Shown: piece by piece, positions 1 to 64,000 of the stretch
Numbering within the stretch: the stretch's first letter is position 1
Layout: every line of letters starts with the position of its first letter
Made by a program: the position numbers and the translations under genes
Notes under the pieces: model-generated
Databases searched by the model: none
Seen by the model: the letters and a program-made list of their open reading frames with translations, nothing else
Told to the model about the DNA's origin: nothing
Source of the DNA: Bacteroidota bacterium
GTDB lineage: Bacteria > Bacteroidota > Bacteroidia > SXHM01
Direction: 5' to 3'
Assembly: GCA_947479755.1 (NCBI GenBank)
Contig: CANKAM010000001.1
Span: 124,001-188,000, forward strand
DNA: 64,000 bases

Positions 1-743
1 TTACCGTTGTTGCGGGGTTCATTGTCGGTAAATAATGCGCTGCCGTGGCAGTGGAAGCAATCGCCTTTTTCGGTGTTGAAAATGATGTAGCCGTTTATTT
101 CGCTGGGGCTTAATTGTATTTCGTGGCGGGTATATTGGTCAAAACGCGAGTTGGCTGATATGAGTGTGCGCAGAAACTGGGCAAGTGCATAACTGATATA
201 ATGGTGGCGGTCTTGCATGGAAACTTCTGTTATATCAATGCCGAATGCATTTTCAAACAGTTCGGGGTATTGGGGATGGTTTTTCAGGCGTTCAAGCAGG
301 GTGTCGTTGTTGGTGTTCAGAAATACATTTCCTTCTGCAAGGTCGGCAAGGGGAATGTGGTCGAGCTGATGTTCTCCTCCGAACCAGAGGTAATTGCTTT
401 TCCAGCCCAGGTTAATATGGGGCAATACATTATTTCCGGTAGGTCCTATTATAGGAACTGAAAACGACAGTTCCTGAAAGTGGCATGATGAGCAGGAGCG
501 TGCGTTCATGCTCAGGATGGGATCGTAATAGAGTTTGCGACCCAGTGCCACGCCTTCTACGCTGGTAGGATTATAAGCGGGGATTGGCATTGGGGGAAAG
601 CCCTGCGGAATAATAAGGTTGTAAGGGGTTATAGTAAAATCGTTAACGGGCGTTTTATCTTTTGTGCAACCTTCCGCAAGTAACAGCGCCATAGCTATAA
701 TGGAGCCTACTGTAATTATGTGTTTATTGAATAGAGAATACAT
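1..743 (-). CDS. MbnH-like di-heme cytochrome c peroxidase family lipoprotein (partial)
   Basis: The gene runs off the left edge; 247 codons are visible. ATG at 743 overlaps the end of the MbnP gene by 20 bp, so the two are translationally coupled. The N-terminus has a lipoprotein signal with lipobox LAEGC (Cys26). Two c-type haem sites are visible, CSSCH (84-88) and CFHCH (229-233), with the LGRKLYYDPILS block typical of MauG/bacterial cytochrome c peroxidases just before the first. MbnH enzymes are di-haem MauG relatives that oxidise a tryptophan of the partner MbnP to kynurenine to build a copper site. The family and the pairing are recognised; the reaction in this organism is inferred. 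A generic CCP/MauG protein is the alternative. Confidence 0.85.
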   Translation of the reverse strand, partial: MYSLFNKHIITVGSIIAMALLLAEGCTKDKTPVNDFTITPYNLIIPQGFPPMPIPAYNPTSVEGVALGRKLYYDPILSMNARSCSSCHFQELSFSVPIIGPTGNNVLPHINLGWKSNYLWFGGEHQLDHIPLADLAEGNVFLNTNNDTLLERLKNHPQYPELFENAFGIDITEVSMQDRHHYISYALAQFLRTLISANSRFDQYTRHEIQLSPSEINGYIIFNTEKGDCFHCHGSALFTDNEPRNNG

Positions 744-1440
744 CGGCTCCGTTTGCGGCTACTAATGCCATACCTGTTGCATTTCCCATGGTATAACTTA
801 AACTGTCGAGGTTAAGGGTAACCGGATTTCTGAACCATTCATTCAAATTCATTTTCAGGGTAAATGAATCGTTGTCTTCTTTCACCTCAAAAAGCTGGTC
901 GAGTTCAATGTTAACTGATGCAATATTGGTTCCCATGTGTATTGCAAATCCATCTTCACTACCTGTATTGTTTGTAAAATGTCCTTCAAATTTCATGAAG
1001 TGATATCCGCCACCCATTTGGTCGGGCCAGGCCATGTTGTTATTAACTGTTACGTTAGGTAAACCATTGGTAATGTTTTGCGCAGGACTTAATCCGACTA
1101 CAAATGAAACACGATTATAATTACCCATTGGTAATTCTGGAATATGAATAGTATTGGTTAAAGCATCGTTGGCATCTATGTAATAAATGCCTTCATCGGT
1201 ATAATCGCTGCCATCTGCGTTATAAAAAATAAAGTTGGAAAGGTAGTAACGCAACGTAGTAACCTCATAAGGATTTCCTGCTTCATTGGTATAACTAAAC
1301 ATGTTGTATTGCAGTGCCTGCACATCAACCTGATGGGATATATTAACATTAAACATTGCGGTGTTGCATACATCTCCTTTTTCATTCATACACGAAGAAA
1401 GGAATACTAAAACTGAAAGAAAGAAGAAAGGTGTTTTCAT
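724..1440 (-). CDS. MbnP family copper-binding lipoprotein
   Basis: A protein of about 238 residues with lipobox LSSC (Cys17). The MbnP signature is visible at residues 138-153 (WPDQMGGGYHFMKFEG). In characterised MbnP a tryptophan is converted to kynurenine by MbnH and then helps bind copper; W138 is the conspicuous Trp of this motif, but I cannot prove it is the modified one. An upstream in-frame ATG at 1497 exists, but it lies upstream of the predicted promoter -7 element (1454-1461), so ATG 1440, which opens directly into the signal peptide, is preferred. The gene follows norB by 91 bp, has its own FNR-type box and overlaps mbnH, suggesting copper handling in the NO-reduction context. Confidence 0.85.
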   Translation of the reverse strand: MKTPFFFLSVLVFLSSCMNEKGDVCNTAMFNVNISHQVDVQALQYNMFSYTNEAGNPYEVTTLRYYLSNFIFYNADGSDYTDEGIYYIDANDALTNTIHIPELPMGNYNRVSFVVGLSPAQNITNGLPNVTVNNNMAWPDQMGGGYHFMKFEGHFTNNTGSEDGFAIHMGTNIASVNIELDQLFEVKEDNDSFTLKMNLNEWFRNPVTLNLDSLSYTMGNATGMALVAANGADVFSIQ

Positions 1441-1453
1441 TGTTTTTTTTATG

Positions 1454-1501
1454 CAAAGTAATTCACTATACAGAGCACAAACAATGACGATGGTCATGTT
1501 A
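1454..1501 (-). promoter_or_regulatory. FNR-type box plus -7 element, mbnP promoter
   Basis: The box AACAATGA-CGATGG-TCATGTTA spans 1480-1501. On the minus strand TTACTTTG (1454-1461; 5 of 6 specified bases of TAnnTTTG) is centred 33 bp away, the same spacing as at seven other boxes here. The arms are less symmetric than at norC. Predicted transcription starts just before ATG 1440. Confidence 0.6.
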
Positions 1502-1531
1502 CTAATGTAATTAGCTACGGTTCTTTTTGAT

Positions 1532-2851
1532 TTATTTTATGGTAATCAATTTTCTCAGAGCTGGTAAAACCACCATCAGCATTCCTACAAGAATTCCTAT
1601 GCCTGCAAAAACAAATATGGCAAGAACAGGTGCTATCTTTTGCATAATTTCCTGAAAGGATAATTTGTTTTCTGCTGTGTAATATCCTTTTGCTATCCCT
1701 GCTACAACAAGGCTAATGAAGAATATGAGCAAACCTATATTAACTATCCAAAAACCCCAACGGATTAGTTTGCCTGATTTATCATTGAAATTTTGATCAG
1801 ACACCTGTTGAATAATCAGAAAGCAGGAACTAAGCAGTATCATTGTGTTGATGCCTATTGTGCTGCCCATAGCGTGGGCAACGGTAATATGAGTGCCATG
1901 TGTATAAATGTTTACAGCAGGTATTGAAATAAGCAAAGCCAGAATAAGGTTGATAAAAATCCACACATCTGCAGCTATCATAAAACGATAGGGAATGTTG
2001 CCGAAATTTATTTTTGCCTGTTGCATAGTGCTTTTGAAACTCCATATTATTTTAGCGAGTATGAGCAATTCGGTCATACTGATGAAATATGCAAAGTGCC
2101 GTATCCAGGGGGCTGAGGGAACAATGTAGATATGGTGTGCCCAGCCAAACATTAGGTTGGTAAGGCCAAGTAGATACATAAGAAATGACAAACGCGAAAG
2201 TGCTACTTTAGTATCGCCACTTAGTTTTTCCATTACAAAAATGGCTGTGCCGTAAACCAGCATATTCCATGAACCAACCAATGCGCCATATGATTTCCAC
2301 TGAACGGTTAATTCCCTAACCACATTATCGCGAAAATAAGGCAGCAGCCATAGATATGATTCTGAGAATGTGAAAAGGAAAAAGAAAATGCCCGTTGCCC
2401 ACATCCACAGGTAAACCGGCCAGGGCTCTTTCTTTTTTACCACCGTTTTAAAATAGTTGAAGCCAAACAGTATCCATCCAATTATGATTGGTATTGCCAG
2501 CAGGGGCGGAAACTCCCAGTATTCTCTGCCACCGAACTTCCCCATTATATAGCTTGCTATAATAAGCAGCCCGGTTATAATAAAAAGAGCAAAGTGTATC
2601 CGGGGCAATCGTTTTGAATATAAAGTAAGATTGCAGTGGTTAGGAAGGTAATAATAAATACCACCCACAGCAGCCGAAAATATCCATGCCACCACCAGCG
2701 ACACATGCAGCGGCCGGCTTTTAAAAAAAGGCAGCACCTCAAAAAATCCAGGGAAAATAAATTGCAAGCCGCTGATAGTCCCGAAAAAAATACCCAGCAA
2801 CAACGCCAGTAAACCAGTAATGATAAAAAGTATGCCTGTAGATTTATTCAT
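1532..2851 (-). CDS. norB: NorB-like nitric oxide reductase / haem-copper oxidase superfamily subunit I
   Basis: A 439-residue protein with about 12 membrane segments, the usual NorB length, starting 1 bp after norC. It would reduce NO to N2O with electrons from the NorC haem. Superfamily ligands seen are H49 (TM II), H239-H240 (metal-site pair) and H326 (TM X). E261 sits 21 residues after the HH pair, like Glu280 of Pseudomonas cNOR. Odd points: there is no His between H86 and H239, so the TM VI His/Glu of canonical cNOR are missing, and the second His of the TM X HxH motif is replaced by Met328. It may belong to a divergent NOR family rather than classic cNOR. NO reductase is favoured because of the NorC partner and FNR-type control. 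Confidence 0.75.
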   Translation of the reverse strand: MNKSTGILFIITGLLALLLGIFFGTISGLQFIFPGFFEVLPFFKSRPLHVSLVVAWIFSAAVGGIYYYLPNHCNLTLYSKRLPRIHFALFIITGLLIIASYIMGKFGGREYWEFPPLLAIPIIIGWILFGFNYFKTVVKKKEPWPVYLWMWATGIFFFLFTFSESYLWLLPYFRDNVVRELTVQWKSYGALVGSWNMLVYGTAIFVMEKLSGDTKVALSRLSFLMYLLGLTNLMFGWAHHIYIVPSAPWIRHFAYFISMTELLILAKIIWSFKSTMQQAKINFGNIPYRFMIAADVWIFINLILALLISIPAVNIYTHGTHITVAHAMGSTIGINTMILLSSCFLIIQQVSDQNFNDKSGKLIRWGFWIVNIGLLIFFISLVVAGIAKGYYTAENKLSFQEIMQKIAPVLAIFVFAGIGILVGMLMVVLPALRKLITIK

Positions 2852-2852
2852 T

Positions 2853-3275
2853 CTAATGTTTGATTAACTCCACCGTTCCGTCTGCATTAATACTAAAATC
2901 ACGCACAGGCGATATTCCTGTTTTGTCAACATAGGTAAGGTATGCAATAAGAGCGTTTATTTCTTCATCTGATAAATTAAAGTTGGGCATTTTTTGTGTT
3001 CCTGTTTTTAAAAAGGCACGGGCAAGCAGTTCTCCTTTCCCTTTTGTTGATATAACATTGGTAAGATCCGGCCCCATGTATCCGCCCAATCCATAAAGTT
3101 GATGACAGGCGGTGCAGTTGTATTTCTGGTAAAGTAGTTTACCTTGTTTGGCTTCTGCGGTAAGGTATGCTGTGCCTTTATCTTCATCAGTGGCATGGGT
3201 TAATACTATTGCTGTGTAGATGATAAAAGATGTAAATAAACTCCAGAATAATAAGCGCTTTTGTAACGGTTTCAT
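2853..3275 (-). CDS. norC: NorC-like membrane-anchored cytochrome c subunit
   Basis: A 140-residue protein with one N-terminal membrane anchor (about residues 8-27) and one haem c site, CTACH (54-58), inside the NorC-typical NCTACHQLYGLGGYMGPDLT stretch. M96 (KMPNF) is the likely sixth haem ligand. NorC receives electrons from periplasmic donors and passes them to NorB. It is the first gene of the norCB unit, with norB 1 bp downstream and a perfect FNR-type palindrome 70-91 bp upstream of the start. Confidence 0.85.
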   Translation of the reverse strand: MKPLQKRLLFWSLFTSFIIYTAIVLTHATDEDKGTAYLTAEAKQGKLLYQKYNCTACHQLYGLGGYMGPDLTNVISTKGKGELLARAFLKTGTQKMPNFNLSDEEINALIAYLTYVDKTGISPVRDFSINADGTVELIKH

Positions 3276-3344
3276 AGTACTGTGTTTGTTGTAAAACTAT
3301 TGTTTTTGCAACAAAAAGTAAATAACCGCTCAATATTTTTTTTG

Positions 3345-3366
3345 AACTATGAGCGTAATCATAGTT
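3345..3366 (-). promoter_or_regulatory. FNR-type palindrome upstream of norCB
   Basis: A perfect inverted repeat, AACTATGA-GCGTAA-TCATAGTT, 70-91 bp upstream of norC. The half-site TGA and six-base spacer match the geometry of FNR/CRP sites. The 33-bp -7 rule seen elsewhere fails here (GTTATTTA, 3 of 6); the nearest TTTG-ending candidate, ACTTTTTG at 3312-3319, is 40 bp from the centre. The rest of the 400-bp gap 3276-3676 holds no gene I can support; the plus-strand gene on its right begins at 3767 or 3677. Confidence 0.75.
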
Positions 3367-3766
3367 TAAGGGGTTGAGGTCGCTTTTCTTTGACACCCAG
3401 AAAAATATGTTGATGGTTATTTTAGGAATAACTAAAAAAGGTAACACAGTAAAGGCGAGTAGTTTTTTGTGGTAAAAAATGAGGCGGGAGGTTAAAGCAA
3501 ACCAAAACTCTGGGTAGGGTAGTGATTGCTTTCCCGCCTCAGCTCGCTAAAAGAAAACGATTTCAAACATTTTAGTTGTAGCCTAAACAGTTTCTAAAAA
3601 TAATGTATTTATCTTTTCTGTCATAGTTTTTTGCATTCAGATGATTTTTCTTTGTCCGCAAAAACAAACTTAAACCATGATTTGTAATATTTATTCGTTT
3701 ATTTCTGAAGCGGTGCAAAACCCCTTTGGCGATAATATTTCGTTTACAGATATAGACGACAACGGT

Positions 3767-5068
3767 ATGTATCTGGAAGAGGTGCTTACCTGCAAACAGG
3801 AAAATGATTTTCTTGAAATGCCCCGTCTTATTTATAAAAACGACCCACATTGGATACCGCATATAAGGCAGGACATTCAAAAAATATTTGAATCCACCCG
3901 CAACAAACTATTTAAAAAGGGTGAGGCGATACGCTGGATATTAAAAAACAGAGAAGGTGTTACAATAGGTCGCGTTGCTGCTTTTCATACCGGAAAGGTG
4001 GCACAACCGGGCAAATTACTTACCGGTGGTTTTGGTTTTTTTGAGTGTATTGATGATGATGAAGCTGCCCGCATATTGCTTGACCAATGCGCCCGTTGGA
4101 ATAAACAACACGGCATGCAGGCTATGGACGGACCTATTAACTTTGGCGAAAAAGACCAGTATTGGGGTTTGATGATTTCCAATTTTGATAATCCCGGAAC
4201 CTATGGAATGAACTATAACCCGGCCTACTACCGCAGGTTTTTTGACAACTACGGTTTTGGCACTTATTATGAGCAGTATGTAAATTACCGTCCGGTATAT
4301 TTGCCCGTGCAGGAGGTGTATGTGCGCAAGGCCGAGAGCCTGAAAGGGCAGGGCTACTCGGTGCGCTGCATTGACCCAACTAATACGGATAAGTTTGCCG
4401 AGGATTTCCGCACCATCTATAATGATGCCTGGCGGGTACACGATAATTTCAAGCCCATGGAAAAAGAGCAGGCGCAAAATATTATGCGCATGTTAAAGCC
4501 TATTATGGATCCGGATATTATTTATTTCGCTTACTATAATAATGAGCCGGTGGGCTTTTACATCAACTGCCCTGAGTTGAACACGCTGTTTAAATATGTT
4601 GACGGCAACCTAAACTGGTGGGGCAAGGTTAAGTTTATGTATCATAAACTAAAGGGCGATTGCCGCACCATGTTTGTTATTGTTTTTGGAGTGGTAAAGG
4701 CGCATCAGGGCAAAGGGGTTGAAGGTTTGATGATAAAATATTGTCAGGATCATTTGTATCCGCTTAACCGATACGACCATGTTATACTTACCTGGGTGGG
4801 CGATTTTAACGCCAAATCGCTGAAGATGATAGAAAACTTAGAGGGCAAACTGTGGCGCACCTACATTACCTGCCGCGTTATGCTGGATAAGAATATACCT
4901 TTTGAACGCTTTCCGATGATTGCCTATGAACCAATAAAAGAGCTAGCAAAAGAGCAATACTCCAAGCTGGAGCCTGCTTATAATAATAGGGAAACATATT
5001 TTAGGGTAAACAACACCATGGAAACAATCTGGCATTATCTGGCAATCCAATTTTCGAACTCTAAATAA
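3767..5068 (+). CDS. GNAT-fold acetyltransferase-like protein
   Basis: About 433 residues. The opening pattern (EV...K.ENDFLEMPRLIYKNDPHWIPH) and the later block FGVVKAHQGKGVEGLMIKYC resemble Bacteroidota GNAT-like proteins annotated as N-acetyltransferase; the latter looks like the acetyl-CoA loop. Substrate is unknown. The frame stays open to an ATG at 3677, but the extra 30 residues look non-coding in composition and ATG 3767 gives the family-like N-terminus. Odd: the last 16 residues (METIWHYLAIQFSNSK) nearly repeat the first residues of the protein encoded at 31005-32006, so the 3' end may be a recombined extension. Confidence 0.7.
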   Translation: MYLEEVLTCKQENDFLEMPRLIYKNDPHWIPHIRQDIQKIFESTRNKLFKKGEAIRWILKNREGVTIGRVAAFHTGKVAQPGKLLTGGFGFFECIDDDEAARILLDQCARWNKQHGMQAMDGPINFGEKDQYWGLMISNFDNPGTYGMNYNPAYYRRFFDNYGFGTYYEQYVNYRPVYLPVQEVYVRKAESLKGQGYSVRCIDPTNTDKFAEDFRTIYNDAWRVHDNFKPMEKEQAQNIMRMLKPIMDPDIIYFAYYNNEPVGFYINCPELNTLFKYVDGNLNWWGKVKFMYHKLKGDCRTMFVIVFGVVKAHQGKGVEGLMIKYCQDHLYPLNRYDHVILTWVGDFNAKSLKMIENLEGKLWRTYITCRVMLDKNIPFERFPMIAYEPIKELAKEQYSKLEPAYNNRETYFRVNNTMETIWHYLAIQFSNSK

Positions 5069-5123
5069 AGTATATATGCAGAAGCAAATAACGATAAACA
5101 AGAAGCAAATAACAATAAATCCA

Positions 5124-6770
5124 ATGAAAAACTTCCTGATCCTTACTGCTTGTTGCCTAGTGCTTACCACTTACTCTGTTAGCGCCCAAACCTACCAGCG
5201 CAACTATTCTACCCATACCGAATATGGAACTGTGCCCCAAACTACTGTTCCCTCGGCCAACAAGCCAAATTACCAGCCTACTTATGATTACAACAAACCA
5301 GAGAAATCAGAAAAGGAAATAACCACAGAAGCAGAAACTGCTGCATGGGGAGAAGTGATGAAGCAGATAAAATTTTATTATGAAAAAGAAGATTACAAGT
5401 CTGTGATTTCTACCTGTATTCAGTATGAAAAAAATCATGCAACTGCAATTAAATATTCTGATTTTGACATCTACTTTATTAGTTCCTGTATTAATTATAG
5501 CCCGGGTGATATAAGAGGTGCAACTTCTAAATTCAGAAATTTATATGGCAGACCTGATTTGAATGTGGCTGTAGCTAATATTTTACAACAACAGAGGCAA
5601 TATGCTGAAGCTTATAAATATTTTGAAGCTGCAAATAACAGCCCCGATTTAGATAATTATAAAAATCTTTTAGGATATTCCTTTACATGTTTAAAGGCGG
5701 GTGATTGGATAAAATCAGAAGCAATTTTTTCAAGGCTCATGGTTCAAACCCAAAACGATCCAGTCAATTATTATAACCGTGCTGTGCTTTTTTTAAACGA
5801 AAGCAACCCTGATGATACACTCTCAGCTTGGCCTAACCTCAATAAATTTATATTAGAATCAACTGACAAACGTGATGCCTACCTGCTTCGTGCTCATGTG
5901 TATTTATATCTGGGTGATTATGATAAAAGTATTAGCGATGTAAAAGAATACATGAAAACAAATGACTGTGCTAAGTGTCCAGCTCTGATTGCAAAAGCAG
6001 AACGTAAAGTATTAGAAAATAAAAAGAAAGAAGAAAACAAAATAGCCGCTCAAAAGAAGTATGATCTTGAACAGGCTGAAAAAACAAAGATTAAAGAGGC
6101 CGAAGAAAAGAGAAAACAAATTGAACAGGATGTGAAAAATAAAATAGCATATGACAACTCAATACTCTACAAGAAGGCTGAAGAAGAATATTATTCATTT
6201 ATTAAATTGAACAACATAGTAGAAACAATATATACCGGGAAGATTGAAAGCGGGAAATGTCCAACTTATGAAGCTGCAATGAGAAACAATGACTTAAAAT
6301 CAGTTTTTATTTTGATGAAATTGGGTAATGATATCAATAAACAATATCCCGAAGGGAAGGGTAATGCTTTTGCTGAAGCTTTGGGTTGGAGGCGATTTTT
6401 TATCGCAGAGTTTTTAATAAACTCAGGTTTTACTAACCGCTTTGATCCGGAAAAAAGGACACCATTACATATTGTTTGTGACCATGACCTTTGGGGTTCT
6501 AAACTTAAAGCATACTCCGCTGAACATTTAAAAATGGCAAGACTTATTATTGAAAAAGGTGCGGATGTTAATGCACAAGATTTTCTTGGTTCAACTCCTT
6601 TTTACTTTGCTGCAGGGAATAGCGATTTTGAATTAGCAAAACTGCTTATTGAAAAAGGAGCAGTTACTAATCTTCCGGGAGGATATTCTCATAAGACTCC
6701 ATTAGAGCAAGCTAAGTTAGCTAACGATAAAAAAAGGATAAAATTTTTAAAAAAGTATGAAGCCAAATAA
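5124..6770 (+). CDS. Secreted TPR / coiled-coil / ankyrin-repeat protein
   Basis: About 548 residues. ATG 5124 begins a clear signal peptide (MKNFLILTACCLVLTTYSVSAQ); an ATG at 5076 lies before two near-identical 21-bp units and is less likely. After the signal comes a TPR-like region (about 80-300), a charged coiled coil rich in K/E (about 310-370), then ankyrin repeats near the C-terminus (RTPLHIVCDHD, ADVNAQDFLGSTPFYFAA, LAKLLIEKGA). It is likely a periplasmic or surface protein-protein interaction module. It heads a run of exported proteins (WG repeats, hydrolase) on the same strand, 15 bp before the next gene. No enzymatic motif was seen. Confidence 0.75.
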   Translation: MKNFLILTACCLVLTTYSVSAQTYQRNYSTHTEYGTVPQTTVPSANKPNYQPTYDYNKPEKSEKEITTEAETAAWGEVMKQIKFYYEKEDYKSVISTCIQYEKNHATAIKYSDFDIYFISSCINYSPGDIRGATSKFRNLYGRPDLNVAVANILQQQRQYAEAYKYFEAANNSPDLDNYKNLLGYSFTCLKAGDWIKSEAIFSRLMVQTQNDPVNYYNRAVLFLNESNPDDTLSAWPNLNKFILESTDKRDAYLLRAHVYLYLGDYDKSISDVKEYMKTNDCAKCPALIAKAERKVLENKKKEENKIAAQKKYDLEQAEKTKIKEAEEKRKQIEQDVKNKIAYDNSILYKKAEEEYYSFIKLNNIVETIYTGKIESGKCPTYEAAMRNNDLKSVFILMKLGNDINKQYPEGKGNAFAEALGWRRFFIAEFLINSGFTNRFDPEKRTPLHIVCDHDLWGSKLKAYSAEHLKMARLIIEKGADVNAQDFLGSTPFYFAAGNSDFELAKLLIEKGAVTNLPGGYSHKTPLEQAKLANDKKRIKFLKKYEAK

Positions 6771-6785
6771 CCTTCCTCTGCCGGC

Positions 6786-7409
6786 ATGATTAAACAGATA
6801 GTTTTGTTATTAATTTCTTTCTTCAGCTCTGGCATAGCCTATGCCCAGTATATAACCGACACCATCAGACTGTTTCAGGACGAAAACAATGAATGGGTTT
6901 ATAAAAGTGCATCCGGGCAAAACAGATTAGCACGCTATCTAACCAGTCCTCTGTTATTTAGTGAAGAACTCTCAGCCTGTTCAGACATAGTTGAACTGAT
7001 TGACAATAAAAACCAACCCTATCTTACATTCCGCAAGGGGTATGTAAACAGAGATAAACAAATAGTTATTCCTTGTCAGTTCACCGATGCAAAAGATTTC
7101 AGAGAGGGACTGGCAGAAGTAGCCATTGACGGTAAATATGGTTTTATAGATAAAAAAGGGAATGCCATAACCCCCTTTATTTATGATGATACAAGAGACT
7201 TTTATAAGGGTCTGGCACCGGTAGGAAAAGGCGCTGATAAATTAACAGGTGCTAAAAACAAATACGGTGTTATAAATAAGGCAGGGAAAGAAGTGATACC
7301 TCTTATTTATGATTGGATAGGGTGGTATGATGATGGTAAGTTTAAAGTACAGGATACAAATGGCAAAATCTTTTTTATTGATAAAACAGGCAAGCAGGTT
7401 GGCGAATAA
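6786..7409 (+). CDS. WG-repeat protein (first of three)
   Basis: A 207-residue secreted protein (signal peptide MIKQIVLLLISFFSSGIAYAQ). WG/KWN_leptospira-type repeats follow, each about 35-45 residues with the pattern YGFIDKKGNAITPFIYDD..DF..GLAPV. Two to three repeats are clear. WG repeats are common in Bacteroidota exported proteins and have no settled function. It shares signal, repeat type and strand with the genes at 8439 and 9232, from which it is separated by the broken hydrolase, consistent with local gene duplication. Confidence 0.75.
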   Translation: MIKQIVLLLISFFSSGIAYAQYITDTIRLFQDENNEWVYKSASGQNRLARYLTSPLLFSEELSACSDIVELIDNKNQPYLTFRKGYVNRDKQIVIPCQFTDAKDFREGLAEVAIDGKYGFIDKKGNAITPFIYDDTRDFYKGLAPVGKGADKLTGAKNKYGVINKAGKEVIPLIYDWIGWYDDGKFKVQDTNGKIFFIDKTGKQVGE

Positions 7410-7433
7410 ATTTTAAGCAGTAAGTATAAAACA

Positions 7434-8396
7434 ATGAACAATTACCAAACCCATAAAAAAAACTACCTTACAATAGCTTTCTTTCTTTTTGCTAGTATAT
7501 GTCAGGCACAGTGGAAAGAAGAAACTTACCTTACTGACGATAGCGTACGCATCACCTATTATATAAAAGGAACAGGCGCACCCATGCTAATCATACCAGG
7601 CGGACCGGGATATGATGCCTCCTACCTTTTATCATTAGCCGATACATTGGCAAAAGAACTACCCTCATACCACTATAAAAGAGAACCACTGCAATTCACC
7701 TATATTATTCCTGATCTGCGCGGCACAGGTAAATCAAAAATAGCTGCCGGAGATATTGAGCGAAAAGTGAATTTTAAAAACGTGATAACAGACCTGTAGC
7801 AACTGCGAAATAAATTGGGATACCAACACTGGGCAGTAACCGGACATTCATTTGGCGGTTTGCTGGCACAATACTACTCCTGCCTTTTTCCCGAAGCTAT
7901 TGATCACATGGTGCTATTATCCACACCCGATCTTAACTGGAAATGGAGCTCAACTATTGATTTGCATAAAATTTTACGTCTCACATCGGTTGAGTTAGCC
8001 CTGTTAGACACGCTCCAGTCAAAAATGAAAAAAGGCGGAAACATAGATTCCCTGAAACTGGCTTATGACCGGGTAATGCTACCGGTATATATTTTTCAAC
8101 GCGCAGATACATTGAAAATAATGGAAATCTTAAAAGAGGTAACAATAAATATGGCGGTATTCAATAAAATGGTTGCTGAATTATATGGCAATTATAAATT
8201 CATTACCGTAAACCTACCCGCTATTAAAATGCCGGTAATGATCTTGCACGGGCGCATGGACCCCATGGGCGAAGGAGTTGCCTATGAGAACCAGAAATTA
8301 ATACCTCATGCCATCATCAGCTTTTCAAACAACGGACATTTTTTATGGGTAGAAAATTCTTATCAGGTCGGCAATGCTTTTAATGCGTTCTTTTGA
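7434..8396 (+). pseudogene. Alpha/beta hydrolase interrupted by one in-frame TAG
   Basis: One reading frame from 7434 to 8396 is open except for TAG at 7797-7799 (...NVITDL-stop-QLRNKLGYQHW). Both halves form a single secreted alpha/beta hydrolase of the proline-iminopeptidase type: signal peptide, oxyanion loop IPGGPGYD, DLRGTGKS, then after the stop the nucleophile elbow GHSFGG, acid region HGRMDPMG and NNGHFLWVE histidine. All catalytic elements survive, and the stop sits where relatives have Glu or Gln before LR, so one base change (CAG or GAG to TAG) explains it. It is either a recent pseudogene or a base-calling error; two separate proteins are unlikely because the second half lacks a signal peptide. 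Confidence 0.8.
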
Positions 8397-8438
8397 TGTT
8401 GAAAGTAATTCAGTAAAAATCTCCGAATAATAAATTAA

Positions 8439-9173
8439 ATGAAATACTTCTTTCTATTATTACTCACTACAACTATTGTTTTTTCAGCCTTTGCCCAAAC
8501 CCTTTCACCTTTCAGAGACGAAGTCACTAAAAAATGGGGCTACAAAGATGCAGGCGGCAAAATAGTAGTGCCTGCTCAATTCTATTCAGCAAATAAATAT
8601 TCAGAGGGCATGGCAACAGTTGAATGTCACGAAATCGTTGATCTCCTTGGAAGTCCCATGCCCCAGGTACGATATGGTTATTTAGATGCAACCGGTAATC
8701 AGGTTATTCCCTGCCAATATATCAACGCAGCAGATTTTTCTGAAGAACTTGCAACCGTACTTTCCAATGCCGGTCATGGCTTTATAGATAAGAAAGGAAA
8801 TACGGTAATCCCGTTCAATTATTCCGGTGCAAAATCCTTTTCTGAAGGGCTGGCACCAGTGAATAAGTCAGGAAAATGGGGATATATAGATAAAAAAGGG
8901 AACATCGTAATACCATGTACCTATGATGATGCCTCAGTTTTTTCAGAAGGATTGGCAGCCGTGAACATGGGCTATGTTGGCTGGTCATATGATGATGAAG
9001 AGGAAGCATCTGGTTTATGGGGATATATTGATAAAACAGGGAAAATGGTTATACCCTGCACTTATTCGTCTGCTAATAATTTTATGAGCAATGGTATTGC
9101 CATTGTTGAAGATGAAAATGGAGAAGCTATATTAATTGATAGAACCGGCAAGGTTGATGAAGGGGAAGAGTAG
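8439..9173 (+). CDS. WG-repeat protein (second of three)
   Basis: A 244-residue secreted protein with signal peptide ending AFAQ. At least four WG repeats are readable, for example KWGYKDAGGKIVVPAQFYSA, YGYLDATGNQVIPCQYINA, HGFIDKKGNTVIPFNYSGA and KWGYIDKKGNIVIPCTYDDA, each followed by an FSEGLA-type strand. The C-terminus is acidic (VDEGEE). Its repeats are closer to those of 9232-9852 than to a generic consensus, suggesting duplication. Function unknown; likely periplasmic or surface. Confidence 0.78.
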   Translation: MKYFFLLLLTTTIVFSAFAQTLSPFRDEVTKKWGYKDAGGKIVVPAQFYSANKYSEGMATVECHEIVDLLGSPMPQVRYGYLDATGNQVIPCQYINAADFSEELATVLSNAGHGFIDKKGNTVIPFNYSGAKSFSEGLAPVNKSGKWGYIDKKGNIVIPCTYDDASVFSEGLAAVNMGYVGWSYDDEEEASGLWGYIDKTGKMVIPCTYSSANNFMSNGIAIVEDENGEAILIDRTGKVDEGEE

Positions 9174-9231
9174 AGACCAGTTCTAATAAAACCTTAACTA
9201 TAACGAAAACCTTGAAATTAATACTAAAAAA

Positions 9232-9852
9232 ATGGCAAAAAACATCTCCCTGATATCGCTTATTATTACAGCCGCTGCATTCACCACCAGCGCCCAAACC
9301 CTTAAACCATTTTCTGATATGGACGATAAATGGGGCTACCAGAATGAAAGCTATCAAACAGTCATCCCCTGCCAGTTTGAAGCAGCAAAAGAATTTTCAG
9401 AAGGAATGGCAGCAGTTAGAAACAAAGTAAAAGTGCCTGATGGTAATGGATTATTCCAATTCGATTATCTCTGGGGATACATAAACCTGACCGGTAAAAT
9501 AGTTATACCGTGCCAGTATTCTGAAGCGCTGATTTTTTTAGGCGAATGTGCCGTAGTAGCCAAAGGCAATAAATATGCATTGATAGATAAAAAAGGAAAA
9601 GCATTAACCCCTTTTAAATACGATGAAATAGCATACATGGCCGAAGAGCTTACAGCGGTAAACATTGGCAAAACCCAAGATGGAGATGAGCCGGGCTTAT
9701 GGGGATTTATAGACAAAACCGGCAAAGAAGTAATACCTCTCAATTATTACAAAGTAGAATCATTCTCAGAATATGATGCCACTGCTAAAGTAACAGACCA
9801 AAATTTCGAGACTTATTATATAGATACAAAAGGCATACGCGTAAAAAAATAA
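9232..9852 (+). CDS. WG-repeat protein (third of three)
   Basis: A 206-residue secreted protein. The signal peptide ends near SAQ, followed by TLKPFSDMDDKWGYQNE, parallel to TLSPFRDEVTKKWGYKD of the preceding gene. WG repeats include LWGYINLTGKIVIPCQYSEA and LWGFIDKTGKEVIPLNYYKV. It lies 58 bp after the second WG gene and 17 bp before the di-haem cytochrome gene, so it may be cotranscribed with the cytochromes, although a functional link is not shown. Confidence 0.75.
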   Translation: MAKNISLISLIITAAAFTTSAQTLKPFSDMDDKWGYQNESYQTVIPCQFEAAKEFSEGMAAVRNKVKVPDGNGLFQFDYLWGYINLTGKIVIPCQYSEALIFLGECAVVAKGNKYALIDKKGKALTPFKYDEIAYMAEELTAVNIGKTQDGDEPGLWGFIDKTGKEVIPLNYYKVESFSEYDATAKVTDQNFETYYIDTKGIRVKK

Positions 9853-9869
9853 GAAATAGTAACAAGCAA

Positions 9870-10547
9870 ATGAAAATTCACATTCTATTTCTAATAATAC
9901 TTATTCTTTCAGCCATTACCTCCTGCAATAACACTACTAAACCTGAAACAGAAGACACAACCGATAAAGCACTTAAAGCCGATACCCAAAAAGGCAAACA
10001 ACTTTTTGCAACCTGCATAGCCTGCCACGGAAATAATGGTCAGGGCATACAAAACATGAATGCACCCAACCTTGCAGCACAAGATGCATGGAACCTTAAC
10101 CGTCAGCTAACTAATTTCAAAACCGGAATTCGCGGAACCCATGTCGATGATATTTATGGCGCACAAATGGCGCCCATGGCGCAAACCCTTGCTGATGAAC
10201 AGGCAATAGTTGATGTGGTTGCCTATATTAAAACACTTTCTGCCACAGCAAATGAACAAACAATAAAAGGCGATATAGTAAAAGGAGAAGACTATTACAA
10301 CATGGCTTGCGGCTCATGTCACGGCACCAACGCATCAGGAAATGAAAGCCTGAACTCACCTAAACTCACAGCCATAAACGACTGGTATCTTGAACGCCAG
10401 GTGCTGAATTTTAAAAAAGGAATTCGCGGCAGCCATGGCGATGATAAATTTGGCGCCCAGATGAAACAAATTGCAGGCACCACTGAAGAAGGGCAAATGT
10501 TGAATGATATTATAGCATACATACACTCCGTTGAAGAACTACAGTAG
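9870..10547 (+). CDS. Tandem di-haem cytochrome c (c4-like) lipoprotein
   Basis: A 225-residue lipoprotein (signal ending ITSC). Two homologous cytochrome c domains each carry one haem site (CIACHG and CGSCHG) and end with a similar NFK.GIRG.H.DD.YGAQM segment whose Met is the probable distal ligand. This two-domain layout is that of cytochrome c4-type electron carriers. The stop overlaps the start of the following peroxidase-like gene by 17 bp, indicating tight coupling; it may deliver electrons to that enzyme. Confidence 0.85.
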   Translation: MKIHILFLIILILSAITSCNNTTKPETEDTTDKALKADTQKGKQLFATCIACHGNNGQGIQNMNAPNLAAQDAWNLNRQLTNFKTGIRGTHVDDIYGAQMAPMAQTLADEQAIVDVVAYIKTLSATANEQTIKGDIVKGEDYYNMACGSCHGTNASGNESLNSPKLTAINDWYLERQVLNFKKGIRGSHGDDKFGAQMKQIAGTTEEGQMLNDIIAYIHSVEELQ

Positions 10548-11706
10548 CCTTATTTTTTTTCTTGCTATTGTTTTTCTAACGGCTTGCAAAAAAGAAAACA
10601 CCGGAACCATAAAACTCGCTCAACATTGTCCGCCCGGCTTTGAACTTACAGCTGATAACAAATGTCTTTGCCGTTCACTTTATCATCAATATAACTCACT
10701 CAACAATGCCGGTGTAGGTGGTTTGCAAACAGGTTTGCCGCCAATGCGCGATGGCTTTTCACCGCAGCAAATTGATTTAGGACGCTATCTTTTTTTTGAC
10801 CCGGTATTATCGGGCAATCAAAAACTTTCCTGCGCAAGTTGCCATAACCCTGCATTAGGTTTTAGTGACGGGCAAGCACGCAGCACCGGGTTTAACGGAC
10901 AACTGCTAAACCGCGCTGCACCTACGCTTTGGAATGTTGCTTTTCTTAAATCATTCTTCTGGGATGCCCGTGCATCAACACTTGAAGAGCAAATGCAGGG
11001 ACCACTGTATGCAGAAAATGAAATGAATAATACTCAAGAAAAATTGCTGTCATCGCTTAACGCAATACTTGGTTACCGCGAATTATTCAGTCAGGCATTT
11101 CCTAAAAAAAATAATAATCAGATACAAATCAATGAAGTTTATACCGCACTTGCAGCATTTGAATCTTCTCTTATTTCACTCAATAGCCGTTATGATTTAT
11201 ATGCACACGGATACCACGAAGCTTTAAAGAAAAACGAAATTGAAGGAATGAATGTGTTCCGTTCTTTTGTGGCGCGTTGTGCCGAATGTCATACACCACC
11301 CTTATTCACCAATCAACAAATTGCCGTGCTCGGAACACCAGAGCAAGAAGATTTACCCTTTGATGCAGGAGCAGAAAAAACCTTTAACGACCCCAGCATG
11401 CGCGGAGGTTTTAAAGTGCCCACCCTGCGAAACATTGCACAAACAGCACCTTACATGCACTCCGGCAAATTTGCATCCTTGCAGGATGTTGTAACCTTTT
11501 ACAATAGCGGACGAGGACATGCAGTTCCTGAAAATGAAAAGCTGAGCCTTCACTGGCATATATGGGAACCCAACCTGACTCAATATGAAATTGAGCGAGT
11601 AGTTGATTTTCTTAATACACTCACAGACGAAAGCTTTAAACCTGCTGCGCCACAAGAATTGCCATCAGGTTTACAACCTGTGCACCTAAAAAAAATAATA
11701 TCTTAA
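10531..11706 (+). CDS. MauG/cytochrome c peroxidase-like di-haem lipoprotein
   Basis: A 391-residue protein with lipobox FLTAC. A short Cys-containing segment (CPPGFELTADNKCLC) precedes the CCP/MauG domain: LGRYLFFDPVLSGNQKLSCASCHNP (first haem), later ARCAECHTPPLFT (second haem) and PTLRNIAQTAPYMHSG, the block holding the Met/Tyr ligand region. It is either an H2O2-reducing peroxidase or a MauG-type protein-modifying enzyme; sequence alone does not decide. It sits between the di-haem cytochrome and the beta-helix-cytochrome gene and differs from the MbnH-like enzyme at the left edge. Confidence 0.85.
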   Translation: MKNYSSLIFFLAIVFLTACKKENTGTIKLAQHCPPGFELTADNKCLCRSLYHQYNSLNNAGVGGLQTGLPPMRDGFSPQQIDLGRYLFFDPVLSGNQKLSCASCHNPALGFSDGQARSTGFNGQLLNRAAPTLWNVAFLKSFFWDARASTLEEQMQGPLYAENEMNNTQEKLLSSLNAILGYRELFSQAFPKKNNNQIQINEVYTALAAFESSLISLNSRYDLYAHGYHEALKKNEIEGMNVFRSFVARCAECHTPPLFTNQQIAVLGTPEQEDLPFDAGAEKTFNDPSMRGGFKVPTLRNIAQTAPYMHSGKFASLQDVVTFYNSGRGHAVPENEKLSLHWHIWEPNLTQYEIERVVDFLNTLTDESFKPAAPQELPSGLQPVHLKKIIS

Positions 11707-11740
11707 AGTCAAACTAAAGTATCTCTAAACAAAACCAACA

Positions 11741-13234
11741 ATGAAAACAATCTTTAAATTCCTTGGCATGCTCATAGCTGCAGCCATCCTTTTCGGTGCA
11801 GGATATCTTGTCTCCAAAAAACAAAAAAGCAATGTTCCGCCACCACCAACAGTCAATTATTTCAGCGGTGCCGGAACAAAAAATGCTTCAGGTTTGCAGC
11901 AAACAGAAGAACGCAATGTTGTGGAAGTTAAACAAGGGCAATCTATACAGGAAGCTGTAAACAACGCAAAATCGGGCGACCTCATCCGTGTTTATCCCGG
12001 CACCTACAAAGAAACTATTTACATCGATAAAGACAATATCTATTTGCAAGGCGTTGTTCTTGAAGGCGAATGGCCCATACTGGAAGGCGAGAAAAAACGA
12101 AACGATGCTATCTTATATTCAGGAAACAATATGGTTATTGAAAATTTCAAAATCATGAATTATAAAGGCAACGGAATAATGGGACAAGCCGGAAATAATT
12201 TTATTATCCGTAACAATTATATTATTGATACCGGTGTTTACGGCATTTTTCCCGAGTTTGGCACAAACGGACTAATATCACACAACATACTTTCAGGCAT
12301 TGAAGATGCCGCCATTTATGTTGGCATGTGCGACAATATTGATGTGCTTTATAACGAAGTATTCAAAAGTGTTGCAGGTATAGAAATTGAAAATTCACGC
12401 CATGCTTTAGTGGAAGGAAATTATGTGCATGACAATACAGGGGGCATCTTAGCATTTATTACTCCGGGCTTGCCTATAAAAACTTGTTTCGATGTAATTA
12501 TCCGCAACAACTTTATCATCAATAATAATCTTGAAAATTTTGGTGAGCCAGGTTCTATTGTGGCAAGCCTGCCGCGCGGCACAGGAATTATTATTATGGC
12601 TGCCGATGAGGTAACAATAGAAAACAACATAATAACAGGAAACGAAAATGCAGGAATTGTAATGACCGACCTTAATTTTATTGCACACATTACAAAAGAC
12701 CCTGAATCAGAACCTAATCCCGATCGCATTGTAATTCTTGATAACATTATGAGCAATAATGGCAGTAATCCTATTGACGAACTGAAAGCAGCAAGAATTG
12801 CTTACATGGTTACTGCCAAGGGAATAGATATTGTTGCCGTAGGTGGCGGAACAGGAAGTTGCATCAGAGACAAAAGCAAATATGTAACCATTGGATTAGA
12901 TAACTACTCGCAATGTCAATCACCAGGAACAGCAAATGTGTTATCTTATATGCTTGAAAAACCTGCACCTCCGCGTGATACAAAAACGGAAGACAGAGGG
13001 CGATTAATCTATTATGGAATTTGCAGTGGTTGCCACTCTTATAACCTGCGCATGATTGGTCCGCCAACTATGACTATACAAGCTTTATATAAAGATAATC
13101 CGCAAGGGATTGCTGATTATATAGCCAAGCCAGTTCATAAACGCACAGACTTTCCTGAAATGCCGCCACAAGATTATTTGTCAGAAGAAAAAAGGCTGGA
13201 AGTAGCTAAGTATATGCTGTCTATTGATAAGTAG
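11741..13234 (+). CDS. Right-handed beta-helix (NosD-like) protein fused to cytochrome c
   Basis: A 497-residue protein with an N-terminal membrane anchor (about 5-25). Residues about 60-380 show parallel beta-helix periodicity with the NosD/CASH-type opening VKQGQSIQEAVNNAKSGDLI and repeated N-rich turns (NNFIIRNNYI, NNIDVLYNEV). The C-terminal 90 residues are a cytochrome c domain with GICSGCHSY and a MPPQDYLSEE segment that could supply the distal Met. NosD helps load copper into nitrous-oxide reductase, but no nosZ or other nos gene is in the window, so that role is only a possibility. It is probably periplasmic, 35 bp after the peroxidase-like gene. Confidence 0.8.
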   Translation: MKTIFKFLGMLIAAAILFGAGYLVSKKQKSNVPPPPTVNYFSGAGTKNASGLQQTEERNVVEVKQGQSIQEAVNNAKSGDLIRVYPGTYKETIYIDKDNIYLQGVVLEGEWPILEGEKKRNDAILYSGNNMVIENFKIMNYKGNGIMGQAGNNFIIRNNYIIDTGVYGIFPEFGTNGLISHNILSGIEDAAIYVGMCDNIDVLYNEVFKSVAGIEIENSRHALVEGNYVHDNTGGILAFITPGLPIKTCFDVIIRNNFIINNNLENFGEPGSIVASLPRGTGIIIMAADEVTIENNIITGNENAGIVMTDLNFIAHITKDPESEPNPDRIVILDNIMSNNGSNPIDELKAARIAYMVTAKGIDIVAVGGGTGSCIRDKSKYVTIGLDNYSQCQSPGTANVLSYMLEKPAPPRDTKTEDRGRLIYYGICSGCHSYNLRMIGPPTMTIQALYKDNPQGIADYIAKPVHKRTDFPEMPPQDYLSEEKRLEVAKYMLSIDK

Positions 13235-13250
13235 CGTTTAGCAGGTTAAG

Positions 13251-13652
13251 CTACAGTTGCTGCTTTTCGGCAAATGCAAAAATATGCCCGTCAGGGTCTG
13301 CAAAGTAGCAAACTTTGTCGCCCCAATCTCTGGGTTCTATTGGGCTGATTAGTCTAGCACCACAGTTTAATGCGTTGTTAAATTCAAGTTCAATATCTGT
13401 CGCATATAAATATAACTCACAGCGGGGTATTCCGTTACCCATGTCGGGATGTGGCGTTTTATTACCCAGTATTTTTGCAATGCCTTTATTGGGCATCAGA
13501 CCAAGTTTAGTTGTTGGTGATAATAAATATTCTGTCATTCCGGGAACATTTAAAACAGGGTTTTTACGTAATAATTTCTCGTAAAACTTCCTGCTTTTCT
13601 CCTGATCGTTTACATAAAGAATAAACTCAACCTGTTTGATGCTTTTTATCAT
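13251..13652 (-). CDS. VOC-fold (glyoxalase/bleomycin-resistance type) protein
   Basis: A 133-residue protein with the vicinal-oxygen-chelate fold pattern: IKQVEFILYVNDQEKSRKFYEKLL at the start and ISPIEPRDWGDKVCYFADPDGHIFAFAEK at the end. It is a single-domain cytosolic protein of typical length. The substrate cannot be told. It is convergent with the beta-helix cytochrome gene and divergent from the glycyl-radical operon; the FNR box between them has a good -7 element only in the plus direction. Confidence 0.8.
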   Translation of the reverse strand: MIKSIKQVEFILYVNDQEKSRKFYEKLLRKNPVLNVPGMTEYLLSPTTKLGLMPNKGIAKILGNKTPHPDMGNGIPRCELYLYATDIELEFNNALNCGARLISPIEPRDWGDKVCYFADPDGHIFAFAEKQQL

Positions 13653-13710
13653 TTTTTGAAGACTATACTGCGCAAAGAAATAAAAAAATACTTGCTTTCA
13701 GCTATATCTG

Positions 13711-13758
13711 AACTATGACCATTGTCATAGTTAATGAAACTTGACTGAGTTAATATTG
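13711..13758 (+). promoter_or_regulatory. FNR-type box plus -7 element, glycyl-radical operon promoter
   Basis: The palindrome AACTATGA-CCATTG-TCATAGTT (13711-13732) is perfect and extends one base pair into the spacer. TAATATTG (13751-13758, 5 of 6 of TAnnTTTG) is centred 33 bp downstream. Predicted start of transcription is near 13763, about 36 bp before ATG 13799. This suits oxygen-sensitive glycyl-radical genes activated under anoxia. Confidence 0.75.
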
Positions 13759-13798
13759 GCACGTTGTAAATGCACAGCCAACTATTAGTTCAGCCTTA

Positions 13799-14695
13799 AT
13801 GAATCCGCTTATTTTTGATATCCAACGTTTCTCAATCCATGACGGCCCCGGAATAAGAACGGTTGTTTTTTTTAAAGGCTGCAATCTTGAGTGCCCCTGG
13901 TGTCAGAACCCGGAATCAATGGCTTTTAAACCACAGATTGCCGTTTATGAAGATAAATGTATTGACAGCAGAGATTGCGCAAAAGCCTGCCCGGTAAACG
14001 CCATCAGTTTTGATGATGGGTTAAAAATTAACCGTCAACTCTGCAATGGTTGCGGAAAATGTGTTGATGCTTGTGTATCTGAAGCTTTAAAAATAATAGG
14101 CAAAGAATATTCTGCCGATCAAGTGATGGCAGAAATTATGCGTGATGTTGAATACTACAATACATCAGGAGGCGGAGTTACCTTCTCAGGTGGGGAACCA
14201 ACACTGCATCATGATTTTTTACTGGAACTGTTGAAAAGATGCAAAGCCGCAGGGCTTCATACAACAATTGAAACCAACGGCTACTTTTCATGGGAAAAAT
14301 TCGAGTTGCTGATGCCCTATCTAGATTTGATTTATTTTGACGTAAAAATCATCAATCCTGAGGCAAACAAAAAACTGATTTCGGGTAACAGCATACGAAT
14401 TACAAGCAATATGCTAAGACTTGCAATGCAGGGAGCGCCCGTTGAATTCAGGGTGCCCTTAATTCCTGGCTTTACAGCTAATGATGCCAACATAAAAGAT
14501 ATTATAAACATTTTAAGTTCATGCGGTGCCGAATCGGTTCATCTGTTGCCCTACCACAGCATGGGCGAATGTAAAGCAAGAAAAATTGACAGCCACCTTC
14601 CACCACTTAACCTCAGTTCTTATACCACTGATGAGTTAAAAAAATTTCAATCGCTTTTTGAACGGGAAAATATTGCAACCATCGTTTACAGATAA
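13799..14695 (+). CDS. Glycyl-radical enzyme activating radical SAM protein
   Basis: A 298-residue member of the PflA-like family. The radical SAM cluster is CNLECPWC (C28, C32, C35). A ferredoxin-like insert follows: C54...C60...C64-P and C82-C85-C88-C92. In the first set a Ser (S57) takes the place of the usual second Cys, so one cluster may have an alternative ligand. GGGVTFSGGEP is the SAM-binding motif. It uses SAM to install the glycyl radical on its partner, encoded 30 bp downstream. The two-cluster insert is typical of activases for enzymes other than classical pyruvate formate-lyase. Confidence 0.9.
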   Translation: MNPLIFDIQRFSIHDGPGIRTVVFFKGCNLECPWCQNPESMAFKPQIAVYEDKCIDSRDCAKACPVNAISFDDGLKINRQLCNGCGKCVDACVSEALKIIGKEYSADQVMAEIMRDVEYYNTSGGGVTFSGGEPTLHHDFLLELLKRCKAAGLHTTIETNGYFSWEKFELLMPYLDLIYFDVKIINPEANKKLISGNSIRITSNMLRLAMQGAPVEFRVPLIPGFTANDANIKDIINILSSCGAESVHLLPYHSMGECKARKIDSHLPPLNLSSYTTDELKKFQSLFERENIATIVYR

Positions 14696-14725
14696 TAATC
14701 AGCAACTAATACTAAAATAAGTATC

Positions 14726-17113
14726 ATGAGCACAATAACACAAAAAAAATCGGATACAAAATCTTTGAAAAGATTATTGCAATTAAAACAGGAAGTGGAA
14801 GCAGCGCCTCCTTCTATTTGTGCTGAACGTGCTTTACTGATTACCGAATATTTCAAAAATAAAGCGAATCAGAAAAAGCCTTTAGTGATTCAAAAAGCCG
14901 AAGCGTTGGCGCATGTTTTAAAACAAAAATCGATAAAAATATATCCCGGTGAACTGATTGTTGGCAGCACTACTTCAAAACGCAAAGCCGGGCCAATATA
15001 TCCTGAACTGCATGGCGTTCCGGTATTGGAGGACCTGTTTAATTTCAAAAATAGAAACCTGAATCCTTTACAAATAACTGATAAAGATAAGAAATCACTT
15101 CTGCTTGATGTAGTTCCTTTCTGGCTCACAAAATTTATGGCTTACAAGGCACTATCAACCATGGAACTGTTTTCTTTTGTAGTTGATCAGCTTAAGCCGA
15201 AATTTTATCTGATTAATGAAACTGCAGGAATAGGGCATATAGTTCCCGGGTATGAAACACTTATAAATAGTGGGATAGACGGCATACTAAAACAAATTTC
15301 AGAAAACAAAAAGACGTTGGATAAATCAGATGAAAAGTATCATTTGTATGAAGCCATGGAGATTATTTGCAACGGAGTCATTGATATGGCTTCGCTTTAT
15401 TCTGCAGAAGCATTTCGTCTTTCTAAAGAAGAAAAAAACGAAGAACGGAAAAGTGAACTTGAAATGATTGCGCACAATCTGCAGCATGTTCCCATGCGCC
15501 CTGCCTGCACTTTTCATGAAGCACTGCAAAGCATCTGGATGCTGCATACCGCCATTACTCTGGAAGGACTTGATAACGGCATAAGTTTCGGGCGAAGCGA
15601 TCAATACCTCTATCCGTTTTATAAAAATGATATTGAAAAAGGAATGCTTACACCCGACAGGGCAAAAGAACTGCTTGGATGTTTTGGTATAAAAAGCGCG
15701 GAAATAATTCCGGTATTCAGCAATTCAATAAGTGAATGTCATGGCGGTTTTTTGAGCGGACAGGCAATGACCATTGGAGGAATTGATAAAAACGGCAACG
15801 ATGTTACAAACGAACTCTCTTATATTATTCTTGACCTGATGGCAGAAATAAAAATGCGTCAGCCCAACTACCACGCACGCATACATCCCGGCTCACCTCA
15901 GAAATATATTGACAAGATTGTAGCGAACTTAGTTACCGGAGTTAACTCTCCAGCGTTATTTAATGACGAAATAATTATTGAAAGTTTAAAAGGATGTGGT
16001 TTTTCGTCCGATGATGCAAAAGAATATACAACATTGGGCTGCGTAGAATTAGGTGCTTCGGGAAAAACATTTGGTTCAACAGATGCCGCGCTTTTCAATT
16101 TGCCTATTTGTCTTGAAATGGCTCTGAACAACGGAAAACTGTTTAGCGGAATAATGCAATACGGCTATGCCACCGGATATCCCGAAACATTTAAAACAAT
16201 TGGTGACCTGAAAATAGGGTTCCGCAGGCAGGTGAATTATATGGTTAATAAGTTGGTGGAGGCGCTGGCTCCCATTGAAGAAGGCAACCGCAAATATCAC
16301 CCTACACCACTCACATCTGCTTTTACCGAAGGCTGTATAGAAAAAGGAAAAGATGTAACCGAAGGTGGTGCTGTTTATAATTTCAGTGGGGTGCAGGGTG
16401 TTGGGGTTACCGATGTTGGCGATAGTTTATATGCCATTGAGCAATTGGTTTTTGTAAAGAAAAAATATTCGCTCACAACATTGATTAATGTCTTGAAAAA
16501 TAATTTTGAAGGTAATGAAAAGATGCGACTTGAGTTTTTAAATGTTTCAAAATTCGGCAATGATATTCCTGAAGTGGATGCTTACAGCGTTTGGGTTACC
16601 GATACATTTTACCATGCATTTGAATACAAAAAAAACACACGTGGTGGAAAATTTGTAGCAGGGTATTATTCCACTACCACTCATTACAGTTTTGGTAAAC
16701 TGACAGGAGCTTTGCCAAACGGAAGAAAAAAAGGTTTGCCTTTTTCTTCTGGCATTGCACCTATGAATGGTGCCGATAAAAAAGGGCCGACTGCATTGTT
16801 TAATTCCATTACTGCCATTAATTATCTGCCTGCTCACAACGGCACCAACGTAAATGCCAAGTTTGATACAGCAACATTAAAAGGTGAACATGGAAAAGAA
16901 ATTTTAAAAAGTTTATTGCTCACCTATTTCAAAAAAGGAGGAATGCAAATTCAATTGAATGTATTAGATACCGAGATGCTGAAAGATGCAAAGTTACATC
17001 CCGAAAAATATCCTTCGTTGGTTGTGCGGGTTTCGGGGTACTCTGCCTATTTTAATGACCTTTCGGATGCCATGAAAGATGAAATCATCCAACGCAGCAG
17101 TTTGCAATTCTGA
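14726..17113 (+). CDS. Glycyl-radical enzyme of unassigned substrate
   Basis: A 795-residue protein of the PFL/glycerol-dehydratase superfamily. The catalytic thiyl Cys and general-base Glu are visible as TTLGCVELGASGK (GCVE, dehydratase/lyase type rather than the Cys-Cys of PFL). The C-terminal radical loop is VVRVSGYSAYF, whose Gly carries the radical. The region RPNYHARIHPGSP and the active-site blocks do not clearly match choline lyase, hydroxyproline dehydratase or isethionate lyase by eye. Reaction unknown; the GCVE motif favours C-O, C-N or C-S cleavage. It is cotranscribed with its activase under an FNR-type promoter, so it is expected to be strictly anaerobic. Confidence 0.88.
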   Translation: MSTITQKKSDTKSLKRLLQLKQEVEAAPPSICAERALLITEYFKNKANQKKPLVIQKAEALAHVLKQKSIKIYPGELIVGSTTSKRKAGPIYPELHGVPVLEDLFNFKNRNLNPLQITDKDKKSLLLDVVPFWLTKFMAYKALSTMELFSFVVDQLKPKFYLINETAGIGHIVPGYETLINSGIDGILKQISENKKTLDKSDEKYHLYEAMEIICNGVIDMASLYSAEAFRLSKEEKNEERKSELEMIAHNLQHVPMRPACTFHEALQSIWMLHTAITLEGLDNGISFGRSDQYLYPFYKNDIEKGMLTPDRAKELLGCFGIKSAEIIPVFSNSISECHGGFLSGQAMTIGGIDKNGNDVTNELSYIILDLMAEIKMRQPNYHARIHPGSPQKYIDKIVANLVTGVNSPALFNDEIIIESLKGCGFSSDDAKEYTTLGCVELGASGKTFGSTDAALFNLPICLEMALNNGKLFSGIMQYGYATGYPETFKTIGDLKIGFRRQVNYMVNKLVEALAPIEEGNRKYHPTPLTSAFTEGCIEKGKDVTEGGAVYNFSGVQGVGVTDVGDSLYAIEQLVFVKKKYSLTTLINVLKNNFEGNEKMRLEFLNVSKFGNDIPEVDAYSVWVTDTFYHAFEYKKNTRGGKFVAGYYSTTTHYSFGKLTGALPNGRKKGLPFSSGIAPMNGADKKGPTALFNSITAINYLPAHNGTNVNAKFDTATLKGEHGKEILKSLLLTYFKKGGMQIQLNVLDTEMLKDAKLHPEKYPSLVVRVSGYSAYFNDLSDAMKDEIIQRSSLQF

Positions 17114-17139
17114 AGGAAACTAACAAAAACAATATAGCC

Positions 17140-18441
17140 ATGAAAAAAATCTACACACTCACATTACTATGCCTCTCTGTATTAACTGCAGCCGCACAGA
17201 TTACATCCGTTGCCAACGGAAATTTTTATTTTCCCACCACGTGGTCGTGTACTTGTGTGCCCACCAGTGGAACCGATGATTTAATAATTAACCACACCGT
17301 TACATTAAACAATGATTTGCAGTTGCTCACCGGTGGCTCTATAACTATAAACAGTTCGGGCTCGCTGTTACAGGATATTCCTTCACGCGATTTTTTGATC
17401 AACGGAGGCACATTCATCAATAACGGTAATTTTTCTATTGACCGCATGCTGGGACAGAGCGGCAGCTTTGGCAATACCGGAACAGCAGCTATCCGCACCT
17501 TTACCAATTACCTGGATTTCGGCAATTCAGGAACTATTAACAATGTGGACAGCCTTTATAATGATGGGTATATTGATAATAACGGAACCATTGATGCGGG
17601 CACTTTTTATAATGACAGCCTGTTGGACAACTACGGCAGCTTTCCTGCAGTTGATTCACTTACCAATGCCGGAACTATGAACAATTATGCAGGTGCTGTT
17701 ATTGATGCCGACAGCATGACCAATACCGGAACGTTTACCAACAACGGATTGCTGAACACAGGCGCATTGTATAACACAGGCAATTACACTAACACTAATT
17801 ACCACAGTTTTTTCTGGCTTACAAACGGGGGTGTGCTGAATAATGTTGATTCAATGGTGGGTGGTGCAAGTATGTGGAATATTGAAGATTTTACCAATCA
17901 GGCAACCGGAGTAATTACGATTGGCGGAAATTTTTACAATGGAGATACTGTGAATTTTGATGCCTCATTTGTAAATGATGGTGCGGTGGAAATAGCCATG
18001 AGCTGGTTTAATATTGATGCTGTTTCGGGCGATGCTCCGGGTTACTTTATTACTCAGGATTCAACGGCCAATGTTGGTACTATGAGCGGCTCTTATGATT
18101 TCTGCGACCTTACGCAAACTGCTATTGTTGCCCCTTTTATTGATTTTAACAGCGGAACGGTGGATAACAACATTACGTATTGCATTACCGTTTCAGAAAA
18201 TGAACTTAACCCGGATGAGTTTTTGGTTTATCCTAACCCGGCAAGCAGCCTTATAACAATCAGTGGCAGTGGCAGTGCAACTGTTGGCATTTATGATGTT
18301 ACTGGAAGGGAAGTGCTTACCATTTTGCTTAACAATGAGAAAACGCTTGCTGATGTAAGTGCTTTGTCTGCCGGTGTATATGTGCTCCGGTTTGGGCAAA
18401 GCAATAGCAGCGCGGCAGGCAGGCTGCTTATTGTAAAATAA
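17140..18441 (+). CDS. Secreted T9SS-sorted repeat protein
   Basis: A 433-residue protein with signal peptide (MKKIYTLTLLCLSVLTAAAQ). The body consists of short beta-strand repeats rich in N, G and T (for example NNGTIDAGTFYNDSLLDNYG), suggesting a beta-helix or beta-solenoid. The last 75 residues are a type A T9SS sorting domain: FLVYPNPASSLITISG...IYDVTGREV...LSAGVYVLRF. It is therefore exported across the outer membrane and probably cell-surface attached. It lies 26 bp after the glycyl-radical enzyme but a functional tie is doubtful. Confidence 0.8.
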   Translation: MKKIYTLTLLCLSVLTAAAQITSVANGNFYFPTTWSCTCVPTSGTDDLIINHTVTLNNDLQLLTGGSITINSSGSLLQDIPSRDFLINGGTFINNGNFSIDRMLGQSGSFGNTGTAAIRTFTNYLDFGNSGTINNVDSLYNDGYIDNNGTIDAGTFYNDSLLDNYGSFPAVDSLTNAGTMNNYAGAVIDADSMTNTGTFTNNGLLNTGALYNTGNYTNTNYHSFFWLTNGGVLNNVDSMVGGASMWNIEDFTNQATGVITIGGNFYNGDTVNFDASFVNDGAVEIAMSWFNIDAVSGDAPGYFITQDSTANVGTMSGSYDFCDLTQTAIVAPFIDFNSGTVDNNITYCITVSENELNPDEFLVYPNPASSLITISGSGSATVGIYDVTGREVLTILLNNEKTLADVSALSAGVYVLRFGQSNSSAAGRLLIVK

Positions 18442-18513
18442 ACGCAGGTTTATATAGAAATAGAAGTGATTTGCTATACCTTGAAGCGTCCAAAAACGGA
18501 TTCATTGGTTTGC

Positions 18514-18530
18514 TTGCACCACGGGTGCAA
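18514..18530. terminator. Hairpin between convergent genes
   Basis: TTGCACC-ACG-GGTGCAA forms a perfect 7-bp stem with 3-base loop, nested in an outer AACGG...CCGTT pairing. It lies between a plus-strand and a minus-strand gene end. There is no T-run, so intrinsic termination is only possible. Confidence 0.4.
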
Positions 18531-18551
18531 CCGTTCTATCAAGTTGCAAAT

Positions 18552-19718
18552 TTATCGTTCAGCAAAAAATAATATTGTCAAATATTCTAGTAATGATTTT
18601 TTCTCTTTTTTTAAATCTACTCCTACTATGCGAAGTGTATAATAAATGGAATGGTTTACCAAAAAAGCAGCAATGAATTTTATTTTGATGAAAATATTTT
18701 TTAAACCAGAAATACATTTTCTATAAAAGGAAATTAAAGAATTATATGCATGTTTCGGAACCAGCACCAGCATATGAAGAACTAAAAATACACACCACTT
18801 GAAATCAATAGTTAGTAATAAAAGCAAAAACAACACCGGCATCCATATCTGGTAATAATGATCACTGAAGTGGTGTTGAATAATAGTTCCGGACTTATTC
18901 TTTTTACTGAAATATTTATAATAATTAATGAGCACAGAAATAAAATACAAGAAAATTAACGGGTATAGAAAATGATGTTGAGTTGCAAACTTCAATAGAA
19001 AAATGCCATAAAGCAAAATTTCAACTGTTAAGCAAATCCAAACTGTTACAACAGTCTTTTTTAAACCGGCTCTCTGAGGAAATGTTATTACTCCAACTTT
19101 TTTATCATTCATTAAATCATTGGTCTGGTGTATTAATATATTTCTAAAGCCTGCAAAAAACATGGACCCAGTTAACCATAAAATTGTGTAGCTAAACTTA
19201 TTTTCAAAAAATAACAGGTACGTATTATAGGAAAGCAATGTTGGGATAACGTAAGCATAACAGGCATCTGTAATTGCTGAAAGCAGCCAGTTTTCTTTAA
19301 ACCTTAAATGAGGTAATGAATAAAGCAGAAATAGCAGTATCTGAATTCCGATTAATATCCATGAAAATAAGTTGGCTGCTAACCCAATCCATGGAATCAT
19401 TGTAAATAGAAGAATGACACTAAATAAGATTAATTTCTTAAATGGAGTTGTTTCCGAAATTCTGTTTGTCTTGCCGGCTTTTGCGTCCAGAGATATGTCA
19501 AAAAAATCATTGATAAAATATCCTAAGGCTGCAAACCCAAAGCAGGTAGCAGAAAAAAGCAAAAACAACATAACAACTTCTGCATTAACCACTGAACTAT
19601 TAATAAAAAGCCAGAAGTAGCTAAGTCCAGACATAAAAGAAAAAAAGCTATATCGCCATGATGATATCCTGACAGTATTGTAAAGCGAATTAAATGAATG
19701 TATAAATTGTCTTATCAT
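18552..19718 (-). CDS. UbiA-family prenyltransferase-like membrane protein
   Basis: A 388-residue multi-spanning protein. The two Asp-rich UbiA motifs are readable: NDFFDISLDAKAGKTNR and, after several membrane segments, QTNDLMNDKKVGVITFP. The family transfers a prenyl group or uses prenyl phosphate as acceptor (for example decaprenyl-phosphate phosphoribosyl synthase). The about 90 residues after the last core membrane span are extra. It is the last gene of a tight unit behind Wzm/Wzt and an unknown gene, which suggests a role with a polyprenyl-linked or exported glycolipid rather than quinone synthesis. Confidence 0.78.
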   Translation of the reverse strand: MIRQFIHSFNSLYNTVRISSWRYSFFSFMSGLSYFWLFINSSVVNAEVVMLFLLFSATCFGFAALGYFINDFFDISLDAKAGKTNRISETTPFKKLILFSVILLFTMIPWIGLAANLFSWILIGIQILLFLLYSLPHLRFKENWLLSAITDACYAYVIPTLLSYNTYLLFFENKFSYTILWLTGSMFFAGFRNILIHQTNDLMNDKKVGVITFPQRAGLKKTVVTVWICLTVEILLYGIFLLKFATQHHFLYPLIFLYFISVLINYYKYFSKKNKSGTIIQHHFSDHYYQIWMPVLFLLLLLTIDFKWCVFLVLHMLVLVPKHAYNSLISFYRKCISGLKNIFIKIKFIAAFLVNHSIYYTLRIVGVDLKKEKKSLLEYLTILFFAER

Positions 19719-19726
19719 TTAGCTGT

Positions 19727-20800
19727 TTAAACTTCCGGTTTGTAGCTTTTCTTTTTTAGCAAAACAAGAAATTCCAGGTAAAAAGAAACTGTCAAGTCCT
19801 TACTGCCAAAAAACACATTAGGTAAACCTGTGACAGAATCAATATCAAGGTCTTTATTGCTGCAATAGAAAGGAAAGGGTTCTTCAATATTTTTATAAAG
19901 CCCGCAACATTCTGCAATAATTTTTTCTGAAAAAGAATTACGGATATTAAAAAACAAAAAAATGTTTGCCGCTAAAATAGTCAGATGCTTACTGTATTTT
20001 ATTTCCTTGTAATAAGCACTTTTTACCTTTTCAGTCAATATGCTTTTCACTTTTTCAAATGCAGTAATCTGACCATAATAATATGCACGTGCAAAAAGAT
20101 AATAGGCTATAATACTGAATGGATAATATGTTAACTTAATAGACTTGGAAGAACGCATATCTTCTAGTAATCTAAAAATTATGTTTTTGGTTTGATTACT
20201 ATTTCCCATATATAACAACACATTAGCTGTTACACAAAATTCTGCATCATCCCTATTAACAACTTTATTTTTAAAGGCTAAGAATTTCTTTGCTTTGTTC
20301 CAACTTCCCAAAAGGTTGCAGAAATAAAAAGGATTAGTAAATAAAATTTTCACAGCAGGTAAAAACCAAAGATTAACGTATCCGCTTTCTGTAATCTGCT
20401 GATTAAAATAATATTTAGCTACAGGTTTCTCATCCAAATAAACACTGATATAGCTGAGCAGTGCGTTTGTATCCGTTTCATAGGGAATAAAATAAGGAGC
20501 ATCAGTATCTTCAAAATATCTCCACAACCCAAACGCATTTCTGAAGTGTGATAAATAAGCAAATTCTGTGTTTATTATTTTTCTGGCTTCGGGAGTATCT
20601 AACAGTGTAAGCGGCAACAAAATGTTAGCGGCAACAAATGTATTTTGCATATCTTCAATCCAATTGTTGTTCGCATTGGTTTCTGGCAGGGTAACAAAAG
20701 TTTTAAAACCCCTGTCATTCACTTGGTAGTCTCTGTATATAGCTACAATACGCTGTATATACTCTTCAATTTCATCAGGTCTCAGGAATGCCTCATTCAT
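19727..20800 (-). CDS. Unknown helical protein between Wzt and UbiA-like genes
   Basis: A 357-residue protein with no signal peptide and no membrane span. It is predominantly helical by composition. Repeated acidic turns (FEDTDAPYFIPYETDTNAL, VNRDDAEFCVTANVLLYMG, FFGSKDLTVSFYLEFL) faintly resemble the repeats of alpha/alpha-toroid enzymes such as terpene cyclases and prenyltransferase beta subunits. This is only a visual similarity. It starts 5 bp after the Wzt gene and ends 8 bp before the UbiA-like gene, so it is almost surely in the same operon and pathway. Confidence 0.65.
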   Translation of the reverse strand: MNEAFLRPDEIEEYIQRIVAIYRDYQVNDRGFKTFVTLPETNANNNWIEDMQNTFVAANILLPLTLLDTPEARKIINTEFAYLSHFRNAFGLWRYFEDTDAPYFIPYETDTNALLSYISVYLDEKPVAKYYFNQQITESGYVNLWFLPAVKILFTNPFYFCNLLGSWNKAKKFLAFKNKVVNRDDAEFCVTANVLLYMGNSNQTKNIIFRLLEDMRSSKSIKLTYYPFSIIAYYLFARAYYYGQITAFEKVKSILTEKVKSAYYKEIKYSKHLTILAANIFLFFNIRNSFSEKIIAECCGLYKNIEEPFPFYCSNKDLDIDSVTGLPNVFFGSKDLTVSFYLEFLVLLKKKSYKPEV

Positions 20801-20805
20801 ATTTC

Positions 20806-22050
20806 CTACAACTTAAATTGTTTAAAAATCCAATTTAGCTTAGGCTTTACAGGACCAAAAGCATATTGGATCGTAACATTTTTGTCGCTATCACACAACT
20901 TAATTTTAAAACTTAACTCTACGGGAAATCTCATAAACTTATCTTTCAGAATACGACCTGCAGACACACAGAAAATACCGGCATTGAATAATCTTTTTTG
21001 AATAACACATGTTACTTTACATCTGCCTTTTCCCTCATAAAGTGAGGAATTAAAATCAGCCTCACTTACAAACACCGGAGATCCGTCAATGGAATGAATT
21101 GCTATAGCAAACACTTCACCTGAATTGGGGATAACTACGTCATAATCTATTTCAATATTGATATCTTCATCATTAACAAAAACAGCATTTTCCTTTTCCT
21201 TTTCTGAAAAAATAGTTATACTATTTAATCTGACACTATCATTTCCTACTGGCGATTGAGAAGTTTTCCAGCTTTGAGTATTTGGGAATATACTTTTATT
21301 CTCTAAAGGATTATTGTTGTTTTTTGCATATTGCTGTTTATCATAAACGGCTTCAAGATAGTGTGAAACCTCCGTGCCTGTGTCACCTTCAGAGATTATT
21401 ATGCCTTTATCTAAACGAATTGTATGCCCACAATAATTAAACAAATCATTCATATTATGACTTGCAATAATTACTGTTTTCTTTTTCTGAATAAGCTCTT
21501 CCAGTTTTTTCTTACACTGATAGGAAAATTCCGCATCACCTACAGCAATTACCTCATCAAAAATCATAATATCAGCCTCAAGAAATGCTATAATGGAAAA
21601 GGCCAGACGAATAAACATTCCCGAAGAGTAGTATTTTACGGGTGTTTCAATAAAATCTGATAGTCCGCTGAACTGCACTATGCTGGTATAAGCCGAATGT
21701 ATCTCTTGATTATACATCCCCATAAGGTTACCACTAAGGAAAATATTTTCACGGCCACTTAAATCTGGATGAAAACCGCTGCCAATATCTAATATCGCAG
21801 CTACTCTGCCATTTATTTCAACAGATCCGGATGTAGGTGAGGTGATACCACTAAGAACTTTAAGTAAGGTGCTTTTGCCACTTCCATTCGGCCCTATTAT
21901 TCCAACTGATTCTCCTCTTCTTAATTCAAAGTTTATATCCTTCAAAGCCCATAATTCCTGTGTTTGATTTTTTTCATTGCCAGAAAAAGGATATCGAAGG
22001 TGATACTTTTTAGAAAGTTTATCAACACGTATGGCTAATTCATTACTCAT
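20806..22050 (-). CDS. Polysaccharide/teichoic-type ABC exporter ATP-binding protein (Wzt-like)
   Basis: A 414-residue protein. The nucleotide-binding domain occupies about 1-240, with Walker A GPNGSGKST, signature region YSSGMFIRLAFS and Walker B ADIMIFDEVIAVGD. The C-terminal 170 residues form an extra beta-rich domain like the carbohydrate-binding domain of Wzt, which recognises the end of an O-antigen chain. Its start overlaps the permease gene by 4 bp. The pair would export a lipid-linked glycan across the inner membrane. Confidence 0.88.
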   Translation of the reverse strand: MSNELAIRVDKLSKKYHLRYPFSGNEKNQTQELWALKDINFELRRGESVGIIGPNGSGKSTLLKVLSGITSPTSGSVEINGRVAAILDIGSGFHPDLSGRENIFLSGNLMGMYNQEIHSAYTSIVQFSGLSDFIETPVKYYSSGMFIRLAFSIIAFLEADIMIFDEVIAVGDAEFSYQCKKKLEELIQKKKTVIIASHNMNDLFNYCGHTIRLDKGIIISEGDTGTEVSHYLEAVYDKQQYAKNNNNPLENKSIFPNTQSWKTSQSPVGNDSVRLNSITIFSEKEKENAVFVNDEDINIEIDYDVVIPNSGEVFAIAIHSIDGSPVFVSEADFNSSLYEGKGRCKVTCVIQKRLFNAGIFCVSAGRILKDKFMRFPVELSFKIKLCDSDKNVTIQYAFGPVKPKLNWIFKQFKL

Positions 22051-22877
22051 GCAAAATCACTAAACTTTTTTTCATTCCTTATAAAGATTAAAAAACCTGA
22101 TATAAATAGTGGTATTATAGCAATTAAAGCAGGGATGAATTTTATGTCGTAATTCCATGCAGGAAATAGGCACCATCGCCATAATTCCACAATTGACGCC
22201 AACGGATTGAAGTACCACATATGATTAATCTCCTGCGGCAAAATATCTTTGGTAAAAAATACCGGAGTGCACCATACCCCCAAATTAATTAAGAACGGAA
22301 CCAAGTGAAATAAATCTCTTTTTCTGAAAGCCAGAGAAACAATTGTCAGCACTATAAACAATGCAATCAACGAATTAAATAATAGAACTACGGGTAAAAG
22401 AATTATATGCCATGACAATGATTCACCGTGCCATATCAGGAGAGGAATAATCAATAAAAAACTAATTATTAATTCCACTGCTGCCACTAAAACTTTTGAG
22501 AGTGGTAGTATTGCTTTCGGAAAATATATTTTCTTAATAATGAATCCGGCTTCCTGAATACTTGATGTTCCCTGAAAAACTATGTAACTAAAAAAATTCC
22601 AACCCAATAAGCCTGACAAAACATAAAGTGAATACGGCAAATCTCCCGCTTTCCAATTTAACAGATAGCCAAAGAAAAAAGTATAAATGATAAGCACTGC
22701 AAGTGGCTGCAGAATAGTCCATCCTAAGCCCAATAAAGTGTGAGCATATTTTACCTTAATGTCGCGCTTGAAAAAAACGATAATTAAAGATTTATACTGC
22801 CAAATTTTTTTGCAATATTCAATTAATGTATCGGGGGTAGCAGTAAACTTTTTTAGAGTTTCTCTTTTACTCATCAC
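22047..22877 (-). CDS. ABC-2 type permease of glycan exporter (Wzm-like)
   Basis: A 276-residue protein with six predicted membrane segments and the family N-terminus YKSLIIVFFKRDIKVKYAHTLLGLGWTI-like pattern. It is the transmembrane half of the exporter whose ATPase overlaps it by 4 bp. Length and topology match Wzm/TagG/KpsM proteins. It is the first gene of the four-gene unit Wzm-Wzt-unknown-UbiA, 155 bp or more from the hydroxylase gene upstream; a MITE-like repeat occupies that gap. Confidence 0.88.
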   Translation of the reverse strand: MMSKRETLKKFTATPDTLIEYCKKIWQYKSLIIVFFKRDIKVKYAHTLLGLGWTILQPLAVLIIYTFFFGYLLNWKAGDLPYSLYVLSGLLGWNFFSYIVFQGTSSIQEAGFIIKKIYFPKAILPLSKVLVAAVELIISFLLIIPLLIWHGESLSWHIILLPVVLLFNSLIALFIVLTIVSLAFRKRDLFHLVPFLINLGVWCTPVFFTKDILPQEINHMWYFNPLASIVELWRWCLFPAWNYDIKFIPALIAIIPLFISGFLIFIRNEKKFSDFA

Positions 22878-22932
22878 AAAAGTTATCTCTCCTGATTGGT
22901 GAAATTGAAAATAAATACGATTTTCATCTAAG

Positions 22933-23092
22933 AGCCTGTTTAAGTTTTATCTTATTATTTCTTTATGGTCTGTTTTCACTATACTTCGTTGTCATTTTTG
23001 CTGAGAGGAGCTCTGCTATCAGCGGCAAATTCCGCCTTGTCTAATAAAAAACATCCTCATAAAAATTCCAAAACATAAAATTTAAACAGGCT
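22933..23092. repeat. MITE-like element with 16-bp terminal inverted repeats
   Basis: AGCCTGTTTAAGTTTT at 22933-22948 pairs with AAAATTTAAACAGGCT at 23077-23092 (15 of 16 positions). The 160-bp interior has no open frame. TAAG lies next to both ends and could be a short target duplication. It fills most of the 220-bp gap 22878-23097. Confidence 0.5.
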
Positions 23093-23097
23093 GTAAG

Positions 23098-23796
23098 TTA
23101 TTTGGTAATGGTGGTTTCAAACACGCGATCCCAAATGGTGAACATGCTGGAGTAGTTGCCTTTAACTCTTGAGTGGTGAAGGTCGTGGTCTTCAGAGTTT
23201 TTAAGAAAAGGGATGTAGGGATTTATGAAGGAATGAATTCCGGAATGGATATTCATTTCATGGATGTTGCGCAAAAAGCCATATGCCCAGAATGCATAAA
23301 TGCTTACGGGCATTAAAAGCGAAACAATAAATAAACCCAATACTACTCCAATGCTCCCTGCCATCCATTCAAGGGGATGCTCATACATATACTCAAGGGG
23401 ATGAGGGTGAACGGCACGGTGGTGTATGCTGTGTATGTTGCGCAAAAGGAATTTGTTGGCATGCAGCAGCCAGTGGGCTGCATAAAACCATATATCATCT
23501 ACAAAGGCTATGATGAGTATTTGTGCAGGTATTATCCACCAGGCAGAGGGTGTGTTGAGGTTAAAGAAACCTGAGAAGTAATAAAGCGACACGGTTGTAA
23601 GAGCCAGTATCAGGAAGATGTTTAATGCTATTAGAGGCAGCCGCTGGAGAAATATTCCGGGCTTGTATTTCTTTTCCTGTATGCGGTATTTTTTAAACAT
23701 ATCGGTGTAGAGCACCAGCCATGAGTAGATGAATGCTATTATGTTTCCGATAATGAAAACGAGCAGCGTGATGATTATAATGTTGTAGGTATTCAT
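23098..23796 (-). CDS. Fatty-acid hydroxylase / sterol desaturase family membrane protein
   Basis: A 232-residue protein with several membrane helices and the di-iron histidine clusters of the superfamily: HWLLHANKFL...IHSIHHRAVHPHP...EHPLEW and HDLHHSRVKGN. These proteins hydroxylate or desaturate lipids using O2. Substrate unknown. It lies between the methyltransferase and the glycan-export operon; the 48-bp gap upstream suggests cotranscription with the methyltransferase. An O2-dependent enzyme contrasts with the anaerobic genes elsewhere in the window. Confidence 0.85.
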   Translation of the reverse strand: MNTYNIIIITLLVFIIGNIIAFIYSWLVLYTDMFKKYRIQEKKYKPGIFLQRLPLIALNIFLILALTTVSLYYFSGFFNLNTPSAWWIIPAQILIIAFVDDIWFYAAHWLLHANKFLLRNIHSIHHRAVHPHPLEYMYEHPLEWMAGSIGVVLGLFIVSLLMPVSIYAFWAYGFLRNIHEMNIHSGIHSFINPYIPFLKNSEDHDLHHSRVKGNYSSMFTIWDRVFETTITK

Positions 23797-23844
23797 GTTT
23801 AAATGCGGTTAGGTGATTAGATGCCGGTAGTGTCAGGTAGTGAT

Positions 23845-24882
23845 TTATTTTTTACAAATAATTACTCCAAATCCGGGAGCGTTCAGTTTTTTTAGTTCGG
23901 TGCCTGTAAAGCCTGCCTTGGCGGCAATTTCATCTACTTCGTTGCGGGAATATGTTTTACCGCCTGCCTGGTGAAGCAGGTTTAGTGCCATGTAGGAGGT
24001 GGTTGCTTTTGATAGTTGTGAGTTGCCGCCTATGCCTTTAATCTGGTCAAGTATTACGTAGATACCGCCCGGGTTTAGTGCTGCAAATATTTTTTGGGCA
24101 AGTTGCTCGTTTTCGCGGGGGTTAAGCCCGTGGATGATGTTAAAGGCAAGAATAATGTCGTTGCCCCGGGGCAGCTCGTCCTTCATAAAATCGGAGGGGA
24201 TGAAGGAGACCTGTTTGGCTGCGTTGTGTTTTGCCACACACTCATCGTTGTATTTTTTTACCGGTGGCAGGTCTATGATGCTTGCTTTGAGTTGGGGATT
24301 TTTTTTGCACAGTTCTATGCTGTATAGTCCGTGTGAGCCTCCGAGGTCGAGCATTTTGACGGCTGTTTTGGCTACGGGTATTTTAGCGCATACTTCTTTT
24401 ACATTGGTTCTTGAAATGTCTATCATGGCGCGTGAAAACAGTTCCCACTCGTGGTCGGTCATTTTTTCGAGCATGTTTGACTGGGGGCGGTGTCCCAGTA
24501 TAATTGTTTCGTCAATATGGATATACCCTTTATAAAGGTAATCGCAGAAGAGGATGAAATACCTGAAATTATCTGGCGACTGGGGTGATAGTGTTTTGTA
24601 GCCGCGTTTGGTAAAGGCGTAGTTGTTTTCTTTTTTCTGCACATAGCCAAGCGCATCTAAACAGTCTAGTATAAGTTCGCAGCCTATTTCGCTTACCCCG
24701 GCTTTTGTGGCAATGGTGCTGACCGGTTTGTATTCCATTGACAGTGCATCGGTTATTTTTAGTTTTACTGCGCAGCCCAGTGCAAAGCCCAGCCCTACCG
24801 ATGAGGCTGCATCGGCAAAGGGGTGGGGTATTATATCGTTGTTAAGGAGTATTTTTTCAATGAGATTGAATTTATAAATCAT
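23845..24882 (-). CDS. SAM-dependent (O-)methyltransferase
   Basis: A 345-residue protein with the two-part layout of plant/bacterial O-methyltransferases: an N-terminal winged-helix dimerisation region (about 20-105, ATKAGVSEIGCELILDCLDALGYV) and a Rossmann domain with motif I VKMLDLGGSHGLYSIELCKK, Asp in IIDLPP and the post-II region NDIILAFNIIHGLNPRENE. A His before LNP is in the place of the catalytic-base region of O-methyltransferases. Product unknown; it may act on a polyketide-, quinone- or pigment-like substrate. Confidence 0.85.
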   Translation of the reverse strand: MIYKFNLIEKILLNNDIIPHPFADAASSVGLGFALGCAVKLKITDALSMEYKPVSTIATKAGVSEIGCELILDCLDALGYVQKKENNYAFTKRGYKTLSPQSPDNFRYFILFCDYLYKGYIHIDETIILGHRPQSNMLEKMTDHEWELFSRAMIDISRTNVKEVCAKIPVAKTAVKMLDLGGSHGLYSIELCKKNPQLKASIIDLPPVKKYNDECVAKHNAAKQVSFIPSDFMKDELPRGNDIILAFNIIHGLNPRENEQLAQKIFAALNPGGIYVILDQIKGIGGNSQLSKATTSYMALNLLHQAGGKTYSRNEVDEIAAKAGFTGTELKKLNAPGFGVIICKK

Positions 24883-24912
24883 GGCTGCCGGTTTTTATAG
24901 GTTAATGATTGG

Positions 24913-25128
24913 TTAGCTACTCTTGCAAGTGATATTATCCTGAGTTTTTTTGAGTTTATAGGCACCAAAAGCTGCTGTTGCAAGTAGTAGTAACATTACT
25001 TCATTATCTATTGGGGCACCGGTACCGGGTGGAGGTGGGATGGGAGGTGGAGGTGGCGGTGGCGGCTGTGCTTGTGAGTAGGCAGTAATCAGAAACAGCG
25101 ACAGTAGCAGTAGCATTTTCTTTTTCAT
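24913..25128 (-). CDS. Small Pro-rich exported protein with PID-type C-terminal signal
   Basis: A 71-residue protein: signal peptide ending SQAQ, a run of prolines (PPPPPPPIPPPPGTG), then PIDNEVMLLLLATAAFGAYKLKK, a C-terminal hydrophobic segment followed by Lys. This tripartite PID-x-hydrophobic-basic tail occurs in many short Bacteroidota proteins and looks like a sorting or membrane-retention signal. Its start codon overlaps the stop of the large T9SS gene by 4 bp, so the two are coupled and may be processed together. Confidence 0.7.
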   Translation of the reverse strand: MKKKMLLLLSLFLITAYSQAQPPPPPPPPIPPPPGTGAPIDNEVMLLLLATAAFGAYKLKKTQDNITCKSS

Positions 25129-28100
25129 CGTACTATTATTTTATTGCTGTAAATATCAGTTGTTGTTTGCAGGCTTATCACATACATACCCTGTGCAAGC
25201 TGGGGCAGAGATATGCGGTAAACATTGCCTTGCGGGTTAGCAGGTTTTTGAGTAAGGATTATTTTGCCGGTCATGTCTGTTACTATAAGCTTCTCGACTA
25301 CGCTCGAAGTGACAGACGATGAGACAAGAACAACTAACTCGTTTCCGTTGGTATAAGCTACAAAAGGTGGCGCTGTGTGATCTGTAATGCCTGTTGCCTG
25401 TGGTGCAAAGTGCAGGAAGAAGCGGTCTGTAGTATTTTGTGCATTCAGCAGGGTTGAGTATTCACCATTGTTATTAAGGTTGGTGAAACTGCCTGTTAGG
25501 CGGTCTTCAAGGTACACATCCAGCGTACTGAAGTTCTCTGATGCTTTGTTGCGGATGGAATAGATGCCTTCATTGGCAACAAATGCGTTAAGGGCAACTA
25601 TTGTTTCTTCTGTTACCGGGGGCAGGGCTGAAATGCAGAGTTCGTCTCCTAATGCAGTTGTGCCATCAGGTATAACGGTAAATGCGATATGGGCATTGCC
25701 TCTTATCTTTTGCCCGTCAAGCAGGTGGTCAAAGGCGGTGGTGGCTCCATCCATGAATACAACATTTATCTCGTTGTAAAGGGTATCGTTGGCAAGGCTA
25801 AGCCAGATGCGGCTTGTTTCTTCTTCTGTTTTTAAGAAGGTTCCTGCGGCTGCATCGCGCTGGGCATTGTTAAAGATTACGTTTCCTGATGATGTAGCTT
25901 TAACCATAAAGCCCTGTGCAACTCCTATTTGTGCGCTTATGCTATTGCCATTACCACCGCTGACTGCTCCCGCAGTGGTGCGTGAGGCATAGTCAGTTGT
26001 TGCATAGCCTGTTCCTCCGGTATTATCATCATCCCATGCCCATACCTGCCCTTGTATGCGTGTGGAGTTATTACTTAGAAAAGTATTAACCGTTAAGCCT
26101 GATGGGTAAGGATTACCCAGCAGCACAAAGTCTGTGTTTGCTGCGGTTGGGTTGCCTGCTGAGTTGTAATAAGTAATACCCGTGGTCATGGGTCCATTGT
26201 TGGGTGTTCCGGTAAAAGAGGCAAGGTTGCCGCCATTGCTGGCAAATCCGAGCATGGTTACCATTGGTCCTGAAAAGCTGCTCCAGCCTGGGTCTGGACC
26301 GGGGTTATCATCTCCCGTATCTTCGGTGCCGCTTACGCTAAGGTATTCGTAGCCGTTGGTGCCGGGTAAGGCACCACCTGCAACGGGTGTACTCCAGTAA
26401 TTGTAACGCGTTGGTGAAGCTGTTCCCTGCCTTTGCACGGTAAAGGTTCCTGCGCCTGCAATGCTGCTGCTGCCGCCCTGCAGAAAGCTGCCACCGCTTT
26501 GTATGGTAATAGCTCCGGCATTGGTGAGCGCACCGTTAAGGGTTAGTGAGCCGCCATTGGCTACGGTTAGCGTAGCACCTGAGGCAAGGTCAACATTATT
26601 GATGGTAAATGCGCCACTGATTACCGGGTCGTTGGTTACATTGGGTATAGTTACATTATCGGTTGAGCCGGGTACGGTGCCGCTGCTCCAGTTGGTAGTG
26701 GTGTTCCAGTCAGTTGAAGTGGTGCCTGTCCAGTTGTTAACTGATGCTACCACCGTAAGCACCACATCATTGCCGTCAACGCCAACATAGGTAATGGTGG
26801 CGTTAAGTCCGGAACTCAGGAAATTGCTGATAGTTGCTCCTTCTGCCAGCCCGTTAAAAGTTCCGGTAATGGCATCTGCTCCATCATTGTCAACAATGGT
26901 AAAGGTATTTCCGGTAACGGGTGTATAGGTACTACCTGTGAATAACAAGCCGACACTGTTCAGGTTAATCAAGCCCACTATTGTTAGTTGCTGGTATTGG
27001 GTGTTTACTGTAAGTCCATCAATATCAATATTGAGTTTTGAACTGCTGCCGAAGCTGATGGTTTGTGCAATTGAAGTGTTGCTTGCATCTGTACCTGCGG
27101 TGTTGGGCCAGGTGCCGCCCGAGGCGCTGTTTAACGTGATGGCGGCTCCTGTTCCTGTAGCGCTTATTAAGCCCCCGGAAGAAAGCATAATATCTGCCGC
27201 GCCAGTGCTGTTAATTCCTTTTGTTCCGGTAACGGAAACAGCGCCCCCACCAGAAGTGGTGATGACCGAACTTGATGCTGAAATAACAACTCCGTGATTG
27301 TTTCCACCGCTTCCAGTGGCGCTTCCCGTACCCTGAACGGTAACTGTTCCGCTGCCGCCTGCGGTTATTTTGCCTGCTGACTGAAGAAATACTCCGTGAT
27401 TAGTTGCTGAAATTCCGCCTCCGCCCCCCTGCCCGGTAACGCTGACATTGCCCCCACCAGAGGTGATGGTGGAGCTTGTTTGTGTAAGCGCAACTCCATA
27501 ATTATCACTTCCAGTTGAAGAACCTCCTGTTCCGTTTACAGTAACTGTTGCGCTGCCTGCTGCGGTTATTGTGCCTCCAAATTCAACATATACTCCAAGG
27601 TTGCTACCCGAGGTTCCGCTGCCGCCTCCTGTTCCCATAACACTGACATTGCCTCCTGCTGAGGTAATGGCGGAGCTTGCTCCGGTAACAAAAACTCCAT
27701 AATTACCGGTTCCTGTTGAAGCGCCACCTGTTCCGTTTACGGTAATAGTAGCAGTAGTGCCGCCCCTCAGGATGCTTCCTGCGGCTAAGTATATGCCGTG
27801 GTTAAGGCTGGGTGTGGTTCCTCCTTTGCCTTTAACAGTTACTATACCTGTTCCGGTGCTTTCCATTAAAGCGCTTCCCGCAGTAGCATTTATACCATGG
27901 AAATTGCTGCCTGCTGTTGGTGTTGCCTGTTGGTTGGCCTCTAAGGTAAGAGCACCGTTTACGGTGCGCAATATAGAGTTGACACTAAATACAATGTTTT
28001 TGCTTGCTTTCATTACCGCAGTGCCTGTGCCTGCCAATACTAAATCGGCACCTGAGTTAATGTTTATAACATCAACTCCCGGTGTTACATCATCATTTTG

Positions 28101-28598
28101 CAGGTCAACATCTAAGTTAGCATTGGAAGCAAAGGTGATGTTGCCACCAAAATTAACTGCATCATCTCCGATGCCGCCATTTACTGTAAGGCTGGGCATA
28201 CTGGTATTAACGGTAAAGGCACCCACACTTACAATATCGCTACCCACACCTGCATTAATAGTAATGCTTGTTACACCTGCCAAAGGCACATTTACAGGAA
28301 AAGCAGTAATAGCTCCCCCGTTTAGAGAATAAGTTCTGCCTGTAACAGCAAAGTTTATATTGGTAGTGCTTTCGCTTACAGTAATAGTTTCGCCATTGCC
28401 CGCAATATCTGTTATAACAATGGCATTACCAGTGGTGGTTATGGTATAATTAGCAACGCAGGTACCATAAAGACACGTACTTATCTTTGTTGCCATAACA
28501 TCACCGCGACCGATGCCGCCTGTGTATTGGGCTTGTGAAGCAGCAGGTAGCAGGCAATTAGCAATAAACAGTAGCGCTAAAGTTTGTATTGTTTTCAT
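25125..28598 (-). CDS. Large T9SS-sorted beta-solenoid surface protein
   Basis: An 1157-residue protein. After a signal peptide, residues about 200-480 carry about six imperfect repeats of roughly 45 residues with the pattern N(H/Y)GV..(T/S)...I(T/S)(S/A)GG(G).VSV.G.GG..SG, typical of a beta-solenoid. A NWTGTTSTDWNTTTNWSSGTVP block (about 615-640) precedes a region seen in Bacteroidota adhesin-like proteins. The C-terminus is a T9SS type A sorting domain (IVTDMTGKIILTQ...LAQGMYVISLQT...KIIVR). DNA here is clearly richer in G+C than in neighbouring genes. It is probably a surface adhesin or matrix protein. Confidence 0.82.
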   Translation of the reverse strand: MKTIQTLALLFIANCLLPAASQAQYTGGIGRGDVMATKISTCLYGTCVANYTITTTGNAIVITDIAGNGETITVSESTTNINFAVTGRTYSLNGGAITAFPVNVPLAGVTSITINAGVGSDIVSVGAFTVNTSMPSLTVNGGIGDDAVNFGGNITFASNANLDVDLQNDDVTPGVDVININSGADLVLAGTGTAVMKASKNIVFSVNSILRTVNGALTLEANQQATPTAGSNFHGINATAGSALMESTGTGIVTVKGKGGTTPSLNHGIYLAAGSILRGGTTATITVNGTGGASTGTGNYGVFVTGASSAITSAGGNVSVMGTGGGSGTSGSNLGVYVEFGGTITAAGSATVTVNGTGGSSTGSDNYGVALTQTSSTITSGGGNVSVTGQGGGGGISATNHGVFLQSAGKITAGGSGTVTVQGTGSATGSGGNNHGVVISASSSVITTSGGGAVSVTGTKGINSTGAADIMLSSGGLISATGTGAAITLNSASGGTWPNTAGTDASNTSIAQTISFGSSSKLNIDIDGLTVNTQYQQLTIVGLINLNSVGLLFTGSTYTPVTGNTFTIVDNDGADAITGTFNGLAEGATISNFLSSGLNATITYVGVDGNDVVLTVVASVNNWTGTTSTDWNTTTNWSSGTVPGSTDNVTIPNVTNDPVISGAFTINNVDLASGATLTVANGGSLTLNGALTNAGAITIQSGGSFLQGGSSSIAGAGTFTVQRQGTASPTRYNYWSTPVAGGALPGTNGYEYLSVSGTEDTGDDNPGPDPGWSSFSGPMVTMLGFASNGGNLASFTGTPNNGPMTTGITYYNSAGNPTAANTDFVLLGNPYPSGLTVNTFLSNNSTRIQGQVWAWDDDNTGGTGYATTDYASRTTAGAVSGGNGNSISAQIGVAQGFMVKATSSGNVIFNNAQRDAAAGTFLKTEEETSRIWLSLANDTLYNEINVVFMDGATTAFDHLLDGQKIRGNAHIAFTVIPDGTTALGDELCISALPPVTEETIVALNAFVANEGIYSIRNKASENFSTLDVYLEDRLTGSFTNLNNNGEYSTLLNAQNTTDRFFLHFAPQATGITDHTAPPFVAYTNGNELVVLVSSSVTSSVVEKLIVTDMTGKIILTQKPANPQGNVYRISLPQLAQGMYVISLQTTTDIYSNKIIVR

Positions 28599-28639
28599 AT
28601 TTATTGGTTTTTATAGTTCTCTGTTTTATTTTATTTTCG

Positions 28640-28658
28640 GGGGCTTCGCCCCTTTTTT
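28640..28658 (+). terminator. GC hairpin with T-run downstream of the DGR-type target
   Basis: GGGGC-TTC-GCCCC (28640-28652) is followed on the plus strand by TTTTTT. It lies about 26 bp beyond the stop of the minus-strand FGE-fold gene, where DGR targets often carry a hairpin needed for retrohoming. On the minus strand no T-run follows, so for that gene it is not a classical terminator. Confidence 0.45.
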
Positions 28659-28677
28659 CAAGTATCAATAACCCCGG

Positions 28678-30294
28678 CTAAGGCGCAATACGAACTCCCC
28701 GACCACCGATATAGATGTCCCGACCCGTGATCGTGAGAGCCGCAATGCTGCGGTCAGACACACGCAGGGAGATCGCATTAATGTTCCAATCGCCCCCGCG
28801 GTAGCCTGCGCCTGTGGCTCCGGTTACCTCGCCTACAACCAGACCGGGCCATAGTATTTCATTAGCATTGCCGTTGGTGCTTAATACCCCATTGCCCTGT
28901 ATGCCTGTAAATGCCCTGCCTGTTGCATTACCCACCGTTACCGGGCGCTCCCACAGATTACCGCTCATTTCCATAATGCCATAGTAAGTGGCACCCGATT
29001 GCACCCTGTTGGTGCTGCCTGTGGCAAACACGCCAACCCGCATGGGACCCTGCACGCTTCCACTGAAGTTATAAACTGCGTTAGCACCGGCAGTGTTAGT
29101 AGTTTCATTGCTTGCTCCGCCATTGGTAATATTGTTTGCCCGGGTAATGGCGGTGCTGCCCCAGGCATATTCATTTGCTACGGCTGCTATGGTGCCTCGG
29201 CAGGCTTTTTCATATTCCAGTTCCGTAATAGGGCGCAAACCGCACCAATCCAAATAGGCTGATACATCCATATAACTTAGCCAATTGCATGCGAGCCACT
29301 GCCCGTCTGCCGTTTCGCCCCCTGTGCCGTTGCCGTTCAGGTCGCAATAAAAAGTGATGGGGTTGCTGGTATTTATGGTGGCAGCGCAGCGTATGCCATT
29401 GCGGGCTTGCAGGGTTGCGGTATTGCTCATTACATAGCGGTTGGTAACGCTGGTGATGCCTGCGGCAAGGTTCGTCCCGGTACGGGTGTTTTGCTGGGCG
29501 CGGGTAAGGGTATTTAAAAAATCGACATACTGCTGCTGGGTAATTTCGTATTTCATGCAGTAGAAAGCCTTGTAACCTTTAGGGTAAGCGGCAGGCAAGG
29601 GTTTGGTGGTAGTATTATTAAAGTCATCGGCTGTAACCATGCCGGTGGCATTATTATTAGCCAAATTGCCGTTAGCAGTGCCGCCTAATGTGAGGGTGTC
29701 TTCGGAGGTAATGCTGAGCGGGGTATTGGTGCTGCCATTGCGGAACTGCCCACTCACAGAAGTAAAAGAGCCATCGCCTGCGGCAAAACTACCCTGCGGC
29801 ACATACACCATTTCTATGGCATATACCTGCACATCCACTATATCATTATCGAATACGCCATTGGCTCCGTAGTTCCAGCGCAGTCGTATATTGGTACCTC
29901 CATTAACACCCCATATTGAACTTGTAAAATGAAGAAACGCCCCTATGCCCGGATTGGTAGTAGCATTAAAGGCAGAGCTGGGGGTTTGCAGGCCAACATC
30001 AAAGGTGTTGCCTGCGGGTGGGGTGTGCCCGTTATTATTTAATTTGGCATGTCTCCATGCACCGCTGCCTACGCGGAATTTTACAAATATCCAGGCGGCA
30101 TCCCAGCTTGTTCCGGTATTCCAACTGTTGGGCCATTGCATATCGAATTGCACCATGGTGAAGTTGGCGGCATTGTTGGTGCCGGCTGTAACATCCTGCC
30201 CGGTAAGCACTACATTGCTAACGGTGATGTTGTTTGCAGATGCAGTTATGCTGCAAGCTAAGAGGGTGAGGAGGAGGAGGAGGAGTTTCTTCAT
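28678..30294 (-). CDS. Secreted formylglycine-enzyme-fold (SUMF1/C-type-lectin) protein, candidate DGR target
   Basis: A 538-residue protein with signal peptide (MKKLLLLLLTLLACSITASA). Residues about 20-190 form a Bacteroidota-specific N-terminal domain; residues about 225-538 are an FGE/SUMF1 fold (YCMKYEITQQQYVDFLNTLT, LDWCGLRPITELEYEKACRG, YYGIMEMSGNLWER, GGRGVR). In DGRs this fold displays variable residues at its C-terminus. Here the last segment YRGGDWNINAI to GGRGVRIAP has variable-type positions that are all NNC/NNT codons between constant codons. It is probably a surface ligand-binding protein rather than an enzyme. No reverse transcriptase is present in this window. Confidence 0.85.
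   Translation of the reverse strand: MKKLLLLLLTLLACSITASANNITVSNVVLTGQDVTAGTNNAANFTMVQFDMQWPNSWNTGTSWDAAWIFVKFRVGSGAWRHAKLNNNGHTPPAGNTFDVGLQTPSSAFNATTNPGIGAFLHFTSSIWGVNGGTNIRLRWNYGANGVFDNDIVDVQVYAIEMVYVPQGSFAAGDGSFTSVSGQFRNGSTNTPLSITSEDTLTLGGTANGNLANNNATGMVTADDFNNTTTKPLPAAYPKGYKAFYCMKYEITQQQYVDFLNTLTRAQQNTRTGTNLAAGITSVTNRYVMSNTATLQARNGIRCAATINTSNPITFYCDLNGNGTGGETADGQWLACNWLSYMDVSAYLDWCGLRPITELEYEKACRGTIAAVANEYAWGSTAITRANNITNGGASNETTNTAGANAVYNFSGSVQGPMRVGVFATGSTNRVQSGATYYGIMEMSGNLWERPVTVGNATGRAFTGIQGNGVLSTNGNANEILWPGLVVGEVTGATGAGYRGGDWNINAISLRVSDRSIAALTITGRDIYIGGRGVRIAP
28681..28800 (-). other. Putative DGR variable region (VR)
   Basis: Codons 499-538 of the FGE-fold protein. Fourteen codons between 502 and 529 (502, 504-506, 508, 516, 517, 520, 522, 524, 526-529) read GAT, AAC, ATT, AAT, ATC, AGC, ATT, CTC, ATC, GGT, GAC, ATC, TAT, ATC. 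All end in C or T and are what adenine-directed mutagenesis of AAC/AAT template codons gives. Intervening codons (TGG, GCG, CTG, CGT, GTG, CGG) are G/C-rich and spell the conserved LRVSDR and GGRGVR. The template repeat is not in the window, so direct proof is lacking. Confidence 0.75.
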
Positions 30295-30345
30295 GGTATT
30301 ATATTTAAGAGGTAATCGGTTATCGGTATTCGGTATTCGGTGTGT

Positions 30346-30379
30346 AAACCTTCAAGGTTTTTAAAAACCTTGAAGGTTT
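30346..30379. repeat. 34-bp perfect palindrome
   Basis: AAACCTTCAAGGTTTTT (30346-30362) is followed directly by its reverse complement (30363-30379). It lies in the 101-bp gap between the FGE-fold gene and the unknown gene 30396-30893, just after an ATCGGTTATCGGTATTCGG stretch. Palindromes of this AACCTTCAAGG type recur in Bacteroidota intergenic regions; it can act as a bidirectional terminator. Confidence 0.75.
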
Positions 30380-30395
30380 TATCCTGCTGCTATTG

Positions 30396-30893
30396 CTATA
30401 ATTTTGTAACCAGTATAAACCCGGTTTCTTTTATATCAAAAATAAGAAGCTTGTGGGTTGCGCCTGGCTTGCTGTACATGATTATAGTAGTGTTTACCTG
30501 ATTAGCCACAAAATTCTCTTTTGCATTATCGTGCTTTGTATAGCCTTGCAAGCCCGACATATTAAGCATAGCGATTCTCATTGCTGCCAGATTATATTTT
30601 TCTGAGCCTGACCTGGCAGTGGCATTAAACTGGAGCGTACCATCCAAATCTACAATTGTTGTTTCAAAGCCTTCGAGTGGCAGTGTACAGGCGTATGTTT
30701 TTCTGCCTTTATTATCTAATGCTTGATAATCTCCTTTCAACGTTGTGAAGCCGTTGGCATCGCCTGCATTAAGTATTGCCTTCAACTGGATAGCAAAATT
30801 GCTTTCGGGGGTGTATGGGTTTGAAGAAAACGCAGCAAACAGAATAAACAAAGGGAGGAGAACTAATTTAGATGCATTCAGTTTTTTACTCAT
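30396..30893 (-). CDS. Unknown exported protein in the DGR-target cluster
   Basis: A 165-residue protein with an N-terminal hydrophobic segment (KLVLLPLFILFAAFSS) that acts as a signal peptide or anchor. The remainder is a small alpha/beta domain with no motif I recognise (QLKAILNAGDANGFTTLKGDY, LLIFDIKETGFILVTKL). It lies between the 333-residue unknown gene and the DGR-type target, with hairpins in both flanking gaps. Function unknown. Confidence 0.6.
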   Translation of the reverse strand: MSKKLNASKLVLLPLFILFAAFSSNPYTPESNFAIQLKAILNAGDANGFTTLKGDYQALDNKGRKTYACTLPLEGFETTIVDLDGTLQFNATARSGSEKYNLAAMRIAMLNMSGLQGYTKHDNAKENFVANQVNTTIIMYSKPGATHKLLIFDIKETGFILVTKL

Positions 30894-30935
30894 AAGGGTT
30901 TAAGTTGTTATCGGTTATCAGTAATCGGTATTCAC

Positions 30936-30964
30936 CTTTCCGAAAGTTTAGAACTTTCGGAAAG
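30936..30964. repeat. Perfect 13-bp stem hairpin
   Basis: CTTTCCGAAAGTT-TAG-AACTTTCGGAAAG. It sits between the two unknown genes of the DGR-target cluster and, like the palindrome at 30346, is preceded by a TTATCGGTTATC..TAATCGGTATTC stretch. The shared arrangement suggests a repeated intergenic element. Confidence 0.7.
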
Positions 30965-31004
30965 TTTGTCCTGTTTGTCCATTGCAAGTTGCCTGCTTCC
31001 GTTG

Positions 31005-32006
31005 TTACAGCAGCTCCACCACATAATGCAACTCAAATGTTGTGCTGTTTACTGCCGTAAGAAAGCGGTGTGTGGCAAAGTCAATGGCTCCGAATTCAGA
31101 AGCCAGTACTTTTATTTTAGCCGCGTTGGCGGTTACTGTTACGGGTGTGCTGTCGGTACCATTTGGTGTGGTGGCAAGGTAAAAAGCTACCTGTGTGGCT
31201 GCGGGTACAGTGTCGGTAGTTGTTATCTCCAGTATCATTACATCATCGTCAACAAACGTATGTTCCAGCACGGATTCATTTTCGCCTGCATCAAGGGTTC
31301 CGGTAAAATGCACCTGCTCATGCGAGCGCAACACTTTCAGCTCAAAGAATGGAGCTATGTAAGAAGGCACTTCAGCGCCTTTATTGATAAGGAAGCCCAG
31401 ATCGCGGTATTGTTCGGTGCCTACTGCTATGCGTTTGCTTTCCACTTCCGCGCTTTTTTGTTTGGTTCCGCCTTTGCTGCCTTCCTGTGTATCGCGTGCG
31501 CCATCCAGCAGGGTATAAAAATCATCAACCAAAGTTTTAATAGGTACTATAGCCGGGTTGGCCAGAGCAAATGGAGCAAGGCTTTCGCCCAGTGTTTTTA
31601 CAGCGGTTACCTGCGCGGTTATTGGAGCGGTGTAAAAAGGCAGATGTCCCTGCGGAAATAGGGTTAAGTAGTTAGGGGTTCCTTTTTCAAAGCCATCAAC
31701 AGCCTGCACTAATGAATCCCATTTGTTTACTTTGTTTATAAGCAATACAAGCAACTGCTCAAGGTTAAGGGTTTGTCCTTTCTGGGTGCCGCCCGCTGCT
31801 TTCCAGGCTGTGTAGGCTTTAACAAACATGTCATGAAAAGGATGGTAACGGTTATAAAGCAAAGCCCAATCGGGTTCCATCGGGTTGTCGTCCATCATTT
31901 TTTTAAGACGGGCATCGTGATAGTTGCTCAGCTTGAGCATTTTTTTGTAGTTTTCCTTGGTGGAGTTTAAGAATTGATTTACTAAGTAGTGCCAGATAGT
32001 TTCCAT
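31005..32006 (-). CDS. Unknown 333-residue protein
   Basis: No signal peptide and no known motif. The N-terminal 200 residues are helical (METIWHYLVNQFLNSTKENY, YNRYHPFHDMFVKAYTAW, LINKVNKWDSLVQAVDGF), while the last 100 look beta-rich (FFELKVLRSHEQVHFTGTL, VMILEITTTDTVPAATQVAF). Its first 14 residues nearly repeat the C-terminus of the GNAT-like protein at 3767-5068. It is a member of the gene group upstream of the DGR-type target and downstream of an FNR-type promoter. Function unknown. Confidence 0.6.
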   Translation of the reverse strand: METIWHYLVNQFLNSTKENYKKMLKLSNYHDARLKKMMDDNPMEPDWALLYNRYHPFHDMFVKAYTAWKAAGGTQKGQTLNLEQLLVLLINKVNKWDSLVQAVDGFEKGTPNYLTLFPQGHLPFYTAPITAQVTAVKTLGESLAPFALANPAIVPIKTLVDDFYTLLDGARDTQEGSKGGTKQKSAEVESKRIAVGTEQYRDLGFLINKGAEVPSYIAPFFELKVLRSHEQVHFTGTLDAGENESVLEHTFVDDDVMILEITTTDTVPAATQVAFYLATTPNGTDSTPVTVTANAAKIKVLASEFGAIDFATHRFLTAVNSTTFELHYVVELL

Positions 32007-32039
32007 AGTGTTTTGATGTTTAATGTTTATGTTTGATGT

Positions 32040-32390
32040 TTAATGTTTGGTGTTTATCACTTTTTTTGAGCTGATACACCTGCGGCTGACAAGGTGAAGC
32101 GGCTGAAGCCGGCTGATATACCCTGAAGCGTTAAGGTGAAGCAACTCAAGCCAATTGATGCACCCTGAAGCCTTAAGGTAAAGCAACTCAAGCCGGCTGA
32201 TGCCCCCTGAAGCGTTAAGGTAAACTAGCTCAAGCCGGCTGATGCACCCTGAAGCGCTAAGGTGAGCCAACTGAGCTGAACTGATGCACCTTTGCCGTTG
32301 GCTGGATAGCAACTGGCGTGAGCTGTTGTTTCCTGACGTGTAGAGGCTTATTAAATCAACTGGTTCTGTATAAGGCATCTTAAATAACAA
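32040..32390 (-). CDS. Possible small protein built of 14-residue repeats
   Basis: An open frame of 116 codons whose central part is the 42-bp tandem repeat read as 14-residue units such as RLELLHLNASGYIS, RLELLYLKASGCIN and RLELVYLNASGGIS. Because the unit is a multiple of three, the frame stays open through all copies. ATG 32390 lies about 50 bp after the predicted start of an FNR-type promoter. No signal peptide or known family. It could equally be a non-coding minisatellite within a leader. Confidence 0.35.
   Translation of the reverse strand: MLFKMPYTEPVDLISLYTSGNNSSRQLLSSQRQRCISSAQLAHLSASGCISRLELVYLNASGGISRLELLYLKASGCINWLELLHLNASGYISRLQPLHLVSRRCISSKKVINTKH
32070..32300. repeat. 42-bp tandem repeat, about 5.5 copies
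   Basis: Units start at 32070, 32112, 32154, 32196, 32238 and 32280 (last partial and degenerate). Consensus opening GCTGATGCACCCTGAAGCG and ending AACTCAAGCCG on the plus strand. Units differ by a few substitutions, with no length change, so it is a somewhat aged minisatellite or a selected repeat protein. Confidence 0.85.
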
Positions 32391-32445
32391 GGTAGTTAAT
32401 AGACTATAAGAATAGTTTAGCAGGGCTTATCCTGCTTTTCAGCAC

Positions 32446-32493
32446 CAAAGGAAATGACATTAATCACCAAATACTATGATTGCGCTCATACTA
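32446..32493 (-). promoter_or_regulatory. FNR-type box plus -7 element upstream of the DGR-target cluster
   Basis: Box TACTATGA-TTGCGC-TCATACTA (32472-32493). On the minus strand TTCCTTTG (32446-32453; 5 of 6 of TAnnTTTG) is centred 33 bp away, while the plus direction has no match. It therefore points toward the repeat frame at 32390 and the genes leading to the DGR-type target. Confidence 0.55.
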
Positions 32494-32585
32494 TGAGTAT
32501 GACAGAAAAGCAAAAAATATAAAGGGCCGATAACCCGAATTCCCATAGCTATCGGGAGGGGCTAAGGTTTGGTGCTTATACCAAC

Positions 32586-32724
32586 AGATTCCTCCCTTCG
32601 GTCGGAATGACACGGAATTATTGTCAGATAGAGGTGAAAAGAAGGAGGCGCGCAAAGCGCGCCTCCTTCTTTTCACCTCCCTTTATATAAACCAATCTGT
32701 CATCCCGACCGAAGGGAGGGATCT
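32586..32724. repeat. MITE-like nested inverted repeat
   Basis: Outer arms of 27 bp at 32586-32612 and 32698-32724 pair at 25 of 27 positions; the core is CCTCCCTTCGGTCGG and its complement. Inside is a 23-bp perfect stem (32631-32653 with 32657-32679) with loop AAA. No protein is encoded. Elements with this CCCTTCGGTCGG end recur between Bacteroidota genes. Together with the promoter box and tandem repeat, it accounts for most of the 32007-32778 gap. Confidence 0.75.
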
Positions 32725-32778
32725 CTTTATTCTTATCCCAAACTCAGGTCTTTATATTTATTGCCCTGCCTGAATAAG

Positions 32779-34338
32779 TTAGCTGCCAACTGCGGGCCGG
32801 CTCTTTGCTTCCTGCTCCACCTCTTTCATATAAGCCAGTTCATCATGCACTAATGCACCTTCGGGAAGCCATTCCCACATGGGACCTAAGTCTTTCTTAA
32901 TAATGTTATGATAAAATGCCGGCAGTTTATTGCTTTCCCCTTCAAAAAAATCACGGAACTCGCGGTCGGTCTCCAGCAGTTGGCGCACCTGTTTAAATAT
33001 GCGTATTCTACCCCATCCTTCATTAGAAACCGCACGTATAAAGTTCATCCACTGCGAGGTAAACGTACTGGAATGGCTCATTCTTCTTCTTATAGCTTTC
33101 CATGAAAACGAATGCTCCGCAACATCAATCAGATGGTCATAAAACTGTATCCAGGTATAATTTTTAGGCTTTACATTCATAGCCAGATGGTTGTTAAGCG
33201 TGTGGAAGGGAAAGGGCAGCAGGCGACCCTCGCGCTGGTATTGCAGGTTAAGCGGGGCTGCCTGCCCAAAGGAGGTAAGCAGTGAATAAGCCGGAAAAGC
33301 TGCGGGCGAATGATCAATAAACCGTTTGATAAGCTCAAAAGGTTCAGCACCCTCATCGCTGTCGAGCCCAAAAATAAAGTTAGCCTGAAAATAAGGAATA
33401 TACTCCATCACCTGGTTCACGTGTGCAGAAACGGAAAGCATCCTTTCTTCTCCCTTGTATTTTCCGGCCTTGGTTTTATGTCCCAGTTCATACCATGATT
33501 CAATGCCCGGAAGCAATGCCTGAAAACCATTGGCTTTCAGCCGTTGCAAATGAGGCACCGAAAGAAACGACATGCTGCATTCGGCAATAAAATCAATGCT
33601 GTTTGGCGGAATGGCATCCTCAATAACACTCATCATTTCATCAAAGCGCACTCCAAAATTAGGGTCATGCCATGCCACCGTGGGATGTTTAAATTTTGTG
33701 AGCAGAAAACGCAGGTCATCCTTTATAACCTCAAAGTCCATGGTCTGGTAAGGAATTTCTGAATCAATGCAGAAACTGCAACTATAAGGGCATCCCATAC
33801 TGCCAATCATGGGAACTATTTTAAGGAAGGGTGCTTTTTTAAGCGTGGGTTCAATAAACTTCCAGCGTTCTCTTACCCCCGGAAGTTGGGTGGGTTGCAG
33901 GGCAGCCCGCAGGTGCCTGCCATAAGGGCGGTGCTGTGCACATTCGTCCAACGCCTGCTTCAGCACTTCTTTATTGGTAAACCCAAAAACATAATCAAAA
34001 TACTTGCGCGCATCCTGCGGATAACAACGGGCATGAGGTCCGCCCAAGGCAGTAACCACGTTATGCTTCCGCAACCGGTTGCTGATAGCGTAAGCCATCT
34101 GGGCTGCCTGGGTAAACGAACTAATAAACACCATATCCACATCGCGAGGCAGTTCTTTTTCAATGTCTTCTAAACCGGTGTATGCAATCAGCTTCACCTC
34201 ATGCCCCTGCTCCTCACACCAGCAGGCAATTGCCGTAGGCATAATGCTCGACATGTTAGCACGCATTACTCGCGCCCATAAGGTTTTTGAAACCCCGTTA
34301 TGGAGCAGGTCAATAATTCCAATCTTGAGTTTTCGCAT
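32779..34338 (-). CDS. B12-binding-domain radical SAM protein
   Basis: About 519 residues. ATG 34338 begins MRKLKIGIIDLLHNG, the first strand of a cobalamin-binding Rossmann domain (about 1-140); the frame is open upstream but those residues do not fit the family. The radical SAM cluster is GCPYSCSFC and lies in the middle (FLKIVPMIGSMGCPYS). Later segments (DPNFGVRFDEMMSVIEDAIPP, FIFGLDSDEGAEPF) are typical of B12-radical SAM enzymes annotated as methyltransferase- or hopanoid-like. Reaction unknown. A weak FNR-type box lies 130-150 bp upstream. Confidence 0.82.
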   Translation of the reverse strand: MRKLKIGIIDLLHNGVSKTLWARVMRANMSSIMPTAIACWCEEQGHEVKLIAYTGLEDIEKELPRDVDMVFISSFTQAAQMAYAISNRLRKHNVVTALGGPHARCYPQDARKYFDYVFGFTNKEVLKQALDECAQHRPYGRHLRAALQPTQLPGVRERWKFIEPTLKKAPFLKIVPMIGSMGCPYSCSFCIDSEIPYQTMDFEVIKDDLRFLLTKFKHPTVAWHDPNFGVRFDEMMSVIEDAIPPNSIDFIAECSMSFLSVPHLQRLKANGFQALLPGIESWYELGHKTKAGKYKGEERMLSVSAHVNQVMEYIPYFQANFIFGLDSDEGAEPFELIKRFIDHSPAAFPAYSLLTSFGQAAPLNLQYQREGRLLPFPFHTLNNHLAMNVKPKNYTWIQFYDHLIDVAEHSFSWKAIRRRMSHSSTFTSQWMNFIRAVSNEGWGRIRIFKQVRQLLETDREFRDFFEGESNKLPAFYHNIIKKDLGPMWEWLPEGALVHDELAYMKEVEQEAKSRPAVGS

Positions 34339-34440
34339 GAATTTGATTTCGGTTATAGTGTCGTTCTCAGCGCCTGAGGCTAAATCGCACTTTCCCTGAA
34401 TACTAATTACCGGAAAGGAGAACACCTTTTTATCAGGGCG

Positions 34441-34488
34441 TAATAGTAGGTGGGTAATTCCGGTTATACTATGATTGCACGCATGGAA
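34441..34488 (-). promoter_or_regulatory. Weak FNR-type box upstream of the radical SAM gene
   Basis: TACTATGA-TTGCAC-GCATGGAA (34467-34488) keeps one good half-site. TACTATTA (34441-34448, 4 of 6 of TAnnTTTG) lies at the standard 33-bp spacing. Flanking bases (GTATGACAGAAA) resemble those next to the box at 32472. Confidence 0.3.
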
Positions 34489-34527
34489 GTGTATGACAGA
34501 AAGGACACTACGTATATGCTTTTGCGC

Positions 34528-35283
34528 TCAGCTTTTTTTTGCAATGCTGTGCGTAAACGAGAACCACAACACATCATTCTGCTCAAAACTAAGGGGCACA
34601 TTAGGGTGGCTCAGTTGCAGCACATAATTGAGTGTTATAAGCCATTGCTCATTAAACTGGTAGCTTAAACCCGCCAACAGGCGGTTGGTGTCAAAGACAT
34701 TGTATTTTACCTGACTGCCGAAATTTACCATCACCTCGTCACCCACATTAAGCGCAATGGTTTTTGCGCTCATAGTTTTATGATTCAACGGAATGGTAAC
34801 ATACAACCGGTAGCGCAGGCGGTTGAAATAACTATCGTCAGCAGTAATGTTTCCTTCTGTTATTTTCCTGAAATAGCGCTGTTCCATACGCAGGCGGTTG
34901 CTGAAATAAAACCTGCCGCTGCGCAAGGGGAAAAACAATTCTTCCCAGCCACGCAGTTCAAACCGCGATGCTTTATTATCTGTTAAAGCAAACGTAACAC
35001 AGCCCCCGCCCGCCACCGTAATAGATTCTGAAACAGAATAAGCTAATCCTGAGCGCACCAGCACCAGCGACAACCCGCCAAACGTATCTTTAACACGAAG
35101 ACTGGCATCATTAAGTAAGGTGAAATTTTTACCAAGCCCTATGCGGCTGTAATACTGTATCCACTGCTGGTTGCCGTGGTCAATCTTGTTTTCAGAAGTT
35201 TGCGAAAAAACGGCAGAGCAGAAAAATAAAAAGGAACAGACAATAAATAAAAAGGAATATTTACTGCTCAATACCATTGGCAA
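34528..35283 (-). CDS. DUF2490-like outer-membrane beta-barrel protein
   Basis: A 251-residue protein with signal peptide ending VFSQ. The body consists of amphipathic beta strands with alternating aromatic residues (FYFSNRLRMEQRYFRK, NRLRYRLYVTIPLNHK, LLAGLSYQFNEQWLITLNYVLQ) as in DUF2490 outer-membrane proteins. The start overlaps the preceding MORN gene by 23 bp. ATG 35277 is an alternative start. Function unknown. Confidence 0.75.
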   Translation of the reverse strand: MPMVLSSKYSFLFIVCSFLFFCSAVFSQTSENKIDHGNQQWIQYYSRIGLGKNFTLLNDASLRVKDTFGGLSLVLVRSGLAYSVSESITVAGGGCVTFALTDNKASRFELRGWEELFFPLRSGRFYFSNRLRMEQRYFRKITEGNITADDSYFNRLRYRLYVTIPLNHKTMSAKTIALNVGDEVMVNFGSQVKYNVFDTNRLLAGLSYQFNEQWLITLNYVLQLSHPNVPLSFEQNDVLWFSFTHSIAKKS

Positions 35284-35719
35284 AATTCTTTTTCTCTTTC
35301 ACCGTTCCGTCTGCGTTGTAGTAAACAACCTCGCCCTGCAATTGGTCATCTGCATAAGCACCTTCGCTTTCCAGTGTTCCGTTGCTATACCAGCGCGTAA
35401 ATTTTCCGTTCAGCTTGTCGCCCTCATACAGGCTTTCGTTTAGTTTATTTCCGCTGTTGTCCCATATAGTCCACACGCCCGTGCGCTGCCCGTGCTCAAA
35501 ATTACCCTGCATTTGTTTGTTGCCGTTTTCATAAAACCAGGTCCACAAACCCTCGTCTTTGCCGTTTACATGCTGCCCCGAAACTTTTTGCTGCCCGTTT
35601 TTATGCGTATTTACAGGCTTGGTAAATTCATACGTGCCCCATATAGAAGCCATCACAATGCAAATGACAACAATGCGGTGGTAGCGCAAATTGTTTTTAA
35701 GTATCGAGCGGTCAGCCAT
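35261..35719 (-). CDS. MORN-like repeat membrane-anchored protein
   Basis: A 152-residue protein with one N-terminal membrane segment (IVVICIVMASIWGTYEF). Residues 45-150 contain MORN/YwqK-type repeats of about 23 residues: GLWTWFYENGNKQMQGNFEHG, GVWTIWDNSGNKLNESLYEG, GKFTRWYSNGTLESEGAYAD, GEVVYYNADGTVKEKKNFANG. Such repeats are common in Bacteroidota periplasmic proteins; the toxin-antitoxin name sometimes given to the family is not supported here. Coupled to the beta-barrel gene downstream. Confidence 0.75.
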   Translation of the reverse strand: MADRSILKNNLRYHRIVVICIVMASIWGTYEFTKPVNTHKNGQQKVSGQHVNGKDEGLWTWFYENGNKQMQGNFEHGQRTGVWTIWDNSGNKLNESLYEGDKLNGKFTRWYSNGTLESEGAYADDQLQGEVVYYNADGTVKEKKNFANGIEQ

Positions 35720-35741
35720 GATTAATCAATTAATTGCAAAA

Positions 35742-36128
35742 CTAATTATCATACTTCATCATATCCTTTGTTTTATCCATCTCCAGCACATAAATTCGTG
35801 CAGGATGCAGTACATGAATATCCATCCCGAAGTTAATCACTTTCCTGTCCTGCAACTGCTTCAGGTCATTATGATGCTTGTCGTTATACGAAAACACAAA
35901 AAACTCCTTGTCGCCAAAATGGTCAAGCAGTTTTGAAACCAGCATAACATCCGTATCAGTAAAATTGGTTTTGTTTTCATTCAGATTGTTATAGGCAAAG
36001 CCATACTCTTTTTCAAAAATCTCATACAGGTTTTCGTGGGATTTAAAAAAATCATCCATAGATTTTATTTCCCATACAGCCATGTTTTCATACAGGTGAT
36101 AATTTTCGCTCAAATCAGTAACAGTCAT
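35742..36128 (-). CDS. Small protein of unknown function next to moaC/B
   Basis: A 128-residue acidic cytosolic protein without a recognised motif (MAVWEIKSMDDFFKSHENLYEIFEKEYGF, EFFVFSYNDKHHNDLKQL, IHVLHPARIYVLEMDKTKDM). It lies 18 bp after the moaC/B fusion gene and is likely part of the same transcript. Its position suggests, without proving, a link to molybdenum-cofactor enzymes. Confidence 0.6.
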   Translation of the reverse strand: MTVTDLSENYHLYENMAVWEIKSMDDFFKSHENLYEIFEKEYGFAYNNLNENKTNFTDTDVMLVSKLLDHFGDKEFFVFSYNDKHHNDLKQLQDRKVINFGMDIHVLHPARIYVLEMDKTKDMMKYDN

Positions 36129-36146
36129 ACGTTTTGTTTTTAAAGA

Positions 36147-37058
36147 TTAATAATGTTGTGCGCCTTCAATAATGCGGAATATGTGAAGTATAAAAGGAAA
36201 CAGCGCATCCATCGTTTCCTTTGCTCCTTTGGTAGAACCGGGCAGGGCAAGCACCAGCGTATTGCCTTTCATACCAGCCACCCCGCGCGAAAGCATGGAG
36301 AACGGGGTGCGGTCTTGTCCGTAGTTGCGTGCCGCTTCCATAATGCCTGGAATTTCGCGATCAAGCAGCGGGCTTATAGCTTCGGGCGTAACATCGCGTG
36401 GCGAAAGTCCGGTGCCTCCGGTAAAAATTATCAAATCGTTTTTAGCTTCATACAGCAGGTTCAGTTTTTTCTGTATCTCCGCAATTTCATCAGGAATAAT
36501 TGAATAATCCGACACAGCCACCTTGCAACTTTCTAATTTAGTGATGATGGCTTTGCCCGCCTTGTCTTCTTTTTTTCCTGCCGAAATACTGTCGCTGCAA
36601 ACCACCACAGCAGCTTTCAAATCTTTACGAAACTTGTCGGTGAAATCGCTTTTGCCGCCTTTCTTCTCCTTCAGTTTTATGGAACAAATTTCAATCTGCT
36701 TGTCAATAGGTTTCAGCATATCATACATGGTAAGCGCCACCACCGATACCCCGTGCATGGCTTCCACTTCCACACCTGTTTTATAAATGGTGCGCACCTC
36801 CATTTCAATATGCACCTCCAGTCCGTTTATCTCATAGCGCACAGCCGTAAACTCAACCGGCAGCGGATGACAATCGGGAATCATATCACTGGTGCGCTTT
36901 ACGCCAAACAGTCCTGCCGTTTTCGCCATTTCAAAAACATCGCCCTTGGGAACGGTTTTGTTTTTAATGGCATCAATAGTTTCCTGTTTGCTTACCTTAA
37001 CTATTGCCTGCGCAATGGCTTCGCGCAGGCTGCTTGATTTTTGTGTTATATCTACCAT
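36147..37058 (-). CDS. moaCB: Bifunctional MoaC/MoaB (MogA-type) molybdenum-cofactor protein
   Basis: A 303-residue fusion. Residues 1-140 are MoaC (cyclic pyranopterin monophosphate synthase): [27 protein letters not shown] and [21 protein letters not shown]-type blocks. Residues 145-303 are a MoaB/MogA molybdopterin adenylyltransferase domain: [15 protein letters not shown] and [16 protein letters not shown]. This fusion is known in Bacteroidota. It provides two separate steps of the pathway whose other genes lie immediately upstream. Confidence 0.93.
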
Positions 37059-37062
37059 GATT

Positions 37063-37509
37063 TTATTTTGTGTTTACTTTCCAGGCATATGTTTCATCTT
37101 CAAAAATCTCTTTCCCAAAAACAGGAACGTTAGCTTTTATTTCTTCGGTAATCCAGCGGCAGGCTTCAAAAGCAGCAGTGCGGTGCTTTGCCGATACAAA
37201 AACAAAGAGACAAATTTCCCCTGTTTTAACTATGCCCATGCTATGATATAAGTGCATACAGGTTAACTCAAATTTAGTGAAAGCGGCTTCACGTATTTCA
37301 TGAAATTTTTCTTCGGCCATTTCTTCGTAAGCCGAATAATCAATTGCCTTCACCGTTTTGTTTTCAATTACATCGCTGCGCACCTGCCCCAGAAAAATAT
37401 CGTGTGCTCCTATCGTGGTTTTGGTGCTGTGCTTTGCAATTGAATCGGCAATAAACTGTGTACTGATTGCACCGCTTACAAAAACTTTGTATTTCTTTTT
37501 TTCGCTCAT
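37063..37509 (-). CDS. moaE: Molybdopterin synthase catalytic subunit MoaE
   Basis: About 148 residues. The catalytic surface is readable as [21 protein letters not shown] and [12 protein letters not shown], including the Lys residues that attack the MoaD thiocarboxylate. ATG 37509 places the start 2 bp after the upstream stop; an ATG at 37539 would overlap that gene by 28 bp and is less likely. It converts precursor Z to molybdopterin with MoaD. Confidence 0.92.
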
Positions 37510-37511
37510 AC

Positions 37512-38645
37512 TTATTTCAGTTGATAGTGTTTTATCCATTCCATAACACCGCCCTCTAAATTGTAAAGATTGGTGAAAGCAAATTCTTTTTCAAGCAACT
37601 CAATGGCACGTTTGCTTCGTGTACCGCCTTTGCAAAAAATTATTACCTTTTTGTTTTTCGCAATAAGCTGTGCGTGCTTGCAAACTTCACCAAGCGGTAG
37701 GTGCAAATCACGCAGTTCGTCTATAAAGGGCTCTTCGCCTTCTTCGCGAACATCCAGCAACTGAACTTCATTCTTGTTTTCAATCATTTTCTGAAGTTCA
37801 GTTACAGTAATTGTCTTTATAGTCAACCTGTTTTTGTTTCCGCAAAAAAAATCATAATCAGTTTTCAAAAAAGCTGCTGTGTCTTTAGGAACATCATTTA
37901 CCCGCGCCTGATTTCTGTTTATTTTAACCAGCGTTGAATTCATGGTAAGCGCATCAAATAACATAAGTTTTCCTGAAAGCGGTTCGCCAATTCCGGTTAT
38001 TAGTTTAATAGCCTCAGTAGCTTGCAGCGTCCCGATAATTCCCGGCAAAACTCCAAGCACACCAATCTCAGAACAGTTTGCCACGCTGCCTGCTGCAGGC
38101 GGTACAGGAAAAAGACAACGGTAGCTTGGACCTGTTTTGCCCGAACGGTCGGTATAATTAAAAACAGAAACCTGTCCTTCAAATTTATAAATAGCACCAT
38201 GCACCAGCGGCTTGCCAAGCAGCACACAGGCATCGTTTACAAGATAACGGGTTGCAAAATTATCGGTGCCGTCAATAATAATATCGTATTCCGGAAAAAT
38301 AGCAAGTGCACTTTTATTTTCAAGCCTCAATGAGTAAGTGTTAAACTTAATAAACTGATTTTGCAGTGAAAGTTTTGCCGCAGCAACTTCTGCTTTTGGT
38401 TTACCTATGTCATTAACAGTAAAAAGAACTTGCCGCTGAAGATTTGATTCTTCCACTGTGTCAAAATCAACAATACCTATTTCTCCAACTCCGGCAGCAG
38501 TCAGGTAAAGCAAAACAGGGCATCCTAACCCTCCTGCGCCAATCACCAGCACTTTAGATTGTTTAAGCTTCTCCTGGCTTTGCACTCCAAAACCCGGCAA
38601 AATCAGGTGACGGTTATAACGCGATATTTCTTCTTTACTCAGCAT
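37512..38645 (-). CDS. moeB: MoeB/ThiF-type adenylyltransferase with C-terminal rhodanese domain
   Basis: A 377-residue protein. The ATP-binding Rossmann site is GAGGLGCPVLLYLTAAG, followed by DFDTVEESNLQRQVLF. The catalytic Cys region is ANCSEIGVLG. The C-terminal 100 residues are rhodanese with active loop FCKGGTRSKRA, so one protein can adenylate MoaD and supply sulfur. Odd: of the four zinc Cys of E. coli MoeB only one remains (SYRC), and the second CxxC pair is absent (NQARVNDV). It starts immediately after moaD. Confidence 0.9.
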   Translation of the reverse strand: MLSKEEISRYNRHLILPGFGVQSQEKLKQSKVLVIGAGGLGCPVLLYLTAAGVGEIGIVDFDTVEESNLQRQVLFTVNDIGKPKAEVAAAKLSLQNQFIKFNTYSLRLENKSALAIFPEYDIIIDGTDNFATRYLVNDACVLLGKPLVHGAIYKFEGQVSVFNYTDRSGKTGPSYRCLFPVPPAAGSVANCSEIGVLGVLPGIIGTLQATEAIKLITGIGEPLSGKLMLFDALTMNSTLVKINRNQARVNDVPKDTAAFLKTDYDFFCGNKNRLTIKTITVTELQKMIENKNEVQLLDVREEGEEPFIDELRDLHLPLGEVCKHAQLIAKNKKVIIFCKGGTRSKRAIELLEKEFAFTNLYNLEGGVMEWIKHYQLK

Positions 38646-38879
38646 TTAGCCTCCTGCAAATGGTGGCAGTAAAGCAACTTCGTCACCATCATTTAAGTTT
38701 ATATTTTCTGTTGCAATTATTTTATTTACAGCAACCGAATACTGACAGTTATTTAATTTCGGGAAATCAGTATTTAATTTTTCAATCAATGAATTGCAGT
38801 CTGCTATATCCGTCAGTTCTGCTGAACTGCTGCCTGCTACTTCTGCCACCAACCCGAAAAACCTTACTGTGATGTTCAT
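38646..38879 (-). CDS. moaD: Molybdopterin synthase sulfur-carrier subunit MoaD
   Basis: A 77-residue ubiquitin-like protein. It opens MNITVRFFGLVAEVAG and ends LLPPFAGG, the C-terminal Gly-Gly that is adenylated and thiocarboxylated by MoeB. Length is typical. The stop abuts the moeB start and the start follows mobA by 1 bp, so it is in one operon with its partners MoaE and MoeB. Confidence 0.93.
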   Translation of the reverse strand: MNITVRFFGLVAEVAGSSSAELTDIADCNSLIEKLNTDFPKLNNCQYSVAVNKIIATENINLNDGDEVALLPPFAGG

Positions 38880-38880
38880 T

Positions 38881-39447
38881 TTATTTCAATGCTTTAAATT
38901 CCTGTGGTGTATTAATATTCAAAAACAAGTTAGCTGTATAACCGGCATAGTGTGTAACATCAATATAACGTGTGTTTAGTTTTTGTAAAGCGTCTTTCAT
39001 TTTATAATTTCCTAATTTCATAATTTCTTTAATTTTTAATGCAGATGACTTTTTGTAAACGGCACACAATGGCTCCGTTTCCCCATTGTGGATTGGAACT
39101 AACGCATCTTCATCCGCTGATTGTGAAATAATATACCCAATCATTCCAGATGAAACAGCAGGGATATCACAGCTTACAATCATGTTTTTTTCCGTTTCTG
39201 ATTTTTCCAAAGCGGTGTAAATGCCTCCCATTGGTCCGCAATTTTTAACCAGGTCCTGATACACTTTGTATCCGAGAAAATCATAGTTGACATTATTGGC
39301 AATAAACATAACAGTATCTACTTTTTGAGCCAACGCTTCACTGATATGTTCCACAATTTTCTTTCCGTTTAAAATCAGCAAACCTTTGTCAGTTCCCATT
39401 CTCGAACTTTTACCACCGGCCAATATTATTCCTGTAATATTTTCCAT
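38881..39447 (-). CDS. mobA: Molybdenum cofactor guanylyltransferase MobA
   Basis: A 188-residue nucleotidyltransferase with the GTP-binding signature LAGGKSSRMGTDKGLL, a VSCDIPAV metal/nucleotide motif and length typical of MobA. It attaches GMP to Mo-molybdopterin to make the bis-MGD form used by DMSO-reductase-family enzymes such as nitrate reductases, none of which are encoded in this window. Separated by 1-2 bp from both neighbours. Confidence 0.92.
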   Translation of the reverse strand: MENITGIILAGGKSSRMGTDKGLLILNGKKIVEHISEALAQKVDTVMFIANNVNYDFLGYKVYQDLVKNCGPMGGIYTALEKSETEKNMIVSCDIPAVSSGMIGYIISQSADEDALVPIHNGETEPLCAVYKKSSALKIKEIMKLGNYKMKDALQKLNTRYIDVTHYAGYTANLFLNINTPQEFKALK

Positions 39448-39448
39448 T

Positions 39449-40198
39449 CTATTTACTTCCTGTTAAAAGTAATTTAACACTTGCTATCAGCAGCACAACA
39501 GCCAAAAGAGTTTTCAGTGCAGCGTTATTTAATTTTTTCCGGGCTACATATGCTCCTGCCATACCTCCTGTTATAGCAACCAACAGCCAGGTATAAACAT
39601 TGCTGTCAATTGAAACACCTTTTATCATCAGCCCAGATAATCCTGCTACCGAGTTTACAAAAATGAATAATGCCGAAACCGCAGCTGTTTGTTTCATAGT
39701 GCCCCAGTGAAGCAACAAAATAACAGGGCTCAGAATAATTCCGCCTCCAATTCCAATCATTCCTGAAAGCAAACCTATTACTGCTCCTATCAGCAATGCC
39801 CAAAACCATTGAACATCTTTTTGTTCATCACTTTCTCTTCCTATAACACCAAGCAGACGCAAAATTGGAAAGATGAGCAACACGCCAAGAATTATTTTAT
39901 ACACTTCTGTATCTAACGTGAAATAAGCCCCGATAAAGGATAACGGAATGGAAGTAATAGTAAAGGGCAAAAATAATTGCCATTTAAAGTGTCCCCCTTT
40001 GTTGTATTGATAAAAAGAAATAAGTGAAACAACGATATTAAGTATAAGTGCAGACGATTTCATTGCCGTGGGACTGAAACTGAATAATGCCATCAATGCC
40101 AGATAACCGCTTGCTCCTCCATGCCCTACAGAAGCATAAAGAAAAGCTACTATAAACAACAATACTATAAACAGCCAAATCAAATTTCCTTCGGGCAT
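39449..40198 (-). CDS. TauE/SafE-family membrane transporter
   Basis: A 249-residue protein with about eight membrane segments. The two family repeats are seen as VGHGGASGYLALMAL and GMIGIGGGIILSPVILLLHWGTMKQTAAVSALFIFVNS. TauE/SafE proteins export sulfite or organosulfonates or move other anions. Its place inside the Mo-cofactor operon, between the ModE-like regulator and mobA, is repeated in some Bacteroidota and suggests movement of a sulfur compound or oxyanion tied to Mo enzymes. Confidence 0.85.
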   Translation of the reverse strand: MPEGNLIWLFIVLLFIVAFLYASVGHGGASGYLALMALFSFSPTAMKSSALILNIVVSLISFYQYNKGGHFKWQLFLPFTITSIPLSFIGAYFTLDTEVYKIILGVLLIFPILRLLGVIGRESDEQKDVQWFWALLIGAVIGLLSGMIGIGGGIILSPVILLLHWGTMKQTAAVSALFIFVNSVAGLSGLMIKGVSIDSNVYTWLLVAITGGMAGAYVARKKLNNAALKTLLAVVLLIASVKLLLTGSK

Positions 40199-40238
40199 TT
40201 CGTTATGTATTTATTTAAATAACGCCTGGTAAAAAAAA

Positions 40239-40571
40239 TCAAAACGTAAGTTTTTTGCTCTGCGTTTCATTGAATTTCCTGAAGTTATTTTGTAATTCTT
40301 TAAAAAGCTTTATTACTCTTTCCCCTTCTTTCGTAACAATTGTTCCTCCTCCGCCAGCGCCTCCAGAAGTTTTTTCAACAAGCGGTTTTTGTGACTGCTT
40401 GTTCATTGAATCAATCAACTCCCACGCCTGCCGGTACGACATTTTCATTGACTTTGCAGCCTCTGATATTGAGCCTGATTTTTTTATATTTTCAAGCAAT
40501 ACAACCCTGCCCGAACCAATAAAAGCACCTCTCTCGCCTTCAATCCATATACTGCCATTAATTTTATACAT
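40239..40571 (-). CDS. ModE-like winged-helix regulator (DNA-binding domain only)
   Basis: A 110-residue protein matching the N-terminal domain of ModE: FIGSGRVVLLENIKKSGSISEAAKSMKMSYRQAWELIDSMN, then GGGGTIVTKEGERVIKLF. It lacks the C-terminal molybdate-binding (MOP) domains, so how it senses molybdate is unclear. It is the first gene of the tauE-mobA-moaD-moeB-moaE-moaCB run and is preceded by an FNR-type promoter. Confidence 0.88.
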   Translation of the reverse strand: MYKINGSIWIEGERGAFIGSGRVVLLENIKKSGSISEAAKSMKMSYRQAWELIDSMNKQSQKPLVEKTSGGAGGGGTIVTKEGERVIKLFKELQNNFRKFNETQSKKLTF

Positions 40572-40590
40572 CTTTCGATATTTTGTGATG

Positions 40591-40638
40591 CAAATTTGGT
40601 CACATGTTGTTTAACAGAGAATGATTTTGCTCATATAA
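40591..40638 (-). promoter_or_regulatory. FNR-type box plus -7 element, modE/moa operon promoter
   Basis: Box GAGAATGA-TTTTGC-TCATATAA (40617-40638); the inner ATGA/TCAT is intact but outer arms are degenerate. CAAATTTG (40591-40598, 5 of 6 of TAnnTTTG) is centred 33 bp away on the minus strand, giving a leader of about 15 bp to ATG 40571. Confidence 0.55.
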
Positions 40639-40641
40639 ATA

Positions 40642-41835
40642 TCAATTAATCCCCGGAAGAAAATGAACTTCAACTAATTCTCCTGCTTTAATGTCTTCTC
40701 GTTCTTCAGGCAGGTAAATAAGACAATCAGCTATTGCAAATGAACTTAAAACAAACGATTCCTGCCCTTCAAGCGGTACAACATTATTTACAGCTGTTTT
40801 CCCTTTGAGAAACAATGACAATCCCATTTTTTTTGAATAATCTTTTGAAATGGGGAGTTGAGCTTTTTTGATAAAAATATTTTTTCGTCCCTGCATAATT
40901 TGTATTGCCGTGAAAACATACTCGTAGAAACAACTCAACACAGCTGCAGGATTCCCGGGCAGCCCGAAAATTAATGTGTTTCCTGATTTGCCAAAAAACA
41001 AGGGCTTCCCCGGCTTCTGCTTTATTTTGAAAAATATGTTTTTAACTCCTAATTTTTTTAATGATAAACCTGTAAAATCATAATCGCCAACAGAAATACC
41101 TCCTGTTATTAATACAATATCAGCACTTTGAATTGAACGTTTCAGACTGTTAAGGATTTTGGTTTCATTATCGGAAACAGCAATAGAATTTACAGGCTTG
41201 ATATTAATAGATTTTAAAGCTGCATTTAATGCAAATGAATTAGATTCATAAATCTGTCCGGGTTTTAAAGTTTTCCCTGGTTTTATTAATTCGCTCCCTG
41301 TTGCAATAATGGAAATCCTAGGGCTGGAAATAGTTTTTACAGTAGTTATTCCCATTGCTGCAAGGTATCCAATGGAACCGGCTGTTAGTTCACAGCCCTT
41401 TTTTATAGCTATTTGTCCCTTCTTAATTTGCGAACCTTCTTCGCGAATATTTGAACCTTTTTTTAAGGCTTGGTCACTAATCACAAGAAAGCCATTGTCA
41501 ACTGCAATCTTTTCCTGCATAACTATCGCAGTTGCTCCTTTAGGAACAGGCGCTCCGGTAAATATTCTTACTGCCTGCCCTGAAACAATTTTTTGCTTAA
41601 AAGAACCACCTGCTGCCACTTCTCCGATAATTTTTATTTTTTTCTGACCTATATAGTCTTTATAAACAATGGCATAACCATCCATTGCAGACTGATTAAA
41701 CAAAGGCAGATTTATTGGCGAAATAATATTCTCAGCCAGAACACTTCCCAAAGCACTATCGATTGACTCGGAGGCAATTGTTAACGATAAAGTATTTTTT
41801 TTTATTTGGCTTATTGCCTCAGTTACAGATATCAT
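40642..41835 (-). CDS. moeA: Molybdopterin molybdotransferase MoeA
   Basis: A 397-residue protein with the MoeA layout: LPLFNQSAMDGYAI near the N-terminus, GAPVPKGATAIVMQE, a central MoaB-like domain with IATGSELIKPGKTLKPGQIYESNS and LITGGISVGDYDF, and a C-terminal beta-barrel domain. It inserts molybdate into adenylated molybdopterin. It is transcribed on its own promoter with an FNR-type box, 70 bp before the ModE-like gene. Confidence 0.93.
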   Translation of the reverse strand: MISVTEAISQIKKNTLSLTIASESIDSALGSVLAENIISPINLPLFNQSAMDGYAIVYKDYIGQKKIKIIGEVAAGGSFKQKIVSGQAVRIFTGAPVPKGATAIVMQEKIAVDNGFLVISDQALKKGSNIREEGSQIKKGQIAIKKGCELTAGSIGYLAAMGITTVKTISSPRISIIATGSELIKPGKTLKPGQIYESNSFALNAALKSINIKPVNSIAVSDNETKILNSLKRSIQSADIVLITGGISVGDYDFTGLSLKKLGVKNIFFKIKQKPGKPLFFGKSGNTLIFGLPGNPAAVLSCFYEYVFTAIQIMQGRKNIFIKKAQLPISKDYSKKMGLSLFLKGKTAVNNVVPLEGQESFVLSSFAIADCLIYLPEEREDIKAGELVEVHFLPGIN

Positions 41836-41851
41836 TTCGGAATCTTTAGTG

Positions 41852-41899
41852 CAAAAATCATAAAGCCTAGCATAGCAAAGTATGATTTATGTCATTTTT
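41852..41899 (-). promoter_or_regulatory. FNR-type box plus -7 element, moeA promoter
   Basis: Box AAGTATGA-TTTATG-TCATTTTT (41878-41899). GATTTTTG (41852-41859, 5 of 6 of TAnnTTTG) is centred exactly 33 bp away on the minus strand, with a leader of about 12 bp before ATG 41835. Confidence 0.6.
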
Positions 41900-42004
41900 A
41901 TGTATGATTAATCTGCAATACTTCCGTTTAGGGTGGTGGTGTAACAATTAACCAAATTTATAATTGAAAATTGACTACCGAAAAAATGCTTTTCCCTCAT
42001 ATTG

Positions 42005-42052
42005 AACTATGACTCGAATCATTGTTTTAAAAATTACTATAAAATACTTTTG
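42005..42052 (+). promoter_or_regulatory. FNR-type box plus perfect -7 element, fnr-hemerythrin promoter
   Basis: Box AACTATGA-CTCGAA-TCATTGTT (42005-42026). TACTTTTG (42045-42052) matches all six specified bases of TAnnTTTG and is centred 33 bp from the box centre. Transcription would start near 42057, so translation starts at ATG 42086, not at a TTG inside the box. Confidence 0.75.
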
Positions 42053-42085
42053 ACCAATGTTAATAAAATTGAATATCAGTCAATA

Positions 42086-42823
42086 ATGGATTTAGAAGTT
42101 AAAAACCACTTTGTTTTAACTAAGAAAAAAGCCTGTAAAAACTGTTGGCTGAAGAGTTGTTTTAGCCAACTAAAAGACAGTAACATAAATAGTAGTACGG
42201 TACTAATTAATAACATCGTCAGGTTGAAAAAAGGGGAAGGCTTAATAAAATCTGGAGATGCTATTTCGGGCTTATATTGTATAAGAGATGGAACTGTTAA
42301 AATTTACAAAACAGGAAATAATAATAAAGAATACATTTTCTGGCGTGCTGGGAAAGGGGAAATTGTTGGTTTAAATTCATTTCTCAACTGTGAAATATTC
42401 TCTTTTTCTGCAACAGCATTAAGTAATGTTAGTGCCTGTTACATTTCCGCTTTAAGTATGCACAAACTGATTAACGAACAACCATTTGTTATTGACGGTC
42501 TGATGCAAAATCTTTGCAGTAAAATGAATTTCATGGAAAGCAGGATAACAAATATTTCAACCAGAAGAAAAAAGGAACAGATTGTAGATTTCCTTTTTCT
42601 TTTAACAAAACAAAATACTGATAAAATACATTGTTCAGTTTCTGTAAATTATTCGGTTGCAGATATTGGAAATTTAATGGGTTTATCAAGAAGTTATGTA
42701 AATAAAGTGCTTCGCGACTTAGAAAAAATGGCCATACTGAAAATCAATAGAAATGAAATATTGATTCACGATATAACTGCATTGGGAGTTGTTTGTGAAT
42801 TTTCTAAAAAAATCCATATTTAA
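42086..42823 (+). CDS. Crp/FNR-family regulator 1 with N-terminal Cys cluster
   Basis: About 245 residues. The N-terminus holds ACKNCWLKSC (C17, C20, C25), the CxxCxxxxC spacing of Fe-S FNR proteins. A cyclic-nucleotide-fold domain follows (GLIKSGDAISGLYCIRDGTVK), then a C-terminal HTH (YSVADIGNLMGLSRSYVNKVLRDLEK). The recognition helix lacks the Glu and Arg that contact TGA in E. coli FNR, so its DNA preference may differ. It is preceded by an FNR-type box (autoregulation) and cotranscribed with hemerythrin. It likely senses oxygen or NO. Confidence 0.85.
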   Translation: MDLEVKNHFVLTKKKACKNCWLKSCFSQLKDSNINSSTVLINNIVRLKKGEGLIKSGDAISGLYCIRDGTVKIYKTGNNNKEYIFWRAGKGEIVGLNSFLNCEIFSFSATALSNVSACYISALSMHKLINEQPFVIDGLMQNLCSKMNFMESRITNISTRRKKEQIVDFLFLLTKQNTDKIHCSVSVNYSVADIGNLMGLSRSYVNKVLRDLEKMAILKINRNEILIHDITALGVVCEFSKKIHI

Positions 42824-42825
42824 TA

Positions 42826-43362
42826 ATGCATAAACAAGATAATAACAGTCCGATTAACATACTTATGAATGAGCATGAAGTAATTACTTCAGCTATTGAC
42901 ATTGCTCTTAAGGCAGATTCACTTATTGGTAAAAATGATGAACTATATTTGAAAGTTGCAACAGAGCTTCTATCATTTTTTCGTAGTTATGCGGATACTA
43001 TACATCATAAGAAGGAAGATATTATTCTCTTTCCTGAAATGATTAGAAAAAATGAATTATTGAAGGGAGGTGTGATAAAAGAGATGTATGAAAATCATTG
43101 TGATTTTCATACTATGATTAATAACACTGAACAATATCTGATTAAAAAGGATTATCTCAGGGCACAGCAACAGCTTCATATATATGCCGAAGCATTACTT
43201 GATCATATAGCTGTTGAAAATGAAGAAGTTTTTCAAATAGCAGAATCTGTTTTTGATGATAGTGAATTAGAAACAATGTATTTCAGGTTTATTGATATTG
43301 ACAGGGAAACAATAAAACCTGAGTTAGAAAATATAGTACAGCAAATCAAGGAATATTTTTGA
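42826..43362 (+). CDS. Hemerythrin HHE-domain protein
   Basis: A 178-residue four-helix protein. Di-iron ligands are readable: H17 (NEHEVI), H60-H61 with following Glu (HHKKEDIILFP), H91/H95 (NHCDFH) and H127 with E131 (DHIAVENEE). This spacing resembles RIC/YtfE-like or signalling hemerythrins, which handle O2 or NO or repair Fe-S centres. It starts 2 bp after the fnr-1 stop, so both are made together, fitting NO stress or anoxia. Confidence 0.88.
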   Translation: MHKQDNNSPINILMNEHEVITSAIDIALKADSLIGKNDELYLKVATELLSFFRSYADTIHHKKEDIILFPEMIRKNELLKGGVIKEMYENHCDFHTMINNTEQYLIKKDYLRAQQQLHIYAEALLDHIAVENEEVFQIAESVFDDSELETMYFRFIDIDRETIKPELENIVQQIKEYF

Positions 43363-43384
43363 ATTTCTGTGAGAATAAAAATTT

Positions 43385-44104
43385 CTATTCTGTAAGGTTA
43401 GCTATTTTTATCAGTTCTTTCAGATTCAATATTTTTATTTTCTTTCCTATCAATTCAATCACTTTGCTTTTATTTAAATCTGATATAATTCTTATGGCAG
43501 TTTCGGTAGTTGTGCCTGAAATATTACCAATTGATTCGCGAGTAAGGGTTGTTTTTATTGTTGCATTGTCTTCCTCTACTCCAAAGAAGTCTTTAAGCAT
43601 TAATAATGTTTCTGAGACTCTTTCGCGAACATGTTTTTGAACTAAGTTCATTGCTTTTACTTCAGCAGATTTTAAATCTGAAGATAAAAGCTTCATAATC
43701 TGAAGTGCTAGAGTATGATTATTTGCTATTTGATTTTGATATACTGATCTTGGAAAATAACATATTAGTGAATCTTCTATGGCTGTTGCTGATGCATGGT
43801 AATTATCATTGCTTAAAAGTGCACGGTATCCAATTACATTTCCCTTTTTTGCAAGTCGCAAAATCTGGTCATTACCATCATAGCCAAGTTTATGAATTTT
43901 GACCTTTCCTGAATAAATACAAAATAATCCCTGAGGATTATTTCCTTCAAAAAAAACAATCTGACCCTTTTTGAAAAAAATAAAAGATTTATTTTCTGAT
44001 AGGTTTGCAAGCTCAATCTTGTTGAGAACACAGAAAATGCTACTCTGTGCAGTTGGACACTCATCACAAGAACTTACTTCAATTATTCCTTTATTGGCGT
44101 GCAC
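43385..44104 (-). CDS. Crp/FNR-family regulator 2 with N-terminal Cys cluster
   Basis: About 239 residues from GTG 44104. Cys ligands C13, C16 and C25 (SCDECPTAQSSIFC) suggest an Fe-S cluster. The cNMP-fold domain (GQIVFFEGNNPQGLFCIYSGKVKIH) is followed by an HTH whose recognition helix TTETAIRII keeps the E..xR contacts of FNR, so it can read TGA half-sites and is the better candidate to bind the repeated box. An in-frame ATG at 44146 exists, but it lies upstream of the predicted -7 element (44125-44132) and would not be transcribed. Convergent with hemerythrin, 22 bp apart. Confidence 0.82.
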   Translation of the reverse strand: MHANKGIIEVSSCDECPTAQSSIFCVLNKIELANLSENKSFIFFKKGQIVFFEGNNPQGLFCIYSGKVKIHKLGYDGNDQILRLAKKGNVIGYRALLSNDNYHASATAIEDSLICYFPRSVYQNQIANNHTLALQIMKLLSSDLKSAEVKAMNLVQKHVRERVSETLLMLKDFFGVEEDNATIKTTLTRESIGNISGTTTETAIRIISDLNKSKVIELIGKKIKILNLKELIKIANLTE

Positions 44105-44124
44105 AAGTATATATTTAAAACATA

Positions 44125-44172
44125 CAAATATTGTATTTTCCATCATACCATAATATGATTAATATCATATAA
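44125..44172 (-). promoter_or_regulatory. FNR-type box plus -7 element, fnr-2 promoter
   Basis: Box TAATATGA-TTAATA-TCATATAA (44151-44172; fully symmetric arms with C/G replaced by A/T). AATATTTG (44125-44132, 5 of 6 of TAnnTTTG) is centred 33 bp away on the minus strand. Implies autoregulation and a start of transcription near 44120. Confidence 0.55.
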
Positions 44173-44236
44173 TAAAATGATAATAATTAGCAATTGATTT
44201 GAAGACAATTCAATGCAACAGAAGGCAATAATCTGA

Positions 44237-44656
44237 CTATAACCTTTCCCATGTTAGCTTTTTACCAATTCCCAAGGTATTGTCCGTCATTTTAATGGTA
44301 GCAAGTTCTACTCCCCACATTTTGCCTGTAATAGCTAATGCAAACGGAAATTTTTTGTAATAAATTTTTCTTGCCTTATCAAGTAGATTATCTGCAGGAG
44401 CAACAAAATTTCCGGTAAACTGAATTCCTTTTATTGTTCCTATTTTATCTAAATCAGGCAGAATAGTGCCAGCAATTGCATTGTTTTTTATTGCCTGAGA
44501 AATATGCTTTGTGTTTTTGTCTGATTTAAAGATTAGCATTTTTTCATCGTTCATAAATGCATAAAAGCAGTTGGCACAATAAGGAATATTATCCTCACAA
44601 GTGCAAAATGTCAGGTTTTTCTGCTTTTCAATAAAGGTTTCGATTCGTATGTCCAT
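44237..44656 (-). CDS. Pyridoxamine 5'-phosphate oxidase-like FMN-binding protein
   Basis: A 139-residue split-barrel protein: IEKQKNLTFCTCEDNIPYCANCFYAF at the start, KSDKNTKHISQAIKNN in the middle, the pattern of PNPOx-like general-stress or nitroreductase-type flavin proteins. Extra Cys (C18, C20, C27, C30) near the N-terminus are unusual and might bind metal. Last gene of the redox operon, 2 bp after the ferredoxin, with which it may exchange electrons. Confidence 0.8.
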   Translation of the reverse strand: MDIRIETFIEKQKNLTFCTCEDNIPYCANCFYAFMNDEKMLIFKSDKNTKHISQAIKNNAIAGTILPDLDKIGTIKGIQFTGNFVAPADNLLDKARKIYYKKFPFALAITGKMWGVELATIKMTDNTLGIGKKLTWERL

Positions 44657-44658
44657 TT

Positions 44659-44886
44659 TTACAATTCTTCAATTCTGATTATATTAACAGGACAATTTTT
44701 TGATGCTTTAATAATAGCTTGCAATTCATCATCCCCTACAACAAGTGAATAGATATTATTTTTGCTTTTTGCTCCTACTAATACACATTTACCATCTTTC
44801 CTTGATATGCGCCACCTGAAAGGAGATGCTTCAACGCAGGCGTTGCAGCCAATACATTTTTCGCGATACTGAGTGATGCGTATCAT
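44659..44886 (-). CDS. Single-cluster [4Fe-4S] ferredoxin
   Basis: A 75-residue protein with CIGCNAC near the N-terminus and a distant NCPVN Cys (CxxCxxC...CP), the spacing of monocluster [4Fe-4S] ferredoxins. Cytosolic. Its start overlaps the U32 gene by 4 bp and it is followed 2 bp later by the flavin protein, suggesting it supplies electrons to one of them. Confidence 0.87.
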   Translation of the reverse strand: MIRITQYREKCIGCNACVEASPFRWRISRKDGKCVLVGAKSKNNIYSLVVGDDELQAIIKASKNCPVNIIRIEEL

Positions 44887-46118
44887 AAAGCATCTATTAC
44901 TTTATATAATTTATCAGAGGGGCGTATTTTGCTCGGTACCGGCATTGAAAAAATATCTCCCTTTTTTACAGAATCAACTGAAGTATTCTTTAAATGCATT
45001 TCCATGACTTTTGTGTAAACAACACCTGTGGTTGGTCCTGTTATTAGAACATCATTTCCAACAGAAAGCTGATTGGCTTCAAGTTTAAACTCACCTATTT
45101 TCTTTTTACTGTAGAAGCCAATTCCTTTTCCGATGTAGCTTTTAATTTTTGTTGCTTTTGAACCATGATCATCTGTCCATTCGCCCATTTCTTTTCCTAA
45201 ATAATAACCACCCCAGAAACCTCTGTTAAAGACAGTTGCAAGATCTTCCATCCATCTTTCAACCTTTGCTTTTGTGTAGGTTTTATCATTGATTGCATCT
45301 ATTGCTGCTCTGTAGCATTTTGTTGTAGTATAAACATAATCGGCAGCCCGTCCTCGGCCTTCAATTTTTAGAATATTTACTCCGGCTTTTATTATTTTGT
45401 CAAGAAAATTGATGGTGCACAAATCTTTTGCAGACATGATGTATTCATTATCAACTTCAAATTCCACACCTTCCTCTTTATCTGTAACAATATAGCTACG
45501 CCTACAATTTTGAATACAGGCGCCTCTGTTTGCAGAAGCGAAATTTGAATGTAAGCTAAGGTAACATTTCCCGGAAACAGCCATGCACAGAGCTCCGTGT
45601 GCAAACACTTCAATTTTCACCAACTCGCCAGAAGGACCTTTAATATTTTTACGTAGTATTTGTTTGGCAATATCTGTTATTTGCCTCAAACTTAACTCAC
45701 GGGAAAGGACAATAGTATCGGCATAGGCTGAATAGAACTGAACGCTTTCTATATTGCAGACATTGGCCTGCGTAGAAATATGAACAGGCATACCTTTTTG
45801 CTTTGCATAACTTAACACAGCATGGTCACAGGCAATGATTGCATCTATCTTGTTTTTTTTTGCACTGTTAACAATGCTTTTCATTAAACTTAAATCGTGA
45901 TCGTAAATAATGGTGTTAATTGTGATGTAGGTTTTAACATTAGAAGACTTGCAGATTTTTCGTATTTCTTTAAGGTCGTTAACCGTAAAATTACTGCTTG
46001 ACCTTGCCCGCATGTTCAGTTGTTCTATTCCAAAATAAACGGCATTTGCACCACCTTGTATAGCAGCATGCAAGGATTCAAATGATCCTGCAGGTGACAG
46101 TAATTCAACTTTATTCAT
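44883..46118 (-). CDS. U32 peptidase-family protein
   Basis: A 411-residue protein opening ELLSPAGSFESLHAAIQGGANAVYFG and carrying the U32 signature EVFAHGALCMAVSGKCYLS, then RGACIQNCRRSY. Characterised relatives are not peptidases: UbiU/UbiV hydroxylate quinone precursors without O2, and RlhA/TrhP hydroxylate RNA, using [4Fe-4S] clusters. The four Cys here fit such a cluster. Coupled with a ferredoxin gene (4-bp overlap), which fits a reductive Fe-S enzyme working anaerobically. Confidence 0.88.
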   Translation of the reverse strand: MNKVELLSPAGSFESLHAAIQGGANAVYFGIEQLNMRARSSSNFTVNDLKEIRKICKSSNVKTYITINTIIYDHDLSLMKSIVNSAKKNKIDAIIACDHAVLSYAKQKGMPVHISTQANVCNIESVQFYSAYADTIVLSRELSLRQITDIAKQILRKNIKGPSGELVKIEVFAHGALCMAVSGKCYLSLHSNFASANRGACIQNCRRSYIVTDKEEGVEFEVDNEYIMSAKDLCTINFLDKIIKAGVNILKIEGRGRAADYVYTTTKCYRAAIDAINDKTYTKAKVERWMEDLATVFNRGFWGGYYLGKEMGEWTDDHGSKATKIKSYIGKGIGFYSKKKIGEFKLEANQLSVGNDVLITGPTTGVVYTKVMEMHLKNTSVDSVKKGDIFSMPVPSKIRPSDKLYKVIDAL

Positions 46119-46121
46119 GTT

Positions 46122-47039
46122 CTACAATCCGTCCATGAGTGTAATTAAATCTGCTTCTGAAATCTCTTCCATTGTAACGTTCAGTGTCTGGTTTGCTGTA
46201 ACCGATATCTCTTCATAGTAATGAAACATGCTTCCTGAAGAATTTTGGGCAAAGCAAAGCACTTTTACAGTTGAACCTATTGGAATATTAACTCCGCTGT
46301 TTTCATAAATCTGCATCACTGATTTAATGTCGGGGAAATATAAAAATTTCATCACGTTAGTAAGATCATCGTCATCCGATTCAAAAGTAATTGTAGTAAG
46401 CGGGTCGGGACTATCATAAAAATAATCACAGTTTATCCAGCCCATAACAGGAACAAGCAGGCTGTAATATTCGGCCGTATCGGGTTGAATAAATTCAAGC
46501 GCATCAACTCCCGGACTATTGCTTACATCTGATGCATTATCCATCCAGTCAATAATATCGCCCACTTCTTTTCCGTAGAAAATAGACATTTGCGGATCAA
46601 GATTTTGCGCAGGTGTTTTTGCTGCATATACTTTTCCTGGTTTGAGCACAAGTTCTTCATTGTCCTTGAAAGCTCTTACTCTTATTTCACCAGCTGTAAC
46701 CAGTAAATTGCTTTGTGCAACAGTTGGCATGGCATACAATTCCATGTCTTTAGGTTTGTAAATCTCAATCAATTTGATGATGATTGGATAACTAACATCG
46801 TTTCCGTTTGTGTACATAAAAATGGAGCTATCCATCCAAAGATGTGTGTTCTGGTTGCCGATAATAGGTCCTCCGCTATCTCCATTCAGGATAAATTCCT
46901 GTTCCTCGGGACGGTTATTATACATAAAATCATCGGGCGATGAGTATTCGTTCAACTCAACCCGTTGCTTAGAACATGCTGAAATCAGCATTAATATTAC
47001 TGAAAATAAAAGCAGTGCTTTTTGAAGTTTATTTTTCAT
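46122..47039 (-). CDS. Unknown lipoprotein of the redox operon
   Basis: A 305-residue protein with lipobox ISAC (signal MKNKLQKALLLFSVILMLISAC). It has the NGDSGGPIIG motif near the N-terminus, but no Ser-protease fold is evident. The body looks beta-sandwich-like (EIRVRAFKDNEELVLKPGKVYAAK, ITFESDDDDLTNVMKFLYFPD). Acidic Asp runs could bind Ca2+. It is located 3 bp before the U32 gene and 68 bp after the beta-barrel gene. Function unknown. Confidence 0.7.
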   Translation of the reverse strand: MKNKLQKALLLFSVILMLISACSKQRVELNEYSSPDDFMYNNRPEEQEFILNGDSGGPIIGNQNTHLWMDSSIFMYTNGNDVSYPIIIKLIEIYKPKDMELYAMPTVAQSNLLVTAGEIRVRAFKDNEELVLKPGKVYAAKTPAQNLDPQMSIFYGKEVGDIIDWMDNASDVSNSPGVDALEFIQPDTAEYYSLLVPVMGWINCDYFYDSPDPLTTITFESDDDDLTNVMKFLYFPDIKSVMQIYENSGVNIPIGSTVKVLCFAQNSSGSMFHYYEEISVTANQTLNVTMEEISEADLITLMDGL

Positions 47040-47107
47040 GATTTTTATTTTTTTAGTTAATATCTAAGGTATTGCATTCGACATTTGATGGATGGGTTAT
47101 ATACTTG

Positions 47108-47626
47108 TTATTGATAAGCTGGGCATGAGCTTCTGCTTCTGCCCAACCATTCGGGATAATACATTATTCCTACATGAATAGTTCCTTCTTTCCACAGGGG
47201 GTTGTATCTGTATTCGGCAAAAGGGCGGAATTTACCATCGCCATAAGCCATTCCGGCTCCAACTTCTGCAATTACACTAAAGGGTTTGGCTTTTTTCCAA
47301 TGAGATTCAGAATAATTAATCCAGTAATTGGCACTGCCTCCTGCAATAAGGTAGTTATAGAATTTGCCCAAATAAAAAACACGGTAATGAAAATTTACTG
47401 CACCAAATAATTCGTGTACTTTATTAAAGGGCATAAAATACATCACTTGCGGAACAACTGAAAACCGATTGAACAAACCTATTTCTGCTCTTGCTCCAAC
47501 TCCTACAGCCTCTGTTTGGAAATTATAAATTGCCGACACCCCGATACCAAATTTATCCTGAGAATAAGATGCTTTGTTTATTAACAGAAGCAGTAAAACA
47601 AAAGACAAAACTCTTTTCGCAGTCAT
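47108..47626 (-). CDS. Small outer-membrane beta-barrel protein
   Basis: A 172-residue protein with signal peptide ending ASYSQ and about eight amphipathic strands ending in aromatic residues (FGIGVSAIYNFQTEAVGVGARAEIGLFN-type opening, RPFAEYRYNPLWKEGTIHVGIMYYP). Fits an eight-stranded OmpW/OmpX-size barrel. It lies between the monohaem cytochrome and the lipoprotein and may form part of an outer-membrane complex. Confidence 0.7.
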   Translation of the reverse strand: MTAKRVLSFVLLLLLINKASYSQDKFGIGVSAIYNFQTEAVGVGARAEIGLFNRFSVVPQVMYFMPFNKVHELFGAVNFHYRVFYLGKFYNYLIAGGSANYWINYSESHWKKAKPFSVIAEVGAGMAYGDGKFRPFAEYRYNPLWKEGTIHVGIMYYPEWLGRSRSSCPAYQ

Positions 47627-47639
47627 CTTCTAAAGTTAA

Positions 47640-48029
47640 TTAGTTATTCTTTGCACCCTCGTCAATCCACCTTAAAATAATATCAATATCATTTTGCGAA
47701 AGGGGTGTTCCTGTTGAAGGCATAACCGGGGCAATAACTCCTGTTATTCTCTTATATAACGTGCTTTGTTCAGGATTTATTGTGTCTATATAAGGAGCAT
47801 TGTATCCTGTTGCCGAGAGTTCATACCATGAACAGCATGATTTTAAGTTCAGATAAGAGTGATTTTCATCGTGGCAGGAAATGCAATATGAATCAAAAAT
47901 AGGCTGTATCTCCGTTGAAAAACTAACCGATGGAACAACAGTTGGCGGAACAATATATGGACCGCTGTCTTTTTCGCAGGAAAACAGAGTAATTGAAATC
48001 AAGATTGTGGTAATTAGTTTTATCTTCAT
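47640..48029 (-). CDS. Monohaem cytochrome c-like lipoprotein
   Basis: A 129-residue lipoprotein (signal ending LFSC). One haem site CISCHD is preceded by STEIQPIFDSY, and the C-terminus LSQNDIDIILRWIDEGAKNN is typical of planctomycete-type cytochrome c domains. An extra SCCSW pair of Cys lies after the haem motif. Its start overlaps the DUF5777 gene by 4 bp. Likely electron carrier on the periplasmic or outer face of the outer membrane. Confidence 0.8.
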   Translation of the reverse strand: MKIKLITTILISITLFSCEKDSGPYIVPPTVVPSVSFSTEIQPIFDSYCISCHDENHSYLNLKSCCSWYELSATGYNAPYIDTINPEQSTLYKRITGVIAPVMPSTGTPLSQNDIDIILRWIDEGAKNN

Positions 48030-48916
48030 TGAGGTGGTAATTTTTTCTTTTTATACCAGAATACTCTTCTCATATTGAAGCCGAGTGCAAAGTTTCCTTT
48101 CAGGTAGTTAAATGAGTTTTTGGTGTATGCGTCCTGTTCAAGCAATTCATTGGTTGAAGAAATAACAATCTGGAAAGTATGACCAACTGTTCCCGATTCC
48201 CATGCAATGGACAATGGATAGTCATTGTTTCCCGGACGATTATTAAAACGGTAGGCATATTCAAAAATCACAGATGATTTAAGACTTGTTTTTATTGAGC
48301 CACCAATCGGAATGCTGAATGTCAGATTTTCTGAGTTTGCAGAAGCCAGATTTTTGTAGATGATTACAGGTGCTATCTGAAATGAAATGCGTTCAGAAAA
48401 TTTTCGGGCAATTATTACTTGAAAATTATATGCCAGACGGTGGCTGGATTTGTATTCAAAGGGTGTTACCGTATCATTGAAATAAGCGTAGTTAGGCACT
48501 TTGGGGAATTTGTCGGTCATAATCCCCATATTAAAATATGCGGCTATTGAAAGTGGCATTTTATTATCCTCGGTTTGACGGAAAATAAGATACTTGGCTT
48601 CAAGGTCAATTGTTTTCCCGGTCTTGGTTCTTCCAGCGCCAACGTATAAATTCTTGAGTATCGGAAATGCAAAACCAAAACGGATGTTTGCAGGCAAATC
48701 CAATCCGAGAAACTGTTGATACATTGAACTATCTGCCCCTATCATTCCAAAACGATGACGGATACTGAAGTCAAATCCTTTCTGAGGAATTACCTCGGTG
48801 GTTTGCATATTGACTAACTGAATACTACGAAAAGTATTGAAAACATAAGATTTCTCCTCCTGAGCAGAACCATTCAGCGACAAAAAAAATAAAATAATTA
48901 GTATACTTTTTCTCAT
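48026..48916 (-). CDS. DUF5777-like outer-membrane beta-barrel protein
   Basis: A 296-residue protein with signal peptide ending GSAQ, then FNTFRSIQLVNMQTTEVIPQKGFDFSIRHRFG, the recognisable opening of DUF5777 barrels, and many amphipathic strands to the C-terminus. Overlaps both neighbouring cytochrome genes by 4 bp. DUF5777 proteins repeatedly sit next to cytochromes in Bacteroidota, which would fit a barrel sheath or scaffold for electron transfer; this is inference. Confidence 0.82.
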   Translation of the reverse strand: MRKSILIILFFLSLNGSAQEEKSYVFNTFRSIQLVNMQTTEVIPQKGFDFSIRHRFGMIGADSSMYQQFLGLDLPANIRFGFAFPILKNLYVGAGRTKTGKTIDLEAKYLIFRQTEDNKMPLSIAAYFNMGIMTDKFPKVPNYAYFNDTVTPFEYKSSHRLAYNFQVIIARKFSERISFQIAPVIIYKNLASANSENLTFSIPIGGSIKTSLKSSVIFEYAYRFNNRPGNNDYPLSIAWESGTVGHTFQIVISSTNELLEQDAYTKNSFNYLKGNFALGFNMRRVFWYKKKKLPPQ

Positions 48917-49326
48917 TCTGTTTTAGCCGTTTTACCAAGTTCACGGATATAGCACACCAATTTCCATCGTTGTTGTTTTGAGAACAGCTGTTCGTATGCC
49001 GGCATTTGTCCTCGGCCCTTTGTTATTTTCCATAATAGGGCACCGTCTGTTTCCTTTAATAGCTTATTAGAAGTATGGTCGGCTGGTTTTGTAGTTAATC
49101 CTACTGCTGCCGGACCATTGCCTTTGCCGCTGTAGCCGTGACACGACCAGCAGGTGCTTTCGTAAATTTTTTTTCCTTCGGCAATTGCCTTTGCATTATT
49201 TAAAAAAGGATTTGTAAGCGTATCAAAAGAAACAGGCGCAACCCATTCATCATTGCCGGCTTGTTTGTTCCCGTTAAGAATTATCCAACCCGTAAACAAG
49301 GCGATAATTATACTCAGTGTTTTCAT
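48913..49326 (-). CDS. Monohaem cytochrome c
   Basis: About 137 residues from ATG 49326, giving a signal-anchor (MKTLSIIIALFTGWIIL). Haem site CWSCHG (C59-H63) with KGNGPAAVGLTTKPADHT after it, and MPAYEQLF supplies the probable Met ligand. A soluble or inner-membrane-anchored periplasmic carrier. It starts 4 bp after the polyferredoxin gene, which makes it the likely electron acceptor of that protein. Confidence 0.85.
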   Translation of the reverse strand: MKTLSIIIALFTGWIILNGNKQAGNDEWVAPVSFDTLTNPFLNNAKAIAEGKKIYESTCWSCHGYSGKGNGPAAVGLTTKPADHTSNKLLKETDGALLWKITKGRGQMPAYEQLFSKQQRWKLVCYIRELGKTAKTE

Positions 49327-49330
49327 GTGT

Positions 49331-51373
49331 TCAGTTTTTGTGTTGAGCAATTAATTTTAATTCTTCTGCTTTCTGTTTGTGAAAATCAGATTCTGTTTTT
49401 TTACCATCACTATCAAGCGCTTTTGACAAACCAATATGTGCATTAGCATAATCGGGTTTAATTGAAATTGCGGTTTGCAAATATTCTATTGCCTGTTTGC
49501 TTCTTCCTGCTCGCAGGAAAAGCATGCCAAGATTATAATATGCCTGAGAATTTTCGGGTTGCAAGCGGATAAGTTCCGATAGATGATTAATAGCAAGATT
49601 ATCTTTATTCATTCTGATATAAATTGCACTCAGGTTGTTGTGAATAAGTGCAGAGCCCGGCATAACTTCGTTGCACTTTAAAAGATACTTTTCTGCTTCG
49701 GCAAGTTGTCCGCTTTGGTTAAGAATAACGCCATAGGCAAGCATTGCTTCCATGTTTTCAGGATTATCTTTTATACTCTGCCTGTAATTATTCATGGCTG
49801 AAGAACCAAAACCGTTTTTTTCTTCAATGTGCCCTAATGTCAGATTTGCTTCACTCCTGATTTTTAATTCCTGAACAGTTTTTAAATTGTCATTTGCTAT
49901 TTTCTGAAGTTCATTCACTGCATCATTCTCCCTGTTTGACACAAACAAAATCTTAGCAAGCCTTAAACGAGCTTCATAATCTGTAGGATTTTGAGTAAGC
50001 ATTTTATCCAGGTATTTTTCTGCATTCTTATAATCCTTGTTGGCTAAATAAATTGCAGCAAGTTCACGGTTTAAACTCAGCGGGGTATGAAGTCCCCATG
50101 ATGCTGCCATTTCAAGATGTTGCTTTGCAGACTTCAAAATTAATTTACCCTCTTTTGAATTTGCACTTGCATGAAACCCTTCGCCTTTTTTAACAATTTT
50201 ATTGTATTCCAAGTCGCCACGGTAGCTGTGGAAATGAACAAAGGCACTGTGAACAGTGAACAGAAGAATAACTAAAATGCTGCCGGCAAAATATCTTCCC
50301 AAAACATTGATTTTACCACCTTGTTTCAGTGTGAATTTTCCAAGATGAACATATTCAGCCCTGAAAAGTCGGAGAAATAAAATACTGAACCATGCCAGCA
50401 ACACTGCAATAGTGATGGCAAGCAGAAAAGCAACTGAATCATATAATCCGCGAAAAATAACAACAAAAATAAAAGTGAATATTCCCATAAGAGCATCTTC
50501 GACCCACGAAAAACTGTAATACGTTTTATGCTCTTTCAGTTTATGAAATGATTGAAAAAATGAGGGTTTTGTAAACCCGAATTTTATAGCATTATTAGGG
50601 CAAACAGCTACACAATCCAAATCTTTCAGGCAGTTTGAATTGACCACTTTGCCAAACTGTTCAATTTCTTTGTGAACTATTATATGTGAGCTGCAATGAG
50701 CAGTGCAAATGCCACATTGATTGCAATCACCGGTGAGTTTTATTTTTCCCGGTGCAAGCTTATCGGTAATGGAAAAAATAACACCATAGGGGCATACCTT
50801 CTGACAGAAACTGCGTGTTCCCAGAAAATAAATAATAGCAAATCCGCAAACAAAAAAAGTGAAAAGTGTGATAGGAATGCTTGGCAGGTTTCTCCAGAAA
50901 TCATTAGTAATAAATGATGCCCATCCCTGCGAATCGGTTTGTATATGCAATTTCACCATTTCTTCTCCCGCTATCATTCGCGAAACCTGAGGCCACACAA
51001 AAAGATACAGCATAGCAGCTATCGGCACAAGTATAAAAGCACGTGACTGAATGGGTTTGGGTTTAATGTGCAGTTTATTCAGCAACCATTCCGAGAAATC
51101 CTGCAAGGCAAGAATGTGGCAAGCCCATGAACAGAAAAACCTGCCAAAAATGATTGTTCCGATCATGGTAACAACCATAAAAATAAAACCGGCTGTCATT
51201 ATGCCAAGGTGCAGTGTATAAAGCACCTCATTAAGTTCAAGCGGGGCAAGTGTATTGCCATACATTTTCCAATGGACAATGTGAATGCCCATTAAAACAT
51301 ATACACTTATTAATGCTGCTGCTCTCCAACGGCTGTATCTTTTCTTTCTTTCTAAATTAGCTTTTGCACTCAT
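49331..51373 (-). CDS. NapH/CcoG-like polyferredoxin fused to TPR domain
   Basis: A 680-residue protein. Residues 1-400 form a membrane ferredoxin: GRFFCSWACH and GTRSFCQKVCPYG (the paired CxxxC motifs of NapH/NosR/CcoG), two [4Fe-4S] sets CNQCGICTAHC and CLKDLDCVAVCPNNAI, and about eight membrane spans. Residues about 430-670 are six or so TPRs (YAEAEKYL-like units: NREAEKYLDKMLTQNPTDY, AYYNLGMLFLRAGRSKQAIEYL). NapH-type proteins take electrons from quinol to periplasmic partners. The TPR tail could dock the cytochromes encoded next to it. Confidence 0.88.
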   Translation of the reverse strand: MSAKANLERKKRYSRWRAAALISVYVLMGIHIVHWKMYGNTLAPLELNEVLYTLHLGIMTAGFIFMVVTMIGTIIFGRFFCSWACHILALQDFSEWLLNKLHIKPKPIQSRAFILVPIAAMLYLFVWPQVSRMIAGEEMVKLHIQTDSQGWASFITNDFWRNLPSIPITLFTFFVCGFAIIYFLGTRSFCQKVCPYGVIFSITDKLAPGKIKLTGDCNQCGICTAHCSSHIIVHKEIEQFGKVVNSNCLKDLDCVAVCPNNAIKFGFTKPSFFQSFHKLKEHKTYYSFSWVEDALMGIFTFIFVVIFRGLYDSVAFLLAITIAVLLAWFSILFLRLFRAEYVHLGKFTLKQGGKINVLGRYFAGSILVILLFTVHSAFVHFHSYRGDLEYNKIVKKGEGFHASANSKEGKLILKSAKQHLEMAASWGLHTPLSLNRELAAIYLANKDYKNAEKYLDKMLTQNPTDYEARLRLAKILFVSNRENDAVNELQKIANDNLKTVQELKIRSEANLTLGHIEEKNGFGSSAMNNYRQSIKDNPENMEAMLAYGVILNQSGQLAEAEKYLLKCNEVMPGSALIHNNLSAIYIRMNKDNLAINHLSELIRLQPENSQAYYNLGMLFLRAGRSKQAIEYLQTAISIKPDYANAHIGLSKALDSDGKKTESDFHKQKAEELKLIAQHKN

Positions 51374-51423
51374 AAGCCAACATGTTATTGATTAAAAAAC
51401 AGCTTCTGCACTAACAGCGTTGC

Positions 51424-53493
51424 TTATTGCACGACCAGTTTCCGGATATAATTTTTCTTCCCAATTTTTACATCAAGCATATAAATACCGCGCGAAACGT
51501 TTTCTAAACTGATAGCTGAAGTATGTTTACCTGAAAGATTTAAAAGTTGGCGCGAATATATTTCTCTGCCAACCAAATCGGTGACTTTTACTAAGGCATC
51601 ACCTGAGCCGGGCATAATAATATCAAGCGTAAAATTTCCGCTGGAAGGGTTAGGATAAACAGAAATGTTGTTACTCAAATCCCAGTTATCATCAATTCCG
51701 GTGCAATCTTCCACATAAGCAGTTACAGGAGTTTGAGGGCTGGTGCAGGTTGCTCCACCAAGTTCCACTTCCCAATCATAAAAGAAATAATAATACTGAG
51801 CACCCTGATTTGTTCCGGTAATAGAAAGTGTATCGGTCATGTTATAGGGGAACGTTACATTAGCATTATTCCTGTATAAATTAGGATTTGCGCTTGTTCT
51901 GATAGAATAATTTTTTCCGGGCGGAAGTGTAAAATTCAGATTTACTCTTGATTCACCATCCGGAATATCAAATATTCCGCCTTGCACCAGAATACCTATC
52001 TCGTCCCAGATTGTAATGGTTCTGTTTCCTGCACCGCTGGCATAAACCTTAACTGATTTTATTGTAACCGGGCGAAAAACATCAAACATCAGATAGCTTG
52101 AACTGTTGTTATTTGTTCCGGCACCGTTGTTATCTGTTTTTCCAACGTAATTAATACTTCCCGGAAAAACAGTTTGGTCTTGTGTATAGTATGTTGTTGT
52201 TGTTGTTAATATAGGTGTAACAAATGTGTTACCTGTTCCAACGGCAGCTCCATTGTCATCAAACCAGTTAATGTTATTCCCAGTTGCTCCAAGTGTGGCT
52301 GAAGTTCCGCTACATACTGTATCATCAGTGCCGGTAGGAGCAGCTGGTGTGGCGCTTGAAATAACAGTATAAGATGCAGAGCCCGATCCGCAATAGTTGG
52401 TAACCGCTACCGAATATGTTCCGGCACCGGCCATAATACTTTGGGTTGTTTCGGTGGTTGACCACAAATAGCTTAATCCGGCAGTAGCAGTAAGCTTTAT
52501 CTGCTCATTGCTTCCGCTGCACACATAATCGCTGCGGTCTGGTGTAATTTTAATTACCGGGCTGCCTGATGGCAACTGTTGAGTAAGTGTAAATGGAATT
52601 GCAGTAAAGTTGTTGGTTTCATCTTCTTCAAGAAAATAATCGTGTGGGTCAACTTCATATACAATCCAATAATCGCCATTGCAGGTTCCCTCCGGAATAT
52701 TAATCCACATACCATCTAAACTTTCATTGTAAATATCTTCATATCCGCTTGAAATACCTTGTCCGTAAGAGGAGCATCCGTAACTTCCGCCACCAAGTCC
52801 CCAGTTAGGAAAATCATTATTCTGAAGATTATTTCCCGCATTATAAACTGTATTGTCGTCTTTGCAATGATTGGTAAAATCGCTGCACTCATTGTAATCC
52901 ATTAAACAAAAGCCGAGTTTATGACCTGTTCCTACAATACTCCATTCTGTGGGGTCAATAATTGCAGGATTTTTTATTCTGAGTGTAAAAATTCCCCACT
53001 CGTCATTATAAAGCGAACCTCCTCCGTGGTAGGTAACAGGACCCATAAACCTTGTCCACGCGCTCATAGTGTTTCCTGTTTTGTGGTAAATCCTTTGCAA
53101 GGGCATTTGCATAGGTATCGGGTTGCCATTGGCGCATGTGAAGTTTGAAACGTTTGCCAATACTGTATCGCTGCCGCAAAGAAAATAGGACCATGTTACT
53201 CCGGCAGAATCCCATTGCCCGAAAACATTTAAAGGTCCGTGCCCTATATTGGGTGTAGCGCCACTGACTTTTAGTCTTCCATTGTTAACACCGTTTCCGG
53301 TTTGTGCATATTCTGTTGGTCCGCTGGAATATGACTGCAGAGCTGCCCAGGAAATGGTGATGTCGGGAAGTAGATCGCAATTGGTTTGTCCCTGAGTTTC
53401 GCATTGACAGGTTGTGGCATTTGTGGTGGTGCATTGCGCAAAACCTGCATAATGCACAATAATGGCTGCTAAAAGTAAAAATGTTTTTTTCAT
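51424..53493 (-). CDS. T9SS-sorted lysyl-oxidase-like protein, copper site degenerate
   Basis: A 689-residue secreted protein. Residues about 40-305 follow the lysyl-oxidase-like pattern: GRLKVSGATPNIGHGPLNV, GHKLGFCLMDYNEC, GISSGYEDIYNESLDGMWIN, VDPHDYFLEEDETNNF. In the copper-binding block, where relatives have several alternating His, this protein has YHGGGSLYNDEWGIFTLR (155-172), leaving one His. Ig-like/PKD-like regions follow, then a T9SS type A domain (YPNPSSGNFTLDI...VSRGIYMLDVKIG). It is probably surface-displayed and binding rather than oxidising. Third gene counted from the operon end that carries the FNR box. Confidence 0.8.
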   Translation of the reverse strand: MKKTFLLLAAIIVHYAGFAQCTTTNATTCQCETQGQTNCDLLPDITISWAALQSYSSGPTEYAQTGNGVNNGRLKVSGATPNIGHGPLNVFGQWDSAGVTWSYFLCGSDTVLANVSNFTCANGNPIPMQMPLQRIYHKTGNTMSAWTRFMGPVTYHGGGSLYNDEWGIFTLRIKNPAIIDPTEWSIVGTGHKLGFCLMDYNECSDFTNHCKDDNTVYNAGNNLQNNDFPNWGLGGGSYGCSSYGQGISSGYEDIYNESLDGMWINIPEGTCNGDYWIVYEVDPHDYFLEEDETNNFTAIPFTLTQQLPSGSPVIKITPDRSDYVCSGSNEQIKLTATAGLSYLWSTTETTQSIMAGAGTYSVAVTNYCGSGSASYTVISSATPAAPTGTDDTVCSGTSATLGATGNNINWFDDNGAAVGTGNTFVTPILTTTTTYYTQDQTVFPGSINYVGKTDNNGAGTNNNSSSYLMFDVFRPVTIKSVKVYASGAGNRTITIWDEIGILVQGGIFDIPDGESRVNLNFTLPPGKNYSIRTSANPNLYRNNANVTFPYNMTDTLSITGTNQGAQYYYFFYDWEVELGGATCTSPQTPVTAYVEDCTGIDDNWDLSNNISVYPNPSSGNFTLDIIMPGSGDALVKVTDLVGREIYSRQLLNLSGKHTSAISLENVSRGIYMLDVKIGKKNYIRKLVVQ

Positions 53494-53524
53494 TGGTTTA
53501 ATATTTAATTATTAAATAAGTTTG

Positions 53525-54343
53525 TTACAGGACAATAATTTTTTTCGCAAACGTTTTATCAGCTATAGTTACACTGACAAAATATATTCCCGGTGTAATA
53601 TGTTCGGGCAAAGGAATTAATCCTGAACTGCTGCCACCGCTATAAATTATATCAGCTTCACCTCCTTCTATATTATACATTCTTACTGTTATCTGTTTTG
53701 CAAGAGCTGGCGTGTTGATGGTGATAAAATCTTTCGCAGGGTTGGGATATACAACTATATCATTTACACTTTGTATAGATGCCACCCCAACAGTTATGTC
53801 CTCCTGAACAGTATATGTTGTTGTAAAAATTGAATCACCGTTATTTGAACTGTTATTGTTGGTTGCATTAAATGCACCGTAAAAAGTTACCGGGCCGGTT
53901 CCTGCTTCGGGTGCTATCCACTCAAAATTCCATGATTTGGAATCAATGCCTGTGGTTCCGGATACCGAATGTGTTATATAGGTTCCCATGCCGGTAATCT
54001 GTGTTTCATTAGTTATCTGAACCATGTTGCCTAAAACATTTCCATGGTCGTTCATTGGCGATACTTGAAAACCAAATTTTGAATGCCCGGGTCTTACTAT
54101 GTTTGCCAAAATGATATAGGTGTTTCCGGGAACATAACCGGTAAGAGGAATATCTGAACTTAGTATGCCATCGAGTGGTGTTTCTGCATTTCCATGGTGG
54201 CAATATGTTGCGCAGGTTTGGTCGTCAAAAGGTGAACCGGTAAATCCATCGGGTGCACCTGATGTGTAACTGGTAACATCAGTAACAACAAGCGCCCCGA
54301 CAATAATTGCCAATAACAGGAGTATTATCTTTTTTCTCAACAT
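53525..54343 (-). CDS. Choice-of-anchor V domain protein with T9SS signal and CxxxCH motif
   Basis: About 272 residues from ATG 54343; an earlier in-frame ATG at 54400 lies upstream of the predicted -7 element and within the operator, so it is rejected. Signal peptide, then SGAPDGFTGSPFDDQTCATYCHHGNAE: relatives normally have CxxCH here, while this one has CxxxCH (C44, C48, H49). A reelin/choice-of-anchor V beta domain follows (PGNTYIILANIVRPGHSKFGFQ), then a T9SS sorting domain (VVYPNPAKDFITI). First gene of the eleven-gene redox operon. Confidence 0.82.
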   Translation of the reverse strand: MLRKKIILLLLAIIVGALVVTDVTSYTSGAPDGFTGSPFDDQTCATYCHHGNAETPLDGILSSDIPLTGYVPGNTYIILANIVRPGHSKFGFQVSPMNDHGNVLGNMVQITNETQITGMGTYITHSVSGTTGIDSKSWNFEWIAPEAGTGPVTFYGAFNATNNNSSNNGDSIFTTTYTVQEDITVGVASIQSVNDIVVYPNPAKDFITINTPALAKQITVRMYNIEGGEADIIYSGGSSSGLIPLPEHITPGIYFVSVTIADKTFAKKIIVL

Positions 54344-54356
54344 ATTATTTTGGGAA

Positions 54357-54415
54357 CAAATTAATTGAATGATTAAGCCAATAACTATGATTTCGGTCAT
54401 AGTTATTGGCTTAAT
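54357..54415 (-). promoter_or_regulatory. 44-bp perfect palindrome containing an FNR-type box, plus -7 element
   Basis: The box AACTATGA-TTTCGG-TCATAGTT (54383-54404) is the centre of a longer perfect inverted repeat with 19-bp arms (54372-54390 and 54397-54415). TTAATTTG (54357-54364, 5 of 6 of TAnnTTTG) is centred 33 bp away on the minus strand, giving a start near 54352 and ATG 54343. Controls the eleven-gene redox operon. Confidence 0.75.
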
Positions 54416-55223
54416 GAAATATTTATAATATCGTAATATTAAATAGCGATTAGGGTTGCCAATCCTGTCAATAATGAACGTCTTAAAAAGATTTAAAATT
54501 ATCTTCTTGACTTAAAAAGTGACTGAAGTTGTTTCGTACTGTATCTTGGCCAAGAAAATGTGCCTTTAAAGTTATGAAGCGGGTAAAATCAGATAGTCTG
54601 GTTAATAGCATCTATTGTTTGAATAATTAACGGAAGAACTATTAATGCTATCTCGTATTATCAACTCACCATGAAAATCTAATATTTTCCGTGTTTGACT
54701 TAAGTATTATTTATTAGCTATCACTGGGTTTTAGAATAGTCTGCTATTTTTAGCCGGCAAGACTTCCCGGAATTTTCGAGATTTCCTGAGATTTTGCGAT
54801 TAATTACAAAATTTGGCTATCTCAGGTGAGCGATAACAACAGCGTTAAAGTGAATTTAAGTTGAATCCAAAAATCCTCATTACTCTTTGAAAGACAGAAA
54901 TCTATAAATAATGTGAATAATTATTTTTTCACCAATTGGATTTTTTTCTTAGTATTGTTTTGAATTAGCTCACCAATGAATGCTAAATGGCCATAAAAAG
55001 CAGTAGCCCAACAGAGGCTAATACCTAGGTGGAAAAACAGGTGGATATTTTAGGTGGAATTGGTGGATTTTATACACGTGCTTGCTCAATACAGAATCGC
55101 AGATTATCGTTAAAAAATAAAATAGTGAAAATCCTAGTCAACCAGGATTTTGAATATAAAAAATGGCCTCAAAACTATCTGGAAATCAGCGAGTTATTTT
55201 GCCCCCTACGGGCTACACTAATT
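54416..55223. other. Intergenic region without a supported gene
   Basis: About 800 bp between the redox operon promoter and the aro operon end. A 73-codon frame at 55029-55250 (plus) has no signal peptide, no recognised motif and overlaps the terminator, so I do not call it. A hairpin AAAATCCT-N8-AGGATTTT lies at 55128-55151. The plus-strand terminator at its right end suggests a transcript from the left, possibly a small RNA or the remains of a lost gene. No tRNA was seen. Confidence 0.5.
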
Positions 55224-55270
55224 AAGCCTGAAATTATTGCTAATCAATAGTTTCAGGCTTTTTTATTTTC
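55224..55270 (+). terminator. Rho-independent terminator (plus strand)
   Basis: AAGCCTGAAA (55224-55233) and TTTCAGGCTT (55251-55260) form a perfect 10-bp stem with a 17-base loop, followed by TTTTATTTTC. In the minus direction no T-run follows, so it primarily ends plus-strand transcripts although no plus-strand gene precedes it. Confidence 0.75.
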
Positions 55271-56504
55271 CTGGAGTAATCATTAAGTCACTCTTTATTA
55301 AATCTTCCCAAAATCCGGGATAAGATTTTTTCACTGTTTCAGGGTTTTGAATAGTGATGTTTCCGCAAACTAATGCAAGAGGCGCAAATGCCATTACCAT
55401 GCGGTGGTCATTATAGGTTTCAATGGTTTGTTCCGATTTTTTATATTGCCCTTTTAAGGTGTAGTAGTCACCTTGTTTAACAAACTCTTTTCCGAATTTT
55501 TTAAGTTCGGTTTGCAAGGCAGCAATACGGTCGGTTTCTTTCAATTTTAAATTTTCAATTCCTGAAAATTGAATTTGCAAGTCAAGTGCGGCTGCAATTA
55601 CTGTCAGGCTTTGTGCAAGGTCAGGGAAATTGGTGAAATCGATTTTGATTGACGATTGACGATTGACAATTGATGATTGACGAAGTTTGATTCCGCTATT
55701 CAGAAATTCAGTTTCCACACCAAACTGTTTCATCAGTTCAGGCAAAACAGAATCACCTTGCTGGCTGTTTTTCTGCAAACCATTTAAAGTGATTTCTGCA
55801 TCTTTTGAAAGAGCAACTACTGAATACCAGAAAGCTGCCGCACTCCAGTCAGGTTCAACTTTATAAAATTGCTGAACATATTTTTGATTTGGAATTTCAA
55901 TTGTGTTTTCTCTCCATGAAACAGAAACTCCAAAATGTTTCATTAAAGCAACAGTCATTTCAGCGTACGGTTTTGAAACAAGATTTCCTTTGATTTTTAT
56001 TTTAACCCCGTTTTCTAAAATAGGAGCAATCATTAATAAAGCAGAAAGAAACTGGCTGCTAATTGTTCCGTCAACATCAACTTCATTTGTTGTTATTTTT
56101 TTTCCTTTGATTTTGATAGGAGGGAAGCCTTCGTTTTCAAGGTATTCAATGTCTGCTCCCAAGGATTTTAAAGCATCAACTAAAGGTGCAATTGGTCTTT
56201 GTTTCATGCGTTCTGTTCCTGTCAATATTTTTCCTGCTTCAGATACAGAAAAGTAAGCTGTGAGAAAACGCATGGCTGTTCCGGCAGCACCAACATCAAT
56301 TGTTTTATCAGTTGATTGAATCGCGTTCAATAAAATTTTTGTGTCTTCCGCTGCCGAAAGATTTTCTACCCGATAGCTATCGGGTTCAAAATCTCTTCCG
56401 CTCAGTGCGCGGATAATCAGTGCACGATTACTTAAGCTTTTTGATGCAGGTAAATTTATAGTCGCACGAATTGGCTTTTGCGGTGCGCTGATTTTTGCAA
56501 TCAT
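55263..56504 (-). CDS. aroA: 3-phosphoshikimate 1-carboxyvinyltransferase (EPSP synthase)
   Basis: A 413-residue protein with the EPSPS blocks NLPASKSLSNRALIIRAL, GAAGTAMRFLTAYFSV and ETYNDHRMVMAFAPLAL. It joins shikimate-3-phosphate and PEP in the sixth step of aromatic synthesis. Its start overlaps aroB by 4 bp; last gene of the aroC-aroG-aroB-aroA unit. A short run of repeated ATTGACGATTG-like bases within the gene (about 55645-55685) encodes SSIVNRQSSIK, an unusual low-complexity insert. Confidence 0.95.
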   Translation of the reverse strand: MIAKISAPQKPIRATINLPASKSLSNRALIIRALSGRDFEPDSYRVENLSAAEDTKILLNAIQSTDKTIDVGAAGTAMRFLTAYFSVSEAGKILTGTERMKQRPIAPLVDALKSLGADIEYLENEGFPPIKIKGKKITTNEVDVDGTISSQFLSALLMIAPILENGVKIKIKGNLVSKPYAEMTVALMKHFGVSVSWRENTIEIPNQKYVQQFYKVEPDWSAAAFWYSVVALSKDAEITLNGLQKNSQQGDSVLPELMKQFGVETEFLNSGIKLRQSSIVNRQSSIKIDFTNFPDLAQSLTVIAAALDLQIQFSGIENLKLKETDRIAALQTELKKFGKEFVKQGDYYTLKGQYKKSEQTIETYNDHRMVMAFAPLALVCGNITIQNPETVKKSYPGFWEDLIKSDLMITPGK

Positions 56505-57586
56505 TGAAAGGTGTTTAACCTGTAGAACGCAAGTGCTGCAAGTATCTCTTCTTCGCTGCAGGGTTTATCAACTTCTGCGCTTCCGATGCGGCTGAGCAGC
56601 GTGAAACGTATTTCACCTTTTACGTTTTTCTTATCGTTTCGCATCAGGCTGATGAAATCTGTGAAGGTTTCTTTTTTTACAGGGTATGAGTCGAAAACTC
56701 TTAGAATGAAAGAGACTATTTCGTGTAAATCATTTCTTCCCAAACCGAGTTTACGGTGCGATAAAAACGCTTCGCATATCATGCCTGCTGCTACTGCTTC
56801 GCCATGCGAAATTGGTTTACGGTCGTGTTCTAATGAATAGCTTTCAAACGCATGACCAATTGTGTGCCCGAAGTTTAAAACTTTCCGCCAGTTAGCTTCT
56901 TCGGGGTCTTCTACTACAATGTTGTTTTTGATTTTGAGCGATTGAAAAATAATATCGTCTGTAATATCATTTCGCACTTTTTTTATTTCACGAATGGAGT
57001 TCCAGTATTGTCGGTCTGCAATTAATCCGTGTTTCACAACTTCTGCAAAACCTGATTTTAATTGGGAAGGTGGTAATGTTTCCAGAAATTTAGGAGCAAC
57101 AAAAACTTCTTCAGGGAAAGCAAAAAGCCCGACCTGATTTTTGATGTTGTTCAGGTCAACGCCTGTTTTTCCGCCAATGGCGGCATCTACTTGTGCAAGC
57201 AATGAAGTGGGGATATTAATGAAGTCAATTCCTCGTTTAAATGTTGCCGCAACAAAACCTCCCATGTCGCAAATAACACCGCCACCTAAATTAAGGAGCA
57301 AGGATTTTCTGTCGGCTTGCAATTCGCTCATTGCGCTCCATAATTGGAAACACACATCAAGACTTTTGTTTTTTTCCCCGCTTTCAGTTTCAATTATTTC
57401 GGCATCAGCAAGTTCTTCGGTGGCGGCAAGTAAAACAGGCAGACAATGTTTTATTGTGTTTTCATCCACCATGATAAACTTCCGGCAACCTGTGTAGCGT
57501 GTGGTTCTCAGCAATTCATCCAACTCAACAAAGGCATTGTCACCAAAGTAAATATTGTGTCCGATGGATTGGAGAACTCTTGACAT
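56501..57586 (-). CDS. aroB: 3-dehydroquinate synthase
   Basis: A 361-residue protein with NAD- and metal-binding blocks of AroB: LNLGGGVICDMGGFVAATFKRG, INIPTSLLAQVDAAIGGKTGVD, FAEVVKHGLI and NFGHTIGHAFE (zinc His). It converts DAHP to 3-dehydroquinate. Linked by a 4-bp overlap to aroA and by a 3-bp gap to the DAHP synthase gene. Confidence 0.95.
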   Translation of the reverse strand: MSRVLQSIGHNIYFGDNAFVELDELLRTTRYTGCRKFIMVDENTIKHCLPVLLAATEELADAEIIETESGEKNKSLDVCFQLWSAMSELQADRKSLLLNLGGGVICDMGGFVAATFKRGIDFINIPTSLLAQVDAAIGGKTGVDLNNIKNQVGLFAFPEEVFVAPKFLETLPPSQLKSGFAEVVKHGLIADRQYWNSIREIKKVRNDITDDIIFQSLKIKNNIVVEDPEEANWRKVLNFGHTIGHAFESYSLEHDRKPISHGEAVAAGMICEAFLSHRKLGLGRNDLHEIVSFILRVFDSYPVKKETFTDFISLMRNDKKNVKGEIRFTLLSRIGSAEVDKPCSEEEILAALAFYRLNTFQ

Positions 57587-57589
57587 CTT

Positions 57590-58678
57590 CTACTTTTTGT
57601 GCAATTCGCGGTTCATTATTTCGGTTTGAATACGAATGGATTCTTCGTGAACCAGTTGATACAGTTTTTTTGAAAATTCTTTTTGCATTCCCAGATTTTC
57701 GGATTGAGCCAGAATATTTTTTAACACGGTATTCCAGCGTTCCAGTTGGAGAATTGTAACGTTGTTTTCCTTTTTATACAAGCCTATTTCTTCCACTAAT
57801 TGCATACGGGCGGCAAGAATATCCACTATGTCGAGGTCAATTTTATCAATGCGTTGGCGCAGTTGTTCTAGGCGATTAGAGAATTCCACATTGCCTGAAA
57901 CAGGGCTGCGGAAAACCAATTGCGATAATAGTTCTTTCAGTTTTGAAGGTGTGATTTGCTGCTGTGCATCACTCTTTGCGTTGGTCGGGTCAATGTGTGT
58001 TTCAATCATCAGCCCGTCCATGTCGAGGTCAAATGCTTCCTGAGCGACAGATAATAACAACTCTCGTTTTCCTGCAATGTGGCTGGGGTCGCAGAGGACG
58101 GGAATATGCGGCATCTGAATTTTCAGTTCAATCGGTATTTGCCAGTTGGGTGCATTGCGGAATTTGTTTTGGCTCAGCGAAGAGAACCCGCGATGCACAG
58201 CAATTACTTTATCAATGCCAACATTGTTCAGTCGCTCAATAGCACCCTGCCAGAGTTGTACATCGGGATTGATGGGATTCTTCACCATCACAGTTATGTC
58301 AACTCCTTTCAGTGCATCCGCAATTTCCTGAACGGTAAAAGGGTTTACAGTTGTGCGCGCACCGATCCAGATGATGTCAATTCCTGCTTTTAAACATTCT
58401 TCAACGTGTTGCGCGTTTGCTGCTTCCACTGCGGTAAACAAGCCTGTCTGTTCTTTTACTTTTTTCAGCCATTGTAAACCTACAACACCAACTCCTTCAA
58501 AAGAATTTGGACGGGTTCGTGGTTTCCAGATGCCGGCACGAAATACCTGCACCTGCTCAATTTTTGCCAGTTCTGTTGCAGTTGCTAAAACTTGTTCTTC
58601 GCTTTCTGCGCTGCAAGGACCTGCTACAATAAAAGGCTTCTTAAACTTATTGAACCAATCTTTATTTACTTTTTCCAA
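57590..58678 (-). CDS. aroG: Bifunctional DAHP synthase / chorismate mutase
   Basis: A 362-residue fusion. Residues 1-265 are the type I-beta DAHP synthase: FIVAGPCSAESEEQ, RAGIWKPRTRPNSFEG, PVLCDPSHIAGKRE. Residues about 270-355 are an AroQ-type chorismate mutase helix bundle (EQLRQRIDKIDLDIVDILAARMQLVEEIG). This order, with the mutase at the C-terminus, is known from Bacteroidota and makes the first step sensitive to chorismate or prephenate. Between aroC and aroB, 3 bp from each. Confidence 0.93.
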   Translation of the reverse strand: MEKVNKDWFNKFKKPFIVAGPCSAESEEQVLATATELAKIEQVQVFRAGIWKPRTRPNSFEGVGVVGLQWLKKVKEQTGLFTAVEAANAQHVEECLKAGIDIIWIGARTTVNPFTVQEIADALKGVDITVMVKNPINPDVQLWQGAIERLNNVGIDKVIAVHRGFSSLSQNKFRNAPNWQIPIELKIQMPHIPVLCDPSHIAGKRELLLSVAQEAFDLDMDGLMIETHIDPTNAKSDAQQQITPSKLKELLSQLVFRSPVSGNVEFSNRLEQLRQRIDKIDLDIVDILAARMQLVEEIGLYKKENNVTILQLERWNTVLKNILAQSENLGMQKEFSKKLYQLVHEESIRIQTEIMNRELHKK

Positions 58679-58681
58679 TGT

Positions 58682-59749
58682 CTATTTGTAAATTTTATTT
58701 CTTAAAAAATGGTCTGCTATCACTAATGCAGCCATTGCTTCCACAATAGGAACAGCACGGGGAACCACACAAGGGTCGTGGCGACCTTTGCCTTCCACTA
58801 TTACTTTGTTTCCTTTTTTATCAATGCTTTGTTGGTCCTGCATAATGGTTGCCACAGGTTTAAATGCCACATTGAAACGGATTTCCATTCCGTTGGAGAT
58901 GCCGCCTTGTATTCCGCCTGAATGGTTGGTTGCTGTTTTTGTTTTGGAAGTAAACACATCGTTGTGTTCCGAGCCTTTCATTTGTGTTCCTTCAAATCCG
59001 CTGCCGTATTCAAAGCCTTTTACTGCATTGATGCTCAGCATTGCTTTTCCCAGATCGGCATGAAGTTTATCAAACACGGGTTCGCCTAAGCCAACAGGAC
59101 AATTGGTGATGACTGCTGTAATTACTCCGCCCAACGTGTCGCCTTCTTTGCGTGTTTTTTCAATCAGCTGTATCATCTTTTCTGCCGTTACTTTGTCGGG
59201 GCAGCGAACAATGGTGCTTTCAATTTCTTTGTTGCTGAAATTTTTTCCGGTGTCTTTCATCTTTACCATTCCTACCTGCGAAACCCATGCATTGAATTGT
59301 ATCCCCTGTTTTTTTAGCAGCAGTTTTGCAATTGCTCCTGCTGCTACACGGGCAGCGGTTTCGCGTGCTGAAGACCGGCCGCCACCGCGGTGGTCACGGT
59401 TGCCGTATTTTTCCTGGTAAGTAAAATCGGCATGGGAAGGACGGAACACATCTGCAAGGTGTTTGTAGTCTTGCGGCTTTTGATTGGTGTTGCGGATGAT
59501 AATGGTAAGCGGTGCGCCTGTTGTTTTTCCCTCAAACACGCCTGATACAATTTCAAATACATCGTCTTCTTTGCGCTGGGTTGTTATTTTGCTTTGACCG
59601 GGTTTCCTGCGATTGAGCTCTGACTGAATAAATTTTTCGTCAATCTTTAATCCTGAAGGGCAGCCGTCAATGACAACGCCAATCATAGCGCCATGTGATT
59701 CGCCAAAGGTTGTGATTTTGAAAAGCTGTCCGAAGGTGTTTCCTGCCAT
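58682..59749 (-). CDS. aroC: Chorismate synthase
   Basis: About 355 residues from ATG 59749 ([20 protein letters not shown], the canonical N-terminus); residues encoded upstream of it do not fit the family. Signatures [23 protein letters not shown] and [11 protein letters not shown]-type blocks are present. The enzyme needs reduced FMN and makes chorismate. First gene of the four-gene aro operon; divergent from the TPR gene across a 158-bp gap. Confidence 0.95.
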
Positions 59750-59907
59750 AGTCAGGCAAAAGTAGGAAAAAGAGAGACGTGTTCTCTGACACAATACTTT
59801 CAACACTTCAGCGTTAATAAGTTAAAGGGTGTGTATCAATTAAGTGTAGGGTAAAATCTAAATTTTGCACAAAGTTGTTTTATGCAGCTACTATTAATAA
59901 AGTGGAT

Positions 59908-62900
59908 ATGATGCGAAGTAAAAATAGAATTTCACAACTTCTGCTTGCGGCCTTGCTGTTGTGCGGTTCACAAGCGTTTTCACAGAAGACGGCTTATTAC
60001 CTTGACCCAGCTGCGGAATACCGCCTGGGAAGCGAGTTGTATGAGAAAGAGAAATATACTGCTGCCCGCGAAAAATTTGAAAATGTTACTGCGCAGACTG
60101 CATATCTGCCGCTTGATTTACGCGTGAATGCTGAGTTTTATACAGCGATGTGTGCCGTTGAATTGTTTCACAAGGATGCTGAGATGTTGTTGCAACGTTT
60201 TATTGATACGCGTCCCGAAAGCCCGAAAATAAAGTCTGCCTGGTTTGAGATGGGTAAATTTCAATACCGCAAAAAGAGCTGGAAAAAAGCGGTGGAATGG
60301 TTTGAGAAGCTGAACACCTATGACCTGAATAACGATGAGCTGGCTGAATATTATTTCAAGTCGGGCTACAGTTATTTTATGCTCACTGATTTTAAAAATG
60401 CAAAAACCAATCTTGACCAGATTAAGGGAATTGAGAATAAGTACTCCGCTCCGGCAAGCTATTACAGTGCGCATATCGCCTACATAGAAGAGAATTATGA
60501 AACGGCTTTGCAGGATTTTCTGAAACTGGAGAATGATAAGATTTTTGGTGCGGTGGTTCCGTTTTACATCACACAACTTTATTTTATGCAGAAGAAATAC
60601 GATAAGGTGATTGAATACGGAACACCTTTGCTTTCATCGGCCAACACCAAGCGTATTCCTGAGATTGCTAAGTTAGTTGGTGAGTCGTATTTCAACAAGG
60701 AAATGTATGAAGAAGCAGTTCCGCAACTGACCTTGTTTGTAGATAATGCAGGTATTGTTACCCGTGAAGACAATTATCAGTTGGGTTATGCACTTTATAA
60801 AACAGGGGAATATGAAAAGGCAATTTCTTACTTAGAGAAAGTAGCGGGTGATGCAGATAAGCTTACACAAATCGCCTACTACAACATTGCCGATTGCTAC
60901 CTGAAATCGGGCAAGAAACCTGCAGCACGCAACTCATTCAAACAGGCTTCATCTTTTGAATTTGACAAAGAAATACAGGAAGATGCTTTGTTCAATTACG
61001 CTAAATTGGCTTACGAGCTTTCCTTCAATCCTTACAACGAAGCGATAACTGCCTTTGAGGAATACATCCGCAAGAACCCGCAATCACCCAGAGTTGAGGA
61101 AGCCTATACTTTTCTATTAGATGTTTACCTCACCACCAAAAACTACAAGCAAGCGCTTGAATCCATTGAGCTGATTAAAAATAAGGATGATAAGATGAGA
61201 CGCAGTTATCAGCGCATCGCATACTACCGCGCTGTTGAACTGTACAATGATTTGAATTACCAGAGTGCGATTGTTCACTTTGATCTTTCGCTGAAATTCC
61301 CTTTGGATAAAGAGACCGAAGCCGGTGCTGATTACTGGAAAGGAGAAGCGAAATACAAGTTGAACAACTTTGATGGAGCTATTGCCGACTACAACAAATT
61401 TCTTTACGTGCCGGGAGTGAACCATGACAGATACAAGACGGTGAACTATAACATGGGTTATGCGTATTTCAAAAATGGCGATTACCCGAATGCTATTCAG
61501 TGGCTGAGAAAATATGTGGCTTCATCGGACGACAACAAGAAACTGTGTGATGCTTATATCCGCATTGGCGACTGCTATTTCCTGACTCGCGAAAACCAAT
61601 TGGCAATTGATTTCTACGACAAGGCAGTGAAGGTGGGTGCGCTAGATGTGGATTATGCTTTGTTCCAGATTGCGGTGTGTTATGGCTTGCAGAATAAGAA
61701 CGAATCGAAGATTGCCGCATTGGAATCGTTGCTCAATACCTATAAAAACTCAGCCTATTCAGCCGATGCGAAATATGAGATTGCTGAAAGCTACCTGTTG
61801 AACGATGCACTGGATAATGCTCTCACATGGTTTCAGCGGGTTATTAACGAGCATCCGAAATCTGCTTATGTGAAGAAATCGATGCTTTCCAGCGCTCAGA
61901 TTTATTACAATAAGAACAATGACGATCAGGCTTTGGAACTTTTCAAAAAAGTGTATGCCGAGTATCCGGGAACATCGGAAAAGAATGATGCAATGCTGCA
62001 GATAAAAAAGATATATGTTGAAGAAGGCAAAGTGCAGGAGTTTGAAACTTGGCTGAAAGGAAATGCTCCCGGATTTAATGTGGCTACGCTGGACACAGCT
62101 AATTATGAAGTTGCTGAAAAGAAATATCTGGAGTCGAAATTCTCGGAAGCATACGATGGCTTTAATAATTACCTCACAAAGTATCCGTCAGGGAACTTTG
62201 AATTGAACGCTAAGTTTTACCGCGCAGAGTCTGCTTACCAGTTGAAGAAATACGATGAAGCATTGGAAGGATACAACTATGCAATCGGCAGAGCGAAGAA
62301 TATTTTTACGGAGAAATCGCTGATACGTGCTGCTGATGTTCACTATTTTCGCAAGAATTACAGCGATGCAAAACTGATGTTCTCCGTTCTGGAAGAAGTA
62401 GCGGAAGTGGAACAAAACCTGATCAACTCACGCATAGGGTTGATGCGCTGCAATTATGAGTTGGGTGAATACGATGAGGCTTCGCGTCATGCAGAGAAGG
62501 TAATTATCATGGAAAAAATTCAGGATGATGTTCTGCATGAAGCGCATCTTATTATCGCAAAAGCAGCATTGGCGCAGGATAAAGAAGGACTGGCGCTGGC
62601 AGCATTTGATAAAGTTGCCGGCTTATCGCAAACGGCTGTTGGCACAGAAGCAGAATATAATGTTGCAGCAATTCAGTACCGACAAGGAAACTATGATGTA
62701 TGTGAAAAAACAATCATCAACATTATTAAGAACCGCCCTTCTTATCCTTATTGGGTTGCGAAGTCGTTTATTCTACTTGCAGATAATTATGTGGCAAAAG
62801 ACGATGATTTCCAGGCAAAGCTTACTCTGCAAAATCTGATTGATAAATACGAAGGAGAGGATTTGAAAAAAATTGCTCAGGAAAAACTGAATGATATTAT

Positions 62901-63051
62901 TCAACGCGAAAATGATGAAGAGCTGATGCGCGAAATGAAAGTGAAAGAAGAGATATACATTCAGTTCAACGAGAATAATAAAGAACAGAAATTGTTTGAG
63001 GAGGAAATTATGCCTTCTGATACTTTACAAACTCCCCAAAATCAGGAATAA
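59908..63051 (+). CDS. Large secreted tetratricopeptide-repeat protein
   Basis: About 1047 residues. ATG 59908 (or 59911) begins a signal peptide ending QAFSQ; the frame is open to a TTG at 59875, which is not favoured. More than twenty TPR-like units span nearly the whole length (for example GDYPNAIQWLRKYVASSDDNKK, NYEVAEKKYLESKFSEAYDGFNNYL). The C-terminus is charged (EEELMREMKVKEEIYIQFNENN). Such proteins in Bacteroidota sit next to an outer-membrane protein, as here (2 bp downstream), and are thought to be periplasmic scaffolds. Confidence 0.85.
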   Translation: MMRSKNRISQLLLAALLLCGSQAFSQKTAYYLDPAAEYRLGSELYEKEKYTAAREKFENVTAQTAYLPLDLRVNAEFYTAMCAVELFHKDAEMLLQRFIDTRPESPKIKSAWFEMGKFQYRKKSWKKAVEWFEKLNTYDLNNDELAEYYFKSGYSYFMLTDFKNAKTNLDQIKGIENKYSAPASYYSAHIAYIEENYETALQDFLKLENDKIFGAVVPFYITQLYFMQKKYDKVIEYGTPLLSSANTKRIPEIAKLVGESYFNKEMYEEAVPQLTLFVDNAGIVTREDNYQLGYALYKTGEYEKAISYLEKVAGDADKLTQIAYYNIADCYLKSGKKPAARNSFKQASSFEFDKEIQEDALFNYAKLAYELSFNPYNEAITAFEEYIRKNPQSPRVEEAYTFLLDVYLTTKNYKQALESIELIKNKDDKMRRSYQRIAYYRAVELYNDLNYQSAIVHFDLSLKFPLDKETEAGADYWKGEAKYKLNNFDGAIADYNKFLYVPGVNHDRYKTVNYNMGYAYFKNGDYPNAIQWLRKYVASSDDNKKLCDAYIRIGDCYFLTRENQLAIDFYDKAVKVGALDVDYALFQIAVCYGLQNKNESKIAALESLLNTYKNSAYSADAKYEIAESYLLNDALDNALTWFQRVINEHPKSAYVKKSMLSSAQIYYNKNNDDQALELFKKVYAEYPGTSEKNDAMLQIKKIYVEEGKVQEFETWLKGNAPGFNVATLDTANYEVAEKKYLESKFSEAYDGFNNYLTKYPSGNFELNAKFYRAESAYQLKKYDEALEGYNYAIGRAKNIFTEKSLIRAADVHYFRKNYSDAKLMFSVLEEVAEVEQNLINSRIGLMRCNYELGEYDEASRHAEKVIIMEKIQDDVLHEAHLIIAKAALAQDKEGLALAAFDKVAGLSQTAVGTEAEYNVAAIQYRQGNYDVCEKTIINIIKNRPSYPYWVAKSFILLADNYVAKDDDFQAKLTLQNLIDKYEGEDLKKIAQEKLNDIIQRENDEELMREMKVKEEIYIQFNENNKEQKLFEEEIMPSDTLQTPQNQE

Positions 63052-63052
63052 C

Positions 63053-64000
63053 ATGAAAAATATAATAAGCCTAATATTTGCGGTATTGTTTTCGGGAAGT
63101 ATTGTGTCACTTGCCCAGACAAAGGAGAGTCTCCCAGAGATGGAGTTTGAGCACACCAAGCCATCGGACCGCGCTACTAAAAATGCAATTAAAATAAGTG
63201 AGAACCCGGAAGTGAAGGATGACACCCTGGTGATCTCACCGCTGAATTATACCATTCTGAAAAAGCAGGAGAAACCTGAATACAAGGTTGAGAAAATAAA
63301 ACCTGCCAAGATTGTGGACGAGCCGCTGAAAAAACTTTACAAGCATTATGCGAAAGTGGGCTTCGGGAATTATACTTCTCCTTTGGTTGAATTCAGTATG
63401 AGCAACCTGCGCAGCAAGGACTATGCAGGAAGCGTTTACCTAAAGCATTATTCCATGAACGGAAAACTGAAAGAAGTTGGTCCGCCACAATTCAGCGACA
63501 ACGAACTAGTGCTGGACGGGAAGAAGTTTTTCAAAGAGTTTACGCTGAACGGAAACCTTGCTTATAAGCGCAATGTGGTTCACCATTACGGTTTCGATGT
63601 TGATTCATTTCCGTCAGATAGTTTTCCTGCTTTCAGCAAGAGTGCGACCAAACAACGTTTCTCCTTTATAGGTACATCGGTTGATCTGACTTCTTCGGAT
63701 CTGCGCCCTTCAAAATGGTTGCAGAAGATTGTTATTGACTATTACAACTTTCAGGACAAGTTCGGAACAACTGAAAATAAGTTTGGCCTGATGACTAACC
63801 TTGTAAAAGGTGTTTCAAAAAAATCGGATGTGCTGATTGATGTGGGTGTGGACTATTATAATGAGAAGATGACTGTGCATGGCGGGAATGATTTTATCCC
63901 GCGTCTGCGTGCAGCATTTGCCACCAGTGGAAAAACATGGAAACTGAAAGTGGGTATTGGCACAGCACTGGATGTAACCGACTCATTAACCAAAGGCTAT
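63053..64000 (+). CDS. Outer-membrane beta-barrel protein (partial)
   Basis: Starts at ATG 63053, 2 bp after the TPR gene, and runs off the right edge; 316 codons are visible. The signal peptide ends SLAQ. A linker (about 25-85) precedes amphipathic strands (KLYKHYAKVGFGNYTSPLVEFSM, DYAGSVYLKHYSMNGKLKEVG, NLAYKRNVVHHYGFD) typical of a large TonB-receptor-like barrel. Cotranscribed with the TPR protein, possibly its membrane partner. No plug domain is evident in the visible part. Confidence 0.75.
   Translation, partial: MKNIISLIFAVLFSGSIVSLAQTKESLPEMEFEHTKPSDRATKNAIKISENPEVKDDTLVISPLNYTILKKQEKPEYKVEKIKPAKIVDEPLKKLYKHYAKVGFGNYTSPLVEFSMSNLRSKDYAGSVYLKHYSMNGKLKEVGPPQFSDNELVLDGKKFFKEFTLNGNLAYKRNVVHHYGFDVDSFPSDSFPAFSKSATKQRFSFIGTSVDLTSSDLRPSKWLQKIVIDYYNFQDKFGTTENKFGLMTNLVKGVSKKSDVLIDVGVDYYNEKMTVHGGNDFIPRLRAAFATSGKTWKLKVGIGTALDVTDSLTKGY

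Follow-up and report, generated by a model that had tools for sequence, protein, structure and literature searches.

A probable, recently diversified DGR target encoding an FGE-fold protein in a Bacteroidota genome assembly that lacks DGR machinery

Introduction

Can a gene be recognised as the target of a diversity-generating retroelement (DGR) when its genome assembly holds no machinery that would diversify it? This question is raised by a gene for an FGE-fold protein in the window, by which we mean the whole 64,000-nucleotide stretch of Bacteroidota DNA analysed here. Surveys of DGRs start at the reverse transcriptase (RT), and the largest one consulted here states that remote targets escape it (Roux et al., PMC8144416). 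The window target is recognisable without an RT or a template repeat (TR), and below we describe the evidence for its variable region (VR), the comparisons that reveal its history, and the explanations that could account for it.

Results

The target encodes an FGE-fold protein with a C-terminal variable region

The gene and the segments of it that bear on the question are as follows.

28678 to 30294, minus strand: target gene for a predicted secreted protein of 538 aa with an FGE-sulfatase/C-type-lectin fold (Pfam, AlphaFold, and PDB fold matches)
30235 to 30294, minus strand: N-terminal signal sequence of the target, MKKLLLLLLTLLACSITASA (from sequence and from the helix at residues 2-14 of the model)
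28670 to 28812, minus strand: VR of 143 bp, with limits set by homology to the TR/VR repeat of the homologous locus L070
28708 to 28791, minus strand: codons 502-529, in which the constant motifs LRVSDR and GGRGVR alternate with variable codons (codon inspection and family alignment)

A profile search matched the protein to Pfam PF03781 (FGE-sulfatase, E 1.2e-11), and its AlphaFold model (pLDDT 89.9) predicts with high confidence a formylglycine-generating-enzyme/C-type-lectin fold. When the model was compared with the PDB using Foldseek, the best folds among the matches listed were ToxD, FGE, and EgtB. Residues 2-14 of the model form a hydrophobic helix, the LLAC of the signal sequence resembles a lipobox, and the protein is probably exported. 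The signal sequence and the fold further suggest that it is exposed at the surface and binds a ligand. The VR occupies codons 498-538, at the C-terminus of this C-type-lectin/FGE-fold protein, as would be expected of a DGR target.

Within the last 45 codons, variable codons lie between the constant motifs RGG, LRVSDR, and GGRGVR. A preliminary description of this DNA had reported that LRVSDR and GGRGVR are interleaved with variable codons at 502-529, and that six Ile arise there from ATY codons; both features were present on re-inspection. It had also stated that 14 variable codons are all NNC or NNT, and as a description it is accurate. NNY codons occupy 13 of the 14 columns that have AAY in the L070 template, compared to a gene-wide NNY rate of 65% (p = 0.02); two codons within the block, 521 and 523 (both ACG), are not NNY. 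Its argument that these codons are reachable from AAC or AAT through changes at A is true but uninformative, and it is circular because any NNC or NNT codon can be derived in this way. Taken alone, the NNY excess is weak evidence for a DGR. However, when the columns of a family alignment of 56 sequences are ranked by entropy, VR columns fill most of the leading places, and this result, together with the VR-confined divergence from a sister genome described below, raises the codon pattern above chance.

A homologous locus contains a complete cis DGR and shares the putative docking site

The locus L070, from the MAG AlinenLipids_bin-7249 (CAINEZ010000472.1), encodes a target that is 46-51% identical to the window target over its full length, with the value depending on method (46% by BLAST, about 51% by alignment). 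L070 is a complete cis DGR that comprises the target, Avd (NF033474, E 2.7e-21; bAvd, 53.7 bits), an RT, and a non-coding TR downstream. The RT matches phrog_1423 (E 6.7e-103), and its best PDB match is 8ub7 (E 6e-47), which we take to be the Bordetella phage DGR RT. Alignment of the L070 VR and TR over about 141 bp revealed 23 mismatches, 23/23 of which coincide with a template A; 14 of them are A>G, 5 are A>C, and 4 are A>T. The homology starts at GGCGC and extends through GCGCCTTAGCCGGGGTT past the stop codon; it covers an interval equivalent to 28670-28812 of the window, and the VR frame is common to both. Among the loci to which it was applied, the automatic TR search was positive for L070 alone. 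The MAG that contains L070 also has the paralogues L045 and L068, but many non-A mismatches to the L070 TR ruled these out as its trans targets.

The comparison draws attention to two further features at the 3' end of the window VR.

28670 to 28686, minus strand: IMH-like GC-rich 17-mer GCGCCTTAGCCGGGGTT that spans the stop codon (sequence identity with the sister genome G001 and with L070)
28640 to 28652, minus strand: GC-rich DNA hairpin GGGGC-GAA-GCCCC, a candidate target-site hairpin (similar hairpins 3' of the L070 and L015 VRs)

The 17-mer is identical in the window, G001, the L070 VR, and the L070 TR, has near-identical counterparts in L015 and L058, and is present in one copy in the window genome. 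Eight of its bases are non-coding and follow the stop codon, so protein conservation cannot explain the block. Its position at the 3' end of the VR and its GC-richness agree with a putative IMH. The hairpin lies approximately 26-29 bp past the target stop codon, and GC hairpins also occur 3' of the VRs of G001, L070 (ATGGGG-CTTG-CCCCAT), and L015 (ATGGGGC-GTA-GCCCCAT), whereas inspection of the sequence 3' of the L070 TR revealed none. In phage DGRs, a hairpin is located downstream of the VR, outside the TR/VR homology, at a distance of 4 to 34 bp (Guo et al., PMC3240598). The window hairpin matches this rule in kind, with a 5-bp stem and a triloop compared to 7-10 bp and a tetraloop.

A tract of divergence from a sister genome is confined to the VR and biased toward adenine

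G001 is the MAG MiH-14oct19-92, which is labelled Chitinophaga pinensis and is assigned to the genus of the window genome. It is syntenic with positions 18738-38899 of the window (~20 kb); overall divergence is 1.9%, and the median 100-bp segment has 0 differences. The 143-bp VR contains 30 differences, in contrast to 0 in the 95 bp located 5' of it, and the 5' edge of this tract corresponds to the start of the L070 TR/VR repeat. At the 3' end, the final coding difference is at 28689 and the 17-mer is intact; non-coding differences lie 1 and 5 bp past the limit, with further differences from 28633 down. Differences at codon positions 1/2/3 number 13/12/5 in the VR and 20/23/40 in the remainder of the gene, and A is involved in 25/30 VR differences compared to 185/358 (52%) elsewhere (Fisher p = 0.0009). 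The constant codons between the variable ones are the same in both genomes save for two silent Arg changes. Between these close relatives, hypervariation is therefore restricted to the VR, and the VR-confined, A-biased pattern is what adenine-mutagenic retrohoming would predict. Some VR differences are not simple AAY changes (TGG/TAT, ATT/TTA, ATC/CAA), which suggests that the templates of the two VRs may differ. A minimal TR reconstruction, which assumes A at every site that differs between the window and G001, would contain many AAY codons.

The raw divergence of the VR is unconvincing alone, because a control island at 35200-35400 is more divergent (51 differences in 143 bp) without an excess of A (22/51). 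This island is the most divergent of the window relative to G001; it lies around a small ORF (35261-35719) within near-identical flanking sequence and looks like an allele replacement. The target gene is itself mosaic relative to G001 (over 28600-30300), with near-identical tracts of ~300 bp between tracts of ~10% difference, which, together with the other divergent islands, indicates that recombination is also active in this region. The same comparison showed, off the diagonal, that positions 32040-32727 are internally repetitive in blocks of ~80% identity, which overlap a repeat-like ORF (32040-32390).

The window genome assembly contains an RT relic but no DGR machinery

The preliminary description had noted that the window lacks an RT and a template repeat, and indeed neither lies beside the target there. 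The assembly of the window genome is a draft of 3.9 Mb in 112 contigs (99.58% complete). Searches of this assembly for a TR with the VR pattern (<=3 mismatches), BLASTN, and the IMH 17-mer (<=1 mismatch) returned the VR alone. No RT scored above the cut-off in the assembly, and no convincing Avd was found there, with the best candidate, on contig C14, scoring 38.8 bits against a threshold of 40. That candidate reads as an S23-type four-helix protein encoded beside fatty-acid oxidation genes and was rejected as unrelated to DGRs. Of the parts of a complete DGR, the genome assembly thus yielded neither an intact RT of the DGR clade nor a TR nor Avd. The earlier proposal of a trans target is not supported by an assembly with no TR, intact RT, or second IMH. 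Absence of an RT and template from the genome had been named as grounds for abandoning the DGR reading; this absence formally holds in the 112-contig draft, but the comparison described above still shows that a DGR acted.

The sole RT trace in the window genome is a short fragment.

G000:C90:6419-6544 (L009): RT palm fragment of 42 aa, GLPIGNLTSQ...YVDDFVT

The fragment is DGR-like, with phrog_1423 as its top-scoring match (E 6e-19) and 8ub7 as its best PDB match. It is fused to a truncated gene that reads as agmatine-deiminase-like from its sequence. The identical junction occurs in G001 (C126, L130) and in a third genome of the genus, G006 (C246, L129), at 98.6-98.9% identity, which rules out an assembly artefact. 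Because the fragment is common to G001 and G006, the relic predates the VR divergence. With the relic older than the split and the VR divergence younger than the common ancestry of the locus, another RT must have acted. In G006, contig C41 starts inside another, differently broken RT piece (2-145, L131; EFIYDSYACRVGKGTH...LDILGYFM) followed by unrelated sequence, which is possibly a second RT relic.

Relatives of the target mostly occur in genomes without a clear DGR RT

Scanning 84,980 species genomes brought up 80 relatives of the target, and the VR pattern, when applied to 395 genomes of the class, matched only the VRs of the window genome and G001. Among 198 related genomes, a homologue of the target C-terminus was found in 40 and a match to the RT query at E 1e-8 in 36, mostly weak. 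Genomes with a strong DGR-like RT show little overlap with target carriers (G007, G160, and G099), which hints, on RT matches called by E-value, that many targets in the family are orphaned or decayed. The majority of genomes with the target family are without a clear DGR RT. One homologue (L059:9965-11476) has NNY at 14/14 variable columns and no TR found in cis, and is a candidate for another freshly diversified orphan or remote target. Phages gave no match to the VR constant blocks or IMH, and plasmids gave one 33-base match. Where CTGCGTGTGTCTGACCG or the IMH 17-mer did occur in viral contigs, the genes concerned were unrelated phage genes, and the matches were dismissed as chance.

Discussion

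Taken together, these results make it very probable that the target is a bona fide, recently diversified DGR target whose RT and TR are strain-variable, recently lost, or located on an unassembled element. That its C-terminus is a DGR VR on an FGE/C-type-lectin-fold protein, as first proposed from sequence inspection, is strongly supported by the L070 cis DGR, the G001 tract, and the IMH-like block with its hairpin. In the proposed mechanism, a DGR RT would make errors at adenines as it copies a template RNA. The resulting cDNA would retrohome at the IMH block with its hairpin and take the place of the 143-bp VR at the gene end, which would alter approximately 16 binding-site residues of the exported protein. 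This rewriting would postdate the last sharing of the locus by the window genome and G001. The machinery would lie off the assembled chromosome in both genomes, and the RT and TR most likely form a strain-variable cassette that was very recently lost or sits on an element that neither assembly contains. While we infer loss or mobility of the cassette in general, we only tentatively suggest the more specific arrangement in which its home is a separate element, either mobile or strain-variable, and the chromosome provides just the docking site (VR, IMH, and hairpin), to be diversified whenever the element is present.

Several other explanations could account for the locus. The organism may still have an intact RT and TR, located on a plasmid, a phage, or a contig that was not assembled, and these would continue to diversify the VR in trans. 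The VR, IMH, and hairpin appear intact, the diversification is very recent, and trans action is already known (PMC10907252), which make this a possibility to be taken seriously, though not the probable one: neither the assembly of the window genome (99.6% complete) nor that of G001 (95% complete) contains them, viral contigs give chance-level matches, and phages and plasmids give nothing beyond the single 33-base match. It is unlikely that the VRs were made by DGR-bearing relatives and acquired through homologous recombination by a lineage that never had a DGR. Although the mosaic of 0% and ~10% difference tracts in the target gene fits such imports, they would bring flanking sequence with them, whereas the divergent tract coincides with the limits of the TR/VR repeat and is preceded by 95 bp without a difference.

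FGE-family C-termini are naturally Asn-rich and related to binding, which would fit an explanation without any DGR, namely positive selection of the ordinary kind on a loop that binds a ligand in an FGE-fold protein. The absence of a clear DGR RT from most carriers of the target family and the weakness of the NNY excess by itself (p = 0.02) are compatible with this explanation. We nevertheless regard it as very improbable, given the 23/23 A-only changes in the L070 cis DGR, the conservation of a non-coding IMH, the near-identity, even at synonymous positions, of the constant codons that separate the variable ones, and the A bias of the differences.

The preferred reading, a DGR target whose machinery is lost or elsewhere, is significant because recent diversification is documented in a lineage whose assembly is without DGR machinery. 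The target could be certified in this setting because a sister genome was compared and the IMH/hairpin docking site is conserved. If RT-free targets are common in the family, then counts of targeted hypermutation among environmental Bacteroidota fall short of its true extent.

Among known systems, the L070 cis DGR is the closest counterpart described here, with a homologous target, an equal VR frame, an identical 17-bp IMH-like block, and a downstream hairpin; unlike the window target, it is adjoined by Avd, RT, and TR. The DGR of Bordetella phage BPP-1 (mtd/brt/avd) shares the logic of A-specific VR mutagenesis, an IMH at the VR 3' end, and a hairpin 3' of the VR (PMC3240598), but its machinery lies in cis and its target is a phage tail protein, and its hairpin has an 8-bp stem and a GRNA tetraloop instead of 5 bp and a GAA triloop. 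The DGR variable protein of Thermus aquaticus is reported to have a similar C-type-lectin/FGE-like fold (PMC6328139), but it is distant in sequence and absent among the top Foldseek matches listed for the window target. In Thiohalocapsa PB-PSB1, DGR 3 and DGR 7 are degenerate loci that have diversified VRs although the RT or TR is lacking or disrupted in the reference, and the VRs of DGR 7 vary with no template match elsewhere in the reference genome (PMC10907252). The window case resembles these in its diversified VR despite absent or broken components, but it is drawn from a comparison of two assemblies, whereas long reads of Thiohalocapsa uncovered live variation as well as strains whose machinery is intact (PMC10907252). 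DGR targets in cis and in trans are already well described, and the window target adds a member to them.

Follow-up and report, generated by a model that had tools for sequence, protein, structure and literature searches.

A CRP/FNR-type box in the 64,000-nucleotide stretch of DNA analysed here (the window) lies at the centre of a perfect palindrome of 44 bp, which raises the question whether the additional symmetry belongs to the operator, serves another purpose or has no function at all. The original prediction had offered three readings: a high-affinity or doubly occupied operator, a cruciform, or an attenuating hairpin for transcripts coming from the right. We consider it probable that the box is an FNR-type class II operator centred at -41.5 through which the operon gene1-gene5 is activated, that the outer arms lie outside the recognised sequence and that they arose by one template switch. 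The palindrome is more likely an accident of mutation than a new type of regulatory element. The features discussed are listed in Table 1.

Table 1. Palindrome, promoter, operon and likely regulator in the window.
Feature	Position	Strand	Remarks
Palindrome arms	54372-54390 + 54397-54415	.	19 nt each, 100% complementary
CRP/FNR-type box AACTATGA-N6-TCATAGTT	54383..54404	.	22 bp, centre 54393.5
Outer left arm ATTAAGCCAAT, beyond box	54372..54382	.	symmetry not shared by orthologues or other boxes
Outer right arm ATTGGCTTAAT, beyond box	54405..54415	.	symmetry not shared by orthologues or other boxes
-7-like promoter element TTAATTTG	54357..54364	-	ends 37 bp from box centre; same spacing in G002
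Predicted transcription start	54352	-	from box centre at -41.5
gene1: secreted, C-terminal sorting domain, first in operon	53525..54343	-	Por_Secre_tail, Pfam 6.1e-10
gene2: secreted, lysyl-oxidase-like, Ig_7 and sorting domains	51424..53493	-	82% identity in G002
gene3: membrane 4Fe-4S ferredoxin with TPR repeats	49331..51373	-	73% in G002
gene4: c-type cytochrome	48913..49350	-	78% in G002
gene5: DUF5777 beta-barrel protein	48026..48916	-	87% in G002
Likely cognate regulator, FNR-type	43385..44146	-	cNMP_binding and HTH_Crp_2, E..R recognition helix

The inverted repeat spans 54372-54415 and its arms, separated by a spacer of 6 nt, pair at all 19 positions. Coordinates, arm length and pairing are therefore exactly those originally described. 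The box itself (AACTATGATTTCGGTCATAGTT, of the TGA-N6-TCA type) supplies 8 of the 19 pairs; the symmetry continues for a further 11 bp on each side, and the arms do exceed the usual half-site, as had been claimed. In a 64-kb window of the same composition, 6.5e-6 repeats with arms of at least 19 nt and a loop of at most 12 nt are expected, and the arms in 10 first-order Markov windows reached 12 nt at most. The palindrome is non-random. Hairpins with perfect arms of at least 13 nt are not rare as such, since 29 of them were found in 480,000 bases of the genome. The 38 ATGA-N6-TCAT sites found in 519,468 bases of G000, the genome analysed here, have perfect arms of 4 nt (20 sites), 5 nt (nine), 6 nt (three), 7 nt (two), 8 nt (two), 9 nt (one) and 19 nt (one). 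The sole 19-nt arm is that of the palindrome at 54372-54415, which is the only long perfect hairpin built on a box among these sites. With the next longest arm at 9 nt, the statement that this box is unlike any other one here holds.

No further copy of the 44-bp segment was found in the seven genomes of the genus, except for the orthologue in genome G004. A dispersed repeat or mobile hairpin was rejected on this ground; the second match in each genome is the segment matching itself on the other strand. A known RNA family was rejected as well, because the hits were confined to microRNA models below threshold, of a type that any hairpin will match, and a tmRNA fragment (E 0.58). Other perfect symmetries were observed in the course of the analysis. 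A loop-free palindrome of 34 bp with two near-palindromic 15-mers (AAACCTTCAAGGTTT and AAACCTTGAAGGTTT) is located at 30346-30379, upstream of the gene at 28678-30294. Very G+C-rich perfect hairpins lie at 32631-32679 and in two further loci (L188:3703-3747, L188:5666-5714 and L197:6907-6951); with arms of 21-23 nt, a 3-nt loop and a GCGCGC or GGGCGAGCG core they apparently represent a recurring intergenic family.

The exact box TATGA-N6-TCATA occurs at 14 sites in the 3.9-Mb genome, compared to three sites for the reversed control pattern, and the shorter ATGA-N6-TCAT is found 132 times compared to 44 times for its control. The core recurs above chance, as is expected for a CRP/FNR-type operator, and the original assignment of an FNR-type box is supported by the genome-wide counts. 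Eight of the 14 exact boxes are clustered in a single 104-kb stretch of contig C1 (74-178 kb). At seven of the exact boxes (7 of their 28 sides, p ~3e-9) the distance from the centre to the end of a TTTG is exactly 37 bp, while any other distance up to 64 bp is seen at most once among the 28 sides. These boxes are L001, L003, L004, L006, L007, L008 (the box at 54383-54404) and L014; in the case of L004, the TTTG and the norC-like gene are on opposite sides of the box. The other seven exact boxes do not have a TTTG at 37 bp. A fixed spacing, as expected for class II promoters, is found at the promoter described here, at half of the exact boxes in all and in genome G002.

In CRP/FNR promoters, the class II activator site is a box centred at -41.5. 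Judging from the 37-bp spacing between box and TTTG, the box would thus be a class II activator site at -41.5, with transcription starting near 54352. The element that ends with this TTTG resembles TAnnTTTG, the -7 element of Bacteroidota (PMC7366714). A -33 element was not recognised at the 54357-54364 promoter. With a start at approximately 54352 and the gene1 start codon at 54343, the palindrome would be located upstream of, and outside, the operon's own mRNA. The ATG at 54400, which lies within the palindrome, was considered as start codon of gene1 and rejected, because the orthologue in G002 starts at the methionine equivalent to 54343. A divergent symmetric promoter directed to the right was likewise rejected: a TTTG at 37 bp is missing on the plus-strand side, and there is no supported gene before 55203.

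The order gene1-gene5 is identical in G002, with protein identities of 62-87%, and the adjoining regulator is also present there. A collection search with gene1 returned mostly loci that have only the sorting tail in common with it, and a search of plasmids with gene2 gave no match.

Two CRP/FNR proteins are encoded in the window (42002-42823 and 43385-44146), and a third one is found on the integrative island described below (L002 at 506-1216). The protein encoded at 43385-44146 is the most likely regulator of the operon. Compared with known structures it matches FNR with an E-value of 1.5e-22, and its best match is 2gau (E 2.8e-34). It has TETAIR where FNR has VETISR. Its cysteines in SSCDECP...FC align with the N-terminal Cys region of FNR, the spacing of the third one being x7 and not x5, and the cysteine in LICYFP aligns with an FNR cysteine (MVCEIP). 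A family regulator with an E..R recognition helix is thus encoded close to the box, as expected for a CRP/FNR-type operator, and it has a box of its own just upstream, at 44154-44169. According to the rule given in PMC1274295, R180 is associated with a G3 in the box and E181 with an A6. At the position of this CRP R180/E181 pair the regulator has kept the E and lacks the R, and the box has A3 and A6, which agrees with the rule as stated there but is not proof. In G002, two exact boxes 38 bp apart precede the orthologue of this regulator (L133 14626-14680; G002:C7:40626-40679), which suggests autoregulation.

Other boxes on the island precede a norCB-like cytochrome c/COX1-type pair, a pyruvate-formate-lyase-type pair, a gene for a ScdA-type di-iron repair protein and the gene for the regulator 43385-44146 itself. 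The genes behind these boxes point to an anaerobic or nitrogen-oxide regulon, with a corresponding putative inducing signal. We propose that a dimer of the CRP/FNR family, most likely the regulator 43385-44146, would occupy the 22-bp box at -41.5 and recruit RNA polymerase to the -7 element by class II activation. The leftward operon gene1-gene5 would then be switched on under low oxygen or nitrogen-oxide conditions, and the outer 11 bp on each side would have no part in operator recognition.

An intact tRNA-Glu is located at C1:63765-63837 of G000 and is directly followed by a gene for a tyrosine integrase (Phage_int_SAM_5, Phage_integrase). The 14 bp at 55203-55216 (CCCCTACGGGCTAC) are a tRNA-Glu 3' end beside aroA, the duplicated end at C1:179203. 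With the intact tRNA-Glu and the integrase on the left and the duplicated end on the right, the window up to approximately 55.2 kb is inside an integrated element. The region C1:63765-179216 (window 1-55216) is a tRNA-Glu integrative island of ~115 kb, which carries all eight clustered boxes. Genomes G002, G003 and G006 have an intact tRNA-Glu beside aroA at the corresponding place. In G004 the same island junctions are present, on two contigs; in G002 the tRNA-Glu-aroA junction is uninterrupted and the operon is encoded on another contig.

Several observations were made at the ends of this island. GGTGGA repeats (ACAGGTGGATATTTT and neighbours), which are possible integrase arm sites, are located near both ends (55030-55080 and C1:63890-63915). 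At the right end, approximately 780 bp without a recognisable gene (54420-55202) separate the promoter from the attachment site. A plus-strand terminator without a gene of its own is found at 55224-55260 and is conserved in G002, G003 and G006. It is the old tRNA-Glu terminator, which was left behind by the insertion of the island. A new small RNA ending at this terminator was rejected, since the terminator and the preceding 3' end are the remnant of the tRNA-Glu locus.

To what extent box and outer arms are conserved was analysed with gene2, which was searched in 395 genomes of the class; 47 of these had a match at E <= 1e-60, and 30 loci were examined. The search at the order level covers the same seven genomes as that of the genus. 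gene1 is located upstream of gene2 in six of the 30 loci, and among these six the 19-nt arms are found in G000 and G004. The orthologous box in G032 is exact and has 8 perfect pairs. In G002 the box has one mismatch and 4 perfect pairs, and the TTTG is found at 37 bp despite the diverged sequence. No box with up to one mismatch was detected at the gene1-gene2 operons of G049 and G081. Of the 24 loci that lack gene1, nine have a box with no more than one mismatch at a distance of at most 160 bp from gene2; that of L223 (at -17) is perhaps part of a coding sequence. At greater distances upstream of gene2, these loci contain one further box of this quality (L231). The operator is thus conserved at the orthologous promoters of G002 (one mismatch) and G032 (exact). 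Its recurrence in front of orthologous operons shows that the box has long belonged to the operon, unlike the long arms. The comparison of the arms in relatives had been set beforehand as a test of the original prediction, and the outer arms failed it, with 4 and 8 perfect pairs in G002 and G032, respectively.

The other boxes give the same picture. In 21 of them (13 from G000, eight from G002) positions 1-5 are paired by choice of the pattern, positions 6-10 are paired in 9-11 of the 21 and position 11 in six. Pairing at positions 12-22 amounts to 26.0%, which is also the value expected from the composition (26.0%). An extended class of 44-bp operators, in which the outer symmetry is kept in relatives or at other boxes, was therefore not found. 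The long arms are an outlier and not the end of a trend. A high affinity conferred by the outer arms, as originally suggested, is not supported: the orthologous promoters of G002 and G032 lack the outer symmetry, and beyond 22 bp symmetry is at chance level at the 21 other boxes. The segment 54383-54404 appears to be an ordinary FNR-type operator, at which binding and activation are predicted, and the extra 11 bp of symmetry seem to be lineage-specific and are most likely without function.

The palindrome is present letter for letter in G004, which is also the outcome expected from strong selection. The window from 47.9 to 64.0 kb is 94.1% identical overall to contig C35 of G004. The tract 49303-55025, which spans the promoter, gene1, gene2 and gene3, is nearly identical: over its 5.7 kb it shows 9 differences, with the stretch 53059-55025 free of any, against an identity of mostly 85-97% in the 500-bp bins around it. 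Since the G004 palindrome is located inside a near-identical tract with diverged flanks, it does not represent independent conservation and is uninformative on selection. Operon and promoter have evidently been exchanged recently between the two species; a chimeric piece shared by both assemblies is less likely.

Template switching has been described as a route to perfect stems that perfects imperfect inverted repeats (PMC8794818). As there is no sign of selection for the outer symmetry, a one-step template switch is the simplest explanation for the arms: at the hairpin formed by the box dyad, one flank would have been copied onto the other in a single step. The arm lengths go from 9 to 19 nt with nothing in between, as would be expected from one event. 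No close relative was found that still has the sequence from before the switch, and the comparison with G002 (by eye) gave no answer as to which arm served as source.

Four other explanations, and a combination of two elements, were weighed against this reading. In RNA transcribed from the right, or in antisense RNA from the left, the palindrome could form a hairpin that acts as terminator or stabiliser and insulates the operon. The predicted RNA hairpin is stable (-25.3 kcal/mol for the minus strand and -27.5 kcal/mol for the plus strand, z -9.3 and -7.3, respectively), and many perfect hairpins of the genome resemble terminators in having A/T-rich stem bases. We nevertheless regard such a hairpin as unlikely. 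An intrinsic terminator or attenuator has a G+C-rich stem followed by a T-tract; the stem of the palindrome has a G+C content of 26%, a T-tract is missing, and the terminator scan did not report the palindrome yet called 55224-55260. The nearest upstream gene on the same strand, aroA, ends at 55263, which is 0.85 kb away, and the predicted start at approximately 54352 is downstream of the palindrome, both of which argue against the attenuating hairpin of the original prediction. In addition, the centre of the palindrome coincides exactly with that of the promoter box, which would be needless for a terminator.

Under negative supercoiling the palindrome might be extruded as a cruciform that excludes FNR and the polymerase, and the promoter would then read supercoiling in addition to the FNR signal. 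Each 44-nt strand folds as DNA with -17.2 or -17.8 kcal/mol compared to -5.0 kcal/mol for the 22-bp box alone, so that a cruciform is thermodynamically plausible according to the folding model, and its location at approximately -20 to -63 would block the promoter. However, the outer symmetry is not conserved and the identical G004 copy lies in the recently shared tract, which makes this explanation decidedly unlikely.

The box is flanked by a second dyad in the outer arms (GCCAAT/ATTGGC), to which a second dimer or another regulator that recognises a dyad (GCCAA...TTGGC) might bind, as in the proposed high-affinity or doubly occupied operator. Within 54372-54415, though, no second ATGA/TCAT box was found at up to two mismatches, which speaks against double occupancy, and the orthologous promoters, the other boxes and the lack of a second copy in the genus outside G004 make this very unlikely. 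Less probable still is a combination, in which the palindrome would be a supercoiling-driven cruciform competing with FNR and polymerase that arose by one dyad-seeded template switch and was spread between the sister species together with the operon. A chance extension of an ordinary box is the least probable of all, because even with 8 of the 19 pairs already provided by the box the remaining 11 have a probability of 3.7e-7 per box, or ~5e-5 when all 132 genomic ATGA-N6-TCAT sites are taken into account.

The favoured reading, an ordinary operator with arms added in one step, can be compared with known systems. CRP/FNR class II operators (E. coli FNR, TTGAT-N4-ATCAA; CRP and HcpR1, wTGTGA-N6-TCACAw) have a TGA-N6-TCA dyad core of ~22 bp in common with the box described here. 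Like these operators, the box is centred at a predicted -41.5 and located near family regulators and anaerobic or nitrogen-oxide genes. It differs from them in the A preceding TGA (TATGA), where FNR has a T and CRP a G, in the 44-bp perfect symmetry at one site and in the use of the Bacteroidota -7 element. A description of a TATGA half-site was not found in the literature searched, although it may nonetheless have been published. HcpR2 of Bacteroides and others is, according to PMC1274295, likewise a CRP/FNR-type regulator of nitrogen-oxide stress genes in Bacteroidota, but the half-site reported there is different (GTAAC-N4-GTTAC). The quasipalindrome template switch as presented in PMC8794818 predicts the conversion of an imperfect into a long perfect inverted repeat in a single step. 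Unlike in the cases of that kind, the event would here be deduced from its end product, and the seed would be a transcription-factor operator.

If the template switch is true, the locus would be a clean example of a transcription-factor dyad that seeded a long perfect palindrome without selection, and a caution against equating long symmetry with long operators. The analysis yields a concrete description of an FNR-type regulon in a little-studied Bacteroidota genus, with its TATGA half-site, its spacing to the -7 element, a candidate regulator and the integrative island on which it is located. The island and the geometry of the regulon are more useful results than the palindrome itself.
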